49,748 bases of DNA from Alphaproteobacteria bacterium (GTDB lineage Bacteria > Pseudomonadota > Alphaproteobacteria > Micropepsales > Micropepsaceae): the NCBI GenBank assembly GCA_019242275.1, contig JAFAVT010000021.1:1-49748 (forward strand), in the 5' to 3' direction. Position numbers and translations under genes: made by a program. Under the pieces are notes generated by a model that saw nothing but the letters and a program-made list of their open reading frames with translations, made no database searches and had not been told where the DNA came from. This document shows positions 1 through 49,748 of the stretch, one piece after another; within the stretch, counting starts at the first letter, position 1; each line of letters begins with the position of its first letter.

Positions 1-64
1 GCCGGAGCCGCAGCCTTTATCGGCGTGCGATCAGAGCATTTTTTATCTTGACGGAAGAAGGCCG

Positions 65-162
65 CCTCACCCTTCGATCCGCCTACGCTCAAGCTTAGGC
101 GGACAAGCGTTGCGCACCGACCCGCCATAGCCTCGGCGAAGGCGGGCAGGCTCAGGGTGAGG
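65..162. repeat. Dispersed palindromic repeat (R3 family, CCTCACCCTTCGA...TCAGGGTGAGG arms)
   Basis: Terminal arms CCTCACCCTTCGA / CAGGGTGAGG with internal hairpins (CGCCTACGCTCAAGCTTAGGCG; CCCGCCATAGCCTCGGCGAAGGCGGGC); near-identical copy at 18308-18404. Confidence 0.8.
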
Positions 163-177
163 AAAATAAGTAAAGTC

Positions 178-226
178 CTCATGCTGAGCTTCCTCATCCC
201 GAGCCTGTCGAGGGACGAAGCATGAG
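178..226. repeat. R3-family palindromic repeat (CTCATGCTGAGC...GAAGCATGAG arms)
   Basis: Arms shared with 43840-43867, 48280-48305 and 39994-40040; contains the nested CCTCATCCCGAGCCTGTCGAGGGACGAAG segment. Confidence 0.7.
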
Positions 227-255
227 AGCAGCATCGAAGCTCGACATAAGATGCG

Positions 256-1860
256 CTAGCCGACAGAAGCCAGCAGCGGGCTGTCTCGTCCTGGAATGGC
301 TGCGAGAAGCGTTTTTATGTAAGCGTCCTTGGGCGCGTTGAAGATATCCCTTGTGGCGCCGATCTCTACCACGCGACCATGACGCATCACCATCAGGCGA
401 TGGGAAATTGCCGCCGCCACCCGCAAATCGTGGGTAATGAACAACATGGCCAGATTCATCTGCCGGCGCACATCGTCCAGCAGCTTCAGCACCTGGGCCT
501 GTACGGTAACGTCGAGTGAGGAAACCGGCTCGTCAGCGATCAGCACATCAGGCCGCAGCATCAAGGCGCGTGCCAGCCCAATGCGCTGACGCTGCCCGCC
601 GGAAAATTCATGGGGAAAGCGATCCAGCGCCTCCTTGCCCAAACCAACCAGCGCCAGCAACTCACAGGCGCGCTCACGGGCCGCAGCAGGCGCCTCACCA
701 TAGGCGCAAGCCCCCGCCGCGAGGATATCGCCGATGCGGCGCCGCGGATTGAGCGAGGCATAAGGATCCTGAAACACCATCTGGATGTGCCGGCGCGACG
801 GCCGCAGCGCGCCCGCTTTCATATGCGCGATATCGCTGCCGTCAAAGCGGATAGCGCCGCGGTCGGGCTCGAGCAGCCGGATGATGCAGCGCGCCAGGGT
901 GGATTTACCGGAACCGGATTCCCCGACAATGCCCAGCGTCTCGCCGCGGTTGAGCGTCAGGCAAACCTGATCCAGGGCCCTTACCGCCTGGCCTTTGCGA
1001 AAGAGCGCCCCGCGACGAAACGATTTGGATAGAGCGTCAACCTCCATCACCGGCTTCATGCCCGCCTGGTCCAAAGGCGCGCACCTGCCCTTCGGGATGG
1101 CACCGATCAGCGCCCGGGTATAGGGATGGGCCGGCGCCGAGAGAAGTTTTTCGGCACTGCCTTTTTCCACCACCTGACCCTGGCGCATCACCACCACGCG
1201 GTCGGCAAGCTCCGCCACCAATCCAAAGTCATGGGTGATGAAAAGCACGCCCATCTGCCGCTTCGCCTGCAGCCGCTTGATCAGCCGGACGATCTGAGCC
1301 TGGGTGGTGACGTCCAGCGCCGTGGTCGGCTCGTCCGCGATCAACAATTTTGGCGACAGCGACAGGGCCATGGCGATCATCACCCGTTGCCGCTGGCCGC
1401 CGGAGAGTTGATGCGGATAGGCCTTGATGACGCCCGAAGCGTTGTTAAGGCCCATTTCCTCCAAAAGTTCGCCGGCCTGCCGCAGCGCCTCAGCTTCGGA
1501 AATCCGGCGATGGGCTCTGATCTGCTCGCTCACCTGCTCGCCCACCCGCATCACCGGATTGAGCGCCGCCATCGGATCCTGAAAGACCATGGCGATGTCG
1601 CGGCCGCGGCGGCGCCGCGTGGCTTCCGCCGGCTCGCGCAACAGGTCGCTGCCCTCGAACAGGATGGCGCCCTTGGTCGCCGCCACCCCCCGCGGCAAAA
1701 GTCCCATTACCGCATGGGCGGTGAGAGACTTGCCGGAACCGGACTCGCCCACCAGGCAAACAATCTCATTGCTGCCGACATCGAAGCTGACGTCCTCGGC
1801 CGCCAGTGTGCGCTCTGCGCCGGCGGGCAAGGCCACGGCAAGATCGCGAATGGCCAGCAT
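256..1860 (-). CDS. Dipeptide/oligopeptide ABC transporter, fused double ATP-binding subunit (DppD-DppF/YejF-like)
   Basis: Two Walker A (GESGSGKS), two [13 protein letters not shown] signatures and two Walker B motifs in one 534-aa ORF; overlaps next permease stop/start. Confidence 0.93.
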
Positions 1861-2687
1861 CAGCGCCGCCGCCGCGCCGCCAGGGCGTCGTTAAGCCCGT
1901 CACCAACAAAATTCAGCGCCAGCACGGTAACCAGGATGCAGAGGCCGGGCAGCACCATGGTCCACCAGGCCACCCACATTGCCGAGCGCGAGCCGCCGAT
2001 CATGCGCCCCCAGCTCATCAGGTTGGGATCGCCCAGCCCCAGAAAACTCAACGCCGATTCCGTCAGGATGGCATTGCCGATCATCATCGAAGCCACCACC
2101 ACGATCGGCAGCATGGCGTTGGGCAAGATCTCGCCAAAGATGATGCGGCCATCGCTCAAGCCTTGGGTGCGCGCCGCCTCAACAAATTCCCGCCGTCGCA
2201 GCGCCAAGAACTCGCCGCGGGCGATGCGCGCCACCTGCGGCCAGGTGATCAGGGCGATGCCGATCACACTGGAAACAAGACTGGGCTGCAGGAACGCCAC
2301 CAACACCATCAGCAGCACAAAAGCAGGAACGACCTGGAAGAATTCGGTGAAGCGCATCAAAAGATCGTCCACCACGCCGCCATAATAGCCGGCCACGGCG
2401 CCCAGCAGCACGCCAGCCCCCAGGGCCACGCAGGTCGAGGAAAGGCCGATCAAGAGGGAGACGCGCGCGCCATAAGCCAGGCAGGCCAGCAGATTGCGCC
2501 CCAACACATCGCTGCCGGCCGGTAGCCCTGCGCTTCCCGGCGCCAGCAGCGGCATGCCGACAATGGTGAAGGGCCCGCGGGGAAACAGCAGGGGCGCTGC
2601 CATGGCCGTCAAAACGATGACCGCAAGCACGCCCAGTCCGATCAGCGTCTGGGGCCGGGCCAGAAAGCGGCAGAGAAAATCCTTCAT
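1860..2687 (-). CDS. Peptide ABC transporter permease (DppC-like)
   Basis: Hydrophobic permease with BPD_transp_1-type EAA region; position between ATPase and second permease. Confidence 0.9.
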   Translation of the reverse strand: MKDFLCRFLARPQTLIGLGVLAVIVLTAMAAPLLFPRGPFTIVGMPLLAPGSAGLPAGSDVLGRNLLACLAYGARVSLLIGLSSTCVALGAGVLLGAVAGYYGGVVDDLLMRFTEFFQVVPAFVLLMVLVAFLQPSLVSSVIGIALITWPQVARIARGEFLALRRREFVEAARTQGLSDGRIIFGEILPNAMLPIVVVASMMIGNAILTESALSFLGLGDPNLMSWGRMIGGSRSAMWVAWWTMVLPGLCILVTVLALNFVGDGLNDALAARRRR

Positions 2688-3661
2688 GCCCCCAGCTCCA
2701 TGCGGGGATCGGCGAGCGTATAGGCGATGTCGGTGAGAAGATTGAAGAACCCGACCAGCACTGAGGTCACAATGAAAATCCCCAGCAGCAGCGGATTGTC
2801 GCGCGCCGTCACCGCTTCATAGGCCAGGGTCCCAATGCCCGGCCAACTGAAGACATTTTCCACCAGCACCGTGCCGCCGACCAGGATCGAAGCCTGAAGA
2901 CCGGCATAGGTAATTATGGGAATCAGCGCATTGCGCCGGATATGGCGGCGCATCACCTGCCGCTCGCTCAGGCCCTTGGCACGGGCGGTCTTCACGAAAT
3001 CCTGCTCGGCGATTTCAATCATCTGGGCCCGGGTCAGCCGCGCATAGCCCGCCATATAATAAAGTGCCAGCGTCATGCCGGGCAGAAGCATGTGCTGCGC
3101 AATGTCGGCTGCCCGCAACAGGCCTTTATGATCGGCGCCGATGGATTCAAGCCCGAAAGGCGGCAGCCAGTTGAGCCAGACCGAAAAGACCAGCACCGCC
3201 ATCATTCCCAGCCAAAATTGCGGCACGGCATAAAACAGCATGGCCAAAGTTGTGACGCCGGCATCCCCGGCTGAGCCGGGCCGGCGGGCTGCAAAGGCGC
3301 CCAGGGTGAGGCCGCCCGCCAGCGCCACAACCAAAGCAAAACCATCCAGCAGCAAGGTATTGGGCAACCGGTCCAGAACGACGTCCAGCACCGGCTGGCG
3401 CCGTTCATAGGAAAGACCCAGATCGCCACGCGCCACGGCCGCGCCATACTTCCACAACTGCACCGGCAATGGCCGGTCGAGGCCATATTCCAACCGCAGG
3501 CTTTTGATAAAGGTTTCATCGGCATAACCTGATTGGCCGGCCATGACCGTGGCGGCATCGCCGGGCGCCAGCCGGATCAGAAAGAAACTCAGCAGCACCA
3601 CCGCCACGGTCAGCATCAGGGTGCGGACCAGCCGGCCGGCAATATAAGTGAGCTTGCTCAC
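2684..3661 (-). CDS. Peptide ABC transporter permease (DppB-like)
   Basis: DppB-like N-terminus (LVRTLMLTVAVVLLSFFLIRLAPGD) and EAA loop (DFVKTARAKGLSERQVMRRH); 4-bp overlap with neighbour. Confidence 0.92.
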   Translation of the reverse strand: MSKLTYIAGRLVRTLMLTVAVVLLSFFLIRLAPGDAATVMAGQSGYADETFIKSLRLEYGLDRPLPVQLWKYGAAVARGDLGLSYERRQPVLDVVLDRLPNTLLLDGFALVVALAGGLTLGAFAARRPGSAGDAGVTTLAMLFYAVPQFWLGMMAVLVFSVWLNWLPPFGLESIGADHKGLLRAADIAQHMLLPGMTLALYYMAGYARLTRAQMIEIAEQDFVKTARAKGLSERQVMRRHIRRNALIPIITYAGLQASILVGGTVLVENVFSWPGIGTLAYEAVTARDNPLLLGIFIVTSVLVGFFNLLTDIAYTLADPRMELGA

Positions 3662-5238
3662 GCAGCGCCGCTCAGCCAGGTGTGGCCGAAGCCGTCGGTC
3701 GGACCGTTAGGCCCAGTGACCAGGTCATGCACCCGCCTGTTGTAATAGAGCATGGGATCGCGCTCGAAGAGCCACAGCATGGCAACATCGCGGGTGAGAA
3801 TCTGCTGCAGCCGGCTGTAAATCTCCTGTGCTTCGCGCGGCGCGATGGCGGTCGCGGCCCGCGCGAACAGCGCGTCCACTTCCCTATTGCGATAACCCTG
3901 GATGTTGGACTGGGGCACACCCTTGCGGATGTTGGATGAGACAAAGAAGCGCGCGGTGCCGATGGCCGGGTCGCCATATTCGCCATAGGAATTGTTGTCC
4001 ATGTCGAAATCCCAATTGCCGGTGCGGTGGGCAAAGCTGGCCCAGTCGGAGGATTGCAGCTCGATGTCCAGGCCCACTTCCGAAGCGGCCTGGCGGACAT
4101 ATTGGGCGCCGCGGGTCTGGATGCCATCGCCGTCCGGAATCATCAGAAAGCTGAAACGGTGCCGCACGCCGCCGGCTCCCGGCTTCAGACCCATTTCATC
4201 CAGCAGCGCCCGGGCCCGGTTGGGGTCATAAGGATAGCGGCTCACTGCCTGCCCATCATAATAGGGCGCCGCCGAGGGGATCGGTCCACTTGCCACCTTG
4301 CCTTGGCCGAAATTGATCGCCTTGACGATAAAGTCGCGGTCCAGCGCATGCATGAAGGCTTGCCGGAATCGCCGGTCGCTGAACGGCCAGCGCCGCTGAT
4401 TCATCTCCAGCACCGCGATTTCGCCCACGCCTTCATAGCCGTGGGTGGAGGCGACAATATGAGGGTTGGCCCGCAAGCGGCTGCTGACCACCGTGTCAAT
4501 GTCATCGGCCAGGGCGATATCCACCGCACCGGTTTCCATTGCCACCATGCGCTGCTCGGGCGTGGGACAGATGCGAAAATAAATGTCGTCAATTTTGGGA
4601 AAGCCAGGCCGCCAATAGTCCGGGTTGCGGGTGAGGCGGATATATTGTCCCCGCTCCCAGCGGGCGAATTTGAACGGGCCGGTGCCTATGGGGCTGAAAT
4701 TGTGCGGATTGCTGCGGTAATCGCTGCCCTCATAGATATGCGCCGGCATGATCGGCGCATTCGACGCCATCAGCGACAGCAGAAAAGCGTTGAAAGGCTG
4801 CTTCAACCGAAATTCCACCGTCAGCTTGTCGAGTGCCCGGATGCTTTGACAGTTGTTAAAGGCGTTGCGGCTGCGCGGATTGAGTTGGCGCAGCATCTGG
4901 TCGCAACTGAACACCACGTCACGGGCCGTAAATGGGTGACCGTCATGCCAGCGGACATCAGGTTGAAGCTGAAAGACATAGGCCAGCCCGTCCGGCGTGA
5001 TGGTGTAGCTGCGCGCCAGGTTGGGTTGCGGCTTGAAATTCCAGTCCAGCAGCAGCAGGGATTCCTGGATGTTGCCGCAAATCTGCTGCACCAGCCTTGT
5101 GTTGAGCAGGGGATAGCACAAGGTCCCCGGCTCGGCCGGCATCATGGCGTTGAGGATGTTGCCGCGCGCCATGGCCGGCAGCGACAGGAACGGCGCGCCC
5201 GCCATCGCCCCCAGCATGGCGCGGCGGTGTGGCTTCAC
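3658..5238 (-). CDS. Peptide ABC transporter substrate-binding protein (SBP family 5)
   Basis: SBP_bac_5-like sequence (PDVRWHDGHPFTARDVVFS); likely GTG start at 5238 overlapping the upstream stop; N-terminus MKPHRRAMLGAMAGAPFLSLPAMARG resembles a signal peptide. Confidence 0.9.
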   Translation of the reverse strand: MKPHRRAMLGAMAGAPFLSLPAMARGNILNAMMPAEPGTLCYPLLNTRLVQQICGNIQESLLLLDWNFKPQPNLARSYTITPDGLAYVFQLQPDVRWHDGHPFTARDVVFSCDQMLRQLNPRSRNAFNNCQSIRALDKLTVEFRLKQPFNAFLLSLMASNAPIMPAHIYEGSDYRSNPHNFSPIGTGPFKFARWERGQYIRLTRNPDYWRPGFPKIDDIYFRICPTPEQRMVAMETGAVDIALADDIDTVVSSRLRANPHIVASTHGYEGVGEIAVLEMNQRRWPFSDRRFRQAFMHALDRDFIVKAINFGQGKVASGPIPSAAPYYDGQAVSRYPYDPNRARALLDEMGLKPGAGGVRHRFSFLMIPDGDGIQTRGAQYVRQAASEVGLDIELQSSDWASFAHRTGNWDFDMDNNSYGEYGDPAIGTARFFVSSNIRKGVPQSNIQGYRNREVDALFARAATAIAPREAQEIYSRLQQILTRDVAMLWLFERDPMLYYNRRVHDLVTGPNGPTDGFGHTWLSGAA

Positions 5239-6734
5239 GCGGTCGCGTCCCTGGTCAGCCGGTCCAACGGAAAGACCGGCCGCCGCAACTTGGTATAGGG
5301 CAACCGTGTCACATCGGACATGCAGGGGCCGGCAGTGGAGACGGTGTGACTGGCCGAGGCGATGGGATCCCAGGCGGCACGATGACCGACCGCTGCCTTG
5401 ATCCCCACCATGGAAAGCTCTTCCGGATTGATGCCCTGGCTGCGCCACTGGCCAAGATCGAAAGGCGGCAGTTTGCGGCTGGTGAGAAGGATGGTGAGGC
5501 CACGGTGTTTCACCACCGCGGTCGGCCCCATGTTGATGATCTTGCCCAACGAACCCACCAGATGGGAATTCTTGTCTTCCAGTTCGAAGACACCATCGCT
5601 GCGCGATACCAGCGTCACCTCCAGCGTCACCGGACCCGGATCGAGCGGACTGCCCTTGCCGCCGATGGGCAGGGTCATGCTCTGGCCGATGGTGATGCGT
5701 TGCAGCGCCGCCACCGCTTCCGGATCGGCAATCGCCACGCCGGCACCGTCAATGTCGTATTTCAGCAAAGCCCGCATGACTTCGGTGCCGTCACCTGGCG
5801 CGCCGCCGCCGATATTGTCGGCCGGCTCCACCAGCAGAACCGGACCTTTGCCGCCCGGTTTGAAATCTCGGACCACCGTTTCAAGATTTTCTTCCGCCGG
5901 CGCCCCTTCCGCGCGCATGTCCCAGGCGATCTGCGCCAACTCGCGCAGTGCGGCATGGGCGTCAGCCTCGCTGCCTTCGCTGATGACACTGAAGGAAAGG
6001 CCGGCATTGGGCACATCAGAAAAGGCATAGCCACCCACGATGTTGACCGCCAGCATACCGGGCACCTCTTTCTCCAGCCGCCGCGCCGCGTCCTCCAGCG
6101 CGCGCATCGGCCCGTCACGGGTGCCGGTGCCGGTGGGCGGCCAGACAATCGGCGTCACCATCACCAGATGCCTGGGCTTGATGCCGGTCCTGAGGCGCCG
6201 CGCCAGCAGGGCGGCCGCGCGCACGGCGCTGGCGAACTGATCGGTGTGCGGGCATTCCTGGTAGAAGATCATGCCGTCGCTGAGTGCGCCCATGCGCGGA
6301 GTCAAAGTGGCGTGGAGGTCACCGACGGCATAGAGCGGCAGCGCCTCCGCCCCCGGCGTGGCGCGAATGCGCGCCATCAATTCGCCTTCGGGATCGTCGC
6401 AAGCGTCGGTGACCATGGCGCCGTGCAGCGACAGATGAATGCCGTCCAGCCCGCCGGCCAAAGCCTGTTGCAGCATCGGCTTCAGTTCGCGCCAGAATTG
6501 CTCGAACACGGCGTGATCCACCGTGCCCGAGGCGCCGCCGGTATAGATCACACCGGGCAGCACTTCCCAGCCTTCGCGCTCGGCAACGCTGAGAAAGCCG
6601 TCAACCTGCGAGGCATCGCCGCGGCGGGCGGTGATCTGATCGCCGCGATGGATGACAAAGCCGTCCAGCCCGGTGCGGTCGCCGGAAAAAGAATGGGTCT
6701 CGTGAAAAATGCCGGCGATGAAAATCCTGGTCAT
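5235..6734 (-). CDS. M81 family metallopeptidase (MlrC/microcystinase C-like)
   Basis: MTRIFIAGIFHETHSF N-terminus, SLHGAMVTD, DLHATLTPRM, M81-type C-terminus; ATG at 6734. Confidence 0.92.
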   Translation of the reverse strand: MTRIFIAGIFHETHSFSGDRTGLDGFVIHRGDQITARRGDASQVDGFLSVAEREGWEVLPGVIYTGGASGTVDHAVFEQFWRELKPMLQQALAGGLDGIHLSLHGAMVTDACDDPEGELMARIRATPGAEALPLYAVGDLHATLTPRMGALSDGMIFYQECPHTDQFASAVRAAALLARRLRTGIKPRHLVMVTPIVWPPTGTGTRDGPMRALEDAARRLEKEVPGMLAVNIVGGYAFSDVPNAGLSFSVISEGSEADAHAALRELAQIAWDMRAEGAPAEENLETVVRDFKPGGKGPVLLVEPADNIGGGAPGDGTEVMRALLKYDIDGAGVAIADPEAVAALQRITIGQSMTLPIGGKGSPLDPGPVTLEVTLVSRSDGVFELEDKNSHLVGSLGKIINMGPTAVVKHRGLTILLTSRKLPPFDLGQWRSQGINPEELSMVGIKAAVGHRAAWDPIASASHTVSTAGPCMSDVTRLPYTKLRRPVFPLDRLTRDATA

Positions 6735-6832
6735 GCGCGCCCCTGTTGCCGAACTTTCCGTGCTTTTTCGAGGGCTGGCAAGCGGGGGCATTTGCGCTTG
6801 GAGCAGGTTCCGTTGCTCGGAATCTCTCCTAC

Positions 6833-6924
6833 TCACCATGGGCGGGCTTGACCCGCCCATCCAGAGCAACAAATAGCGGCACTTGCGACTCCTGGATGGC
6901 CGGCTCGGGGCCGGCCATGGTGAG
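6833..6924. repeat. R4-family palindromic repeat (CTCACCATGGGCGGGCTTGACCCGCCC...GGCCGGCCATGGTGAG)
   Basis: Two hairpins (GGGCGGG-CCCGCCC; GGCCGGC-GCCGGCC) inside outer inverted arms CTCACCATGG/CCATGGTGAG; related copies at 29593 and 49543. Confidence 0.85.
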
Positions 6925-6985
6925 GTTTAAGAAGATTCTGCAGTCATCAAAACCAAAACTGTTCTAAACAGCGGGCGGGGGCGTC

Positions 6986-7738
6986 ATGCTGATCCTGAAA
7001 CTGACTTTGGTGCCGCTGGCGCTGCTGCTCTTCGGCGTGATCGAGCGGCGGCATGGCCCGCGCGTGGCCGGCTGGCTGGCTGGCTTTCCCATGGTGGCAG
7101 GGCCAGTTCTGGTGCTGCTCGCCCTGGATCGCGGCGCCGCTTTCGCCTCCGCCGCGGGGCTGGGCGCCTATTTTGGCCTCCTGCCATGGCTGGCCTTCAC
7201 CGGCTGTTATGCCTGGTGCAGCGATTTCTGCCGCTGGCCGCCGGCTTTTGCCCTCAGTCTTGCGGCCTGGGCGCTGACGGCGATTGTTTGTGTGCAGTTT
7301 GAAGATGTGCGCGGGCTTGAAGTCCTGCCCTTCCTGATTCTGTTGGCGGCGCTTTTTCTTTATCCGCGGGGCGAAGCCTCAGATCAGGAGCGCGAACATG
7401 TCTGGTGGGGCCTGCCGGCCCGCATGCTGGCCGGCGCGGCATTGACCCTGCTGATCATGCAGTTCGCCGGCGCTTTTGGCACGCGCTGGTCCGGCATCTT
7501 CACCACCTTTCCGGTGATGGGTTCGATCGTGGCCGTCTCCAGCCATATCGAGCATGGCCGCCACGCCGTGCGCGAAGCGGTGGCGGGGATGACCACGGGC
7601 CTGGCTTCCGTCGCGGTCTTCTGCTTTGCCGCCTGGCTGCTGCTGGCGCGAACGGGACTTTGGCCGGCTTTCGCGCTGGCGCTGATGGCCTCCTGCGCCA
7701 CCCATGCCCTGACCTGGCTGATGTTCAAGAAACGGTAG
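6986..7738 (+). CDS. Integral membrane protein of unknown function
   Basis: 250-aa ORF with many hydrophobic segments and a strand switch from the flanking genes. Confidence 0.7.
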   Translation: MLILKLTLVPLALLLFGVIERRHGPRVAGWLAGFPMVAGPVLVLLALDRGAAFASAAGLGAYFGLLPWLAFTGCYAWCSDFCRWPPAFALSLAAWALTAIVCVQFEDVRGLEVLPFLILLAALFLYPRGEASDQEREHVWWGLPARMLAGAALTLLIMQFAGAFGTRWSGIFTTFPVMGSIVAVSSHIEHGRHAVREAVAGMTTGLASVAVFCFAAWLLLARTGLWPAFALALMASCATHALTWLMFKKR

Positions 7739-9011
7739 CAACTTCTCTTGCCGCCTCACGCGCCGCCGCCAGCGTGGCTTCAATCACGCCATCATCATGC
7801 ACGGCGGAGACAAACCAGGCGCCCCGTTCCAACACCCGCACCCCGCGCTTCAAGAGCGCATGGGCGAACCTCACGTAAAGCGCCTTGTCGGCTCTCAAGA
7901 GGTCGCGATAATTGCGCGCCGGCGCCTCCAGCCCGAAGCCGACATGAAACATCAGTTCAAACCCGGTGACCTGGGCCTTGAGGCCGGCCTGGCTTAATAC
8001 CTCGCGCAGGCCCTCGCGCAGCCTCAGGCCGCGCTGCGACCAGCCCTGGTAAAGCTCCGGCGTCAGCGCCTTTTGCGTAGCCACCATCGCCGCCATGGTC
8101 ACCGGCTGGGCATTGAAAGTGCCGCCATGCAGCACGCCATCGGCGAACATGTCCATTAAATCGCCACGCCCGACCAGCGCGGCGACGGGAAAACCGTTGG
8201 CAATCGCCTTGGCGAAGATGGAAAGATCCGGCGTCACGCCAAAGCGTTTCTGCGCCCCGTCCCGATGCAGGCGAAAGCCGGTGATCACTTCGTCAAAGAT
8301 CAGCAGGGCGCCATGGGCGCGGCAGGCAGCCAGGGCACCTTCCAGATAGCCGGCCGCCGGCGCGATGGCGCCCTGGTTGCACATGGCCGGCTCCATGATC
8401 ACGCCCGCGACATCGCCTTTCGCCAAGCGTGCCTGCAATCGCGCCAGGTCGTTCCAGCCCAGCACGTCAAGCCCGGGCGCGGCTTCCTGGCCTTTGCTGC
8501 CCGCCACCTTGACCGGCGCGTCGGCGGGACCGGCAGCATTCTCGCCCGGCGCCGTGGACCAAAGGATATTGTCGAACCAGCCGTGATAATGGCCTTCAAA
8601 TTTCAGGATGACCGGCTTGCCGGTGGCAGCACGCGCCAGGCGAAACGCCGCCTGCGCCACTTCGGAGCCCGAGGAGCCGAAGCGGACGCGTGTCGCCGAA
8701 GGAATGCGTTCACAAAGAATCCGCGCCGCTTCAAACTCGATTTCCGACTGACCGGCGTAGAGAATGCCTTTGTCAACCTGGTCCTTCACCGCCTGCTGCA
8801 CGGCGGCCGGCGTGTGGCCCAGCACCGTCGCGCCCATGCCGCAGTAATAGTCAATCAGCCGGTTGCCGTCGGCATCAATCAGATAAGGCCCCTCGCCGCG
8901 CTGAAAGACCAGCGGCCCGCCTTGCATGCCAAGGCGGAAATTGCTGTTGACGCCGCCGGCGACGAACGCACTGTTCTGGGCAATCATGGCGGCGGAGCGG
9001 CCGAATTCCAT
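7725..9011 (-). CDS. Class III aminotransferase (glutamate-1-semialdehyde aminomutase-like)
   Basis: LLIFDEVITGFR PLP motif, SIFAKAIANGFPVAALVG Schiff-base lysine region; ATG at 9011. Confidence 0.9.
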   Translation of the reverse strand: MEFGRSAAMIAQNSAFVAGGVNSNFRLGMQGGPLVFQRGEGPYLIDADGNRLIDYYCGMGATVLGHTPAAVQQAVKDQVDKGILYAGQSEIEFEAARILCERIPSATRVRFGSSGSEVAQAAFRLARAATGKPVILKFEGHYHGWFDNILWSTAPGENAAGPADAPVKVAGSKGQEAAPGLDVLGWNDLARLQARLAKGDVAGVIMEPAMCNQGAIAPAAGYLEGALAACRAHGALLIFDEVITGFRLHRDGAQKRFGVTPDLSIFAKAIANGFPVAALVGRGDLMDMFADGVLHGGTFNAQPVTMAAMVATQKALTPELYQGWSQRGLRLREGLREVLSQAGLKAQVTGFELMFHVGFGLEAPARNYRDLLRADKALYVRFAHALLKRGVRVLERGAWFVSAVHDDGVIEATLAAAREAAREVATVS

Positions 9012-9092
9012 GCCTGTTTCCTTTTGTTTGGAGCCATTAGAACCCGCGCCCAAGATTTGACAAGCGCGCCCGCCCGCCGGAGCATTGCCGCC

Positions 9093-10007
9093 ATGCCGCT
9101 TCATCCCGATGCCGTGGAAGCCATCCGGCGCGCCGGCGACCTGCCCACCGGGCTGGCGCCCGCCGAACTGCGCCGCGTCTATGAACAGCAGCGCCTGACG
9201 CTCCTGCCGGAAAAGCCTGCGGTGGCTGAAGTGCGCGATCTTGTTATACCCGGCGAGATGCCGATCGCGGCGCGCTTCTATCGCGCCGGGCCGGAAGGGT
9301 GTCCCCTGCTGGTTTATTTTCATGGCGGCGGCTTCATGCTGGGTTCGCTGACGCTTTATGACACCAGCTGCCGGCGCCTGGCGCGGGGCGGCGATTGTGC
9401 GGTGCTGTCGGTGGATTACCGCCTGGCGCCGGAGCATATCTTTCCGGCTGCCGTGCGGGACGCTTACGACGCCACCAAATGGGCGGCCGCCAATGCCGCG
9501 GCACTGAAGGTTGACGCAGGCAAGATCGCCGTCGGCGGCGACAGCGCCGGCGGCAATCTGGCGGCGGTGGTGGCGCAGATGGCGCTGGACAGCGGCGAGT
9601 TCGACGTGGCGCGGCAGATTCTGATCTACCCGATGACCGACCAGAGCCGCGAATATCCGTCCTATCTGCGCAATGAAAGCGGCTGCATGCTGACGCGCAA
9701 GGCGCTGCACTGGTTCATGGACAATTACCTGCCCAATCTGCAAGACCGGCTGGACCCGCGCGCATCGCCCATGCTGCGGCAAGACTTGAGCGGCCTGCCG
9801 CCGGCGCTGATCATCAGTGCGGAATTTGACCCGCTGGTGGATGAAAACCAGGCTTATGCCGATCGGCTGGCCGCCGCGGGCGTTGCCACAAACCATGTCT
9901 GCTTTGCCGGCATGATCCATCCCTTCTTCACCCTGGGCGGGGTGATTGCCGATGCCGCCAGGGCGGAGAGCCTGATCTGCGAGGTCCTGCGGGGCATGCG
10001 GAACTGA
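9093..10007 (+). CDS. Alpha/beta hydrolase (hormone-sensitive-lipase-like esterase)
   Basis: HGGGF oxyanion motif, GDSAGGNL nucleophile elbow; ATG at 9093. Confidence 0.92.
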   Translation: MPLHPDAVEAIRRAGDLPTGLAPAELRRVYEQQRLTLLPEKPAVAEVRDLVIPGEMPIAARFYRAGPEGCPLLVYFHGGGFMLGSLTLYDTSCRRLARGGDCAVLSVDYRLAPEHIFPAAVRDAYDATKWAAANAAALKVDAGKIAVGGDSAGGNLAAVVAQMALDSGEFDVARQILIYPMTDQSREYPSYLRNESGCMLTRKALHWFMDNYLPNLQDRLDPRASPMLRQDLSGLPPALIISAEFDPLVDENQAYADRLAAAGVATNHVCFAGMIHPFFTLGGVIADAARAESLICEVLRGMRN

Positions 10008-10098
10008 GCCTCTGCTCTTTGATAGAAGACGGTTTCGGCGTGTTGCCAATCTCCCGCTGCGTGTCTAAAGAGACCGGCACACACATCCAAGAAGCGGC

Positions 10099-11013
10099 AT
10101 GAACAAAGGCACGATCAAGTTTTTCAGCGCGCACAAGGGTTTTGGGTTCATCACGGCTGACGAAGGTGGAAAAGACATTTTTTTGCCCGCAACGGCGCTG
10201 GGCGAAGTCAAACCCCAGCACTTGATCGCGGGCCAGCGCGTTGAGTTCAACGCGGTGCCGGATGCGAAAGGGCCAAAAGTTTCCGAGATTCGGCTGCTTG
10301 GCAAACCGGCACCCGCACCCATCGCCGCGGCGCCGGCGATAATTGTCTATTGCGATCCCTCTTCTGAAACCGCGGAAGACGTTTTGCTGGCGATACGCCA
10401 GGCCGGCATGTCGCTGCAGGTGGTGGATTATCTGACGGCGCCGCTGTCGCCCGATCTGCTGCGGCGGCTGTCGCTGTCGCTCGGCGAAGCCGACCAGAGC
10501 CTGGTGCGCCGCTTCGATCCGCTTTTTGTGGCTTTGCAGTTGGATGACCGTTTTATCGGCGATCAGGATTTTTGGACCGGCATCATCCAGCATCCGGCCC
10601 TGATCAACGGACCGATTCTGGTTTCATCAGGCAAGGCGCGCATCTGCAAATCGGCCAGGGAGGTAAAGGCCTTCCTCAGCGGTGACATTAAAGAAGAGCC
10701 GAAAAAAGCAAAAACGCTCACGCCCCGGCTGATGGCCCTGATGCGCGGCGAACAGGTTGCGCCGGCAAAGAGTTCAGGGAAGGCAGAAAAAACTGGCGAG
10801 AAAGCTCAGCTTGAGCCGGACATCGCGGCGAAGCGATCAGTCTCTCCCAAGACAAAGCCTGCCCAAAAAATCCCTGCTGCCGAGGCGACGGTGAAAAAGA
10901 AAGCGACCGCGAGCAAGGAAGCCAAAACCGCCAAAGGCGCACCGGTTAAATCTAAAGCATCTCCCAAGGCGAAGTCTGCGGCCGGGATCAAAGGTCGGCA
11001 GAAGGGCCGCTAG
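10099..11013 (+). CDS. Cold-shock-domain protein with ArsC/Spx-like thioredoxin-fold domain and Lys/Ala-rich C-terminal tail
   Basis: CSD: MNKGTIKFFSAHKGFGFITADEGGKDIFLPATAL; ArsC-like: IIVYCDPSSETAEDVLLAIRQAGMSLQVVDYLTAPL...QHPALINGPILVSSGKARICKSAREVKAFL; tail rich in KKA/AKS/KGA. Confidence 0.85.
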   Translation: MNKGTIKFFSAHKGFGFITADEGGKDIFLPATALGEVKPQHLIAGQRVEFNAVPDAKGPKVSEIRLLGKPAPAPIAAAPAIIVYCDPSSETAEDVLLAIRQAGMSLQVVDYLTAPLSPDLLRRLSLSLGEADQSLVRRFDPLFVALQLDDRFIGDQDFWTGIIQHPALINGPILVSSGKARICKSAREVKAFLSGDIKEEPKKAKTLTPRLMALMRGEQVAPAKSSGKAEKTGEKAQLEPDIAAKRSVSPKTKPAQKIPAAEATVKKKATASKEAKTAKGAPVKSKASPKAKSAAGIKGRQKGR

Positions 11014-11024
11014 CGGGACGGCAA

Positions 11025-11190
11025 CCTGGAGCGCGCCCCGCGCGGCACCAGCCGCGCTATAAAATATGGCCTCGCCCGCCTGGAACATCTTTCAAATAAA
11101 GCAGAGACTTGGAGCGGGCCCCCGCGCGGCACAGCCGCGCCATAAAATATGGCCTCGCCCGCCTGGGACATCTTTCAAATAAAGCAGAAA
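11025..11190. repeat. Two tandem 83-bp units adjoining the tRNA-Gly 3' end
   Basis: CYTGGAGCG occurs at 11025, 11108 and 11191 (exact 83-bp period); units share CGCGCGGCACcAGCCGCGC hairpin, ATAAAATATGGCCTCGCCCGCCTGG and ACATCTTTCAAATAAAGCAGA. Confidence 0.9.
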
Positions 11191-11192
11191 CC

Positions 11193-11267
11193 TGGAGCGG
11201 GCGAGGCGAATCGAACGCCCGACCCTAACCTTGGCAAGGTTATGCTCTACCCCTGAGCTACGCCCGC
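11193..11267 (-). tRNA. tRNA-Gly (GCC)
   Basis: Minus strand GCGGGCGTAGCTCAGGGGTAGAGCATAACCTTGCCAAGGTTAGGGTCGGGCGTTCGATTCGCCTCGCCCGCTCCA; acceptor GCGGGCG/CGCCCGC, GCC anticodon, encoded CCA. Confidence 0.97.
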
Positions 11268-11399
11268 ATTCCAAGTGGACGGGGGTTATGGCCCATGCCT
11301 GCCCCCGCTGGCAAGAGCCTATGCCTTGCCCGTTACGGAACTGTTGCGCCCTGTCCCGGGATGCGAAATCCTTGAATCCGAACGGCTTCGGCGGGGCAA

Positions 11400-12260
11400 A
11401 TGGCAACAGAAAACGGCACGCGCAGGGGCTATCTGCTGCTCAGCCCCACCCTTGCCGTGATGGCGCTGGCGATGGCGGCGCCGCTGGCCCTGCTGGTGCT
11501 TTACAGCCTGACCGCCGCCCCCGGCCCCGTGTTGGCCGGCGGCCCCAGCCTTGCCCAATATGGGGAGGCGCTGGCCCGCGCCGGCTATCGCGCCTTGTTC
11601 TGGCGCAGCATCGCCATCTCGGCCCTGGTCACGGCGGTGACGGTGACGCTGGCCTATCCCATGGCCTATTTCGTCGCCTTCCATGCCGGACGCGCCAAAT
11701 TCGCGTGGGCAATCGCGCTGACCATTCCCTTCTGGACGTCGTATCTGCTGCGGGTCTTCGCCTGGAAGATCATTCTGGGCTATGGCGGGGTGATCAATTC
11801 GGCGCTGCTGAGCCTGCATCTGATTTCCACGCCGCTCAGCGCCCTGCTCTATAACCCGTTTGCCGTGGTGGTGACGCTGACCCATGCCTGGGCCGCCTTC
11901 GCCATCCTGCCCATCTATGTCAGCTTGGAAAAAATTGACCGCGCCTTGCTGGAAGCGGCGACCGACCTGGGCGATGGGCCGGCCCGCCGCTTCCTGCGCA
12001 TCACATTGCCCCTGTCGCTGCCGGGCGTGCTGGGCGCCGCCATCCTGATCTTTGTCCCCACCACCGGCGATTATGTGACGCCGAGCCTGGTGGGGGGCCC
12101 GCAAGGGGCGATGATCGCCAACCTGATCGCCATCCAGTTTGAGCGGGTGGGCAACTGGCCCCTGGGCGCGGCCTTGGCCCTTGCCAGCATGGCGATGGTG
12201 GCGGTGACGGCGGCGCTGTTCGTGACGGCGGCGCGGGCAGCTGTGAGGGCGGTGAAATGA
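11400..12260 (+). CDS. ABC transporter permease (PotB-like, spermidine/putrescine type)
   Basis: EAATDLGDGPARRFLRITLPLSLPG EAA loop; followed by a PotC-like permease and a PotA-like ATPase. Confidence 0.88.
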   Translation: MATENGTRRGYLLLSPTLAVMALAMAAPLALLVLYSLTAAPGPVLAGGPSLAQYGEALARAGYRALFWRSIAISALVTAVTVTLAYPMAYFVAFHAGRAKFAWAIALTIPFWTSYLLRVFAWKIILGYGGVINSALLSLHLISTPLSALLYNPFAVVVTLTHAWAAFAILPIYVSLEKIDRALLEAATDLGDGPARRFLRITLPLSLPGVLGAAILIFVPTTGDYVTPSLVGGPQGAMIANLIAIQFERVGNWPLGAALALASMAMVAVTAALFVTAARAAVRAVK

Positions 12261-13042
12261 AAGCCCTGCGCGCCTATGCTGCTCTCTATCTGGCTTTTCT
12301 TTATCTGCCGGTGCTGCTGCTGCCGCTGTTCTCGTTCAATGCTTCGCACTTCATCGCCTTTCCCCTGTCGGGCTTTACGCTGCAATGGTATCGCGAGCTC
12401 TTTGCCGACGTGGCGATGCTGCATGCCTTTGGCAACAGCCTGGAGGTGGGGGCGGTGACGGCGCTGCTGTCCACTGTGCTGGGCCTCATGGCGGCGCGGG
12501 CCGTGACGCGCTATCGCCTAAAGGGTGCCGGCGCCGTGCTGGGCTTCATCAGCCTGCCGCTGTTCATTCCCGACATTGTGCTGGGGCTTTCGCTGCTCTT
12601 GCTGCTGGGCGCGGTGGATTTTCCGTTGTCGCTGGCAGCGGTGGTGCTTGGCCATGTCAGCCTCTGCCTGCCTTTTGCCCTCACCGTGCTGATCGCCCGC
12701 ATGCAAGGCTTTGACCGCAATCTGGAAGAGGCCTCCGCTGATCTGGGCGAAGGCCCCTGGATGACTTTCTGGCGCCTCACCTTCCCCCTTATGCTGCCGG
12801 GCATCGCCGCCGCCCTGCTGCTCACCTTCATCACCTCGTTCGATGAATTCCTGCTGGCCTATTTCCTCTCCGGCACCGAAGCGACGCTGCCGGTCTATAT
12901 CTGGGGCCAGTTGCGCTTTCCCGAACGCCTGCCAATGGTGCTGGCCTTGGGGGCGCTGATCCTGCTGGCGTCGGTGGTGGTGGTGATCCTGGCGGAATGG
13001 ACCCGCAATCTGGGCGTCAGCAAGAAAAGTGTCGGGGCGTAA
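12257..13042 (+). CDS. ABC transporter permease (PotC-like)
   Basis: EEASADLGEGPWMTFWRLTFPLMLPG EAA loop; FITSFDEFLLAYFLSG typical of PotC. Confidence 0.9.
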   Translation: MKALRAYAALYLAFLYLPVLLLPLFSFNASHFIAFPLSGFTLQWYRELFADVAMLHAFGNSLEVGAVTALLSTVLGLMAARAVTRYRLKGAGAVLGFISLPLFIPDIVLGLSLLLLLGAVDFPLSLAAVVLGHVSLCLPFALTVLIARMQGFDRNLEEASADLGEGPWMTFWRLTFPLMLPGIAAALLLTFITSFDEFLLAYFLSGTEATLPVYIWGQLRFPERLPMVLALGALILLASVVVVILAEWTRNLGVSKKSVGA

Positions 13043-14097
13043 TGGCGTTTCTTTCCGTTCAAAAAGTCAGCAAACGCTTTGCCACCCTCGCCGCGGCGGA
13101 TGCGGTTGATCTTGAGGTGCCGCAAGGCGCCTTCTTTGCCCTGCTGGGGCCATCGGGCTGCGGCAAGACCACCCTGCTGCGGATGATTGCCGGTTTTGCC
13201 GAGCCGGATGAGGGCATCATCACAATTGACGGCGCCGTGATGAACGGCGTGCCGGCGAACAAGCGCCCCACCAACATGGTGTTCCAGAATTACGCGATTT
13301 TTCCCCACCTCAATGTCTTCGACAATGTCGCCTATGGCCTGCGCAAGGAAGGGCTGGGGCGCCAGGCCCTGCGCGCCCGCGTCGAGGCCATGCTGGGGAC
13401 GGTCAGGCTGGAAGGCCTGGACGGGCGCCGCAGCGACGAGCTTTCCGGCGGCCAGCGCCAGCGCGTGGCGCTGGCCCGCGCTTTGGTGCGCCGGCCCAAG
13501 CTGCTCTTGCTGGACGAGCCGCTGGGCGCCCTGGACAAGCGGCTGCGCGAGGCGATGCAGGTGGAATTGCGAGGCTTGCAAAAATCGCTGGGCATTACTT
13601 TCCTTTTGGTGACGCACGACCAGGAAGAAGCCCTCTCCATGGCCGATCAAGTGGCGGTGATGAGCGGCGGCAGGATTTTGCAGATCGCTTCGCCGCGCGC
13701 GCTTTATGAACGGCCCAATTGCCGCGAAGTGGCGGACTTTATCGGTGAGATCAATTTCTTTCACGCCACCGTAAAAAGCGTGGAAGGTGAAACCGTCACT
13801 GCCAATGCCGGCGTCCTGGGCCTGCTCAGTATCCCCAAGCCCAATTTTGGCTTTGGCTTTGCCCTGGGCGACCACATCCTGCTGGCGCTCAGGCCCGAAC
13901 GCATCACCCTGGAAGGCGGCACGGTGGCGGGCGAGATCACGGCCGCCAGTTTCCTGGGGGAGCGCAGCCATTATCAGGTGCGCATCGCCGGCCGCGGCGA
14001 GCCGGTGTTTGTCGCCGCTTCCGGTCCCGCGCCCCCCGGCGCGGTGATGCTGGGCTGGAATCCGGCGGACATGATCGCATTGCCGTTTGGTGCCTAG
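13042..14097 (+). CDS. ABC transporter ATP-binding protein (PotA-like)
   Basis: Walker [37 protein letters not shown]-terminal TOBE-like domain; ATG overlaps previous stop. Confidence 0.93.
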   Translation: MAFLSVQKVSKRFATLAAADAVDLEVPQGAFFALLGPSGCGKTTLLRMIAGFAEPDEGIITIDGAVMNGVPANKRPTNMVFQNYAIFPHLNVFDNVAYGLRKEGLGRQALRARVEAMLGTVRLEGLDGRRSDELSGGQRQRVALARALVRRPKLLLLDEPLGALDKRLREAMQVELRGLQKSLGITFLLVTHDQEEALSMADQVAVMSGGRILQIASPRALYERPNCREVADFIGEINFFHATVKSVEGETVTANAGVLGLLSIPKPNFGFGFALGDHILLALRPERITLEGGTVAGEITAASFLGERSHYQVRIAGRGEPVFVAASGPAPPGAVMLGWNPADMIALPFGA

Positions 14098-14099
14098 CG

Positions 14100-14168
14100 C
14101 CTCGCCCTTCGACGAGCTCAGGGTGAGGCTATTTTTGGATTCCTCATCCTGAGCCTGCCGAAGGATGA
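14100..14168. repeat. R3-family palindromic repeats immediately after the PotA-like stop codon
   Basis: CCTCGCCCTTCGACGAGCTCAGGGTGAGG followed by CCTCATCCTGAGCCTGCCGAAGGATGA. Confidence 0.75.
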
Positions 14169-14172
14169 CGGC

Positions 14173-14364
14173 TCAGTCCCTGAGGAACACCTCTTCGATC
14201 CTTGCGGCAAAGGCATCGGCGATGCGGAAGGCCAGCGGCAGCGAGGGCTCGAACTTGTCATTCTCGATGGCGTTGATCGAGTTGCGCGAGACCCCGACCT
14301 TCTCGGCAAGTTCGGCCTGGCTCCAGTTCTTTTCGGCGCGCAGCACGCGGATGCGGTTTTTCAT
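14173..14364 (-). CDS. Small Xre-family HTH transcriptional regulator
   Basis: MKNRIRVLRAEKNWSQAELAEKVGVSRNSINAIENDKFEPSLPLAFRIADAF; ATG at 14364. Confidence 0.9.
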   Translation of the reverse strand: MKNRIRVLRAEKNWSQAELAEKVGVSRNSINAIENDKFEPSLPLAFRIADAFAARIEEVFLRD

Positions 14365-14380
14365 GTCGCGCTCCACCTCC

Positions 14381-14806
14381 TCACCGCCGTGCCCGCCACC
14401 ACAAGAGATGGGCCACCACCGTGCCGATGGCCTGGAGCAGGACGACACCAACCGCCCCGATGGTCATGCCCAGCAAGACCTTGCCGCGCGGCTGATTCAC
14501 CAGCTCGCCCACCAGATTCTGAAATGGCGGCAGCGCCAGCAAAACAAAGAAAGCGATCTGCCCGGCGGTGACGCCCCACTTCGCCGCGTAATCGGCGCCG
14601 GCGCGCTGCACTTCGTCCAGCCGGCGCTGCATTGAGAGCGCGACATACCAGGCATAGAACATCACAAAGGCCGACACCGCCGCGGCAACCCAGGTGGTCA
14701 CGGTGCCGCCAACCGCGCTCTTCAGCCAGGGCGCGACGCTGAGGAAAACCACCGGCACGATTGCCAGCGGTGCCCCCAGCAGGATTTGTCGCTGTTTGGA
14801 TGTCAT
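14381..14806 (-). CDS. Small four-TM-like membrane protein, paralogue of 14844-15266
   Basis: VPVVFLSVAPWLKSAVGG...RRLDEVQRAGADYAAKWG...WWRARR; upstream AGGAGG. Confidence 0.8.
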   Translation of the reverse strand: MTSKQRQILLGAPLAIVPVVFLSVAPWLKSAVGGTVTTWVAAAVSAFVMFYAWYVALSMQRRLDEVQRAGADYAAKWGVTAGQIAFFVLLALPPFQNLVGELVNQPRGKVLLGMTIGAVGVVLLQAIGTVVAHLLWWRARR

Positions 14807-14843
14807 GCATGCCTCCTGATTTGTCTTGCTGGAATGAAATCTC

Positions 14844-15266
14844 TCATCGTCTTGCCCGCCACCACATCAGCTTGGCGACGAACATGCCGATCGTCTGCAA
14901 GATGACGACGCCGCCAAAACCGAACATCACCGCCAGGATGATAATTCTGCGGCTGGCGCCGGAATCGTCCGCCGCGTCCCGCAGCAAGGCGGCAGCGAAA
15001 TCCCAGAAGGGCGGCAACATCGAAAGCATCGCGAAAGCCACGGCGCCGATGCCCATGCCCCATCGCGCCGCGAACTGGCCGCCGGCCAGTTGCACTTCGT
15101 CCAGGCAGTGCTGCGCACGGAAAGACAGATAAAGAGAATAGGCCATGACCGACATCGCCAACCCTGCGGCGATGAGACTGGTCATCCCCCCGCCGATTGC
15201 CGTCTTGAGCCAAGGCGCCACCGTGAGAAAGAGGGCCGGAACAATCATCAGCGGCAGGACGATCAA
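14844..15266 (-). CDS. Small membrane protein paralogue; only a TTG start in the long frame, upstream ATG (15296) hits TAA at codon 8
   Basis: VPALFLTVAPWLKTAIGG...HCLDEVQLAGGQFAARWG...WWRARR aligns along its length with 14381-14806. Confidence 0.65.
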   Translation of the reverse strand: MIVLPLMIVPALFLTVAPWLKTAIGGGMTSLIAAGLAMSVMAYSLYLSFRAQHCLDEVQLAGGQFAARWGMGIGAVAFAMLSMLPPFWDFAAALLRDAADDSGASRRIIILAVMFGFGGVVILQTIGMFVAKLMWWRARR

Positions 15267-15339
15267 CAGGGCTTAGCTGGCCTTTGGTTTGGTCATAAAG
15301 CCTCCTTTTCTGTGCTTTTTGACATGTTTTCAGTTCTAA

Positions 15340-15359
15340 ATGACAATTAAACTTGTCAT
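15340..15359. promoter_or_regulatory. Candidate operator palindrome ATGACAA-N6-TTGTCAT upstream of the HTH/membrane-protein operon
   Basis: Perfect 7-bp inverted arms 44 bp upstream of the ATG at 15296; assignment to the HTH protein is inference. Confidence 0.4.
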
Positions 15360-15392
15360 CATCGGCCACGGCTGTCAAGCCGGTTGTCCTCC

Positions 15393-18302
15393 CTAGCCCA
15401 GCACCCGCTCGAAAATCGCCCGCACCCGCGCCTGAAGATCAAACAGCCGGGCCTCAAGCGCCGCGAAATCCGCCGCCCCGCCCGCCTCTGCCAGCATCGC
15501 CTTGAGGCCCGGCGTCGCCGCCTCCATCTTCGGCACCTCATCCAGCGCCACCCGCAGCACCTGGGTCAGCGCATGCTGCAAGCCCGCCGCCGCCACCAGA
15601 ATGGCGGCATCGGCTTTTGCCAACGCCCCGGCGGCATGCAGATTATGCAGGGCGGCGATGGTATTGCTGTCCAGCACTTCCGGCTCCGCGGGCGCATGCA
15701 CCAGTTGCAGCGCCTGGGCGATGAACTCGATGTCCACCAGCCCGCCCTGCGCATATTTCAGATCCCAGGGATTCTTGTCGCTGAAGCTTTCGGCCATGCG
15801 CGCCCGCATGGCGCGGGCATCGGCCATCACCTTGGCGCCGTCCGTCTGCGCGGTGAGGCGCCGGCGGATGGCGGCTTTCAGCGCCGCCCGCGCTGCACCC
15901 TCGCCCGCCACCACCCGCGCGCGAGTCAGCGCCATATGCTCCCAGGTCCAGCTTTCGCTGGCGTGATACTCGGTGAAGGACTTGAGACTCACCGCCGCCG
16001 GTCCCTTGTTGCCGGTCGGGCGAAGTCGCATGTCCACTTCATACAGGGTGCCGGCAGCGGTCGGCGTGGTCAGGGCGGCAATCAGGCGCTGCGCCAAACG
16101 CGCATAATAAAGTGTCGGCGGCAACGGCTTGGGCCCGTCGCTGCTTTCAACCCCTTCCGCCAGGTCATAGACAAACACCAGGTCAAGATCGGAACTGGCG
16201 GTCATCTCCCGCCCGCCCAGCTTGCCCATGGCGATGACGCAAAAACTGCCGCCGGGCACTCGCCCCGCCGTCAATGCCAGTTCGGCTTCCACACGCGGCA
16301 GCAGTCCAGCGATGACGGTTTCGGCAATGGCGGCCAGCGCCGGGCCGGCGGCTTCGGCGCGGGACGCCGCCCCCCGGGGCGCCGAAGCCTTGGCGAAGGC
16401 GCCCTCCACGATCTGCACCCCGACACGAAAGATTTCCTCGCGGGCGAAACGGCGGGCGCCATCCAGCGCTTCTTCGTAAGTCGTGCCCAACTGCCGCGCC
16501 AAGGTGGCCGCCAGGTCTGCCCGCGTGGGCAGGCGGACCAGAAAATCCGAATCCAGCAGCGCATCCAAAGTGGCGGTGTTGCGCGACAGATAGGTGGCAA
16601 GGCGCGGTGCGGAACCGACAATCCGCGCCAGCAGCTTGAGAAATTGCGGTCGCGCCAGGAACAGCGAAAAAAGCTGCACGCCCGAAACCAGATTGGACAA
16701 AAAGCGGTCAAAGCCGGCAAAGGCGGCATCAGGATCAGCGGTGGTGCCCAACGCTTCCAGGATGGCCGGCGTCAACTGGGTGAGAAGTTCGCGCGCCCGG
16801 GCCGAGCGCATGGCGCGGATGCGGCCATGATGCCAGCCGCGAATGGCGCCGGAAACATGCGCCGCATCGCCAAAGCCCAGCGCGGTAATGGTGGCCAGGG
16901 TTTCGGGATCGTCTTCCACCCCGGTAAAGACCAGGCTTCCCGCCGATGACGCCAATTCGGGCTCGCTTTCAAAAAGCTGCGCATAATGGGTCTGTACGGT
17001 TTGCAATGTGCCGGTCAGCGCGGCGGCAAAACTCTCGCGATTTTCAAAGCCCATGAAGCAGGCGATATGGGCCAGACCTTCTTCATCCTTCGGCAAAGTG
17101 TGGGTCTGCTCATCGGCCACCATTTGCAGGCGGTGTTCCAGGGTGCGCAGAAAACGATAGGCCTCGGTCAGATCGCGTGCCGCGCCTTGCGTCACCACAT
17201 TTTCCTTTGCCAGCGCATTCAGCGCCGCCACCGTACCGGCCTCGCGCAGGGTCGGATTACGACCGCCCAGAATAAGCTGCTGGGTCTGAGCGAAAAACTC
17301 GATCTCGCGGATGCCGCCCCGCCCCAGCTTGATGTTATGGCCCGCCACCGCAATCTCGCTATGACCGCCATGGGCATGAATTTGCCGCTTGATGGAATGG
17401 ATGTCGGCAATGGCGGCAAAATCCAGGTGGCGGCGCCAGATAAAGGGGGCAATGCCGGCCTTAAAATCAGCCGCCGCGCGCGGGTCGCCGCCCACGGCGC
17501 GCGCCTTGATCATGGCGGCCCGCTCCCAGTTCTGGCCCATGGCTTCATAGTAATCCAGCGCCGCGTCGGTGGAGATCGCCACTTGCGTCGCCCCCGCATC
17601 AGGACGCAGGCGCAAATCCACCCGAAAGACATAATCGCCGCCCGTCCGCTCGGCGATCAGCTTTACCAGCCCCCGCACCAGTTCCACCGCGGCACCGCGC
17701 GGGTCGTCCTTCTTGGCAAAGGGAAAACGGCCGGCGTCATAAAACACCACCAGATCAATATCGCTGGAATAGTTGAGCTCGAAAGCCCCATACTTGCCCA
17801 TCGCCAGGACCACCAGCCCGGTGGTTTCTTCCAGCTTTTGCGGATCGCGTTCGGCAAGTCCCGCGCGCGCCGCCGCTTGCGCCAAAAGAAAACGCAGCGC
17901 CCCTTTGACCGCCGCATCAGCAAAGCGGCTGAGCGCACCCGTGACCTGTTCCAAAGACCACGCGCCGGCAATGTCACCTAAGGCGATGGCCAGGGCGGCG
18001 CCCCGTTTGGCCTGACGCAGCGCCGCCATCGCTTGGGCTTCGTCATTCAGACCATCAACCGCCAGCGCGGCGGCCGCGGCCTCATGCACCAGTGTTTCGG
18101 CGCCGGAGGCGAAATACTCCGCCAGCACGCTCGTATCGCGCAGCGCCAGGCGCGCCAGATAGGCGCTGTTGCCGAAGGCGCCTTCCAACAGCGCCCGCGC
18201 TGCCGCATCAGGCGGCGTGAACCCTCGCGCCGCCAGATCTTCCAGCGTGCGCGCCGCACGTGCGGGGTCGAAGGGCAACGGCGGACGGCGAAGGGCGGTC
18301 AT
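15393..18302 (-). CDS. glnE: Bifunctional glutamine synthetase adenylyltransferase/deadenylase
   Basis: Two nucleotidyltransferase motifs (GKYGAFELNYSSDIDLVVFYD; GKLGGREMTASSDLDLVFVYD), GlnE-typical length; ATG at 18302. Confidence 0.96.
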   Translation of the reverse strand: MTALRRPPLPFDPARAARTLEDLAARGFTPPDAAARALLEGAFGNSAYLARLALRDTSVLAEYFASGAETLVHEAAAAALAVDGLNDEAQAMAALRQAKRGAALAIALGDIAGAWSLEQVTGALSRFADAAVKGALRFLLAQAAARAGLAERDPQKLEETTGLVVLAMGKYGAFELNYSSDIDLVVFYDAGRFPFAKKDDPRGAAVELVRGLVKLIAERTGGDYVFRVDLRLRPDAGATQVAISTDAALDYYEAMGQNWERAAMIKARAVGGDPRAAADFKAGIAPFIWRRHLDFAAIADIHSIKRQIHAHGGHSEIAVAGHNIKLGRGGIREIEFFAQTQQLILGGRNPTLREAGTVAALNALAKENVVTQGAARDLTEAYRFLRTLEHRLQMVADEQTHTLPKDEEGLAHIACFMGFENRESFAAALTGTLQTVQTHYAQLFESEPELASSAGSLVFTGVEDDPETLATITALGFGDAAHVSGAIRGWHHGRIRAMRSARARELLTQLTPAILEALGTTADPDAAFAGFDRFLSNLVSGVQLFSLFLARPQFLKLLARIVGSAPRLATYLSRNTATLDALLDSDFLVRLPTRADLAATLARQLGTTYEEALDGARRFAREEIFRVGVQIVEGAFAKASAPRGAASRAEAAGPALAAIAETVIAGLLPRVEAELALTAGRVPGGSFCVIAMGKLGGREMTASSDLDLVFVYDLAEGVESSDGPKPLPPTLYYARLAQRLIAALTTPTAAGTLYEVDMRLRPTGNKGPAAVSLKSFTEYHASESWTWEHMALTRARVVAGEGAARAALKAAIRRRLTAQTDGAKVMADARAMRARMAESFSDKNPWDLKYAQGGLVDIEFIAQALQLVHAPAEPEVLDSNTIAALHNLHAAGALAKADAAILVAAAGLQHALTQVLRVALDEVPKMEAATPGLKAMLAEAGGAADFAALEARLFDLQARVRAIFERVLG

Positions 18303-18307
18303 GAGTT

Positions 18308-18404
18308 CCTCACCCTTCGATCCTCCTTCGCTCAAGCTTCGGCGGACCCTTGGGAGATTTGACCCGCCATAGCCTTGGCGACGGCGGGCAGGTTCAGGGT
18401 GAGG
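18308..18404. repeat. R3-family palindromic repeat
   Basis: Same arms and interior hairpins as 65-162. Confidence 0.8.
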
Positions 18405-18470
18405 TAAACTTAAATCCTTATCCCGAGCTTGTCGAAACATGGGGCAGCGACGCAGCAGCGTAACTCCATT

Positions 18471-18530
18471 GTCATCCCGTGCGCGGCGCAGCATGCAATG
18501 GTGCGCCGCAGACACGGGACCCAGCGAACT
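18471..18530. repeat. R1-family repeat (partial; GTCATCCCGTGCGCGGCGCAGC...GGGACCC)
   Basis: GTCATCCCGTGCGCGGCGCAGCATGCAATGGTGCGCCGCAGACACGGGACCC also at 42499. Confidence 0.75.
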
Positions 18531-18548
18531 TTGCTGATGATAGTGCCC

Positions 18549-19979
18549 TCACTCCGCCGCGCTTTTGGTCACTGTCATCACCGGCCTGATCGGCATCACC
18601 TTGCCGGCTCGCGGGAAAACCAGGCTGGCCTTCAATCCCGGGTGATTGTCTTCCAAGAGAAGCTGGGTGCCGTGAAAATGCGCCACCGCCGCCACCAGCG
18701 AAAGGCCAAGCCCAGTACCGGGCGAATTGCGGCTGGCTTCCAGGCGAACAAACCGTTCCACCACCCGCGGCCGGTCTTCGGCGGGAATGCCCGGTCCCGT
18801 ATCGGCCACGGTCAAGGCCACGCCATCGGCGCCTTGCGTCACCTTGATGGTCACCTTGCCGCCGGGCGGGGTGTATTTGATGCCATTGTCCACCAGATTG
18901 GCCAGCGCCTGCGCCACCAGGCTGCGGTTGCCTTCGATCTGCGCCTCGCCGCCGCGCTCGAGCTTCAGCGCAATGCCCTTTTCCTCGGCCAGCGGCTCAT
19001 AAAGTTCGGCCACATCGCCCGCCACTTCATTCAATTCCAGCAGCGACATTTGCGAGCGGCTGGCGCCGGCATCAGTCTCGGCAATCAGCAGCAGGGCATT
19101 GAAGGTGGCGATCAGCTTGTCGGTCTCGACAATGGCGCGCTCGATCTCGCCCACATTGCCGCCCTGGGCGGCAAGCCGCGCCAGCGATTCCTCCAGCCGG
19201 TTGCGCAGGCGATTGAGCGGGGTGCGCAGATCATGCGCCACGGAATCGGTCACTTCCCGAAGGCCCTTCATCAGCCGCTCGATGCGGTCCAGCATGCGGT
19301 TGAGATTTTCCGCCAGCACATCGAACTCGTCGGCCGAACCGGTTACCGGTACCCGCCGCGTCAGGTCGCCGGCAATGATCTCGCCCGAGGTGCGGTTGAT
19401 GGCATCCAGGCGCCTGAGCATATTAAGGCTCATCAAAAGCCCGCCCACCAGCCCCAGAAGCAGAATCAGCCCCACTGTCCAGGGCAGGGTGGTGGTGAAA
19501 AGACTTTGGGTGACATAGCGGTCCTGAATGTCTTCGGCCACCAGCAGATAGAAATTGTCGCCTTCCAGCCTGAGAATCTGGCCGCGGGCATGGCGGGTCT
19601 CATAGCCGTTATTGACCCGCCGCTCATAGTCGAACTCGACATAGTTGCCGGCATCGGCCCTGGCCGCCGGCCAGAAGGTGAGATTGCCCACCAGCCGGCG
19701 ATGCTCGCCATCAGTAAGAAGATAAAGCGCCTGGCTACCGCGCTGCTGCGAACGCTCATTGACGCTTTGATAAAGGCCCTGCCAGCCCAGGCGCTGATAT
19801 TGCTCGGAAAGCCCGGTGATCTCAGCCTGGATGATTTCGTCCGCCTGCCCGTTCACGGTGCGGCTGGTGATCCAGTAGGTGAAGCCCAGCAGCGCCGTCA
19901 CCGACACCGCGAACAACAGGACATAGATCAGGACAATGCGGAACGCCTGGGTGCGGACCAGCCGAAAGCCGCCCCGCAT
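18549..19979 (-). CDS. Sensor histidine kinase with HAMP domain (EnvZ class)
   Basis: H-box SVAHDLRTPLNRLRNRLEE, N-box NLVDNGIKYTPPGG, DTGPGIP, GTGLGLSLV. Confidence 0.92.
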   Translation of the reverse strand: MRGGFRLVRTQAFRIVLIYVLLFAVSVTALLGFTYWITSRTVNGQADEIIQAEITGLSEQYQRLGWQGLYQSVNERSQQRGSQALYLLTDGEHRRLVGNLTFWPAARADAGNYVEFDYERRVNNGYETRHARGQILRLEGDNFYLLVAEDIQDRYVTQSLFTTTLPWTVGLILLLGLVGGLLMSLNMLRRLDAINRTSGEIIAGDLTRRVPVTGSADEFDVLAENLNRMLDRIERLMKGLREVTDSVAHDLRTPLNRLRNRLEESLARLAAQGGNVGEIERAIVETDKLIATFNALLLIAETDAGASRSQMSLLELNEVAGDVAELYEPLAEEKGIALKLERGGEAQIEGNRSLVAQALANLVDNGIKYTPPGGKVTIKVTQGADGVALTVADTGPGIPAEDRPRVVERFVRLEASRNSPGTGLGLSLVAAVAHFHGTQLLLEDNHPGLKASLVFPRAGKVMPIRPVMTVTKSAAE

Positions 19980-20004
19980 CGTTAGCCCCTGCCCCCGAAC
20001 GGCA

Positions 20005-20685
20005 TCAGGCGGCCGCGGCGCGGATCATATAGCCGGCGCCCCGCACCGTGTGCAGCAGCGGCAGTTCAAAGCCCTTGTCAATCTTGGCACGCAGGCGGCT
20101 GATATGGACGTCAATGACATTGGTCTGGGGATCGAAATGATATTCCCAGACGCTTTCCAGCAGCATGGTGCGGGTCACCACCTGCCCGGCATGGCGCATC
20201 AGATATTCCAGCAGCCGAAATTCGCGGGGCTGCAATTCAATCTCCTGGCCGCTGCGGGTGGCGGCGCGGGTGAGAAGATCAAGCTCCAGATCGCCCACCT
20301 GCAACTGGGTCTTGACGCCGGCCGGGGTACGCCGGCGCATCAGGGCATCAATGCGGGCCAGAAGTTCGACAAAGGCGTAAGGCTTGGTGAGATAGTCGTC
20401 GCCGCCGGCCTTCAGGCCTTTCACCCGGTCATCCACTTCGGAAAGGGCGGATAAAAACAGCACCGGCGTGGTGTTGCCATGCTCACGCATCTCGGCCACG
20501 ACGTTCAGCCCGTCCAGCTTGGGCAGCATGCGGTCCACGATGGCGATGTCGTAAGGGCGGGAAAGCGCCAGCGAAAGTCCAAGGTCGCCATCGCCGGCTT
20601 CATCCACCACATGGCCCGATTCTTTCAGGCCCTGCACCAGATAGCGCTGCGCCTCGAGATCGTCTTCCACCACCAGGATGCGCAT
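20005..20685 (-). CDS. OmpR-family response regulator
   Basis: MRILVVEDDLEAQRYLVQGL receiver; DIAIVDRMLPKLDG; winged-helix DPQTNVIDVHISRLRAKID. Confidence 0.94.
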   Translation of the reverse strand: MRILVVEDDLEAQRYLVQGLKESGHVVDEAGDGDLGLSLALSRPYDIAIVDRMLPKLDGLNVVAEMREHGNTTPVLFLSALSEVDDRVKGLKAGGDDYLTKPYAFVELLARIDALMRRRTPAGVKTQLQVGDLELDLLTRAATRSGQEIELQPREFRLLEYLMRHAGQVVTRTMLLESVWEYHFDPQTNVIDVHISRLRAKIDKGFELPLLHTVRGAGYMIRAAAA

Positions 20686-20797
20686 GTGTGAAAATCTCCC
20701 GCCGTCTGAAAATAAGGTCCGCGCCGGCGGCAGCATTGGGGGGCAGCACGGCCACCGGCGCGGGAACGGCGGCGGGAAGCCCCGCCGCCGGCAAGCT

Positions 20798-22378
20798 TTA
20801 TCCGACGTCCACCGCGACAAAGCCGGTCTGGCCTTGCGCCCGCGCCACCAGCAACAGCACGCTTTTGCGGCCGGCACGCTTGGCTTCGGCGACGCCCGAC
20901 TGGATGTCGGCGGGAGAGGCGACGTTGCGGTTGTTGATCTTCAGCACCACGTCACCGGCTTCCAGGCCCTGATCCGCGGCATTGCTGCTGGGATCAACGC
21001 TGGTGATAACGACGCCCGTGATCTTGTCGTCCAGCCGGCGCGAGCGGCGCGCCTGCGGCGTCAAGGGTGCCAGCTCCAGACCCATGGCCTTGGCCTGCGG
21101 GCCGGCCCCCAGGCTTTCCTGGCGCTGATTGCCATTGTCGTTGGAGGCCAGCTTCTCCTCATCCGGACGGGCGGTGATGGTGGCGTGCAGTTGCAGCGCC
21201 TTGCCGTCGCGGTTGACGTTGAAGGTGGCAGCCTGGCCGGATGCGACCAGGGCAACCTTGCGGGTAAGGTCGGTATTGTCCTCGACCGCCTGGCCATTGA
21301 TGGCGGTGATGATGTCGCCTTGCTGGAAGCCGGCCTTGGCTGCGGGGCCATCAGGGACCACGCTGGCAACCAGCGCGCCCTTGGCGCCTTCCTTCAGGCC
21401 CATGGCGTTGGCCACTTCCGGGGTCACGCTCTGGATCGAAACGCCCAGATAACCGCGGTTGACCCGGCCGCGCTCGCGCAGTTGCGTCACCACATCGCGA
21501 ATGGTGGTGGCCGGAATGGCGAAGCCGATGCCGACGCTGCCGCCCGAGGGCGAATAGATCATCGAGTTCATGCCCACCACCTGGCCGCGCAGGTCAAAAG
21601 TCGGGCCGCCGGAATTGCCCTGGTTGATGGGAGCATCAATCTGGATGAAGTCATTATACTGGTTGCCGCCGCTCTGTCGGCCAAGATCGCGGCCCAGCGA
21701 GGAGACGATGCCGGCGGTCACCGAGTTGGAAAGGCCGAAGGGATTGCCCACCGCCACCACCCAGTCGCCGACGCGCAGATTGCGGTCATTGCCGAACTCC
21801 ACGGTGGGCAGCGAAGCGTTGGTCTCGATCTTGAGCAGCGCCACGTCGGTGGCCGCATCAGTGCCGATCAGCTTGGCGGTGAATTCCCGCTTGTCGGCCA
21901 GCCGGACCGTGATCTTGCTGGCGTGATCAATGACGTGATTGTTGGTGACGACATAGCCGGACTTGTCAATGATGAAGCCCGAACCGGCCGCGATAGCCTT
22001 GTGCGGCTGCACCGGACCGCGCTGCTGGCCCTGGCCGAACTGGTTGAAGAAGTCGCGGAACGGCGCCGGAATTTCCTGCTCGTCGCGCTCGGTGGTCATG
22101 CTTTCCGACGTGATGGTGACGACGGCGGGGCTCACCCGCTCCACCAGATCGGCGAAGCTGAAGGGCGCGGCCGCTTCCATCACCCGCGGGCTGCGGGGCG
22201 TATTCTGCGCCAGTTGCACCCGGTCATTGGCGGCGATGTGGATCGCCTGGACCGGCGGCAAAAGCGCGAAAGCGCCCATGCTCACCACCACAATGGCGGC
22301 GGCGGCGCTCATCATCAGGCCGCGGCGGTGGCGGCGGACGAAATTCTGGACGGAAGAAGTGGTGTTATTGGTCGGCAT
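20798..22378 (-). CDS. Periplasmic Do/HtrA-family serine protease with two PDZ domains
   Basis: GSGFIIDKSGYVVTNNHVID, DAATDVALLKI, QIDAPINQGNSGGPTFD catalytic triad context; two PDZ domains. Confidence 0.95.
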   Translation of the reverse strand: MPTNNTTSSVQNFVRRHRRGLMMSAAAAIVVVSMGAFALLPPVQAIHIAANDRVQLAQNTPRSPRVMEAAAPFSFADLVERVSPAVVTITSESMTTERDEQEIPAPFRDFFNQFGQGQQRGPVQPHKAIAAGSGFIIDKSGYVVTNNHVIDHASKITVRLADKREFTAKLIGTDAATDVALLKIETNASLPTVEFGNDRNLRVGDWVVAVGNPFGLSNSVTAGIVSSLGRDLGRQSGGNQYNDFIQIDAPINQGNSGGPTFDLRGQVVGMNSMIYSPSGGSVGIGFAIPATTIRDVVTQLRERGRVNRGYLGVSIQSVTPEVANAMGLKEGAKGALVASVVPDGPAAKAGFQQGDIITAINGQAVEDNTDLTRKVALVASGQAATFNVNRDGKALQLHATITARPDEEKLASNDNGNQRQESLGAGPQAKAMGLELAPLTPQARRSRRLDDKITGVVITSVDPSSNAADQGLEAGDVVLKINNRNVASPADIQSGVAEAKRAGRKSVLLLVARAQGQTGFVAVDVG

Positions 22379-22458
22379 CTTGGCTCCTCGCGGGCACGAA
22401 TTGGGTCCCCAGCAGGCATTAAATAGTAAGCCTGCCTTTCCGAACCATATCCAATTGA

Positions 22459-22878
22459 TTAAAAATCGGCAATCTTCTGGGAATCCGCGGAATCCGGGAT
22501 TTTTCTGGCCTTGGAAACCGCCATCCAGGCCACGCCCCCCGCCCCCGCCAGCACAAGAAAGGGGGCCAGCCACAGCAGCCAGGTGACGGGTTCCACGGGC
22601 GGCTGCATCAGGATGAAATCGCCATAGCGGGAACGCAGATAATCCTTGATCTCATCGTCGCTGCGGCCGGCGGCAATCTGTTCGCGCACCGTGCGGCGCA
22701 GATCGCCCGCCAGTTCGGCGTTGGATTCATCAATGCTCTGGCCCTGGCAAACCAGGCAGCGCAGTTCTCGCTGCAAGTGCCGAGCGCGCGCTTCCAAGGC
22801 TGGGTCGGAAAACGTCTCGGGAACCGCCGCGGCAGCGGCGCTGGTCAGCAGCAGCAATGCCAGCAGAAGGCGCTTCAT
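22459..22878 (-). CDS. ccmH: Cytochrome c-type biogenesis protein CcmH
   Basis: LRCLVCQGQSIDESNAELAGDLRRTVREQIAAGRSDDEIKDYLRSRYGDFIL. Confidence 0.95.
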   Translation of the reverse strand: MKRLLLALLLLTSAAAAAVPETFSDPALEARARHLQRELRCLVCQGQSIDESNAELAGDLRRTVREQIAAGRSDDEIKDYLRSRYGDFILMQPPVEPVTWLLWLAPFLVLAGAGGVAWMAVSKARKIPDSADSQKIADF

Positions 22879-24827
22879 TCCGCCGCCAGCGCCACCGCAG
22901 GCGCCGCCTTCGGTTCCGTCGCCTTGGCGCGCAGGCGCCCGAACAAACTCAAGCCACCACCCAGCGCCATCACCAGCGCCCCCAGCCAGATCAGCGGCGC
23001 CAGCGGCGAAACATAGGCCCGCAGTGTCCAGCGGCCATGGCCGCGATCATCGCCCAGCGCCAGATAAAGATCGCGCAGGCCCGTGGTGCGAATGGCCGTG
23101 ACGCTGACATCCTGGCCCTCGGCATTATAGATGCGCTGCTCCGGATGCATGGTGGCGGCCACGCTATTGCCGTCCAGCAGATCAATGGTGGCGCGGCTGG
23201 CGCGATAATTGGGACCATCACTGCGTACCGTGCCGTCAAAGCGCAGCGTATAAGGACCGACATTCACCTTATCGCCCGGTCCCACCAGCACCAGCGCCTC
23301 GCTGCGCCAGACCGTGGTGCCGGCAATGCCCAAAAGCGAAACCGCCAATCCGGCATGCGCAATAGCAGCGGCGAAAGCAGACGCGCGCGCGCCTTTGCGC
23401 CTGCGTATCTCGATCACACTGGTAGCAAGCAGCCAGCCCGCCATGGCGAAAGCACCGGCGCCGGCCAGACTGCGGGGCGTCAGAACCGCCAACACCACAA
23501 GCGCCGCCAACACCGCCACGCCCAGCGCCGGATAAAGCGGACGCATCGCCTCTTTCAGTTCGGCCTTGCGCCAGGAAAGGCGCGGCCCCAGCGGCACCAG
23601 CGCCAGCAGCGCAAAGAAAATGGGCGCGAAGGTAATGGCGAAGAAAGGCGGGCCGACCGTGATTTTCTGACCGGTGAGGGCATCCAGCGCCAAGGGATAA
23701 AGCGTGCCGACAAAAACCGCGGCGCAGGAAGCGATCAGAAAGACATTGTTCAGCAGCAGCGTGGTTTCGCGGCTGACCGGCTCAAAGGCGACGCCGCGCT
23801 GAAGCTGCGGCGCCCGCCAGGCAAACAGCGCCAGGGCTCCGCCCACCGCCAGTCCGATCAGGACCAGAATGAAAAAACCACGGGTGGGATCGGACGCAAA
23901 GGAATGTACCGAGGTGATGACGCCTGAGCGCACCAGGAAGGTGCCGATCAGGCTCATGGAAAAGCCGGCAATCGCCAGCAGCAGCGTCCAGGTGCGGAAG
24001 GCGCCTCGCATTTCCGTTGCCAGGGCCGAATGCAACAGCGCCGTGGCGATCAGCCAGGGCATCAGCGAAGCATTCTCCACCGCGTCCCAGAACCAGAAGC
24101 CGCCCCAGCCAAGGGTGTAATAGGCCCACCAGGACCCTAGCGCGATACCGCAAGTCAGCGCCATCCACGCCACCAGCATGAAAGGCCGCGCTGCCCGGGC
24201 CCAGCCTTCGCTTTCCGGGTCACCCACGATCATGGCGGCAGCGGCATAAGCGAAAGCGGCCGACAGTCCGACATAGCCGAAATACAGCATCGGCGGATGC
24301 ATCGCCGCACCGGGGTCTTGCAGCAGCGGGTTCAGCCCGGCGCCTTCAAAGGGTTGCGGGTCCAGCCTCAGGAACGGGCTGGAGGTAAAAAGAATAAAGA
24401 GCAGGAAGGCCGCGGCCAGCAGACCCATCACCCCCAGCGCCGCGCTGGTGATGCGTTCGCCGCCCCGTCCACCGGCGGCGATGGCGCCGGTATAGACCGC
24501 CATCACCAGCATCCATAGCAGCATCGAGCCTTCATGGTTCGACCACACCGCGGTGATTTTATAAACCAGCGGCTGCAAGGTGGTGGAATTGTCGGCCACC
24601 GTGCGCAGCGAAAAATCCGAAATCAGATACGCCCAGGTGAGGGCCCCGAAGGCCAGCACGATAAAGACAAAAAACCCCATCGCCGCGCCATGGGCGATAT
24701 GCCGGGCCGTACCGCTCCCAGGGGCCGCGCCCATGATGCCGGCATTGGCCATCACCAGCGACAAGGCCAGGGCAAAGCACAGCGCAAGCTGACCCAGTTC
24801 GCCGATCATTGCGCGCCCTTTTGCCAT
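22875..24827 (-). CDS. ccmF: Heme lyase CcmF
   Basis: WSNHEGSMLLWMLV, PPMLYFGYVGLS, GWGGFWFWDAVENASLMPW. Confidence 0.96.
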   Translation of the reverse strand: MAKGRAMIGELGQLALCFALALSLVMANAGIMGAAPGSGTARHIAHGAAMGFFVFIVLAFGALTWAYLISDFSLRTVADNSTTLQPLVYKITAVWSNHEGSMLLWMLVMAVYTGAIAAGGRGGERITSAALGVMGLLAAAFLLFILFTSSPFLRLDPQPFEGAGLNPLLQDPGAAMHPPMLYFGYVGLSAAFAYAAAAMIVGDPESEGWARAARPFMLVAWMALTCGIALGSWWAYYTLGWGGFWFWDAVENASLMPWLIATALLHSALATEMRGAFRTWTLLLAIAGFSMSLIGTFLVRSGVITSVHSFASDPTRGFFILVLIGLAVGGALALFAWRAPQLQRGVAFEPVSRETTLLLNNVFLIASCAAVFVGTLYPLALDALTGQKITVGPPFFAITFAPIFFALLALVPLGPRLSWRKAELKEAMRPLYPALGVAVLAALVVLAVLTPRSLAGAGAFAMAGWLLATSVIEIRRRKGARASAFAAAIAHAGLAVSLLGIAGTTVWRSEALVLVGPGDKVNVGPYTLRFDGTVRSDGPNYRASRATIDLLDGNSVAATMHPEQRIYNAEGQDVSVTAIRTTGLRDLYLALGDDRGHGRWTLRAYVSPLAPLIWLGALVMALGGGLSLFGRLRAKATEPKAAPAVALAAE

Positions 24828-25249
24828 TCGCCGCTTTTCTTCAGCGCCTGCACCACTTCCGGCGGCATGTATTTCTCATCATGCTTGGCCATGATGTCGG
24901 TCGCCTGGAAAGTGCCGCTGGCGTCGAGCGCGCCGGTCGCCACCACGCCCTGGCCCTCACGAAACAAAGCCGGCAGTACACCGCGGAAAACCACCGGCAC
25001 CCTGTCCTTGTTGTCGGTGACGGTGAAACGCACTTCGGCGCCGCTGCCATGGGCAACACTGCCCGTGGCCACCAGGCCGCCGATGCGGAAGGTCACGCCG
25101 GGCTCAACATGCAGCGCCGCCACTTCGCTGGGGCTGCGAAAGAAGATCACATTATCCTTGAGGGCCGACAGGATCAGCCAGGCCGCGCCGCCCGCTGCCA
25201 CGACCACGGCCACAGCAAAATAAAGCCGGCGGCGTTTCTTGGGCGACAT
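24806..25249 (-). CDS. ccmE: Cytochrome c maturation protein CcmE
   Basis: N-terminal anchor, GGLVATGSV, heme-binding AKHDEKYMPPEV. Confidence 0.95.
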   Translation of the reverse strand: MSPKKRRRLYFAVAVVVAAGGAAWLILSALKDNVIFFRSPSEVAALHVEPGVTFRIGGLVATGSVAHGSGAEVRFTVTDNKDRVPVVFRGVLPALFREGQGVVATGALDASGTFQATDIMAKHDEKYMPPEVVQALKKSGEWQKGAQ

Positions 25250-25593
25250 CAGTGATGCGCCCCCTGATGCAGGATCTTGTCGGCAAGACCGGTTTCATAG
25301 GCGGCGCCTTCTGCCGTCAGCGCGATCTGGTGCGGCCACTCCGAACGGACCAGCCCCTTGCGGGTCAGCGCATTCCACACATTCTGGTTCTCCAGTCCGG
25401 TGGCGTCACTCGACGCCACGGTGGCGTCGCCCAGATGGAAATGATCGCCATGGGCGTGGGGGAATTGCAGGATGGCAATGGCGCCATCGGCCTCGGCGCG
25501 GCTCGCGCCCGGAATGCGGGCAATCGCCTGAAGCAGGGTCAGGGTCTTGAGTTGCAGCGAATTGAGCTTGGCGGGATTGGGGCGCGATGCCAC
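25249..25593 (-). CDS. Conserved hypothetical protein adjoining ccmE
   Basis: MSRPNPAKLNSLQLKTLTLLQAIAR...FPHAHGDHFHLGDATV...LTRKGLVRS; likely GTG start at 25593; end overlaps the ccmE start. Confidence 0.75.
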   Translation of the reverse strand: MASRPNPAKLNSLQLKTLTLLQAIARIPGASRAEADGAIAILQFPHAHGDHFHLGDATVASSDATGLENQNVWNALTRKGLVRSEWPHQIALTAEGAAYETGLADKILHQGAHH

Positions 25594-25665
25594 GGAAAGC
25601 CTGAAAAAGAACGCGGCGGGGACCATACATCCCCGCCGCGCGCACGCAAAGATTCCTGACAGGAC

Positions 25666-26418
25666 CTAGCGCCGGCCGCCGCGGACCCCGCCCCGGAAAC
25701 CACCGCCAAAGCCGCCGCGCGGCGCGGCAAAGCCGCGATAGCCGCCATAGCGGCCGCCAAAGCCGAAGCTGAAGCCGATCGAGGGGCCGAAATAAGGACC
25801 ATAGCCGTAGCCATAATAGGGATAGGGATAGGCCGGGCCGTAATAGACCGGCGGTGGCGGCGGCGGATAATCCGCGGCATAGCGATCGCCATAACGGTCA
25901 TCGCCGCGAACATCGGCATCCTGCGCTTCATCCATGCAGGCATAATAGGCGTCGGCATAATCGGCTGCGACATCGCGGGCGGCGCGGCGGGCATTGTCGG
26001 CACCGATGGCGCTGCCGGCCACAAGACCCGCGCCCGCGCCGATGGCGGCACCGGCGCCGGCATTGCCGGCGGCACCGCCGATGATCGCACCCAGCGCCGC
26101 ACCACCCAGCGTTCCGCCGATGCTGCCGCGGGCTTGTTCATTGCCGGCGGCTTCGCTCGGCGTCACATAGCCGGTGCGGCGGGCCGCGTCGCGGCGACAA
26201 AAAAGATCGCGGTCGCGGTTGGCACCAGCGGCGCTTTGGCTCTCGCGCGGCGGCGGCGGCGCGTCGCGATCATCGGGGCGAGCGGCATTGGGCGCCGGCA
26301 CGGTGTCAGCGCCGCGGTCCAGCGGCGCCGGATCGCGCGTTGCCGCATCTTGGGCATAGGCGGTGGAACTTAAGGCGGCCACGGCAACGGCCGCCAGGAT
26401 CGAACTGCGCAACTTCAA
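25666..26418 (-). CDS. Exported glycine-zipper protein with Gly/Arg-rich C-terminus
   Basis: Signal peptide MKLRSSILAAVAVAALSSTAYAQ; GGTLGGAALGAIIGGAAGNAGAGAAIGAGAGLVAG; tail PRGGFGGGFRGGVRGGRR. Confidence 0.8.
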   Translation of the reverse strand: MKLRSSILAAVAVAALSSTAYAQDAATRDPAPLDRGADTVPAPNAARPDDRDAPPPPRESQSAAGANRDRDLFCRRDAARRTGYVTPSEAAGNEQARGSIGGTLGGAALGAIIGGAAGNAGAGAAIGAGAGLVAGSAIGADNARRAARDVAADYADAYYACMDEAQDADVRGDDRYGDRYAADYPPPPPPVYYGPAYPYPYYGYGYGPYFGPSIGFSFGFGGRYGGYRGFAAPRGGFGGGFRGGVRGGRR

Positions 26419-26547
26419 GGGGCATCTCCGACGAAAATCTTGCCTCTAGATAGCCCCACGGCTTGGGCATTCAAGCGCAATCCACCTGTCGGAAAAATAA
26501 AGTCCGCTGGCTCTCGCCATTCATGCGCCGTTCAGCTTGCCCCTACT

Positions 26548-26707
26548 GTCATCCCGTGCGCGGCGCAGCATTTACCTCCCTTGTCATCCCGGATGCACCG
26601 CAGCACGGAGTGATGCGGTGCTGATCCGGGACCCATTGGGCAGATTGCTAAATGGGTCCCGTGTCAGCGGCGCACCGTTACACGCTGCGCCGCGCACGGG
26701 ATGACAA
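26548..26707. repeat. R1-family repeat with a second R1-type unit nested inside
   Basis: GTCATCCCGTGCGCGGCGCAGC...[GTCATCCCGGATGCACCGCAGCACGG...GATCCGGGACCC]...GGCGCACCGTTACACGCTGCGCCGCGCACGGGATGACAA. Confidence 0.85.
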
Positions 26708-26735
26708 TACAGCGTGATATTTGGGAAATACTTGC

Positions 26736-28049
26736 TTAAGCCGCCGAGGCGGATTGCGCGGCCTTGCCTCTGCGCCGCAACAGCTCGGCTTCTTCCTCGC
26801 TGAACAGCAGCGCCGTCAGCTCGGTGGCAAAGGGGAACTGAACTTCGACCACCCCAGGAACTTCGGGGGCGCGCATTTCCCGCACCAGGTCTTCATTGTA
26901 ACGCCTGAGATGGGCGCAGATTTCCTCAAGCGCATCCTTCTGCTTGGCGGCAAAGCAGGCGCCGGCGGCAAAATGCCGGCTGCCCATCACCAACCTGGCA
27001 TAGCGCATCGCCATCTCGCGTTTTTCGGCATCGGTAGCGCGGGAAAAATCGGCGTTGCGGGCGCCGCTGCGCTGCACCGGCAGCGCTGCCGCCAGTTCCC
27101 TGGGCGCCCGCTCCATGAACTTGTCCATGGCGGCGCCAACCGCCGCGCGATCTTTCAGCAGGCGCTGACCCCATTCGCCGTCGCGCCGCACTTCGATTTC
27201 CTTGACGATGGCGGTGGAAAGCTCGGCGAACTGGCGGGTCTCGGCCAACAGCTTGTCGGCATCAAACATGGGATGACGGGCGGTGAGGATGGCGGTCTGC
27301 AGACTGTCAAGGCGGGAAAAAAGAATCTCGCCCACCAGCCCCATGTCGGTCTTGGAAATCAGCGTGTCGCGGTGCTGGCGGGCGATGGAAAGCGGCAGGC
27401 GCAAACCTTCCCAGGGCCGCGACAGCCGCATCATCGCCACCAGCGGCACATAAGGCGCGGCATCCGGCAGGCGCGTCACCAGCTCGTCATAGACCGCGCG
27501 CAATTGCCACAACAGCTCGTCGGTCATTGGCGCCGGTGTGGGCAGCAGCGCGTGAATCTTCATCATTTCCGGCGCGGCGCTGAGCAACAGCGCCATCTCC
27601 ACGGCGTCGGCCATGGCCAGGTCGCCTTCCATCGCCAGCCGAGCCTTTTTCGGTTCGGCCAGCGCCGCTTCCTGCTGACCGGCGACGAGCATCGTCTTGA
27701 CGTCAACACAGAAACGCTGCGTTTCTTCCGCCAGCAGCTCCTGGCCCAGCCAGCGCCACAAGGCCAGCAGGCTGGCGCGGATGATGACGCCCTTCTGCTT
27801 GGTCTTGCGCGGCTCCGAACTGAGCAATTCCTGGAAGGGCAGACAGAACAGGCGCAATGGCGTCAGGGTGCGCCCGCAAGGCTCGCGCCGCAGCACCGGG
27901 CGAAGGCCGCGGAGAATTTCAGCATGCGGCAGGGTCTTGCCGTCCATCAGCAGATCAAGTTCGACGGCCCGCGCCAGGCGCGCGGCAACATGCCCCGGCA
28001 GGCCGCCAAGGAATGCCGTCAGCAATCCGGTCTTGTCCGCACTCAACAC
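26736..28049 (-). CDS. Hypothetical protein (437 aa)
   Basis: Long ORF with a coherent, non-repetitive protein sequence; no family recognised. Confidence 0.7.
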   Translation of the reverse strand: MLSADKTGLLTAFLGGLPGHVAARLARAVELDLLMDGKTLPHAEILRGLRPVLRREPCGRTLTPLRLFCLPFQELLSSEPRKTKQKGVIIRASLLALWRWLGQELLAEETQRFCVDVKTMLVAGQQEAALAEPKKARLAMEGDLAMADAVEMALLLSAAPEMMKIHALLPTPAPMTDELLWQLRAVYDELVTRLPDAAPYVPLVAMMRLSRPWEGLRLPLSIARQHRDTLISKTDMGLVGEILFSRLDSLQTAILTARHPMFDADKLLAETRQFAELSTAIVKEIEVRRDGEWGQRLLKDRAAVGAAMDKFMERAPRELAAALPVQRSGARNADFSRATDAEKREMAMRYARLVMGSRHFAAGACFAAKQKDALEEICAHLRRYNEDLVREMRAPEVPGVVEVQFPFATELTALLFSEEEAELLRRRGKAAQSASAA

Positions 28050-28116
28050 GCCGTCGGCCGTAAAGAAGGCTTCCGCTTTTCACATTAGGGCGACAGGGTT
28101 AAGGCGGCGTTGAGAA

Positions 28117-29493
28117 CTAGCCTATAGCCGGCAGGGTCAGCCGGGCCAAAAGCCCCCCCGCCGGGGCTTCGTCCAGCGCGAAAAACCCCCCATAAAGTCT
28201 GGAAATATCCCGCACAATGGCCAGCCCCAGCCCGGAGCCCGGCACGCTTTCATCCAGCCTTTCGCCCCTTGTTCCCACCCGCGCCCGTTCCTCGGGCGTC
28301 AGGCCGGGGCCGTCATCAGCGATTTCCAGCACCAGCATGGCGCCGTCGCGTCTGGCCGTCACCGTCACCAGGTGACGGGCCCATTTGCAGGCATTGTCAA
28401 TCAGATTGCCGGTCATCTCTTCCAGATCCTGGCGTTCGCCGCGGAAGAAGAGACCCGGCGGGCATTCGCTTTCGATCTCGATGCCCCGCGCCGCATGGAT
28501 GCGGGAGAGAACGCGGGTGAGATCACTCAGCACCGGCGCCACTTGGGTGCGATTGCCCAGGGCGCTGACATTTCCGGCCGCCCGCGCCCGCGTCAGGTAA
28601 TGATCCACTTGCCGGCGCATGGTGAAGACCTGGCGCCTGACCTGTTCGGCCAGGGGCGAGGGACCACTTGCCTCCGCTTCGCTGGCCAGGACCGACAGCG
28701 GCGTCTTGAGAAAATGCGCCAGGTTGGAAACATGGGTGCGGGCCCGCGCCACAACTTCGGCGCTGTGGGCGATGAGGGAATTGAGTTCGCCGGCGAGCGG
28801 CGCGATTTCGGCGGGAAAATCGCCTTCCAGGCTTTGCGCCGAGCCATCACGGATGCGTGATAACGCAGTGGCGACACGGCGCAGCGGCAAAAGCCCGATG
28901 CGCACTTGCAGGAACACCGCCACCACCAGACCCACGCCCAGCAGCAGAAACGACCAGATCAAAGTGCCGTTGAAGCGGGCGACCTGCGCATCCACCGCCG
29001 CGCTGTCACCGGCGACCGTCACCTTGAAGGCGCGGGTATCATCGGGTTGTGGCGTGGTGGTGTCGGGAAATTCAATCCGCTGCTGCACCAGGCGCAGATG
29101 CTGGTTGTCCGGGCCGGCGGCATCACCCCATGACAAGGCGCCTTGCCGGCTGGTGATGTGGGGCGTGATGTGGGCCCCGAACAGCGAGCGCGAAGTCTGC
29201 ACCGGCGACTGGCCGGCAATCTCCGGCTCGATCTGGAAGTAAAGCCCGGAATAGACCCGCGCGAAGCTGGCATTGAGAAAACGCTGTTCCAGCGCCATCC
29301 CCAGTTCCGGATCAAAGCTCGCGGCCACCGCCAGCCCGTCCAGATCGGTGCGCAAGGCGGCGTCAAAGCTGCTTTGGGCGGCGCTGCGAAAGGCAGCCGA
29401 CAACACCAATCCGCCCAGGACCAGGCCAAGCAGGGTCCAGATCGCGGCGGTGGCGATCAGCCGCGCCGCCAGCGAGTTCAGCCGAAGCTTCAT
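28117..29493 (-). CDS. Sensor histidine kinase (PhoQ-like)
   Basis: H-box region VSNLAHFLKTPLSVLASEAEA; NLIDNACKWARHLVTV; DDGPGLTPEERARVGTRGERLDESVPGSGLGLAIV. Confidence 0.9.
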   Translation of the reverse strand: MKLRLNSLAARLIATAAIWTLLGLVLGGLVLSAAFRSAAQSSFDAALRTDLDGLAVAASFDPELGMALEQRFLNASFARVYSGLYFQIEPEIAGQSPVQTSRSLFGAHITPHITSRQGALSWGDAAGPDNQHLRLVQQRIEFPDTTTPQPDDTRAFKVTVAGDSAAVDAQVARFNGTLIWSFLLLGVGLVVAVFLQVRIGLLPLRRVATALSRIRDGSAQSLEGDFPAEIAPLAGELNSLIAHSAEVVARARTHVSNLAHFLKTPLSVLASEAEASGPSPLAEQVRRQVFTMRRQVDHYLTRARAAGNVSALGNRTQVAPVLSDLTRVLSRIHAARGIEIESECPPGLFFRGERQDLEEMTGNLIDNACKWARHLVTVTARRDGAMLVLEIADDGPGLTPEERARVGTRGERLDESVPGSGLGLAIVRDISRLYGGFFALDEAPAGGLLARLTLPAIG

Positions 29494-29592
29494 GCCGGCT
29501 GGCGTCCCGATTCCAAAATTCGGATAGTCTTCATATCGGGCTCCTGGTGAATGTCGGAAGGGCGTTCAGTTGCTATGAACCAATCCCACCAT

Positions 29593-29720
29593 TCACCATG
29601 GGCGGGCTTGACCCGCCCATCCAGGGCAACACGTACGATACCTCGGGGCCCTGGATGGCCGGCTCCCCCGGGTTCGCGCGAAGCGCGACCCGAGGGTAAA
29701 CATCGGCCGGCCATGGTGAG
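29593..29720. repeat. R4-family palindromic repeat carrying a nested hairpin insertion
   Basis: As at 6833, but CCCCGGGTTCGCGCGAAGCGCGACCCGAGGGTAAACATC is inserted between GGCTC and GGCCGGCC. Confidence 0.8.
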
Positions 29721-29775
29721 ATCAGAAAAATCGGCACCATCTCCATTCAGCTTGCGCTAAAAATTTTGCAGCATC

Positions 29776-30447
29776 CTATTTCGCCGCGGCAGGCGCGTCG
29801 AGGCTGTAGCCCAGGCCCCGCACGGTCTGGATCAGGCCGGCATCCAGCTTCTTGCGCAGGCGCCCGACAAAGACCTCGATGGTGTTGGAGTCGCGGTCGA
29901 AATCCTGGTCGTAAAGATGCTCGACCAGTTCGGTGCGCGACACCACCTTGCCGCGATGGTGGGCCAGATAGGCCAAGAGGCGATATTCCTGGCTGGTGAG
30001 CTTGACCGGATTGCCCGACAGCGTGACGCGGGAGGCGCGGGTATCAATCCGCAAGGGACCGATCTCGATTTCCGCCGCGGCCAGCCCCGCGGCCCGGCGC
30101 AAAAGTGCCCTTAAGCGCGCCAGCAATTCCTCGGTATAGAAAGGCTTGGCCAGATAATCATCGGCGCCGGCATCAAACCCCGCCACCTTGTCGCTCCAGC
30201 TATCGCGGGCGGTGAGAATCAAAACCGGCATCATCTTGCCGGCCTTGCGCCATTTCTCCAGCACGGCGACTCCGTCCAGCTTCGGCAGGCCCAGATCCAG
30301 GATCACCGCGTCATAAGGTTCGGTGTCGCCCAGGAAATGGCCTTCCTCGCCGTCAAAGGCGCTGTCCACGACATAACCGGCATCGGCCAATGCCTTGCGC
30401 AGCAGGCGCTGCAATTCCTTGTCGTCTTCCACCAGCAGAATACGCAT
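29776..30447 (-). CDS. OmpR/PhoP-family response regulator
   Basis: MRILLVEDDKELQRLLRKALADAGYVVDSAFDG; DAVILDLGLPKLDG; C-terminal winged helix. Confidence 0.94.
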   Translation of the reverse strand: MRILLVEDDKELQRLLRKALADAGYVVDSAFDGEEGHFLGDTEPYDAVILDLGLPKLDGVAVLEKWRKAGKMMPVLILTARDSWSDKVAGFDAGADDYLAKPFYTEELLARLRALLRRAAGLAAAEIEIGPLRIDTRASRVTLSGNPVKLTSQEYRLLAYLAHHRGKVVSRTELVEHLYDQDFDRDSNTIEVFVGRLRKKLDAGLIQTVRGLGYSLDAPAAAK

Positions 30448-30521
30448 GTCTGCCTCCTTAAGAGCGCAATCCGAAAAGTGTGAAGCGGTTTTCGGAAAAA
30501 TTGCGCGACCAACAAAACATT

Positions 30522-31109
30522 TCAGCGGCCGTCGCGGCGGTCACGACCGCCGCCGCCGAAATTGCGATTGCCAAAACCGCCGCTGGGCGCACCGCCAAAG
30601 CCGCGCTCGCCGCCAATGCGGCCATTGCCGGGCCCGCCGCCAAAGGGCACAAAATTTTCGCCGCGACTGTCAAAGCGCTGGCCATAGGGCTGCGGCGCGG
30701 CACCCCGATTGTCATAGCGGGGCGCATATTGCGGTTCGTCGCGCGGTGTGAAGCGTTGCCCCTCGTCACGTCGGTCCAAGGGCGGACCGCTTTCATTCTG
30801 GGGCGCCCGATAGCGCGGCGCATCAAACGCATCGCGCCCCGGCGACTGGCTCAGCACCCGGCCGGTGCGGGCATCGGTATCCAGCCACATCACCCGCCCG
30901 TCGGGCGTCAGCCATTTGAGATGATAATGGGGGTCGCCATTCTGGTTGGCACCTTCGGCATCCAGAAACTGACCGGGATGATCGCGCCGGATCTGCGGCA
31001 ACAGCCGGTCCAGCGGCTGGGCCGGTTGCGCGGCCGCACCGCCCGCCGCCACAAGGGGGGCGAGAAACGGCAAAATCCTTAGGAAAATCCGGCTGCGCAT
31101 GGCTCTCAC
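30522..31109 (-). CDS. Exported PepSY-like protein with RGG-rich C-terminal tail
   Basis: Signal-peptide-like N-terminus; QIRRDHPGQFLDAEGANQNGDPHYHLKWLTPDGRVMWLDTDARTGRVLSQ; tail GGERGFGGAPSGGFGNRNFGGGGRDRRDGR; upstream of RR/HK. Confidence 0.75.
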   Translation of the reverse strand: MRAMRSRIFLRILPFLAPLVAAGGAAAQPAQPLDRLLPQIRRDHPGQFLDAEGANQNGDPHYHLKWLTPDGRVMWLDTDARTGRVLSQSPGRDAFDAPRYRAPQNESGPPLDRRDEGQRFTPRDEPQYAPRYDNRGAAPQPYGQRFDSRGENFVPFGGGPGNGRIGGERGFGGAPSGGFGNRNFGGGGRDRRDGR

Positions 31110-31232
31110 AACTATAACGCGCGATATGAACCCGGGATGAATACCGCGTCCAGACCCGGTTCAGTTTCATCGGCTTAAGGTCGTTTTCATGGGACGGCAA
31201 CCCGCCTTCCCGGCGAGACAAAGGAGACGACC

Positions 31233-31555
31233 ATGTTTGCCAAAAAGACCATGATGGCAGCCGCGGCTTGGCGGCTCTGACGGCTGCGGGGATCGGCGGC
31301 GCCGACGCGCAAGTCTTTCATCGCGGCCCGGTGGTGATGCACCGCGACGTGCTGCAGCGCGAAGTGATGCGCCGGCCTGTGGTGATGCGCGCCCGCGTCT
31401 TCGAGACCTTGCGCATGCACCGCCTGGTGGCGCTGGGCGAGCCTTATTTCTTCCATGGCCGCACTGTCGTGCGCGGCCGCGACCGCTTCGGCCGCCTGGT
31501 GCTGGTGGAGCTTGATCCCTGGACCGGCCGCTTCCTGGGCGTGGTCAGAATCTAG
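31233..31555 (+). pseudogene. Small exported protein gene with apparent 1-nt frameshift in the signal peptide
   Basis: AAGGAGACGACC-ATG at 31233 reads MFAKKTMMAAAAWRL*; the +1 frame gives LAALTAAGIGGADAQVFHRGPVVMHRD... to 31555. Confidence 0.55.
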
Positions 31556-31613
31556 CGAGCTTGGGGCAAAGGCCTTCGGTCCGCCCCTCCCCGAAAGGCC
31601 CGAGCCGTCAAGT

Positions 31614-31653
31614 GAAGCCCCGCGTCGTCAACCGGCGCGGGGCTTCTTGTTTT
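31614..31653 (+). terminator. Rho-independent terminator
   Basis: GAAGCCCCGCG-tcgtcaaccgg-CGCGGGGCTTC followed by TTGTTTT. Confidence 0.8.
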
Positions 31654-31798
31654 GGCACGCGCTTGCAGTCCGTTTGGAATGGCCCACCGCTGCCAAGGTC
31701 CGCTTTGACCCAACGCGGTTCCACGGGGGTGGGCGAGTGTGCTAGTGCTGCAACATGGAACTGGCGTAATTTCAGTTTTAAAAAGGGAGCATCTACCA

Positions 31799-32275
31799 AT
31801 GAAATGTCCTGCCTGCGGCGCGCCATTGGGACAGAAGACGCGTGACGGCGTTGAGATGGAAGTGTGCGACTCTTGTGGCGGCATGTGGCTTACAAGCCAG
31901 GAATTAGCCGAGCTTGAGGACGAAGTCTTCGACTTTGGTGACGATGAAAAAGGCAGCTTGATGCTCGGGTCCGCACCGTCCAGCAAAAAATGTCCCCAGT
32001 GCGGTAAGCAGCTACAGTCTTTCAAATATCGTCTGTACGAACTCAATATGGAGTTTTGCGACGAAGGTCACGGCTTCTGGCTCGAAGCGGGGGAGGACAA
32101 ACGGGTCTTAGAGCTTATGAAGGATGAGGAGAAAAACCTCGGAAGGAAGGTCATAGCCGAAGACCGTTTCGCTGCGCATATGCGCTATCTTCGGTCAGGC
32201 TCACTGCTCGATAAGGTGCGCGAGTTGACCATTGATGCAATTGCGTCGAAACCGAAACCCAGATTTGACCCTTGA
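31799..32275 (+). CDS. Zinc-ribbon (zf-TFIIB-type) protein with two ribbons
   Basis: MKCPACGAPLGQKTRDGVEMEVCDSCGGMWLTSQELAELE and KKCPQCGKQLQSFKYRLYELNMEFCDEGHGFWLEAGE. Confidence 0.85.
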   Translation: MKCPACGAPLGQKTRDGVEMEVCDSCGGMWLTSQELAELEDEVFDFGDDEKGSLMLGSAPSSKKCPQCGKQLQSFKYRLYELNMEFCDEGHGFWLEAGEDKRVLELMKDEEKNLGRKVIAEDRFAAHMRYLRSGSLLDKVRELTIDAIASKPKPRFDP

Positions 32276-32410
32276 ATTAGCAGTGCTCGGCTAGGTGCTC
32301 TTGAACGACTGCTTCTCGCGCCAAGTAGACAGCGACTTTTGGTTTAGTCTTTCGCGCCGCCTGCCACGAAACAAGGTTCTGGTAGGATTCTTCAGGCTTC
32401 GACGAGAAAT

Positions 32411-32740
32411 ATGGATAAAATAGGCCGCTGGGCTATTAGACTGATCGTGATTTGGACCATGGCAGGAGTGGCGTTGCGAGCATTTTTAACGCCGTGGCGC
32501 TGGACGCTGGATCAAAGTCTGGTTGCATTTCTTGGTGTTTGCGCGGTCGCCGTATTGGGGCTTTGGGCAGTAATTTGGCAGCGAGAAGGTATCGAAGGAG
32601 TCAAAAAACGCTGGGCGTTTATGCAGAGCCGCAAAAAGACAGCCGTTCTTAGCGGGCGGCTTCTTCTCTGGAATTTATTGATCTGGATGGCAATTGCGAT
32701 TGCGCTTGTATTTTTCTTTAACGCATATCAATCGCATTAG
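32411..32740 (+). CDS. Small membrane protein of unknown function
   Basis: 109-aa ORF with three hydrophobic segments. Confidence 0.5.
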   Translation: MDKIGRWAIRLIVIWTMAGVALRAFLTPWRWTLDQSLVAFLGVCAVAVLGLWAVIWQREGIEGVKKRWAFMQSRKKTAVLSGRLLLWNLLIWMAIAIALVFFFNAYQSH

Positions 32741-32823
32741 GTCCGGCAGCGGATGGGAATGACCGCACTGGCGCAATGCGGACATTTTTCTGCGCCATCG
32801 TGATCGACGGCTTGGAACAGTGG

Positions 32824-33411
32824 TCAATGGTCCGCCGCCACCGCCTTTTCCAGATGCTCTAGCTGGTCGGCATTCTGGCGGGCGGCGCCGAAATTTGCGC
32901 TGAGCACGGCGAGAGCTTCAGACAGGCTAACATCCGAGGCGGCGTCATCAGGCTGGCCGGGGGCGATGGCGGCGCGGACGGTATCAAGGTCGCCGCCGCC
33001 GGCGGCGGCGTCGAACAGCCGGACAAAGCCCCAAGGCAGACGGCAATCCTGATCACTTTTCGCACTGACATAGACGGGCACCTTTTGGACGATGGTTTCA
33101 ATCTGGGTCTGGGTTCTGATCTGCTCTGCGGCATGGGAGGCGGCCTCGCGCTCGCTCTTCTCAGCGCGCTGTTCGCGGGCGATCAGCGCCCTGCTTTGAG
33201 CCTTCGCCGCCGCCAGGTCACGGGCCGCAAGCTGAGCCTGAAGTGTCGCCACCTGCACCTTCAGTCCGCCGCCGAAGACGCCCTCAATCCGCGCCGTCTG
33301 CCACAGCGCCGCGATGGCAAATATCACAGCGCAGAAAGTTGCGACCGGTCCGGCAACTTTGCCGGTGAGCCAGGAAAGCAAGGTCGTGAGCATTTTCGCC
33401 CTCGTGTGCAT
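32824..33411 (-). CDS. Phage Rz/i-spanin-like lysis protein
   Basis: N-terminal TM, coiled coil (QAQLAARDLAAAKAQSRALIAREQRAEKSEREAASHAAEQI), C-terminal YVSAKSDQDCRLPWGFVRLFDAAA; next to a holin-like gene; start may be 33393. Confidence 0.65.
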   Translation of the reverse strand: MHTRAKMLTTLLSWLTGKVAGPVATFCAVIFAIAALWQTARIEGVFGGGLKVQVATLQAQLAARDLAAAKAQSRALIAREQRAEKSEREAASHAAEQIRTQTQIETIVQKVPVYVSAKSDQDCRLPWGFVRLFDAAAGGGDLDTVRAAIAPGQPDDAASDVSLSEALAVLSANFGAARQNADQLEHLEKAVAADH

Positions 33412-33424
33412 TTAAAATATAATT

Positions 33425-33563
33425 GTCATCCCGGACGCGATGCAGCGCGTAGCGGTGCATCGCAGATCCGGGACCCATTTTGACATCGCACTTGGCGTAT
33501 CCATGGGTCCGTTCGCACGCTGTTGCTACGAACCGCGCGCTTCGCGCTTGGCCGGGATGACAA
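33425..33563. repeat. R1-family repeat between holin-like and spanin-like genes
   Basis: GTCATCCCGGACGCGATGCAGC...GGGACCC...GGGTCC...CCGGGATGACAA. Confidence 0.75.
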
Positions 33564-33578
33564 GTTAGGGAGTGCGCT

Positions 33579-33779
33579 TTACCTGTCCTGCTGCACCAAC
33601 CGGCCGCATATCCCCAGCACCAGCAACAGCAGCGACAGCGCCGTCACGATCCTGCCCGGAACGTGGCTTTTCAGATCATCGGGCAGCGCGGCCCAGGCGG
33701 CCTGCACCGCCGCCGTCAGCACCATCGCCTGCACCGAAAACCAGCGCCAGGCGCTTTTCCATTCCACCACCAGCTTCAT
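33579..33779 (-). CDS. Holin-like small membrane protein
   Basis: 66 aa, hydrophobic segments, directly after the tail fibre gene and before the spanin. Confidence 0.6.
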   Translation of the reverse strand: MKLVVEWKSAWRWFSVQAMVLTAAVQAAWAALPDDLKSHVPGRIVTALSLLLLVLGICGRLVQQDR

Positions 33780-35251
33780 GGCGCCGCCTCCAGCGCCGCC
33801 AGCCGCGCCCTGAGCGACTGGATTTCCTTCACCAGCAGCGGCACCAGCTTGCTGTCATCGCGCGACCATTGCCGGGTGATCGCATCGCCGTCATCGCCGT
33901 CATCACCGGGGGTGACGGCGGCGGCATAAACGCCCTGTTCCTCCTGCGCCACAAAGCCGAAGGCTTCATGGGCGCCATTGGCCTTCCATTCCCATTGCCG
34001 CACTTTAAGGGCGTCAAGAATGGCCCCGGCATCACCGGCATCCCGGATATTGTCCTTCAGCCGCGCATCCGAGCTGGTGTTGTAGGCGGTGGCGGTGCCG
34101 TTGGTGGTGATGGAGCCAACGCCGGTCGAGCCGTTATAGTAAAATTGGGCGAAGGCAACGGCGCTGTTGTCAACACGCGCACTCAAGGCCCAGCCGGTGG
34201 AGCCGTTGTTATACAAGCCGAGCCCCGGACCGCCGTTTTCAACCGCCATTTTGGCAGCGGCGGTCCAGCCGCCATTCGTCGTGGTGCCGACAAGCAAGCC
34301 GCCGTCGGCGGCAAACCTTGCCGCGCGGATGCCGTCGCCGGCCGTGCCGATGGCGGCGGTGTTGTTGGTGAAGATGTCAAGATGCCCGCCCGCGGCGGTC
34401 GCACCGGCCCGGATTTCATTATGGGCGGAGTTGCCGAATACCAGAATCCCGGTCGCGTCCGACAGCGCCCCCAATTGGGTCTTGTAGCTTCCCGCGTAGG
34501 ACGCGGGCGCCAGGCTGAGCAGCGGCGCCGCCGCGTTCAGGCTGACCGCGCCGCTGAAATTTGCCGCCGCCGCCGTCAGGGTGCCGGTGAAAACCGGAGC
34601 GGCCATGTTCACCATGCGCCCATCGGCGCGGCTGTAATGGCGGCAGCGCCAATTGCCGGCGGCGTCGGAGGAAAACATCGCCGTGTCGCCGGCCGCGGTC
34701 ACAATGTCCGCCCCACCGGGCAGGATCAGGCTGGTGGCATTGTGCGTCAGGGTCAGGGCGCCGGCAAAGCGCAACAGCCGAAGCCGGTTCGCCACGGTGC
34801 CGAAGCTGGTTATGGTGGTGCTGCCGGTTACCGCCAGCACCAGCGTGCCGGCGCCGCCGATATCGCAGGTCGCGGCGGATGCAATGCTGCTTTCCGCGCC
34901 GCTGAGAAGGGCGTTCCAGTCCGTCCACACTCCGCCGCCATAAACCAGCAAGGCGCCCGTCGCCGGCACAAAGGCGCGCAGGCCGTCGAACGGCGCCAGC
35001 ATGGTCCAGGCGCCGTCGCGGCAACTGGCGATCTTGTAAGGATAGCCGCTCCAGGCGCCGCTGGGACTGCCGCCGACAATATAGGCATCACCGTCGGCCG
35101 GCGATGACGGTGGGGTGTTGACGAAGACGCCCTTCAGGCAAAGATCGGTAAAGGCATCCAGCCGGGCAAAGGCATCGGCCACCGTGTCGGCATAAAGCTC
35201 GGGCGTGTCGGGCAGGTCGGGCAGGCCAAGCCTGGGCGTGCTATCGGACAT
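33776..35251 (-). CDS. Tail fibre: DUF2793-like N-terminus and C-terminal peptidase S74 intramolecular chaperone
   Basis: MSDSTPRLGLPDLPDTPE...GDAYIVGGSPSGAWSGYPYKIA; C-terminus NTSSDARLKDNIRDAGDAGAILDALKVRQWEWKANGAHEAFGFVAQE. Confidence 0.88.
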   Translation of the reverse strand: MSDSTPRLGLPDLPDTPELYADTVADAFARLDAFTDLCLKGVFVNTPPSSPADGDAYIVGGSPSGAWSGYPYKIASCRDGAWTMLAPFDGLRAFVPATGALLVYGGGVWTDWNALLSGAESSIASAATCDIGGAGTLVLAVTGSTTITSFGTVANRLRLLRFAGALTLTHNATSLILPGGADIVTAAGDTAMFSSDAAGNWRCRHYSRADGRMVNMAAPVFTGTLTAAAANFSGAVSLNAAAPLLSLAPASYAGSYKTQLGALSDATGILVFGNSAHNEIRAGATAAGGHLDIFTNNTAAIGTAGDGIRAARFAADGGLLVGTTTNGGWTAAAKMAVENGGPGLGLYNNGSTGWALSARVDNSAVAFAQFYYNGSTGVGSITTNGTATAYNTSSDARLKDNIRDAGDAGAILDALKVRQWEWKANGAHEAFGFVAQEEQGVYAAAVTPGDDGDDGDAITRQWSRDDSKLVPLLVKEIQSLRARLAALEAAP

Positions 35252-38200
35252 AAAGCATTTCCTTCTTCCGGCGCCCCCGCCCGAGGACGGACGAAAGCTG
35301 ATAGACATTGACGATCAGCGGATTGGGCAGGCCGCCCGGGAAATCCGCCGCCTGCTGGCCGACGTCGTAACGCTGCGCATGCTGCGGCACGGCGGCAAAG
35401 CTGCGCACCACGGCGCCGACGCCATCGCAGATTTCCAGGTCATAGCGTTCAACGCTTTCGCTCATCGGCATTACGCGTTGCGTCAGATGCGCGGAATCGG
35501 GATCGCGGTCGCGCCTCAGCCATGTGATGATCAGATCGCCGCCCTCCCAGCGATGGCGCACATAACAGGGCGCCAATGGCACCAGCGCCGCGGCCTCAAA
35601 GGAAAGCCGCGCCTCTTGCCACGACACATCCGAAACCGGCCGTGTCGCCGGTCCCCAGCGGTAATAAAAAGGCAGCCGCGCCTCGGCCATGCTCAAGCCA
35701 AGCGGCTTCAGCGCATCGTCCAGCACCACCACCCGTGCCCCCGCCGCCACGGGCCCGCGCATCTGCATTTCGCTGCCGCGCCGGCCGCGGCGCAATTGCG
35801 TCAGGGTATATTCGCCCGGCCCGGTGAGATCGGCGCTGACGAATTGCAGCACTTCCCAGCCGCCGTCTTCATTCTGGACCGCCACAATATTGGCGCCGCC
35901 GAACACAGCCTCTTCGCTGGCCGACGCCAGCACGCCATGCGTCAGCTTCACGTTCAAACGGTTCACCCGGTCCCAATGGCCGGCGGGGCCGGACCAGAAA
36001 TCCCCGGTGGTGACGCCAAAGCTGCATGGCTTGGTGAGCGTCGCATCCAGCGTATAGTTATCGCCCGTCGCGCTGCGCATCAGGGCCACGCTGCCCGGCC
36101 ACGGGTCGGCATAGGCGCCGACCAGGGGCGCGGCGACATTCTGGCCTTGTGTCAGCCAGGGCAGGTCAAGAAACAGCAGCAGCGTCCGCCCCGGCGAAAC
36201 CAGATTCTGGCGCAGCCGCGGCAGGGCGGCCGGGCCGCTCCTTATATAAAGTGAGGGGTCGGTGGCCACCGCCTCGATGCGGCGCGCGCCCGCATCAGCG
36301 ATTGCCGTCAGGCGCAGACGGCGTTGCCGGCCGCCCACCGTCAGCAGCACGTCGTCGGCCGGCTCCAGCTTGAGATGCGACGGCGGCAGCCCAAAGCCGG
36401 CGCTTTCGCGCATCACCCAGGCATCCTGCAACAGCCGTTCGCCGATCGCCGTCGCCTGGCCTTCATCCATCACCAGCAGCAGACTGGAAGCGGCAACCCG
36501 CAGCGAGGCCCCGGTCAGCCGCCGCGACACCACACTGGCGGCGGCATAATCAGAAGCGCCGTCCACATAGCTGAGGCGCGAGGCCCCGGGCAGATCGCTT
36601 TCCTGCGCCCGCGCCAGATGAAAACCGGCGCCGTCATCGGGCAACACCAACTGATCTTGGCTGAGCGTAGCGGCCGGGGCGCGGCCGCGCATGACAAAGC
36701 GCAACACGCCTTGGCTTTCCACCGCTTCAAAGGCAAAGGCGTCGGCCAGCGGCGTCAGGGCATCGCGGGCGCTTGCAATATCGCTAACGGCATAGCCGGT
36801 GACCAGGCCATCAAGACCACTCACATCGTAGTTTGTGAACCCGGCGCGTTCGCACAACGCCGCCACCAGCGCCGCCAGCGGCACCGCGCCCAGCCGGCCG
36901 TTCAGCCAATGGCCGTACTGCCAGTTGGGGGCATCGCCCCACACCGCCCCCAGCGCCGGAAACCAGGGGAAGGGCCGCGCATCCCAACACCACAGATGCG
37001 CCCGCTCTACCATCGGTGCGTGATAAATTGTCGAAACCGGATTGTTCGCCGCATCGGCCCAGAAGGCGCCATGCGCTTCCAGAAAGCGGCGCTGCATCAG
37101 ATCATCCCGCGCGCCATCGGAAAAATGCGGCAGAGCGCTTTCGCTGGACTTGGGATCGTAGAAAACATTGGGCTGATTGGCGCCCTTGTTCAGCGCCGGG
37201 CAGCCCAGTTCGGTAAAGACGATGGGCTTTGCTTGCGGCACATAAGCGGTGGGCGTGGCGCTTTCGCTGCCGTCCGGCCGGTCGTAATGCAGATTGCTCC
37301 ACCAGCCCCACAGATCCTTGGCCCGCCACACCCATTGCTTGCCCAGGCCGTCAGTGATCGGTGTACGCGTCTGGCTCAGCCGGTCGGCATCGCTGGCATA
37401 ATACCAGTCATAATCCTCGCCGCCGCGAATGTTGGCTTTAAGATAGGCAGGGTCATAAATCGAAGGCACCACGGCCGCATCCAAATGCGCCTCGCCATCG
37501 CGCCAGTCGGCCAGCGGCAGATAATTGTCCAGGCCGATGAAGTTGATGTTGGCGTCGGCCCACAAGGGATCGAGATTGAAGCGCACGGCGCCGCCGCCGG
37601 TGTGGTGGTTGTTGTATTCGCTCCAGTCCGCGCCATAGGAAATGCGGGTGCCGGGCCCGACAAGGGCGCGCACATCGGCCGCCAAGGTCTTGAGCGCCGT
37701 CACCGCCGGATAGGTTGCCGCATCGCTGCGCGCCCGCGTCAGCCCCACCAGTTCCGAGCCGATGAGAAAATCATCCACCCCGCCGGCCGCGGCGCACAGC
37801 CCGGCATAATGCAGCACCATGCGCCGCCAGCCCCAACTGCCGGCGAAAAAGCTGTTGACCTCATCGGCTACCGCTGTGGTCTGGTCTTCGGCCGCGGGGA
37901 TGATGCGGCCGCGCCAGGGATAGGCCGGCTGATCGCCGCCCGGCGCGATATCCATGAACAGGAAGGGATAGAACAGCACCCGCAGTCCGCGCCGCTTCAA
38001 TTCGGCGATGGCCGCCATCACCGAAGCATCCGACGGTGTGCCGCCAAAGGCCGGCCGGCCACCGACCTGGCTGATCAGATGGGCATCGGCGCGCATGATG
38101 CCGGCCACGCTCCAGCTTTCGGGCCAGGTGTCCTTGTCCAGCGTCTCGACCCCGGGGCGAATGGCAACGCTGCCGGCGGCGAGATCATCGCCGAACCAGC

Positions 38201-39050
38201 CCACCACCAGCGCCACGATGTTGAGATTGGGCGCCAGCGCCTGCAAATCATCTAGCGAAGCCGTCAGATCGGCCTCGCCGGTGACGCCATGAACATTCTG
38301 CCACGCCGTGCCGCCGGCGCCGTCATCGGCCGCCACGCCGGCCGTGGCATAGACAAACTCGCCGGCGCCGGGGATCAAGGCGACCGCCGTCAGCCGGTTT
38401 TCCAGACTGTCTTCGTCCAGCAGCGGGCGGAAGATTTCAAATTGCAATTGGGGGATGCGGTTGCCGAAATCGGCCAGCGCCATGTCCTCGAACACCACAT
38501 AGCAAAGCCCGCGATAAGCCGGCGCATTGGCCTCGCCTTCGATTTCCGCGATGGCGGGATCAGGCGCTTGCGTTTCGCTGCCGGAATGAAAGCGGTAGGC
38601 AAAGCGCGACAGGTCCAGCAGATTGCCGTTGGCCCACACCCGGCCGATGCGGGCGGCGACGCCTTCGCAAAGCCCGACGGCGAAAGAGATGGAGTAGGCA
38701 TAATCGGTTTGACTGACACTGCCGCCCTTGCCGCCTTGGGTGTTGGTGGTGGCGGTTTCGCGAAAGCGGCTAGCCCAGATCACCTGCCCGGCCAGGCGCA
38801 CCCGGCCATACACGGCGGCAACGGGCGCGCCTTCCTGCGAGGCCTGCAAGGACAGATCGGTCAATCGCGGGCCTTCGCGGCTGACATGGCGGCCGGGCGT
38901 GAGCGCGGCATCAATCTGCCCGCCCGCCAGGGCGCCCAAGGCGCCGCCGATCTGGGCGCCGGTGAGCGTGGCCCCCAGCACTGAAATGCCGTCGCCCAGC
39001 ACTGTTTTTTTTTTCGTGGAACCGCGAGCACCGAGAAGAAGAGAAGCCAT
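35241..39050 (-). CDS. GTA gp15-like tail tip/host-specificity protein with GTA TIM-barrel-like domain
   Basis: LGDGISVLGATLTGAQIGGALGALAGGQIDAAL; IVALVVGWFGDDLAAGSVAIRPGVE; ~1270 aa; ATG at 39050. Confidence 0.93.
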   Translation of the reverse strand: MASLLLGARGSTKKKTVLGDGISVLGATLTGAQIGGALGALAGGQIDAALTPGRHVSREGPRLTDLSLQASQEGAPVAAVYGRVRLAGQVIWASRFRETATTNTQGGKGGSVSQTDYAYSISFAVGLCEGVAARIGRVWANGNLLDLSRFAYRFHSGSETQAPDPAIAEIEGEANAPAYRGLCYVVFEDMALADFGNRIPQLQFEIFRPLLDEDSLENRLTAVALIPGAGEFVYATAGVAADDGAGGTAWQNVHGVTGEADLTASLDDLQALAPNLNIVALVVGWFGDDLAAGSVAIRPGVETLDKDTWPESWSVAGIMRADAHLISQVGGRPAFGGTPSDASVMAAIAELKRRGLRVLFYPFLFMDIAPGGDQPAYPWRGRIIPAAEDQTTAVADEVNSFFAGSWGWRRMVLHYAGLCAAAGGVDDFLIGSELVGLTRARSDAATYPAVTALKTLAADVRALVGPGTRISYGADWSEYNNHHTGGGAVRFNLDPLWADANINFIGLDNYLPLADWRDGEAHLDAAVVPSIYDPAYLKANIRGGEDYDWYYASDADRLSQTRTPITDGLGKQWVWRAKDLWGWWSNLHYDRPDGSESATPTAYVPQAKPIVFTELGCPALNKGANQPNVFYDPKSSESALPHFSDGARDDLMQRRFLEAHGAFWADAANNPVSTIYHAPMVERAHLWCWDARPFPWFPALGAVWGDAPNWQYGHWLNGRLGAVPLAALVAALCERAGFTNYDVSGLDGLVTGYAVSDIASARDALTPLADAFAFEAVESQGVLRFVMRGRAPAATLSQDQLVLPDDGAGFHLARAQESDLPGASRLSYVDGASDYAAASVVSRRLTGASLRVAASSLLLVMDEGQATAIGERLLQDAWVMRESAGFGLPPSHLKLEPADDVLLTVGGRQRRLRLTAIADAGARRIEAVATDPSLYIRSGPAALPRLRQNLVSPGRTLLLFLDLPWLTQGQNVAAPLVGAYADPWPGSVALMRSATGDNYTLDATLTKPCSFGVTTGDFWSGPAGHWDRVNRLNVKLTHGVLASASEEAVFGGANIVAVQNEDGGWEVLQFVSADLTGPGEYTLTQLRRGRRGSEMQMRGPVAAGARVVVLDDALKPLGLSMAEARLPFYYRWGPATRPVSDVSWQEARLSFEAAALVPLAPCYVRHRWEGGDLIITWLRRDRDPDSAHLTQRVMPMSESVERYDLEICDGVGAVVRSFAAVPQHAQRYDVGQQAADFPGGLPNPLIVNVYQLSSVLGRGRRKKEMLYVR

Positions 39051-39159
39051 GGGGGGAGTCCAAAAAAGAAAAGGGCGGCCGAAGCCGCCATTGCGAAGAA
39101 GAAATACGCTATACTGAACCGACTTCAGCGAGGGAGTTACCCGCCTGTCCGCCTGGAAA

Positions 39160-39584
39160 ATGCTTGGAAGCCTCGCGGCGACAATAGCGATGTTCCCTCT
39201 CTTGCTCACGCACGCGCAAGAGCCGACCGTGAAAGAGAAGATGTGCAGCGAAACCGCACTCCGTTGCGATCCGGAAAGAAAGTAGGACAGAGCAGAGAGA
39301 ACGACGAACTCTGCCGCCAGCGGCTTTGGAGCTGCCAGGACAGCGCTGTTCCCCTAGCCTACAGCGCAGCTGAATTACGCGTTATAGATCGCGCTTTTCG
39401 AATCTGGGCCACCCGCAATGACAAGCCCGTGCAATTTTTAAAAAGCTGGTATGCACCCGCCCTGATATATCTGCCAAACATGGTATGTGTTGGCTTCCAC
39501 GGATTCTTGGGGACTGACGGCGGAGAGTTGACGATGTGTTTTGATAAGGCAGGCGAAAAACTTGTGCTTGAGCACGCACGCTAG
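39160..39584 (+). pseudogene. Opposite-strand cargo gene: putative secreted Cys-rich protein, apparently frameshifted
   Basis: Frame 1 from ATG 39160: MLGSLAATIAMFPLLLTHAQEPTVKEKMCSETALRCDPERK*(TAG 39283-39285); +2 frame continues GQSRENDELCRQRLWSCQDSAVPLAYSAAELRVIDRAF... to 39584. Confidence 0.5.
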
Positions 39585-40039
39585 CCTCTAAGACGAAACA
39601 CCTCCACCAGCCTTGCCTGCCAGAAGCGCGACAACGGCTCTTCCCGTACCACCCGGTTCTGCCGCGCATGGATCAGGGTGAAGCCGCCTTCCTTTTCGCC
39701 CACGATGCCGCAATGGCGGGCGGGGCCGTGCGGGAGAAGGCGGAACAGCGCCACATCACCGCCCCGCATCGCCGCGCGCGGCACTTCGTTCAGATGCCGC
39801 GCCAGGCCGTCACGCAAGCGCTCACCGCTCCAGTCGGCGGCATAAGCTGGCACTGCTTCCGGCTCGGCACCGAACAATTCGCGCCACACCCCGCGCACCA
39901 GCCCTAAGCAATCGCAGCCCACACCTTTCACACTAGCCTTATGCGCGAAAGGGGTGCCGATCCAGCCCCGCGCCGCGGCGACAATATCGCTGGCCTCATG
40001 CTTCGTCCCTCGACAGGCTCGGGATGAGGGGCTCAGCAT
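39581..40039 (-). CDS. GTA gp14-like NlpC/P60 peptidase
   Basis: ARGWIGTPFAHKASVKGVGCDCLGLVRGVWRELFG; HCGIV; ATG at 40039 lies in an R3 repeat. Confidence 0.85.
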   Translation of the reverse strand: MLSPSSRACRGTKHEASDIVAAARGWIGTPFAHKASVKGVGCDCLGLVRGVWRELFGAEPEAVPAYAADWSGERLRDGLARHLNEVPRAAMRGGDVALFRLLPHGPARHCGIVGEKEGGFTLIHARQNRVVREEPLSRFWQARLVEVFRLRG

Positions 40040-40176
40040 GAGGGTGAGGGCGGAAGATGCGAAAGGTCCGGTGGACCTGTCGCCCGCCCGAACGCCGCAG
40101 CGGCGCGCGACCAAGCGCGACGCGAGGCCGGGAATATTTTCAACATCCTCACCCTGAGCTTGTCGAAGGGTGAGAG
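39994..40176. repeat. R3-family composite repeat, inverted copy of 43689-43867
   Basis: ~100-bp core GGCGGAAGATGCGAAAGGTCCGGTGGACC...CGCCCGCCCGAACGCCGCAGCGGCGCGCGACCAAGCGCGACGCGAGGCCGGGAATATTTTC shared in reverse complement. Confidence 0.9.
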
Positions 40177-40187
40177 CGCAAGCGTCT

Positions 40188-41069
40188 TCAATTGTCATAC
40201 CGGCTGCCGCCATCCCGCTTCTGGTCCGCCGCCGGCGCCGCCACCACGGAATCATTGCCCGGCATGTGGGGAAAGCCCCGAAAGTTGACGCCATTGCCGA
40301 ACCGGTCGCGGCAAGTGGCAAAGCTTTTGTCGCAGCCGGGCGTGATCGTAAAACCATCGCCCGTGCCCACGGCCGTGCTCATCGCCTGCCACAGTTCGAG
40401 CGTGACGACGCCGCCGCCGGCGCTGTGGCGCTTGACCTCCGCCGCCCGCCCTTGATTGGCGCCGCCGGTGAAGAGCAGCTTGCCGCCGGTGAAATCACCG
40501 GCCGCGGCACCCTCCAGCCCGCTCACCGTAAAGCGGCGGGCATCGAAAACGCTGGCGACGGTGCCGCTTATCGGCGTCAGCGTCACACCGCAGCGCCCAT
40601 CGCCCAGATCGGCGTCGCACAGCCCGCTAAAGGCGCGCCCTGTCTTCTGGTTCAGCGCCTGCGCCAGGCCCCGCAGTTCCGCCTGAAAGGCGCTGCCCTG
40701 GCGCGTCACCTCGCCCAGCGTGCCCGATTTCATCAGCACGCGCTGGCTCACATCCTGCCAGTTGACGCGCCAAAGCTGGAAACCGGCATTGTCGTAAAGC
40801 CCGGCCGCCAGATCGTCTTCATTCAGCGTCGCCGACGACAGCGCGCCCGACAGGTTGAGATTGTCCACCGCCAGACCCAGTGCCGATTGCACTTCGCCGG
40901 CGGCAAAGCCGGTCGCGGCTTCGTAAGCGACGCCGTCGAAGGAAAGCGCGCGATCATGGTCGGTAAAACCCAGCACGGTGCCGTCGCCGCGGTTCAGCCG
41001 CCAGCACCAGCACAGGGTTGTGGCGCCGCTGCCCAGATGATCCTGCAGGCCGGGAGGAAGCGTTTTCAT
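40188..41069 (-). CDS. GTA gp13-like protein (DUF2163)
   Basis: MKTLPPGLQDHLGSGATTLCWCWRLNRGDGTVLGFTDHDRALSFDGVAYEA; ATG at 41069. Confidence 0.92.
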   Translation of the reverse strand: MKTLPPGLQDHLGSGATTLCWCWRLNRGDGTVLGFTDHDRALSFDGVAYEAATGFAAGEVQSALGLAVDNLNLSGALSSATLNEDDLAAGLYDNAGFQLWRVNWQDVSQRVLMKSGTLGEVTRQGSAFQAELRGLAQALNQKTGRAFSGLCDADLGDGRCGVTLTPISGTVASVFDARRFTVSGLEGAAAGDFTGGKLLFTGGANQGRAAEVKRHSAGGGVVTLELWQAMSTAVGTGDGFTITPGCDKSFATCRDRFGNGVNFRGFPHMPGNDSVVAAPAADQKRDGGSRYDN

Positions 41070-41096
41070 GTTTATGTCCTGGCCAATTCCCCAATT

Positions 41097-41222
41097 GTCA
41101 TCCCGTGCGCGGCGCAGCGTGTAACGGTGCGCCGCAGACACGGGACCCATCGAGCAAGCGGCACAATGGGTCCCGGGTCTGCACCGCATCACTTCGTGCT
41201 GCGGTGCGCCCGGGATGACAAG
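41097..41222. repeat. R1-family repeat between gp12 and gp13
   Basis: GTCATCCCGTGCGCGGCGCAGCGTGTAACGGTGCGCCGCAGACACGGGACCC...GGGTCCCGGGTCTGCACC...CGGGATGACAA. Confidence 0.85.
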
Positions 41223-41227
41223 TTGGG

Positions 41228-41860
41228 TTAGAGCAAAATCTCCACCAGCGGAATCGAAGCCACTTCGCCGGCGGAGAAGCCGGCCAGATTGACCGAAAGC
41301 GTGTCGCTGTCGAAGCGTACCGGCGTGTCGAACAAAAATCCCGCCGTCAGCACGGCGCCAATGGCGGGCGCGCCGGCGAAGGTGACAAGGCCGGTGGCGG
41401 CATCCACGGCAAAGCCGCCGCTCAGCGCCGCGCCATTCACCGCCACCTTCACGCTGCCCGCCACCGGCTTTAAGATGTCGCGCACATAGGCCGCCGCGGT
41501 GTCGGCGTAAGCCTTGCGCAACTGGAACACCCGCGTCACCCCGTCGCCCATGCCCAGCCCCTGGTCGGTGGCAGAAGGCATGGCGGCGGGGGCGCAGCTT
41601 TTGCAGTCGGCAAAATCCTTGAAGCGGAAGCCATAGAGCCGCCCCATCCGCGCCTCGAAAAAGGCGATTACGGCGGCAAGGTCATCGAGGGTGCGCACCC
41701 CCGATCCCACGTCATAGCGCCGGCGCGAGGCCGCCCACACCGCATTGCGCTCCTCATGGCCGCTGCCCAGGGTGACGATCTCGGTCCTGCGCCCCGGTCC
41801 GCCGGTGGAATGAAAGGCAATGGCCAGCGGAAAGCTGACCTCGTGGAAGTTGGCGGGCAT
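41228..41860 (-). CDS. GTA gp12-like protein (DUF2460)
   Basis: FHEVSFPLAIAFHSTGGPGRRTEIVTLGSGHEERNAVWAASRRRYDVGSGVRTLDDLAAVIAFFEARMGRLYGFRFKDFAD. Confidence 0.93.
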   Translation of the reverse strand: MPANFHEVSFPLAIAFHSTGGPGRRTEIVTLGSGHEERNAVWAASRRRYDVGSGVRTLDDLAAVIAFFEARMGRLYGFRFKDFADCKSCAPAAMPSATDQGLGMGDGVTRVFQLRKAYADTAAAYVRDILKPVAGSVKVAVNGAALSGGFAVDAATGLVTFAGAPAIGAVLTAGFLFDTPVRFDSDTLSVNLAGFSAGEVASIPLVEILL

Positions 41861-41880
41861 TTGGAGTATTCTCTGTTGCT

Positions 41881-42135
41881 ATGGTTGTTGAACCGAAGCA
41901 GCGTGAAATCTGGTTCCAGGCTTGCCGAACTGGTCGGCTACCGCTCTACAGAACTTCCACATGTCACTGGAAGGGCTGGGCTATGACAGGGGTGGCCTGC
42001 GTGATTGCGGCTGTGATCCTTTTCGGCGTGGACACGATGCACTTGGATCCGATGTGGCAGCCCATTGGGATCGGCTTACTGCTATTCATCTTCTGGCTCA
42101 TTGCGCGGCGGCATTTGGAATATGTTGATCGTTGA
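41881..42135 (+). CDS. Opposite-strand cargo: small membrane protein
   Basis: 84-aa ORF, YRTSTCHWKGWAMTGVACVIAAVILFGVD...IGIGLLLFIFWLIARRHLEYVDR; abuts the next ORF (TGA-ATG). Confidence 0.55.
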   Translation: MVVEPKQREIWFQACRTGRLPLYRTSTCHWKGWAMTGVACVIAAVILFGVDTMHLDPMWQPIGIGLLLFIFWLIARRHLEYVDR

Positions 42136-42429
42136 ATGATCGTCACACATTCCGCTGTCCGCTGTCTTCGCCTCGCGGGTGTTCTTGTGATCGGGCTGTT
42201 GGCCGGTTGCCTTCATCCGACGCAGGAAGAGACCGACATCATCGCCCAGGCAAAGGAAAAGTGCCCAAACCTCTTTCCTTACCCTGCTTCCGACTATCTC
42301 GCCTCACATGAGGAGGGCGGCTGGAAAATCCGGCACAAGACGTACACAAACGGATATCTTTTGATTGACGCCGCCCACCCCGTAACCGAATGCCACGAGG
42401 TGATCGGTGACCTGATCGAAACCTGGTAA
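42136..42429 (+). CDS. Opposite-strand cargo: small lipoprotein
   Basis: LAGVLVIGLLAGC lipobox; 97 aa. Confidence 0.6.
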   Translation: MIVTHSAVRCLRLAGVLVIGLLAGCLHPTQEETDIIAQAKEKCPNLFPYPASDYLASHEEGGWKIRHKTYTNGYLLIDAAHPVTECHEVIGDLIETW

Positions 42430-42444
42430 GGTGCCGCCCTAAAG

Positions 42445-42486
42445 ATTCCGCTGCCCCTGTCCCACCGCCTTGGCCAGCAGCGCCGC
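42445..42486. repeat. Duplicated 3' end of gp11 (direct repeat of 42647-42688)
   Basis: ATTCCGCTGCCCCTGtCCCACCGCCTTGGcCAGCAGCGCCGC, 2 mismatches in 42 bp; both copies encode ...AKAVGQGQRNL-stop on the minus strand. Confidence 0.9.
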
Positions 42487-42498
42487 ACATCTCATCTT

Positions 42499-42621
42499 GT
42501 CATCCCGTGCGCGGCGCAGCATGCAATGATGCGCCGCAGACACGGGACCCATCGTGCCGCTTGTTAAATGGGTCCCGCATCTGCGATGCACCGCTACGCG
42601 CTGCATCGCGCGCGGGATGAC
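42499..42621. repeat. R1-family repeat between the two gp11 3'-end copies
   Basis: GTCATCCCGTGCGCGGCGCAGCATGCAATGATGCGCCGCAGACACGGGACCC...GGGTCCC...GCGGGATGACA. Confidence 0.85.
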
Positions 42622-42640
42622 AGTTGGTGCTTCAATCGCA

Positions 42641-43165
42641 TCATAAATTCCGCTGCCCCTGCCCCACCGCCTTGGCAAGCAGCGCCGCCACCTGGGACCT
42701 CGACTTGAGAAAGCTCTGCGCATCCGGCGTGGTGATGTTCACCGTCACCGTCGGGCGCACCGGTGACAGATTGGCGTTGCTGGTGATGGCGCCGTTGCCG
42801 GCCGGGGTGAAAAGTTCGGGGCCCTGTTCGCCCACCAGATAGCTTTGCCCCGCCGCCACCGGCCCGCCGATGGCGCGGGCGCCGGCAATGGGCAGCAGCG
42901 CATCCGCCACCGATCCCAGCAGGCTTTCAATCGGCTGGGCGATGAACTGGCGGGCGGCGATGCGGTCGAAATCGGCCAGGATCGAGGCGGTGAGCTGGCT
43001 CATCGAGGCGCGGCCCGAGACGGCGGCGCGGGCAATGCTGTTCGACACCGCATCAAAGCTGCGGTTCACCGCGCTTTCGATGCCGGCGGCGGCGCTGCCA
43101 ACCGTGCCGGCGAAATCGGCCAGGTCCTCAGCCGCGGCGGCCAAGGGTTTGCGTGTGTTAGCCAT
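42641..43165 (-). CDS. GTA gp11-like (short tail tape measure)
   Basis: MANTRKPLAAAAEDLADFAGTVGSAAAGIESAVNRSFDAV...GPVAAGQSYLVGEQGPELFTPAGNGAI. Confidence 0.8.
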   Translation of the reverse strand: MANTRKPLAAAAEDLADFAGTVGSAAAGIESAVNRSFDAVSNSIARAAVSGRASMSQLTASILADFDRIAARQFIAQPIESLLGSVADALLPIAGARAIGGPVAAGQSYLVGEQGPELFTPAGNGAITSNANLSPVRPTVTVNITTPDAQSFLKSRSQVAALLAKAVGQGQRNL

Positions 43166-43304
43166 GGTTGGTGTCCGGATGCTGCATCATCAACTGGTCA
43201 AGGGCGCCGCGGCCGAGCGACGGCGGCGCGGGAAAGCGCGCTTCACACAGCGCCCGCCATTCCGGCAGCGACAGGGCCCAAAAATCGCGGGGTGAAAGAC
43301 CCAT
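43158..43304 (-). CDS. GTA gp10.1-like tail assembly chaperone (short ORF)
   Basis: MGLSPRDFWALSLPEWRALCEARFPAPPSLGRGALDQLMMQHPDTNHG*; ATG overlaps the gp10 stop; GTG start at 43307 also possible; not in the ORF track as such. Confidence 0.75.
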   Translation of the reverse strand: MGLSPRDFWALSLPEWRALCEARFPAPPSLGRGALDQLMMQHPDTNHG

Positions 43305-43675
43305 CACGCCGAGACCGATGCCGACGAGGCGCTGCCAGCAAAAGGGCGGCCTTCCCGCCCCTCCGCTGCTGTGGGCGCCGCAAGACCGGCATTCTCGAAC
43401 GCTGCCGTCACGGCGCTGACCAGTTCGCCCAGGTCACATTCCAGCCGCAACACCTCGGCCGGACACAGGTCATGGCCGCCGCCCCGCAGCAGCGCCGCCG
43501 CCACAATGGCAAGATCGCCGGCCCGTGCCTGCTTCAGACGCGCCGCCACGCCGGCCAGATCCTCCAGCCCCAGCCCGCTTTCGATTTCCGCCAGGGCGCC
43601 CAGCGTCAGCAGCAAGCGATATTGCCGCCCACCCGCTTTCAGCGCCGCTTCACCGCGAATCTTGTTCACCATCAT
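43304..43675 (-). CDS. GTA gp10-like protein (tail chaperone/GTA family)
   Basis: NKIRGEAALKAGGRQYRLLLTLGALAEIESGLGLEDLAGVAARL; position between major tail protein and gp10.1. Confidence 0.88.
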   Translation of the reverse strand: MMVNKIRGEAALKAGGRQYRLLLTLGALAEIESGLGLEDLAGVAARLKQARAGDLAIVAAALLRGGGHDLCPAEVLRLECDLGELVSAVTAAFENAGLAAPTAAEGREGRPFAGSASSASVSA

Positions 43676-43688
43676 GCACCTCTCTTCT

Positions 43689-43867
43689 CACCCTTCGTCC
43701 CTCGACAAGCTCGGGATGAGGGCTCAGGGTGAGGAAATGAAAATATTCCCGGCCTCGCGTCGCGCTTGGTCGCGCGCCGCTGCGGCGTTCGGGCGGGCGA
43801 ATGGTCCACCGGACCTTTCGCATCTTCCGCCCTCACCCTCATGCTGAGCTTGTCGAAGCATGAGGGT
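43689..43867. repeat. R3-family composite repeat between major tail protein and gp10
   Basis: Reverse-complement match to 39994-40176; arms CTCACCCTTCG...GGGTGAGG and CCTCATGCTGAGCTTGTCGAAGCATGAGG. Confidence 0.9.
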
Positions 43868-43873
43868 GTGCGC

Positions 43874-44287
43874 CTAGATTGCTGTAAAGCTGAGCGCGCC
43901 GGCCGAGGCCAGCGACAGGGAAATCTTCACTTCGCCGTCATGCGGCCCGTCATATTGCAGCGCCGTCAGCCGGAACGGGCCCTCAACCGTGCCGAAACTG
44001 GGGATCACCACCTGCCAGTTGGGCGCGCTGCCGGCGAAGAAGGCGCCGCGCAGCGCCGCATCCGACGCCGCATCCTTGAAGACGCCGGCGCCCGAGAGCG
44101 TGGCGCTTTTCACCCCGCCCGCCATCAGCTCGCGCCAGCCATCGGCGGAATCGGCGTTGGTGACGTCAATGCTGCCGGCATTGAAGGCCAGCGTCTTGGC
44201 CTTGAGGCCGGCGATGGTGGTGAAGACTTCCGGCTCGGCGCCGTCGCCGATCTTCAGCAACAAATCGCGGCCGCGTTGGGTGGTCAT
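43874..44287 (-). CDS. GTA gp9-like major tail protein
   Basis: MTTQRGRDLLLKIGDGAEPEVFTTIAGLKAKTLAFNAGSIDVTNADSADGWRELMAGG; ATG at 44287. Confidence 0.92.
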   Translation of the reverse strand: MTTQRGRDLLLKIGDGAEPEVFTTIAGLKAKTLAFNAGSIDVTNADSADGWRELMAGGVKSATLSGAGVFKDAASDAALRGAFFAGSAPNWQVVIPSFGTVEGPFRLTALQYDGPHDGEVKISLSLASAGALSFTAI

Positions 44288-44326
44288 AGGGGACTCCTGA
44301 AGGAAAATGCAGCAACTGTCCCACCT

Positions 44327-44459
44327 GTCATCCCCGGCGAGCATCGCATCGCAGATGCGGTGCGAGGGAAGGGGAGCCAGGGGTCGAAACGAATTAGGTG
44401 TCGAAAGTCTGGGTCCCCTTCCCTCACCGCGCTAACGCGCGGTTCGCCGGGGATGACAA
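44327..44459. repeat. R2-family repeat between gp6 and gp9
   Basis: GTCATCCCCGGCGAGCATCGC...GGGGAGCCAG...CTGGGTCCCCTTCCCTCACCGCGCTAACGCGCGGTTCGCCGGGGATGACAA. Confidence 0.88.
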
Positions 44460-44466
44460 GCGGGGC

Positions 44467-45009
44467 TTAAAGACGCATCACCCGATACGGCGCCAGCAGG
44501 GCCAGCGCATTGTCGGGCGTGGGCACCACATCGCCACCGCGATGTTCATAGAGCGTGGAAATGATTTGCAGGATCGCTTGGCTGATCGGCGACGGCACAT
44601 CGCCGGCATCGCCATAGCCGGCGGTAAAGGCGATGGCGACGGCATTGATGGGCCGCAGATTAAACGGCATTGTTTTCAGCAGCAGCCGCGAACCGGGCAT
44701 ATCCACCGTGTAGTCGCCGCTGCTCAGCACCGTGGCGCCATCATCGGGCGCATAGACCGTCACAGAAGAAACGTCTTGTAGCGGCGGTAGCGGGATGGCG
44801 ATGCACGATGCAGCGTGGTCCCGCCACAGCGTCCAATGTTGGGTGACAAAGGCGCGGCCGGTATGGGCCTCCGCCCGCGCCCGCGCCGCCGGAATCAGCG
44901 ACGCAATCAGGTCATCCTCATCAGCGCCGCTTTCCACCCGCAGCCAGGCCTTGGCTTCAGCCAGCGTCACCGGCTTGGTCGCAGGCGGGGTGGTCAGTTC
45001 AAGGGACAT
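44467..45009 (-). CDS. GTA gp6-like head-tail connector
   Basis: MSLELTTPPATKPVTLAEAKAWLRVESGADEDDLIASLIPAARARAEAHTGRAFVTQHWTL; ATG at 45009. Confidence 0.92.
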   Translation of the reverse strand: MSLELTTPPATKPVTLAEAKAWLRVESGADEDDLIASLIPAARARAEAHTGRAFVTQHWTLWRDHAASCIAIPLPPLQDVSSVTVYAPDDGATVLSSGDYTVDMPGSRLLLKTMPFNLRPINAVAIAFTAGYGDAGDVPSPISQAILQIISTLYEHRGGDVVPTPDNALALLAPYRVMRL

Positions 45010-45034
45010 GGATGTTTTCCCGTTGCACCTCATT

Positions 45035-45163
45035 GTCATCCCCGGCGAGCATCGCGGGAGCGATGCGAGGGAAGGGGACCCAGACTGTTGAAATGCGTTA
45101 GGTGTCGAAAGCCTGGTTCCCCTTCCCTCACCGCGCTAACGCGCGGTTCGCCGGGGATGACAA
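45035..45163. repeat. R2-family repeat between capsid and gp6
   Basis: Near-identical to 44327-44459. Confidence 0.88.
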
Positions 45164-45286
45164 GGTGGAGCGCTACGAATTCCAGAGGCCGTCCTCCCCT
45201 TCGTGCGCGCAAGCGCACAGGAAGGGGAGGTGCCCGTAGCTGGCCAGGCGAAGCCGATTAAGCCAGCGAAGGGCGGAGGGGTTCAC

Positions 45287-46534
45287 TTAAGAAGCCGCAA
45301 ACTTCATCAGCTTGATCGCCTCAAAATTCTGCACCCCGCCGCCGACGCGCTTGGTGGTGTAGAACAGCACATAGGGCTTGGCGCTGTAGGGATCGCGCAG
45401 CACCCGCACCCCCACCCGGTCCACCACCAGATAGCCGCGGGCAAAATCGCCAAAGGCAATGGCATAGGCATTGGCGGCGATGTCGGGCATGTCTTCCACC
45501 TCCGTGACCGGATAACCGAAGATGGTGGCGGGCTGGCCGGCGGCAATGCCGGGCTGCCACAGATAATTGCCCGCCGAGTCCTTGAACTTGCGGATGGTGC
45601 TTTCGCTTTTGCGGTTCATCACCCAATGGGCATTGGCGCGATAGGATTGCTTGACCGCATAGGCCAGGTTGATCAGGGCATCGGCCGGACCGTCGGCATC
45701 AGCCAGGAATGCGCCGGCGGCGCCGGACGCGACATAGCCGATATTGCCCCAGCTCCAGCTTGCCTCCGCCACATTGGTGTAGTGCAGGAAACCCTTGGGC
45801 TGGCCGCTGCCCGTGCCGTTCACAAACGCGGCGCCTTCCTGTTCGGTAAAGACGGTGCGCACTTCTTCCGCCAACCACTGCTCGATATCCACTTGCGAAT
45901 CGTCCAGCAGCGTCTGGGTGGCGGCCGGCATGGCGTAAAGCTCCATCGCCGGGAAATCCAGCGCCGCCAAGGTTGGCGTGGTGGTGGGGGCGGAGATGGC
46001 ATCGGTTTCGCCGGTCCAGCCCGACGCGGCGCCGGCGGTGACAATGGGTTTGCGGTAAGTGCCGCCGCCGATCTGGCGCACGGTGGCCAACCCACGAATG
46101 GGCGAAGTCTTTGCCAGCACCCGGTCAATGGTGCGCTCCATCTCCAGCGGCACGGTATAGCCGCCATCGGCATTGGAGCCTTCGCTCATCGCCTTCAATT
46201 CCAGCAGCCCGCCGGCATCGCCATGGCGGACATAGGCGTTGAAGGCCTGCTTGTGTTCCTGGCCGCGACTGTCGGCCTGTTTCCGGTCGCCCGCCAGCGA
46301 CGGCCGCGCCGCCTCCAGCATCAGCGTGTCAAGCCGGCGCTGCTGCGCTTCCAGCGCCGTATTGATGCGGTCCACCTTCTCGTCCAGCACCACATCGGCG
46401 GCGCGCTTTTCCAGCCCCTTCAGCCGCTCGTCATTGCTTTGCTTGAAGGCTTCGAAGCCGGCGAGGAAATCCTCGAAGGCGCGCTTTACTTCCAGACTGT
46501 TGTCATGCCCGAAAGCCTTGGATTCCAGTTCCAT
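45287..46534 (-). CDS. HK97-family major capsid protein (GTA gp5-like)
   Basis: N-terminal coiled coil; ARPSLAGDRKQADSRGQEHKQAFNAYVRHGD; NGTGSGQPKGFL; GYPVTEVEDMPDI. Confidence 0.95.
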   Translation of the reverse strand: MELESKAFGHDNSLEVKRAFEDFLAGFEAFKQSNDERLKGLEKRAADVVLDEKVDRINTALEAQQRRLDTLMLEAARPSLAGDRKQADSRGQEHKQAFNAYVRHGDAGGLLELKAMSEGSNADGGYTVPLEMERTIDRVLAKTSPIRGLATVRQIGGGTYRKPIVTAGAASGWTGETDAISAPTTTPTLAALDFPAMELYAMPAATQTLLDDSQVDIEQWLAEEVRTVFTEQEGAAFVNGTGSGQPKGFLHYTNVAEASWSWGNIGYVASGAAGAFLADADGPADALINLAYAVKQSYRANAHWVMNRKSESTIRKFKDSAGNYLWQPGIAAGQPATIFGYPVTEVEDMPDIAANAYAIAFGDFARGYLVVDRVGVRVLRDPYSAKPYVLFYTTKRVGGGVQNFEAIKLMKFAAS

Positions 46535-46561
46535 TCGTCATTCTCCGTTGTTGTGAAAGAT

Positions 46562-47113
46562 TCAGGCCATCGCCCGCAGCTTGGCGCCGGTGTGGCGCAG
46601 CTTCTGGGCGAGATCGCTCCGGGCGAGTTCGCCCTGCGGCCCGATGGCGGTGACCTGTGAGCCCGCCAGCAGGGGAAAGGTGACAATCGAGATTTCAAAC
46701 AGATCAATCTCGATCAGGGTGCGCCCCGCTCCGTTGCGGGCGGCGCGCACGGTGCGAAAGCCGATGGAAAGACCGTTCAGGGCCCCTTCAGCCAAAAGGG
46801 CGCGCACATCGCGGGCCTGCTCGACCTCGGCGCAAAGGCGGCCCCGCACATAAAGGCCGCTGCGGTCTTCGGCGATCTCTTCCCAGACGCCGATGGGCGA
46901 GTGCGCAAAGTGCTGATAGAGCAGCCTTACGTTGGCGGCTCCGCGCCGCCGCAAGCTGGCGGCAAAGGCGCCCGGCGCCACCACATCGCCGCCGCCATCG
47001 CGCACGCCGAACAGCGAGGCGTAGCCTTCAAACTGATCGGGACCAAGCGGCGCCAGCGTCATGGCCGTGCTTTTGCGCGCCAGCGGCCGCCTGGCGTGGG
47101 TGATAAGAGTCAT
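46562..47113 (-). CDS. HK97-family prohead protease (GTA gp4-like)
   Basis: FEGYASLFGVRDGGGDVVAPGAF, LYQHFAHSPIGVWEEIAEDRSGLYVRGRL, LIEIDLFEISIVTFPLLAGSQV; ATG at 47113. Confidence 0.93.
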   Translation of the reverse strand: MTLITHARRPLARKSTAMTLAPLGPDQFEGYASLFGVRDGGGDVVAPGAFAASLRRRGAANVRLLYQHFAHSPIGVWEEIAEDRSGLYVRGRLCAEVEQARDVRALLAEGALNGLSIGFRTVRAARNGAGRTLIEIDLFEISIVTFPLLAGSQVTAIGPQGELARSDLAQKLRHTGAKLRAMA

Positions 47114-47135
47114 GATGATTGCTTTAGAAAAAATT

Positions 47136-47272
47136 GTCATTCCCGGCCGAGCGCGGCGATCGCCGCGCGAGGGGAAGGGAACCCAGACTGGAACGACCAA
47201 GCTCGATCCAACCATTCTGGGTCCCCTTCCCTCGCACCGCATCTGCGATGCGGCGCTCGCCGGGGATGACAA
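47136..47272. repeat. R2-family repeat between gp3.5-like and protease genes
   Basis: GTCATTCCCGGCCGAGCGCGGCG...GGGAACCCAG...CTGGGTCCCCTTCCCTCGCACCGCATCTGCGATGCGGCGCTCGCCGGGGATGACAA. Confidence 0.85.
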
Positions 47273-47279
47273 GAGTGTT

Positions 47280-47537
47280 TTAGCGTTGCGCCGGCCGGTC
47301 CAGCTTTGCCTCTATCCGATCTAGGCTCTGGCGAATGGCACGCACCTGTTCTTCCAGCACCGCCACCTTTTCGATCGCCGCCTGGTCGCGGGTAACGGTG
47401 GCTTCCAGGCTGGTGATGCGTTCGGCCGCCGAACCGGCCCAGAACAGGGCGCCGGCGGTCTGCAACAAAAAAGCCGCCACAAGGGCGGCTGGAATCTTTT
47501 TCTCCGGCACCGGCCGGATGAATTCGGCAACACTCAT
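47280..47537 (-). CDS. Small membrane/coiled-coil protein at the gp3.5 position
   Basis: AALVAAFLLQTAGALFWAGSAAERITSLEATVTRDQAAIEKVAVLEEQVRAIRQSLDRIEAKL. Confidence 0.75.
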   Translation of the reverse strand: MSVAEFIRPVPEKKIPAALVAAFLLQTAGALFWAGSAAERITSLEATVTRDQAAIEKVAVLEEQVRAIRQSLDRIEAKLDRPAQR

Positions 47538-47549
47538 GGCTTGCTCATC

Positions 47550-48116
47550 TCAACTGCTCACATCGGCGCCTTCATGCGCCATGGCATAGGGCACAAAGCG
47601 ATGCGCCGTCAGCCGCTTCAGCGTCCGCTCCAGGATTTCCTTCACCGCGCCGCGCGAAGCCCGCGCCGCCGCGTCCATCTCCGCTCCATTCAGGGGCAGC
47701 ATCGCTGCCTGCATGCCCTTCGGGCCGGGCAGGCCCAGATAGAGCGGCACACCCCGCGCCACCGCGCCGGCGACAAAATCCACAAACCAGGGCTGGCGCA
47801 CCGTCTTCAAGGGATTGTCCACCAGCATCAAATTCAAGGCCGGCTGCCCGCCAAAGCCGGGCGGCGCCTCTTCCAAGGTAATAAAGACGCCGGAGGCATC
47901 GGGCCGCCAGTCATCGGGCACCAGCTTCAGCCGCCGCCAGCCGCAGAAGAAGCGGCGGCACAGCCGCGGCCGCGTTTCGTAGATGGCGCAACCGGCCGCG
48001 GTGGAGTTGCAGCACAGTGAACCGGAAAGCTTGGTCAGCTCCGGGCTGTCAATCACCGGCACCACGCAACAGGCGTTGCAACTGCCGCATTCGCGCCCGG
48101 GCACCAGGTCTTCCAT
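47550..48116 (-). CDS. YkgJ-type Cys-cluster protein inserted between portal and gp3.5
   Basis: CGSCNACCVVPVIDSPELTK...C...GCAIYETRPRLCRRFFCGWRRL (CxxCxxCC pattern). Confidence 0.8.
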   Translation of the reverse strand: MEDLVPGRECGSCNACCVVPVIDSPELTKLSGSLCCNSTAAGCAIYETRPRLCRRFFCGWRRLKLVPDDWRPDASGVFITLEEAPPGFGGQPALNLMLVDNPLKTVRQPWFVDFVAGAVARGVPLYLGLPGPKGMQAAMLPLNGAEMDAAARASRGAVKEILERTLKRLTAHRFVPYAMAHEGADVSS

Positions 48117-48235
48117 CGGCCGGACGGTATCGGCGCATTACGGAAGCGAATATGTGCGGCAGTTTAATGAACTATCGGAAAAGTTTTCGCTGGCAAGTTC
48201 CTTGAGCGCTACGTCGTTCATTTGGATTCGCCGCT

Positions 48236-48305
48236 CTCACCCTTCGACGGGCTCAGGGTGAGGAGTTTGAAAAAACCCTCATGCTGAGCCTGTCGAAGCA
48301 TGAGG
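48236..48305. repeat. R3-family repeat overlapping the portal gene 3' end
   Basis: CTCACCCTTCGACGGGCTCAGGGTGAGG and CCTCATGCTGAGCCTGTCGAAGCATGAGG. Confidence 0.85.
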
Positions 48306-49475
48306 GGCAGCACTCTCGCCGTCCATCGGCCCATAGCCCGCCGCGGCGCGCTTTTCGTTGACGGTGAGAAAATCGGCCGCCGCCAGCTTGTCCCACAAGG
48401 CCTCGCGCGCCTCGGCCAACGCATCCACCGCATCGGCATCAAAGCTGAGGCGCAGATTTGTCCCGAAGCGGGGGCAGAGCCAGCGCGTCAGGGCGGCGGC
48501 GCTGCGGCCCACCAGCGGCAGCACCGTCTGGCGCCAGAAATTCAAATTGGCCTCGGCATAATTGGCATAAGTGTTGTCGCCGGGAATGCCCAGCAGCATG
48601 GGCGGCACGCCAAAGGCCAGGGCAATCTCGCGCGCCGCCTGCGCCCGCGTCTCGGCAAAATCCATCTCGGCCGGCGCCAGGCTCATCGCCTTCCAGTCGA
48701 GCCCGCCTTCCAGCACCATGGGCCGGCCGGCATTGGCGCTGCCCTGATAGGAATCTTCCAGTTCGCGCTTCAGCCGGGCGAACTGGTCGTCGGAAAGCCC
48801 GGGCGCCGCCTCAGGCCCCTTATATATAAGTGCGCCCGACGGGCGGGCGGCATTGTCCAGCAGCCCCTTTGCCCAGGCAGAGCCGGCATTGTGGACCTCG
48901 ACCGCGGTGGCGGCGACCGCAAGAGGCGAGAGGCCGTAATAATCATCCAGGGGATGAAACAGCGCCAGATGCAGCAGGGGCAGAAAGCCGGAAGGCTCGC
49001 GGGCGATGCGGGTGACGCGGCCATCCACCGTATAATCATAAGCCGCCGGCCAGCCGCGGGTGCCCGGCACCACCGCCACCCGATCGGGCCTGAGCACATG
49101 CAGTTCGCGCGGCACACCATCCAGCGTCACCGCTTCCAGATAGGCATTGCCGGCCCCTTGCAAAAAGCCGTGCCAGCGCTCGAACAGGCTGGCGCCGTCT
49201 TCATAAGGATTGGGCCGCGCCAGCAGGGTCAGCAGGGGATGGCTGCCCAGTTCGGTATCGCCATCATAGAGCAGCCACGGCACCGAGGCGGCGGAAGCGG
49301 CGATCTTGCGGATGCAGGCATAGGCGATGGCATTGCCCATCACCCCGATGCGGGCCAGAGCCGCGGTATCGCGCCCGCCCCAGCGGGCGGCACCGCCCAG
49401 GCTGAGGCTGACCAACCCGCCGGGGCCGGATTTGCGCTCCGGCACGGTGGCTGATTTACGGAAAAAGCTGAACAT
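48279..49475 (-). CDS. HK97-family portal protein (GTA gp3-like)
   Basis: AYACIRKIAASAASVPWLLYDG, HPLLTLLARPNPYEDGASLFERWHGFLQGAGNAYLEAV, PPMLLGIPGDNTYANYAEANLNFWRQTVLPL. Confidence 0.95.
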   Translation of the reverse strand: MFSFFRKSATVPERKSGPGGLVSLSLGGAARWGGRDTAALARIGVMGNAIAYACIRKIAASAASVPWLLYDGDTELGSHPLLTLLARPNPYEDGASLFERWHGFLQGAGNAYLEAVTLDGVPRELHVLRPDRVAVVPGTRGWPAAYDYTVDGRVTRIAREPSGFLPLLHLALFHPLDDYYGLSPLAVAATAVEVHNAGSAWAKGLLDNAARPSGALIYKGPEAAPGLSDDQFARLKRELEDSYQGSANAGRPMVLEGGLDWKAMSLAPAEMDFAETRAQAAREIALAFGVPPMLLGIPGDNTYANYAEANLNFWRQTVLPLVGRSAAALTRWLCPRFGTNLRLSFDADAVDALAEAREALWDKLAAADFLTVNEKRAAAGYGPMDGESAAPHASTGSA

Positions 49476-49542
49476 GGTCGTTGTTCCTTGCAGGAAGGCT
49501 GGCGCGCAGGCTCCGCGTATTGAAGGGCGCGATCTTCCCCAC

Positions 49543-49629
49543 TTTCACCATGGCCGGCCTTGAGCCGGCCATCCAACTTCTGATCACCGGGACCAAAGTT
49601 GGATGGGCGGATCGAGTCCGCCCATGGAG
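49543..49629. repeat. R4-family palindromic repeat
   Basis: TTTCACCATGGCCGGCCTTGAGCCGGCCATCCAAC...GTTGGATGGGCGGATCGAGTCCGCCCATGGAGA. Confidence 0.85.
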
Positions 49630-49692
49630 ACTGTAGGGATTACCTTTAACCCGAAAACCTCTAGGCTCCGGCGCTAGGGAGAATCACGTCCC

Positions 49693-49748
49693 AATGACCT
49701 CGACCAAGCCCGCCACCAAGATGACCGCGCCGCGCTTTGAATATGTGC
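49693..49748 (+). CDS. 5' end of a gene running out of the window (MTSTKPATKMTAPRFEYV...)
   Basis: ATG at 49693 opens an uninterrupted frame to the window edge; product unidentifiable. Confidence 0.4.

Follow-up and report, generated by a model that had tools for sequence, protein, structure and literature searches.

A conserved fusion of a cold-shock domain, a degenerate ArsC fold and a basic tail in an alphaproteobacterial genus

What does a protein do in which a cold-shock domain (CSD) is joined to the fold of an arsenate reductase (ArsC) that has lost its catalytic residues? The question is raised by a single gene in a 49,748-nucleotide stretch of alphaproteobacterial DNA, referred to here as the window. 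An earlier note, made from the DNA letters and their translations, described a three-part protein and proposed that its non-enzymatic ArsC part could serve as an adaptor to nucleic acids or RNA polymerase. The combination of a CSD, a dead ArsC fold and a basic tail is real and conserved. The sections below describe its parts, its distribution and its surroundings, and weigh the functions that it may have.

Overall architecture of the protein

The gene starts with ATG, ends with TAG, and encodes a protein that can be divided, from the N- to the C-terminus, into a cold-shock domain, an ArsC fold, a helical motif and a basic disordered tail (Table 1). In a model calculated by AlphaFold2 from 11 orthologs, two domains are predicted confidently, most of their residues having pLDDT values of approximately 90, and the tail is disordered. 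Foldseek searches with the model identified ArsC and cold-shock protein structures with a probability of 1.00. The three-part architecture of the earlier note is thus borne out by profile matches, structure prediction and structure comparison. The note knew of no described family with this architecture, and, in agreement with this, a text search of the open-access literature for CSD together with ArsC or arsenate reductase found no paper. The parts are known, whereas their combination and the residue signature appear to be new.

Table 1. Features of the fusion gene and its surroundings; positions are those of the window, residues those of the encoded protein, and residues of ArsC follow E. coli numbering.
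Feature	Position	Strand	Evidence
Whole gene, CSD-pseudoArsC-basic tail protein, 304 aa + stop	10099..11013	+	ORF, orthologs
Cold-shock domain, residues 1-66	10099..10296	+	PF00313, E=1.8e-13; Foldseek to CspA/CspE
RNP1 KGFGFIT, residues 13-19, kept	10135..10155	+	
RNP2 DIFLPATA, residues 26-33, with Pro30 (10186-10188) instead of His	10174..10197	+	
ArsC-like thioredoxin-fold domain, residues 80-195	10336..10683	+	Profile, structure search, AlphaFold2, Foldseek
Ser89, aligned with catalytic Cys12 of ArsC	10363..10365	+	Residue alignment
Gly171, aligned with Arg94 of ArsC; next residue is the conserved Pro (Pro95)	10609..10611	+	Residue alignment
Linear motif KAKTLTPRLMALMRG, residues 203-217, predicted helix 209-215	10705..10749	+	Ortholog alignment, model
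Lys/Ala/Pro-rich disordered basic tail, residues 223-304	10765..11010	+	pLDDT <50 from 224; composition
tRNA-Gly gene	11193-11267	-	

Cold-shock domain

Residues 3-65 match the PF00313 profile with a score of 50.6 bits (gathering cut-off 27), and the domain was found in all 11 sequences of alignment A1, from which the family profile was built. Foldseek aligned the CSD part of the model to CspA (PDB: 1mjc) with a TM-score of 0.85. The domain shares with CspA/CspE-type cold-shock proteins the OB fold, the RNP1 segment KGFGFI, the length and a match from start to end, whereas CspA and CspE stand alone and have neither the ArsC fold nor the basic tail attached. A C-terminally extended cold-shock protein, CspB of M. 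tuberculosis (PDB: 9xw3), is similar in that a CSD is followed by another region, and it was matched by both profile and fold; however, the match covers essentially the CSD part only, and there is no fusion to ArsC.

RNP1 of the window protein retains Phe15, Phe17 and Lys13, and the RNP1 aromatics together with the basic residues Lys7, Lys13 and Lys60 are present in all 22 fusions or nearly so. The description of the domain as canonical CspA-type in the earlier note holds for the profile match and RNP1, but not for RNP2, in which the histidine is replaced by proline in 21 of the 22 fusions and by threonine in the remaining one. The histidine is present in all 39 stand-alone CSDs sampled from loci of the genus. 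At the adjacent aromatic position (Phe30 of B. subtilis CspB), neither the fusions nor the stand-alone CSDs have an aromatic residue, and therefore the histidine change is the only fusion-specific one in RNP2. RNP2 of TmCsp contacts the ligand through the equivalent histidine and the adjacent residue only (PMC7704496). The replacement would fit a protein in which the CSD has given up nucleic-acid binding and acts as a protein-protein module in its own right, the whole serving as a general scaffold. The retention of the RNP1 aromatics and of the three lysines, and the basic pI of the CSD in most family members, argue against such a scaffold, which we consider unlikely.

ArsC-like domain

Residues 82-192 align with positions 2-113 of the 114 in the arsenate reductase profile TIGR00014 (E=1.3e-13); the score of 51.5 bits misses the equivalog cut-off of 106.05 bits, and the gathering cut-off of PF03960 is passed marginally (24.6 against 24 bits). 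When residues 79-217 were compared with solved structures, the top matches were arsenate reductases (PDB: 3rdw_A, E=8.6e-14; PDB: 2mu0, E=3.2e-13), and Foldseek aligned the ArsC part to 3rdw with a TM-score of 0.82 by target length. A single-sequence AlphaFold prediction of this part had a low mean pLDDT of 55, with the order of strands and helices broadly unchanged. The end-to-end alignment to ArsC and the thioredoxin fold that the earlier note had recognised by eye are therefore supported by the near full-length TIGR00014 match and the 3rdw match, and the AlphaFold2 model and Foldseek give a confident ArsC (thioredoxin-like) fold. With glutaredoxin-type ArsC (TIGR00014, PF03960; for example PDB: 3rdw and 1i9d), the domain shares full-length homology, the thioredoxin-like fold, Pro95 and basic residues at the places of Arg60 and Arg107.

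In contrast to ArsC, the catalytic residues are missing. The replacements of Cys12 by Ser, Arg16 by Glu and Arg94 by Gly had been read correctly from the sequence, and they can now be followed through the family. Cys12 is lost in 22 of 23 orthologs and kept in all 33 stand-alone ArsC proteins of the genus. Arg94 is lost in all 23 (Gly in 22, Ser in 1), whereas 32 of the 33 stand-alone proteins have it. His8 is kept in two orthologs and Asn9 in none. The places of Arg60 and Arg107 are occupied by Arg or Lys and by Arg, Lys or His, respectively, in 23/23, and Pro95 is invariant. In the window protein, these two positions are Arg137 and Lys184, so that the Arg60-Arg94-Arg107 triad is incomplete at Gly171. 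A survey of PF03960 found Arg94 in 93% and Cys12 in 53-54% of sequences (PMC5593903), and therefore it is the loss of Arg94 that sets the fusion clade apart from most described ArsC relatives. With active-site residues lost family-wide, arsenate reduction by the fusion protein would not be expected, as the earlier note had proposed for the single sequence.

Two orthologs deviate from the common pattern. G014 (locus L010) is the only one with a cysteine at the Cys12 place, and its Arg94, His8 and Arg16 are missing. G435 (locus L164) has kept HDPxxxxSR around the lost Cys12, which is replaced by Tyr, and possibly represents an early stage of active-site decay. Residues D86, Q133, S134, R151, F152, W159, G171 and F192 are nearly invariant and specific to the fusion. 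Aromatic residues have been gained at positions 139, 152, 158, 159 and 192, at which they are absent or rare in ordinary ArsC.

The domain might retain chemistry related to thiols or oxyanions, either by binding glutathione or by sensing redox state through Cys183 and the frequent Cys85. The basic Arg60 and Arg107 places and Pro95, a cysteine at the Cys106 place in 22 of 23 orthologs, Cys85 in 11 of 23, and the Cys12 of G014 are consistent with this. There is also a precedent, since the ArsC-like protein YffB binds glutathione without most of the Arg triad (PMC3169414). However, Cys12, His8, Asn9 and Arg94 are nearly all gone from the family, Cys85 is variable, and Cys183 corresponds to a cysteine that is likewise kept in stand-alone ArsC. 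YffB itself differs in that it keeps the cysteine, within a GX3CX3K-type motif, and its structures are weaker fold matches (PDB: 1rw1, 2kok). The YffB traits Lys93 and Asn60, which constitute coevolved set 4 (PMC5593903), do not occur in the family, in which position 60 is Arg or Lys, position 93 is mostly Asn, and the Cys12 place is not Cys. Residual chemistry of this kind is improbable.

Spx has the same fold and provides the precedent of an ArsC fold serving transcription rather than arsenate reduction (PMC2801614). By analogy, the ArsC fold of the fusion would bind the C-terminal domain of the RNA polymerase alpha subunit (alpha-CTD), and the CSD, which Spx does not have, would provide contact to nucleic acid. 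Foldseek matches of the fusion include Spx structures, also Spx-alpha-CTD, and there are weak sequence matches to Spx. The similarity is nevertheless far weaker than that to ordinary ArsC, with E-values of about 7e-4 and 8.6e-14 in the structure search, and the score with the NCBIfam Spx model is 16 bits, where 123 would be the cut-off. The CxxC motif of Spx is absent, its two cysteines corresponding to Ser and Ala in the window protein. Among the 23 sequences, the place of Spx Gly52 is mostly Ser or Ala (Gly in 2), that of Arg60 mostly Tyr or Phe, that of Lys62 mostly Pro and that of Arg92 mostly Gly. Gly52 is needed for the interaction of Spx with alpha-CTD, and roles of Arg60, Lys62 and Arg92 are likewise described (PMC2801614). 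Membership in the Spx family was rejected residue by residue on these grounds, and the Spx-type route is very improbable because the residues for alpha-CTD interaction and activation are replaced. The analogy drawn in the earlier note, binding of RNA polymerase in the manner of Spx, is not supported in detail.

Linear motif and basic tail

The ArsC domain is followed by a motif with the family consensus K-P-K-x-L-S-x-R-L-L-x-L-M-x-G, in which Lys205 is present in 23/23 and Gly217 in 22/23 sequences. The helix motif within it, K-x-L-S-x-R-L-L-x-L-M-x-G (residues 205-217), was absent from the earlier reading.

The tail of the window protein contains 23 Lys and Arg residues against 6 Asp and Glu in 82 residues. 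Across the family, tails are 66-107 residues long and have 18-33 Lys and Arg against 1-10 Asp and Glu, and the last 80 residues of each of the 22 sequences have a pI between 10.4 and 12.0. The tail is histone-H1-like, as the earlier note had called it, in being Lys/Ala/Pro-rich, disordered and strongly basic; the likeness is one of composition, not homology. Such Lys/Ala/Pro tails occur commonly in high-GC proteobacteria. If the tail did the work and the folded domains merely tuned it, the protein would be a nucleoid-associated or RNA-compacting one. The uniformly high pI, the excess of basic residues and the predicted disorder are compatible with such a role. However, constraint is weakest in the tail, which varies in length and has dN/dS values of up to 0.87, and the CSD, the ArsC domain and the helix motif are all more constrained, which makes a tail-driven function rather unlikely.

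Distribution and origin of the fusion

Full-length or nearly full-length fusions were identified with the A1 profile in 23 of 69 species of the genus, including G011, the ortholog of which was counted although its 5' end is lost at a contig edge. In G016, the contig stops after 42 CSD residues that carry the RNP2 of the family (FLPAA), and this genome is probably a 24th carrier. No fusion was found in six other genera of the order, represented by 27 genomes, nor in samples of 385 and 398 genomes of the class and phylum, which are sparse enough for rare cases to be possible. A contig profile search with the ArsC domain alone gave no match. Three candidates from outside the genus were rejected: those of Rhizobium CF122 (L081) and Martelella (L152) are ordinary CSD genes extended by chance, and that of G182 (L060) is an ordinary ArsC within a long reading frame.

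In FastTree trees, the 23 ArsC domains of the fusions form one clade with a support of 1.0 and a long stem, and the CSDs of the fusions form one clade with a support of 0.98. In the recA tree, all 20 carriers with a usable recA fall into one clade of 25 (support 0.89); the other five members are G016, G030, G447, G444 and G433, of which G444 and G433 are incomplete. The three trees together indicate a single origin and mostly vertical inheritance with a few losses.

The nearest stand-alone ArsC proteins are those of G018, G007, G003, G023, G026, G031 and G004 (group support 0.97, with long-branch effects possible). Three of these genomes (G023, G026 and G031) have a stand-alone csp gene no more than 1.3 kb upstream of arsC and in the same orientation, and in G004 such a gene follows 0.45 kb downstream, also on the same strand. 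In all, csp and an ordinary arsC are separated by no more than about 2.5 kb in 25 or more genomes of the genus, a minimum and not an unbiased rate, since the loci were partly picked for that neighbourhood. The proximity of the two genes therefore offers a plausible route for the birth of the fusion. L041, L042, L043 and L049 are among the genus loci with arsC near csp, and L041 and L043 have small ORFs of 64-147 aa between or beside the two genes.

A separate arsC match is present in 20 of the 23 carriers (that of G017 is partial, at a contig end), and none was seen in G006, G036 and G428; the fusion is therefore no replacement for the enzyme. Pairwise dN/dS ratios (NG86, nine close pairs) range from 0.00 to 0.15 in the CSD and from 0.05 to 0.21 in the ArsC domain; the corresponding ranges of the motif and the tail are 0.00-0.45 and 0.12-0.87. 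Judged by these ratios, both the CSD and the ArsC domain are under purifying selection, and the dead ArsC domain is thus still maintained.

Genomic context

The fusion gene is solitary amid ordinary transport and metabolic genes. Upstream of it is a gene for a LipP1-like esterase; downstream are a duplicated 3' flank of tRNA-Gly, the tRNA-Gly gene, and genes of a polyamine-type ABC transporter. The flank (11023-11202) is a tandem duplication of an 83-bp unit (2.2 copies, 90% match), and each copy contains a GC-rich inverted stretch adjoining an AT-rich run. Comparison of the window neighbours with 22 ortholog loci identified no constant gene partner, and a partner in an operon or system was rejected because these loci share loose remnants at most: MlrC and a binding-protein gene in L038, and oligopeptide-transporter-like genes in L036 and L170. 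Genes of MlrC-like and oligopeptide ABC transporter type, or their relatives, are located a few kilobases from the fusion in L038 (11244-14345), L036 (3907-7261), L170 (3821-4561) and the window (256-6872), and are perhaps the remnant of an ancestral neighbourhood.

The sequence TCAGGA is common to 13 of the 22 upstream regions, in many of them directly 5' of the ATG, and therefore supports the start codon in those members; it is missing in the window copy. No sigma-70-like promoter site was found. Rfam identified tRNA only, plus one sub-threshold snoRNA match taken as chance. A mobile or defence origin was rejected, as no plasmid record covers 80% of the query, and PHROGs and PADLOC match the CSD only. 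Elsewhere in the window, a small helix-turn-helix protein of 92 aa (14173-14451, minus strand) has a Y4mF-type antitoxin match (TIGR03070) under the cut-off, and two similar small membrane-protein-like ORFs (14381-14806 and 14844-15266) adjoin its gene.

Discussion

We favour, with a probability of about one half, the reading that the protein is a clade-specific, non-catalytic fusion acting as a nucleic-acid-associated adaptor. The CSD, in which RNP1 is preserved but RNP2 changed, and the basic disordered tail (pI about 10-12) would hold RNA or single-stranded DNA. The ArsC fold, having lost Cys12 and Arg94 and gained five aromatics, would be a module for protein interaction or self-association, and the helix that follows it may constitute a second docking element. 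Against the adaptor function count the replacement of the RNP2 histidine by proline, which could weaken or alter nucleic-acid binding, the missing conserved gene partner, and the fact that tail composition alone shows no function. Of the adaptor proposed in the earlier note, the non-enzymatic, nucleic-acid-tied part is plausible, but an RNA polymerase adaptor of Spx type is not favoured, as the key residues are replaced.

It is possible, though we hold it tentatively, that the protein represents the first case in which an RNA-binding domain has captured a dead arsenate reductase fold, and with it a new class of nucleic-acid-tethered ArsC pseudoenzyme adaptors. Such a class would have been born once in the genus from neighbouring csp and arsC genes, and its partner would be neither the RNA polymerase alpha-CTD nor a redox enzyme.

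Pseudoenzymes turned adaptors are well known, and non-catalytic roles of ArsC folds are known chiefly for Spx and related proteins of Gram-positive bacteria. The CSD-pseudoArsC protein of this alphaproteobacterial clade would be a second, separate case of a non-catalytic ArsC fold, with a different residue signature.
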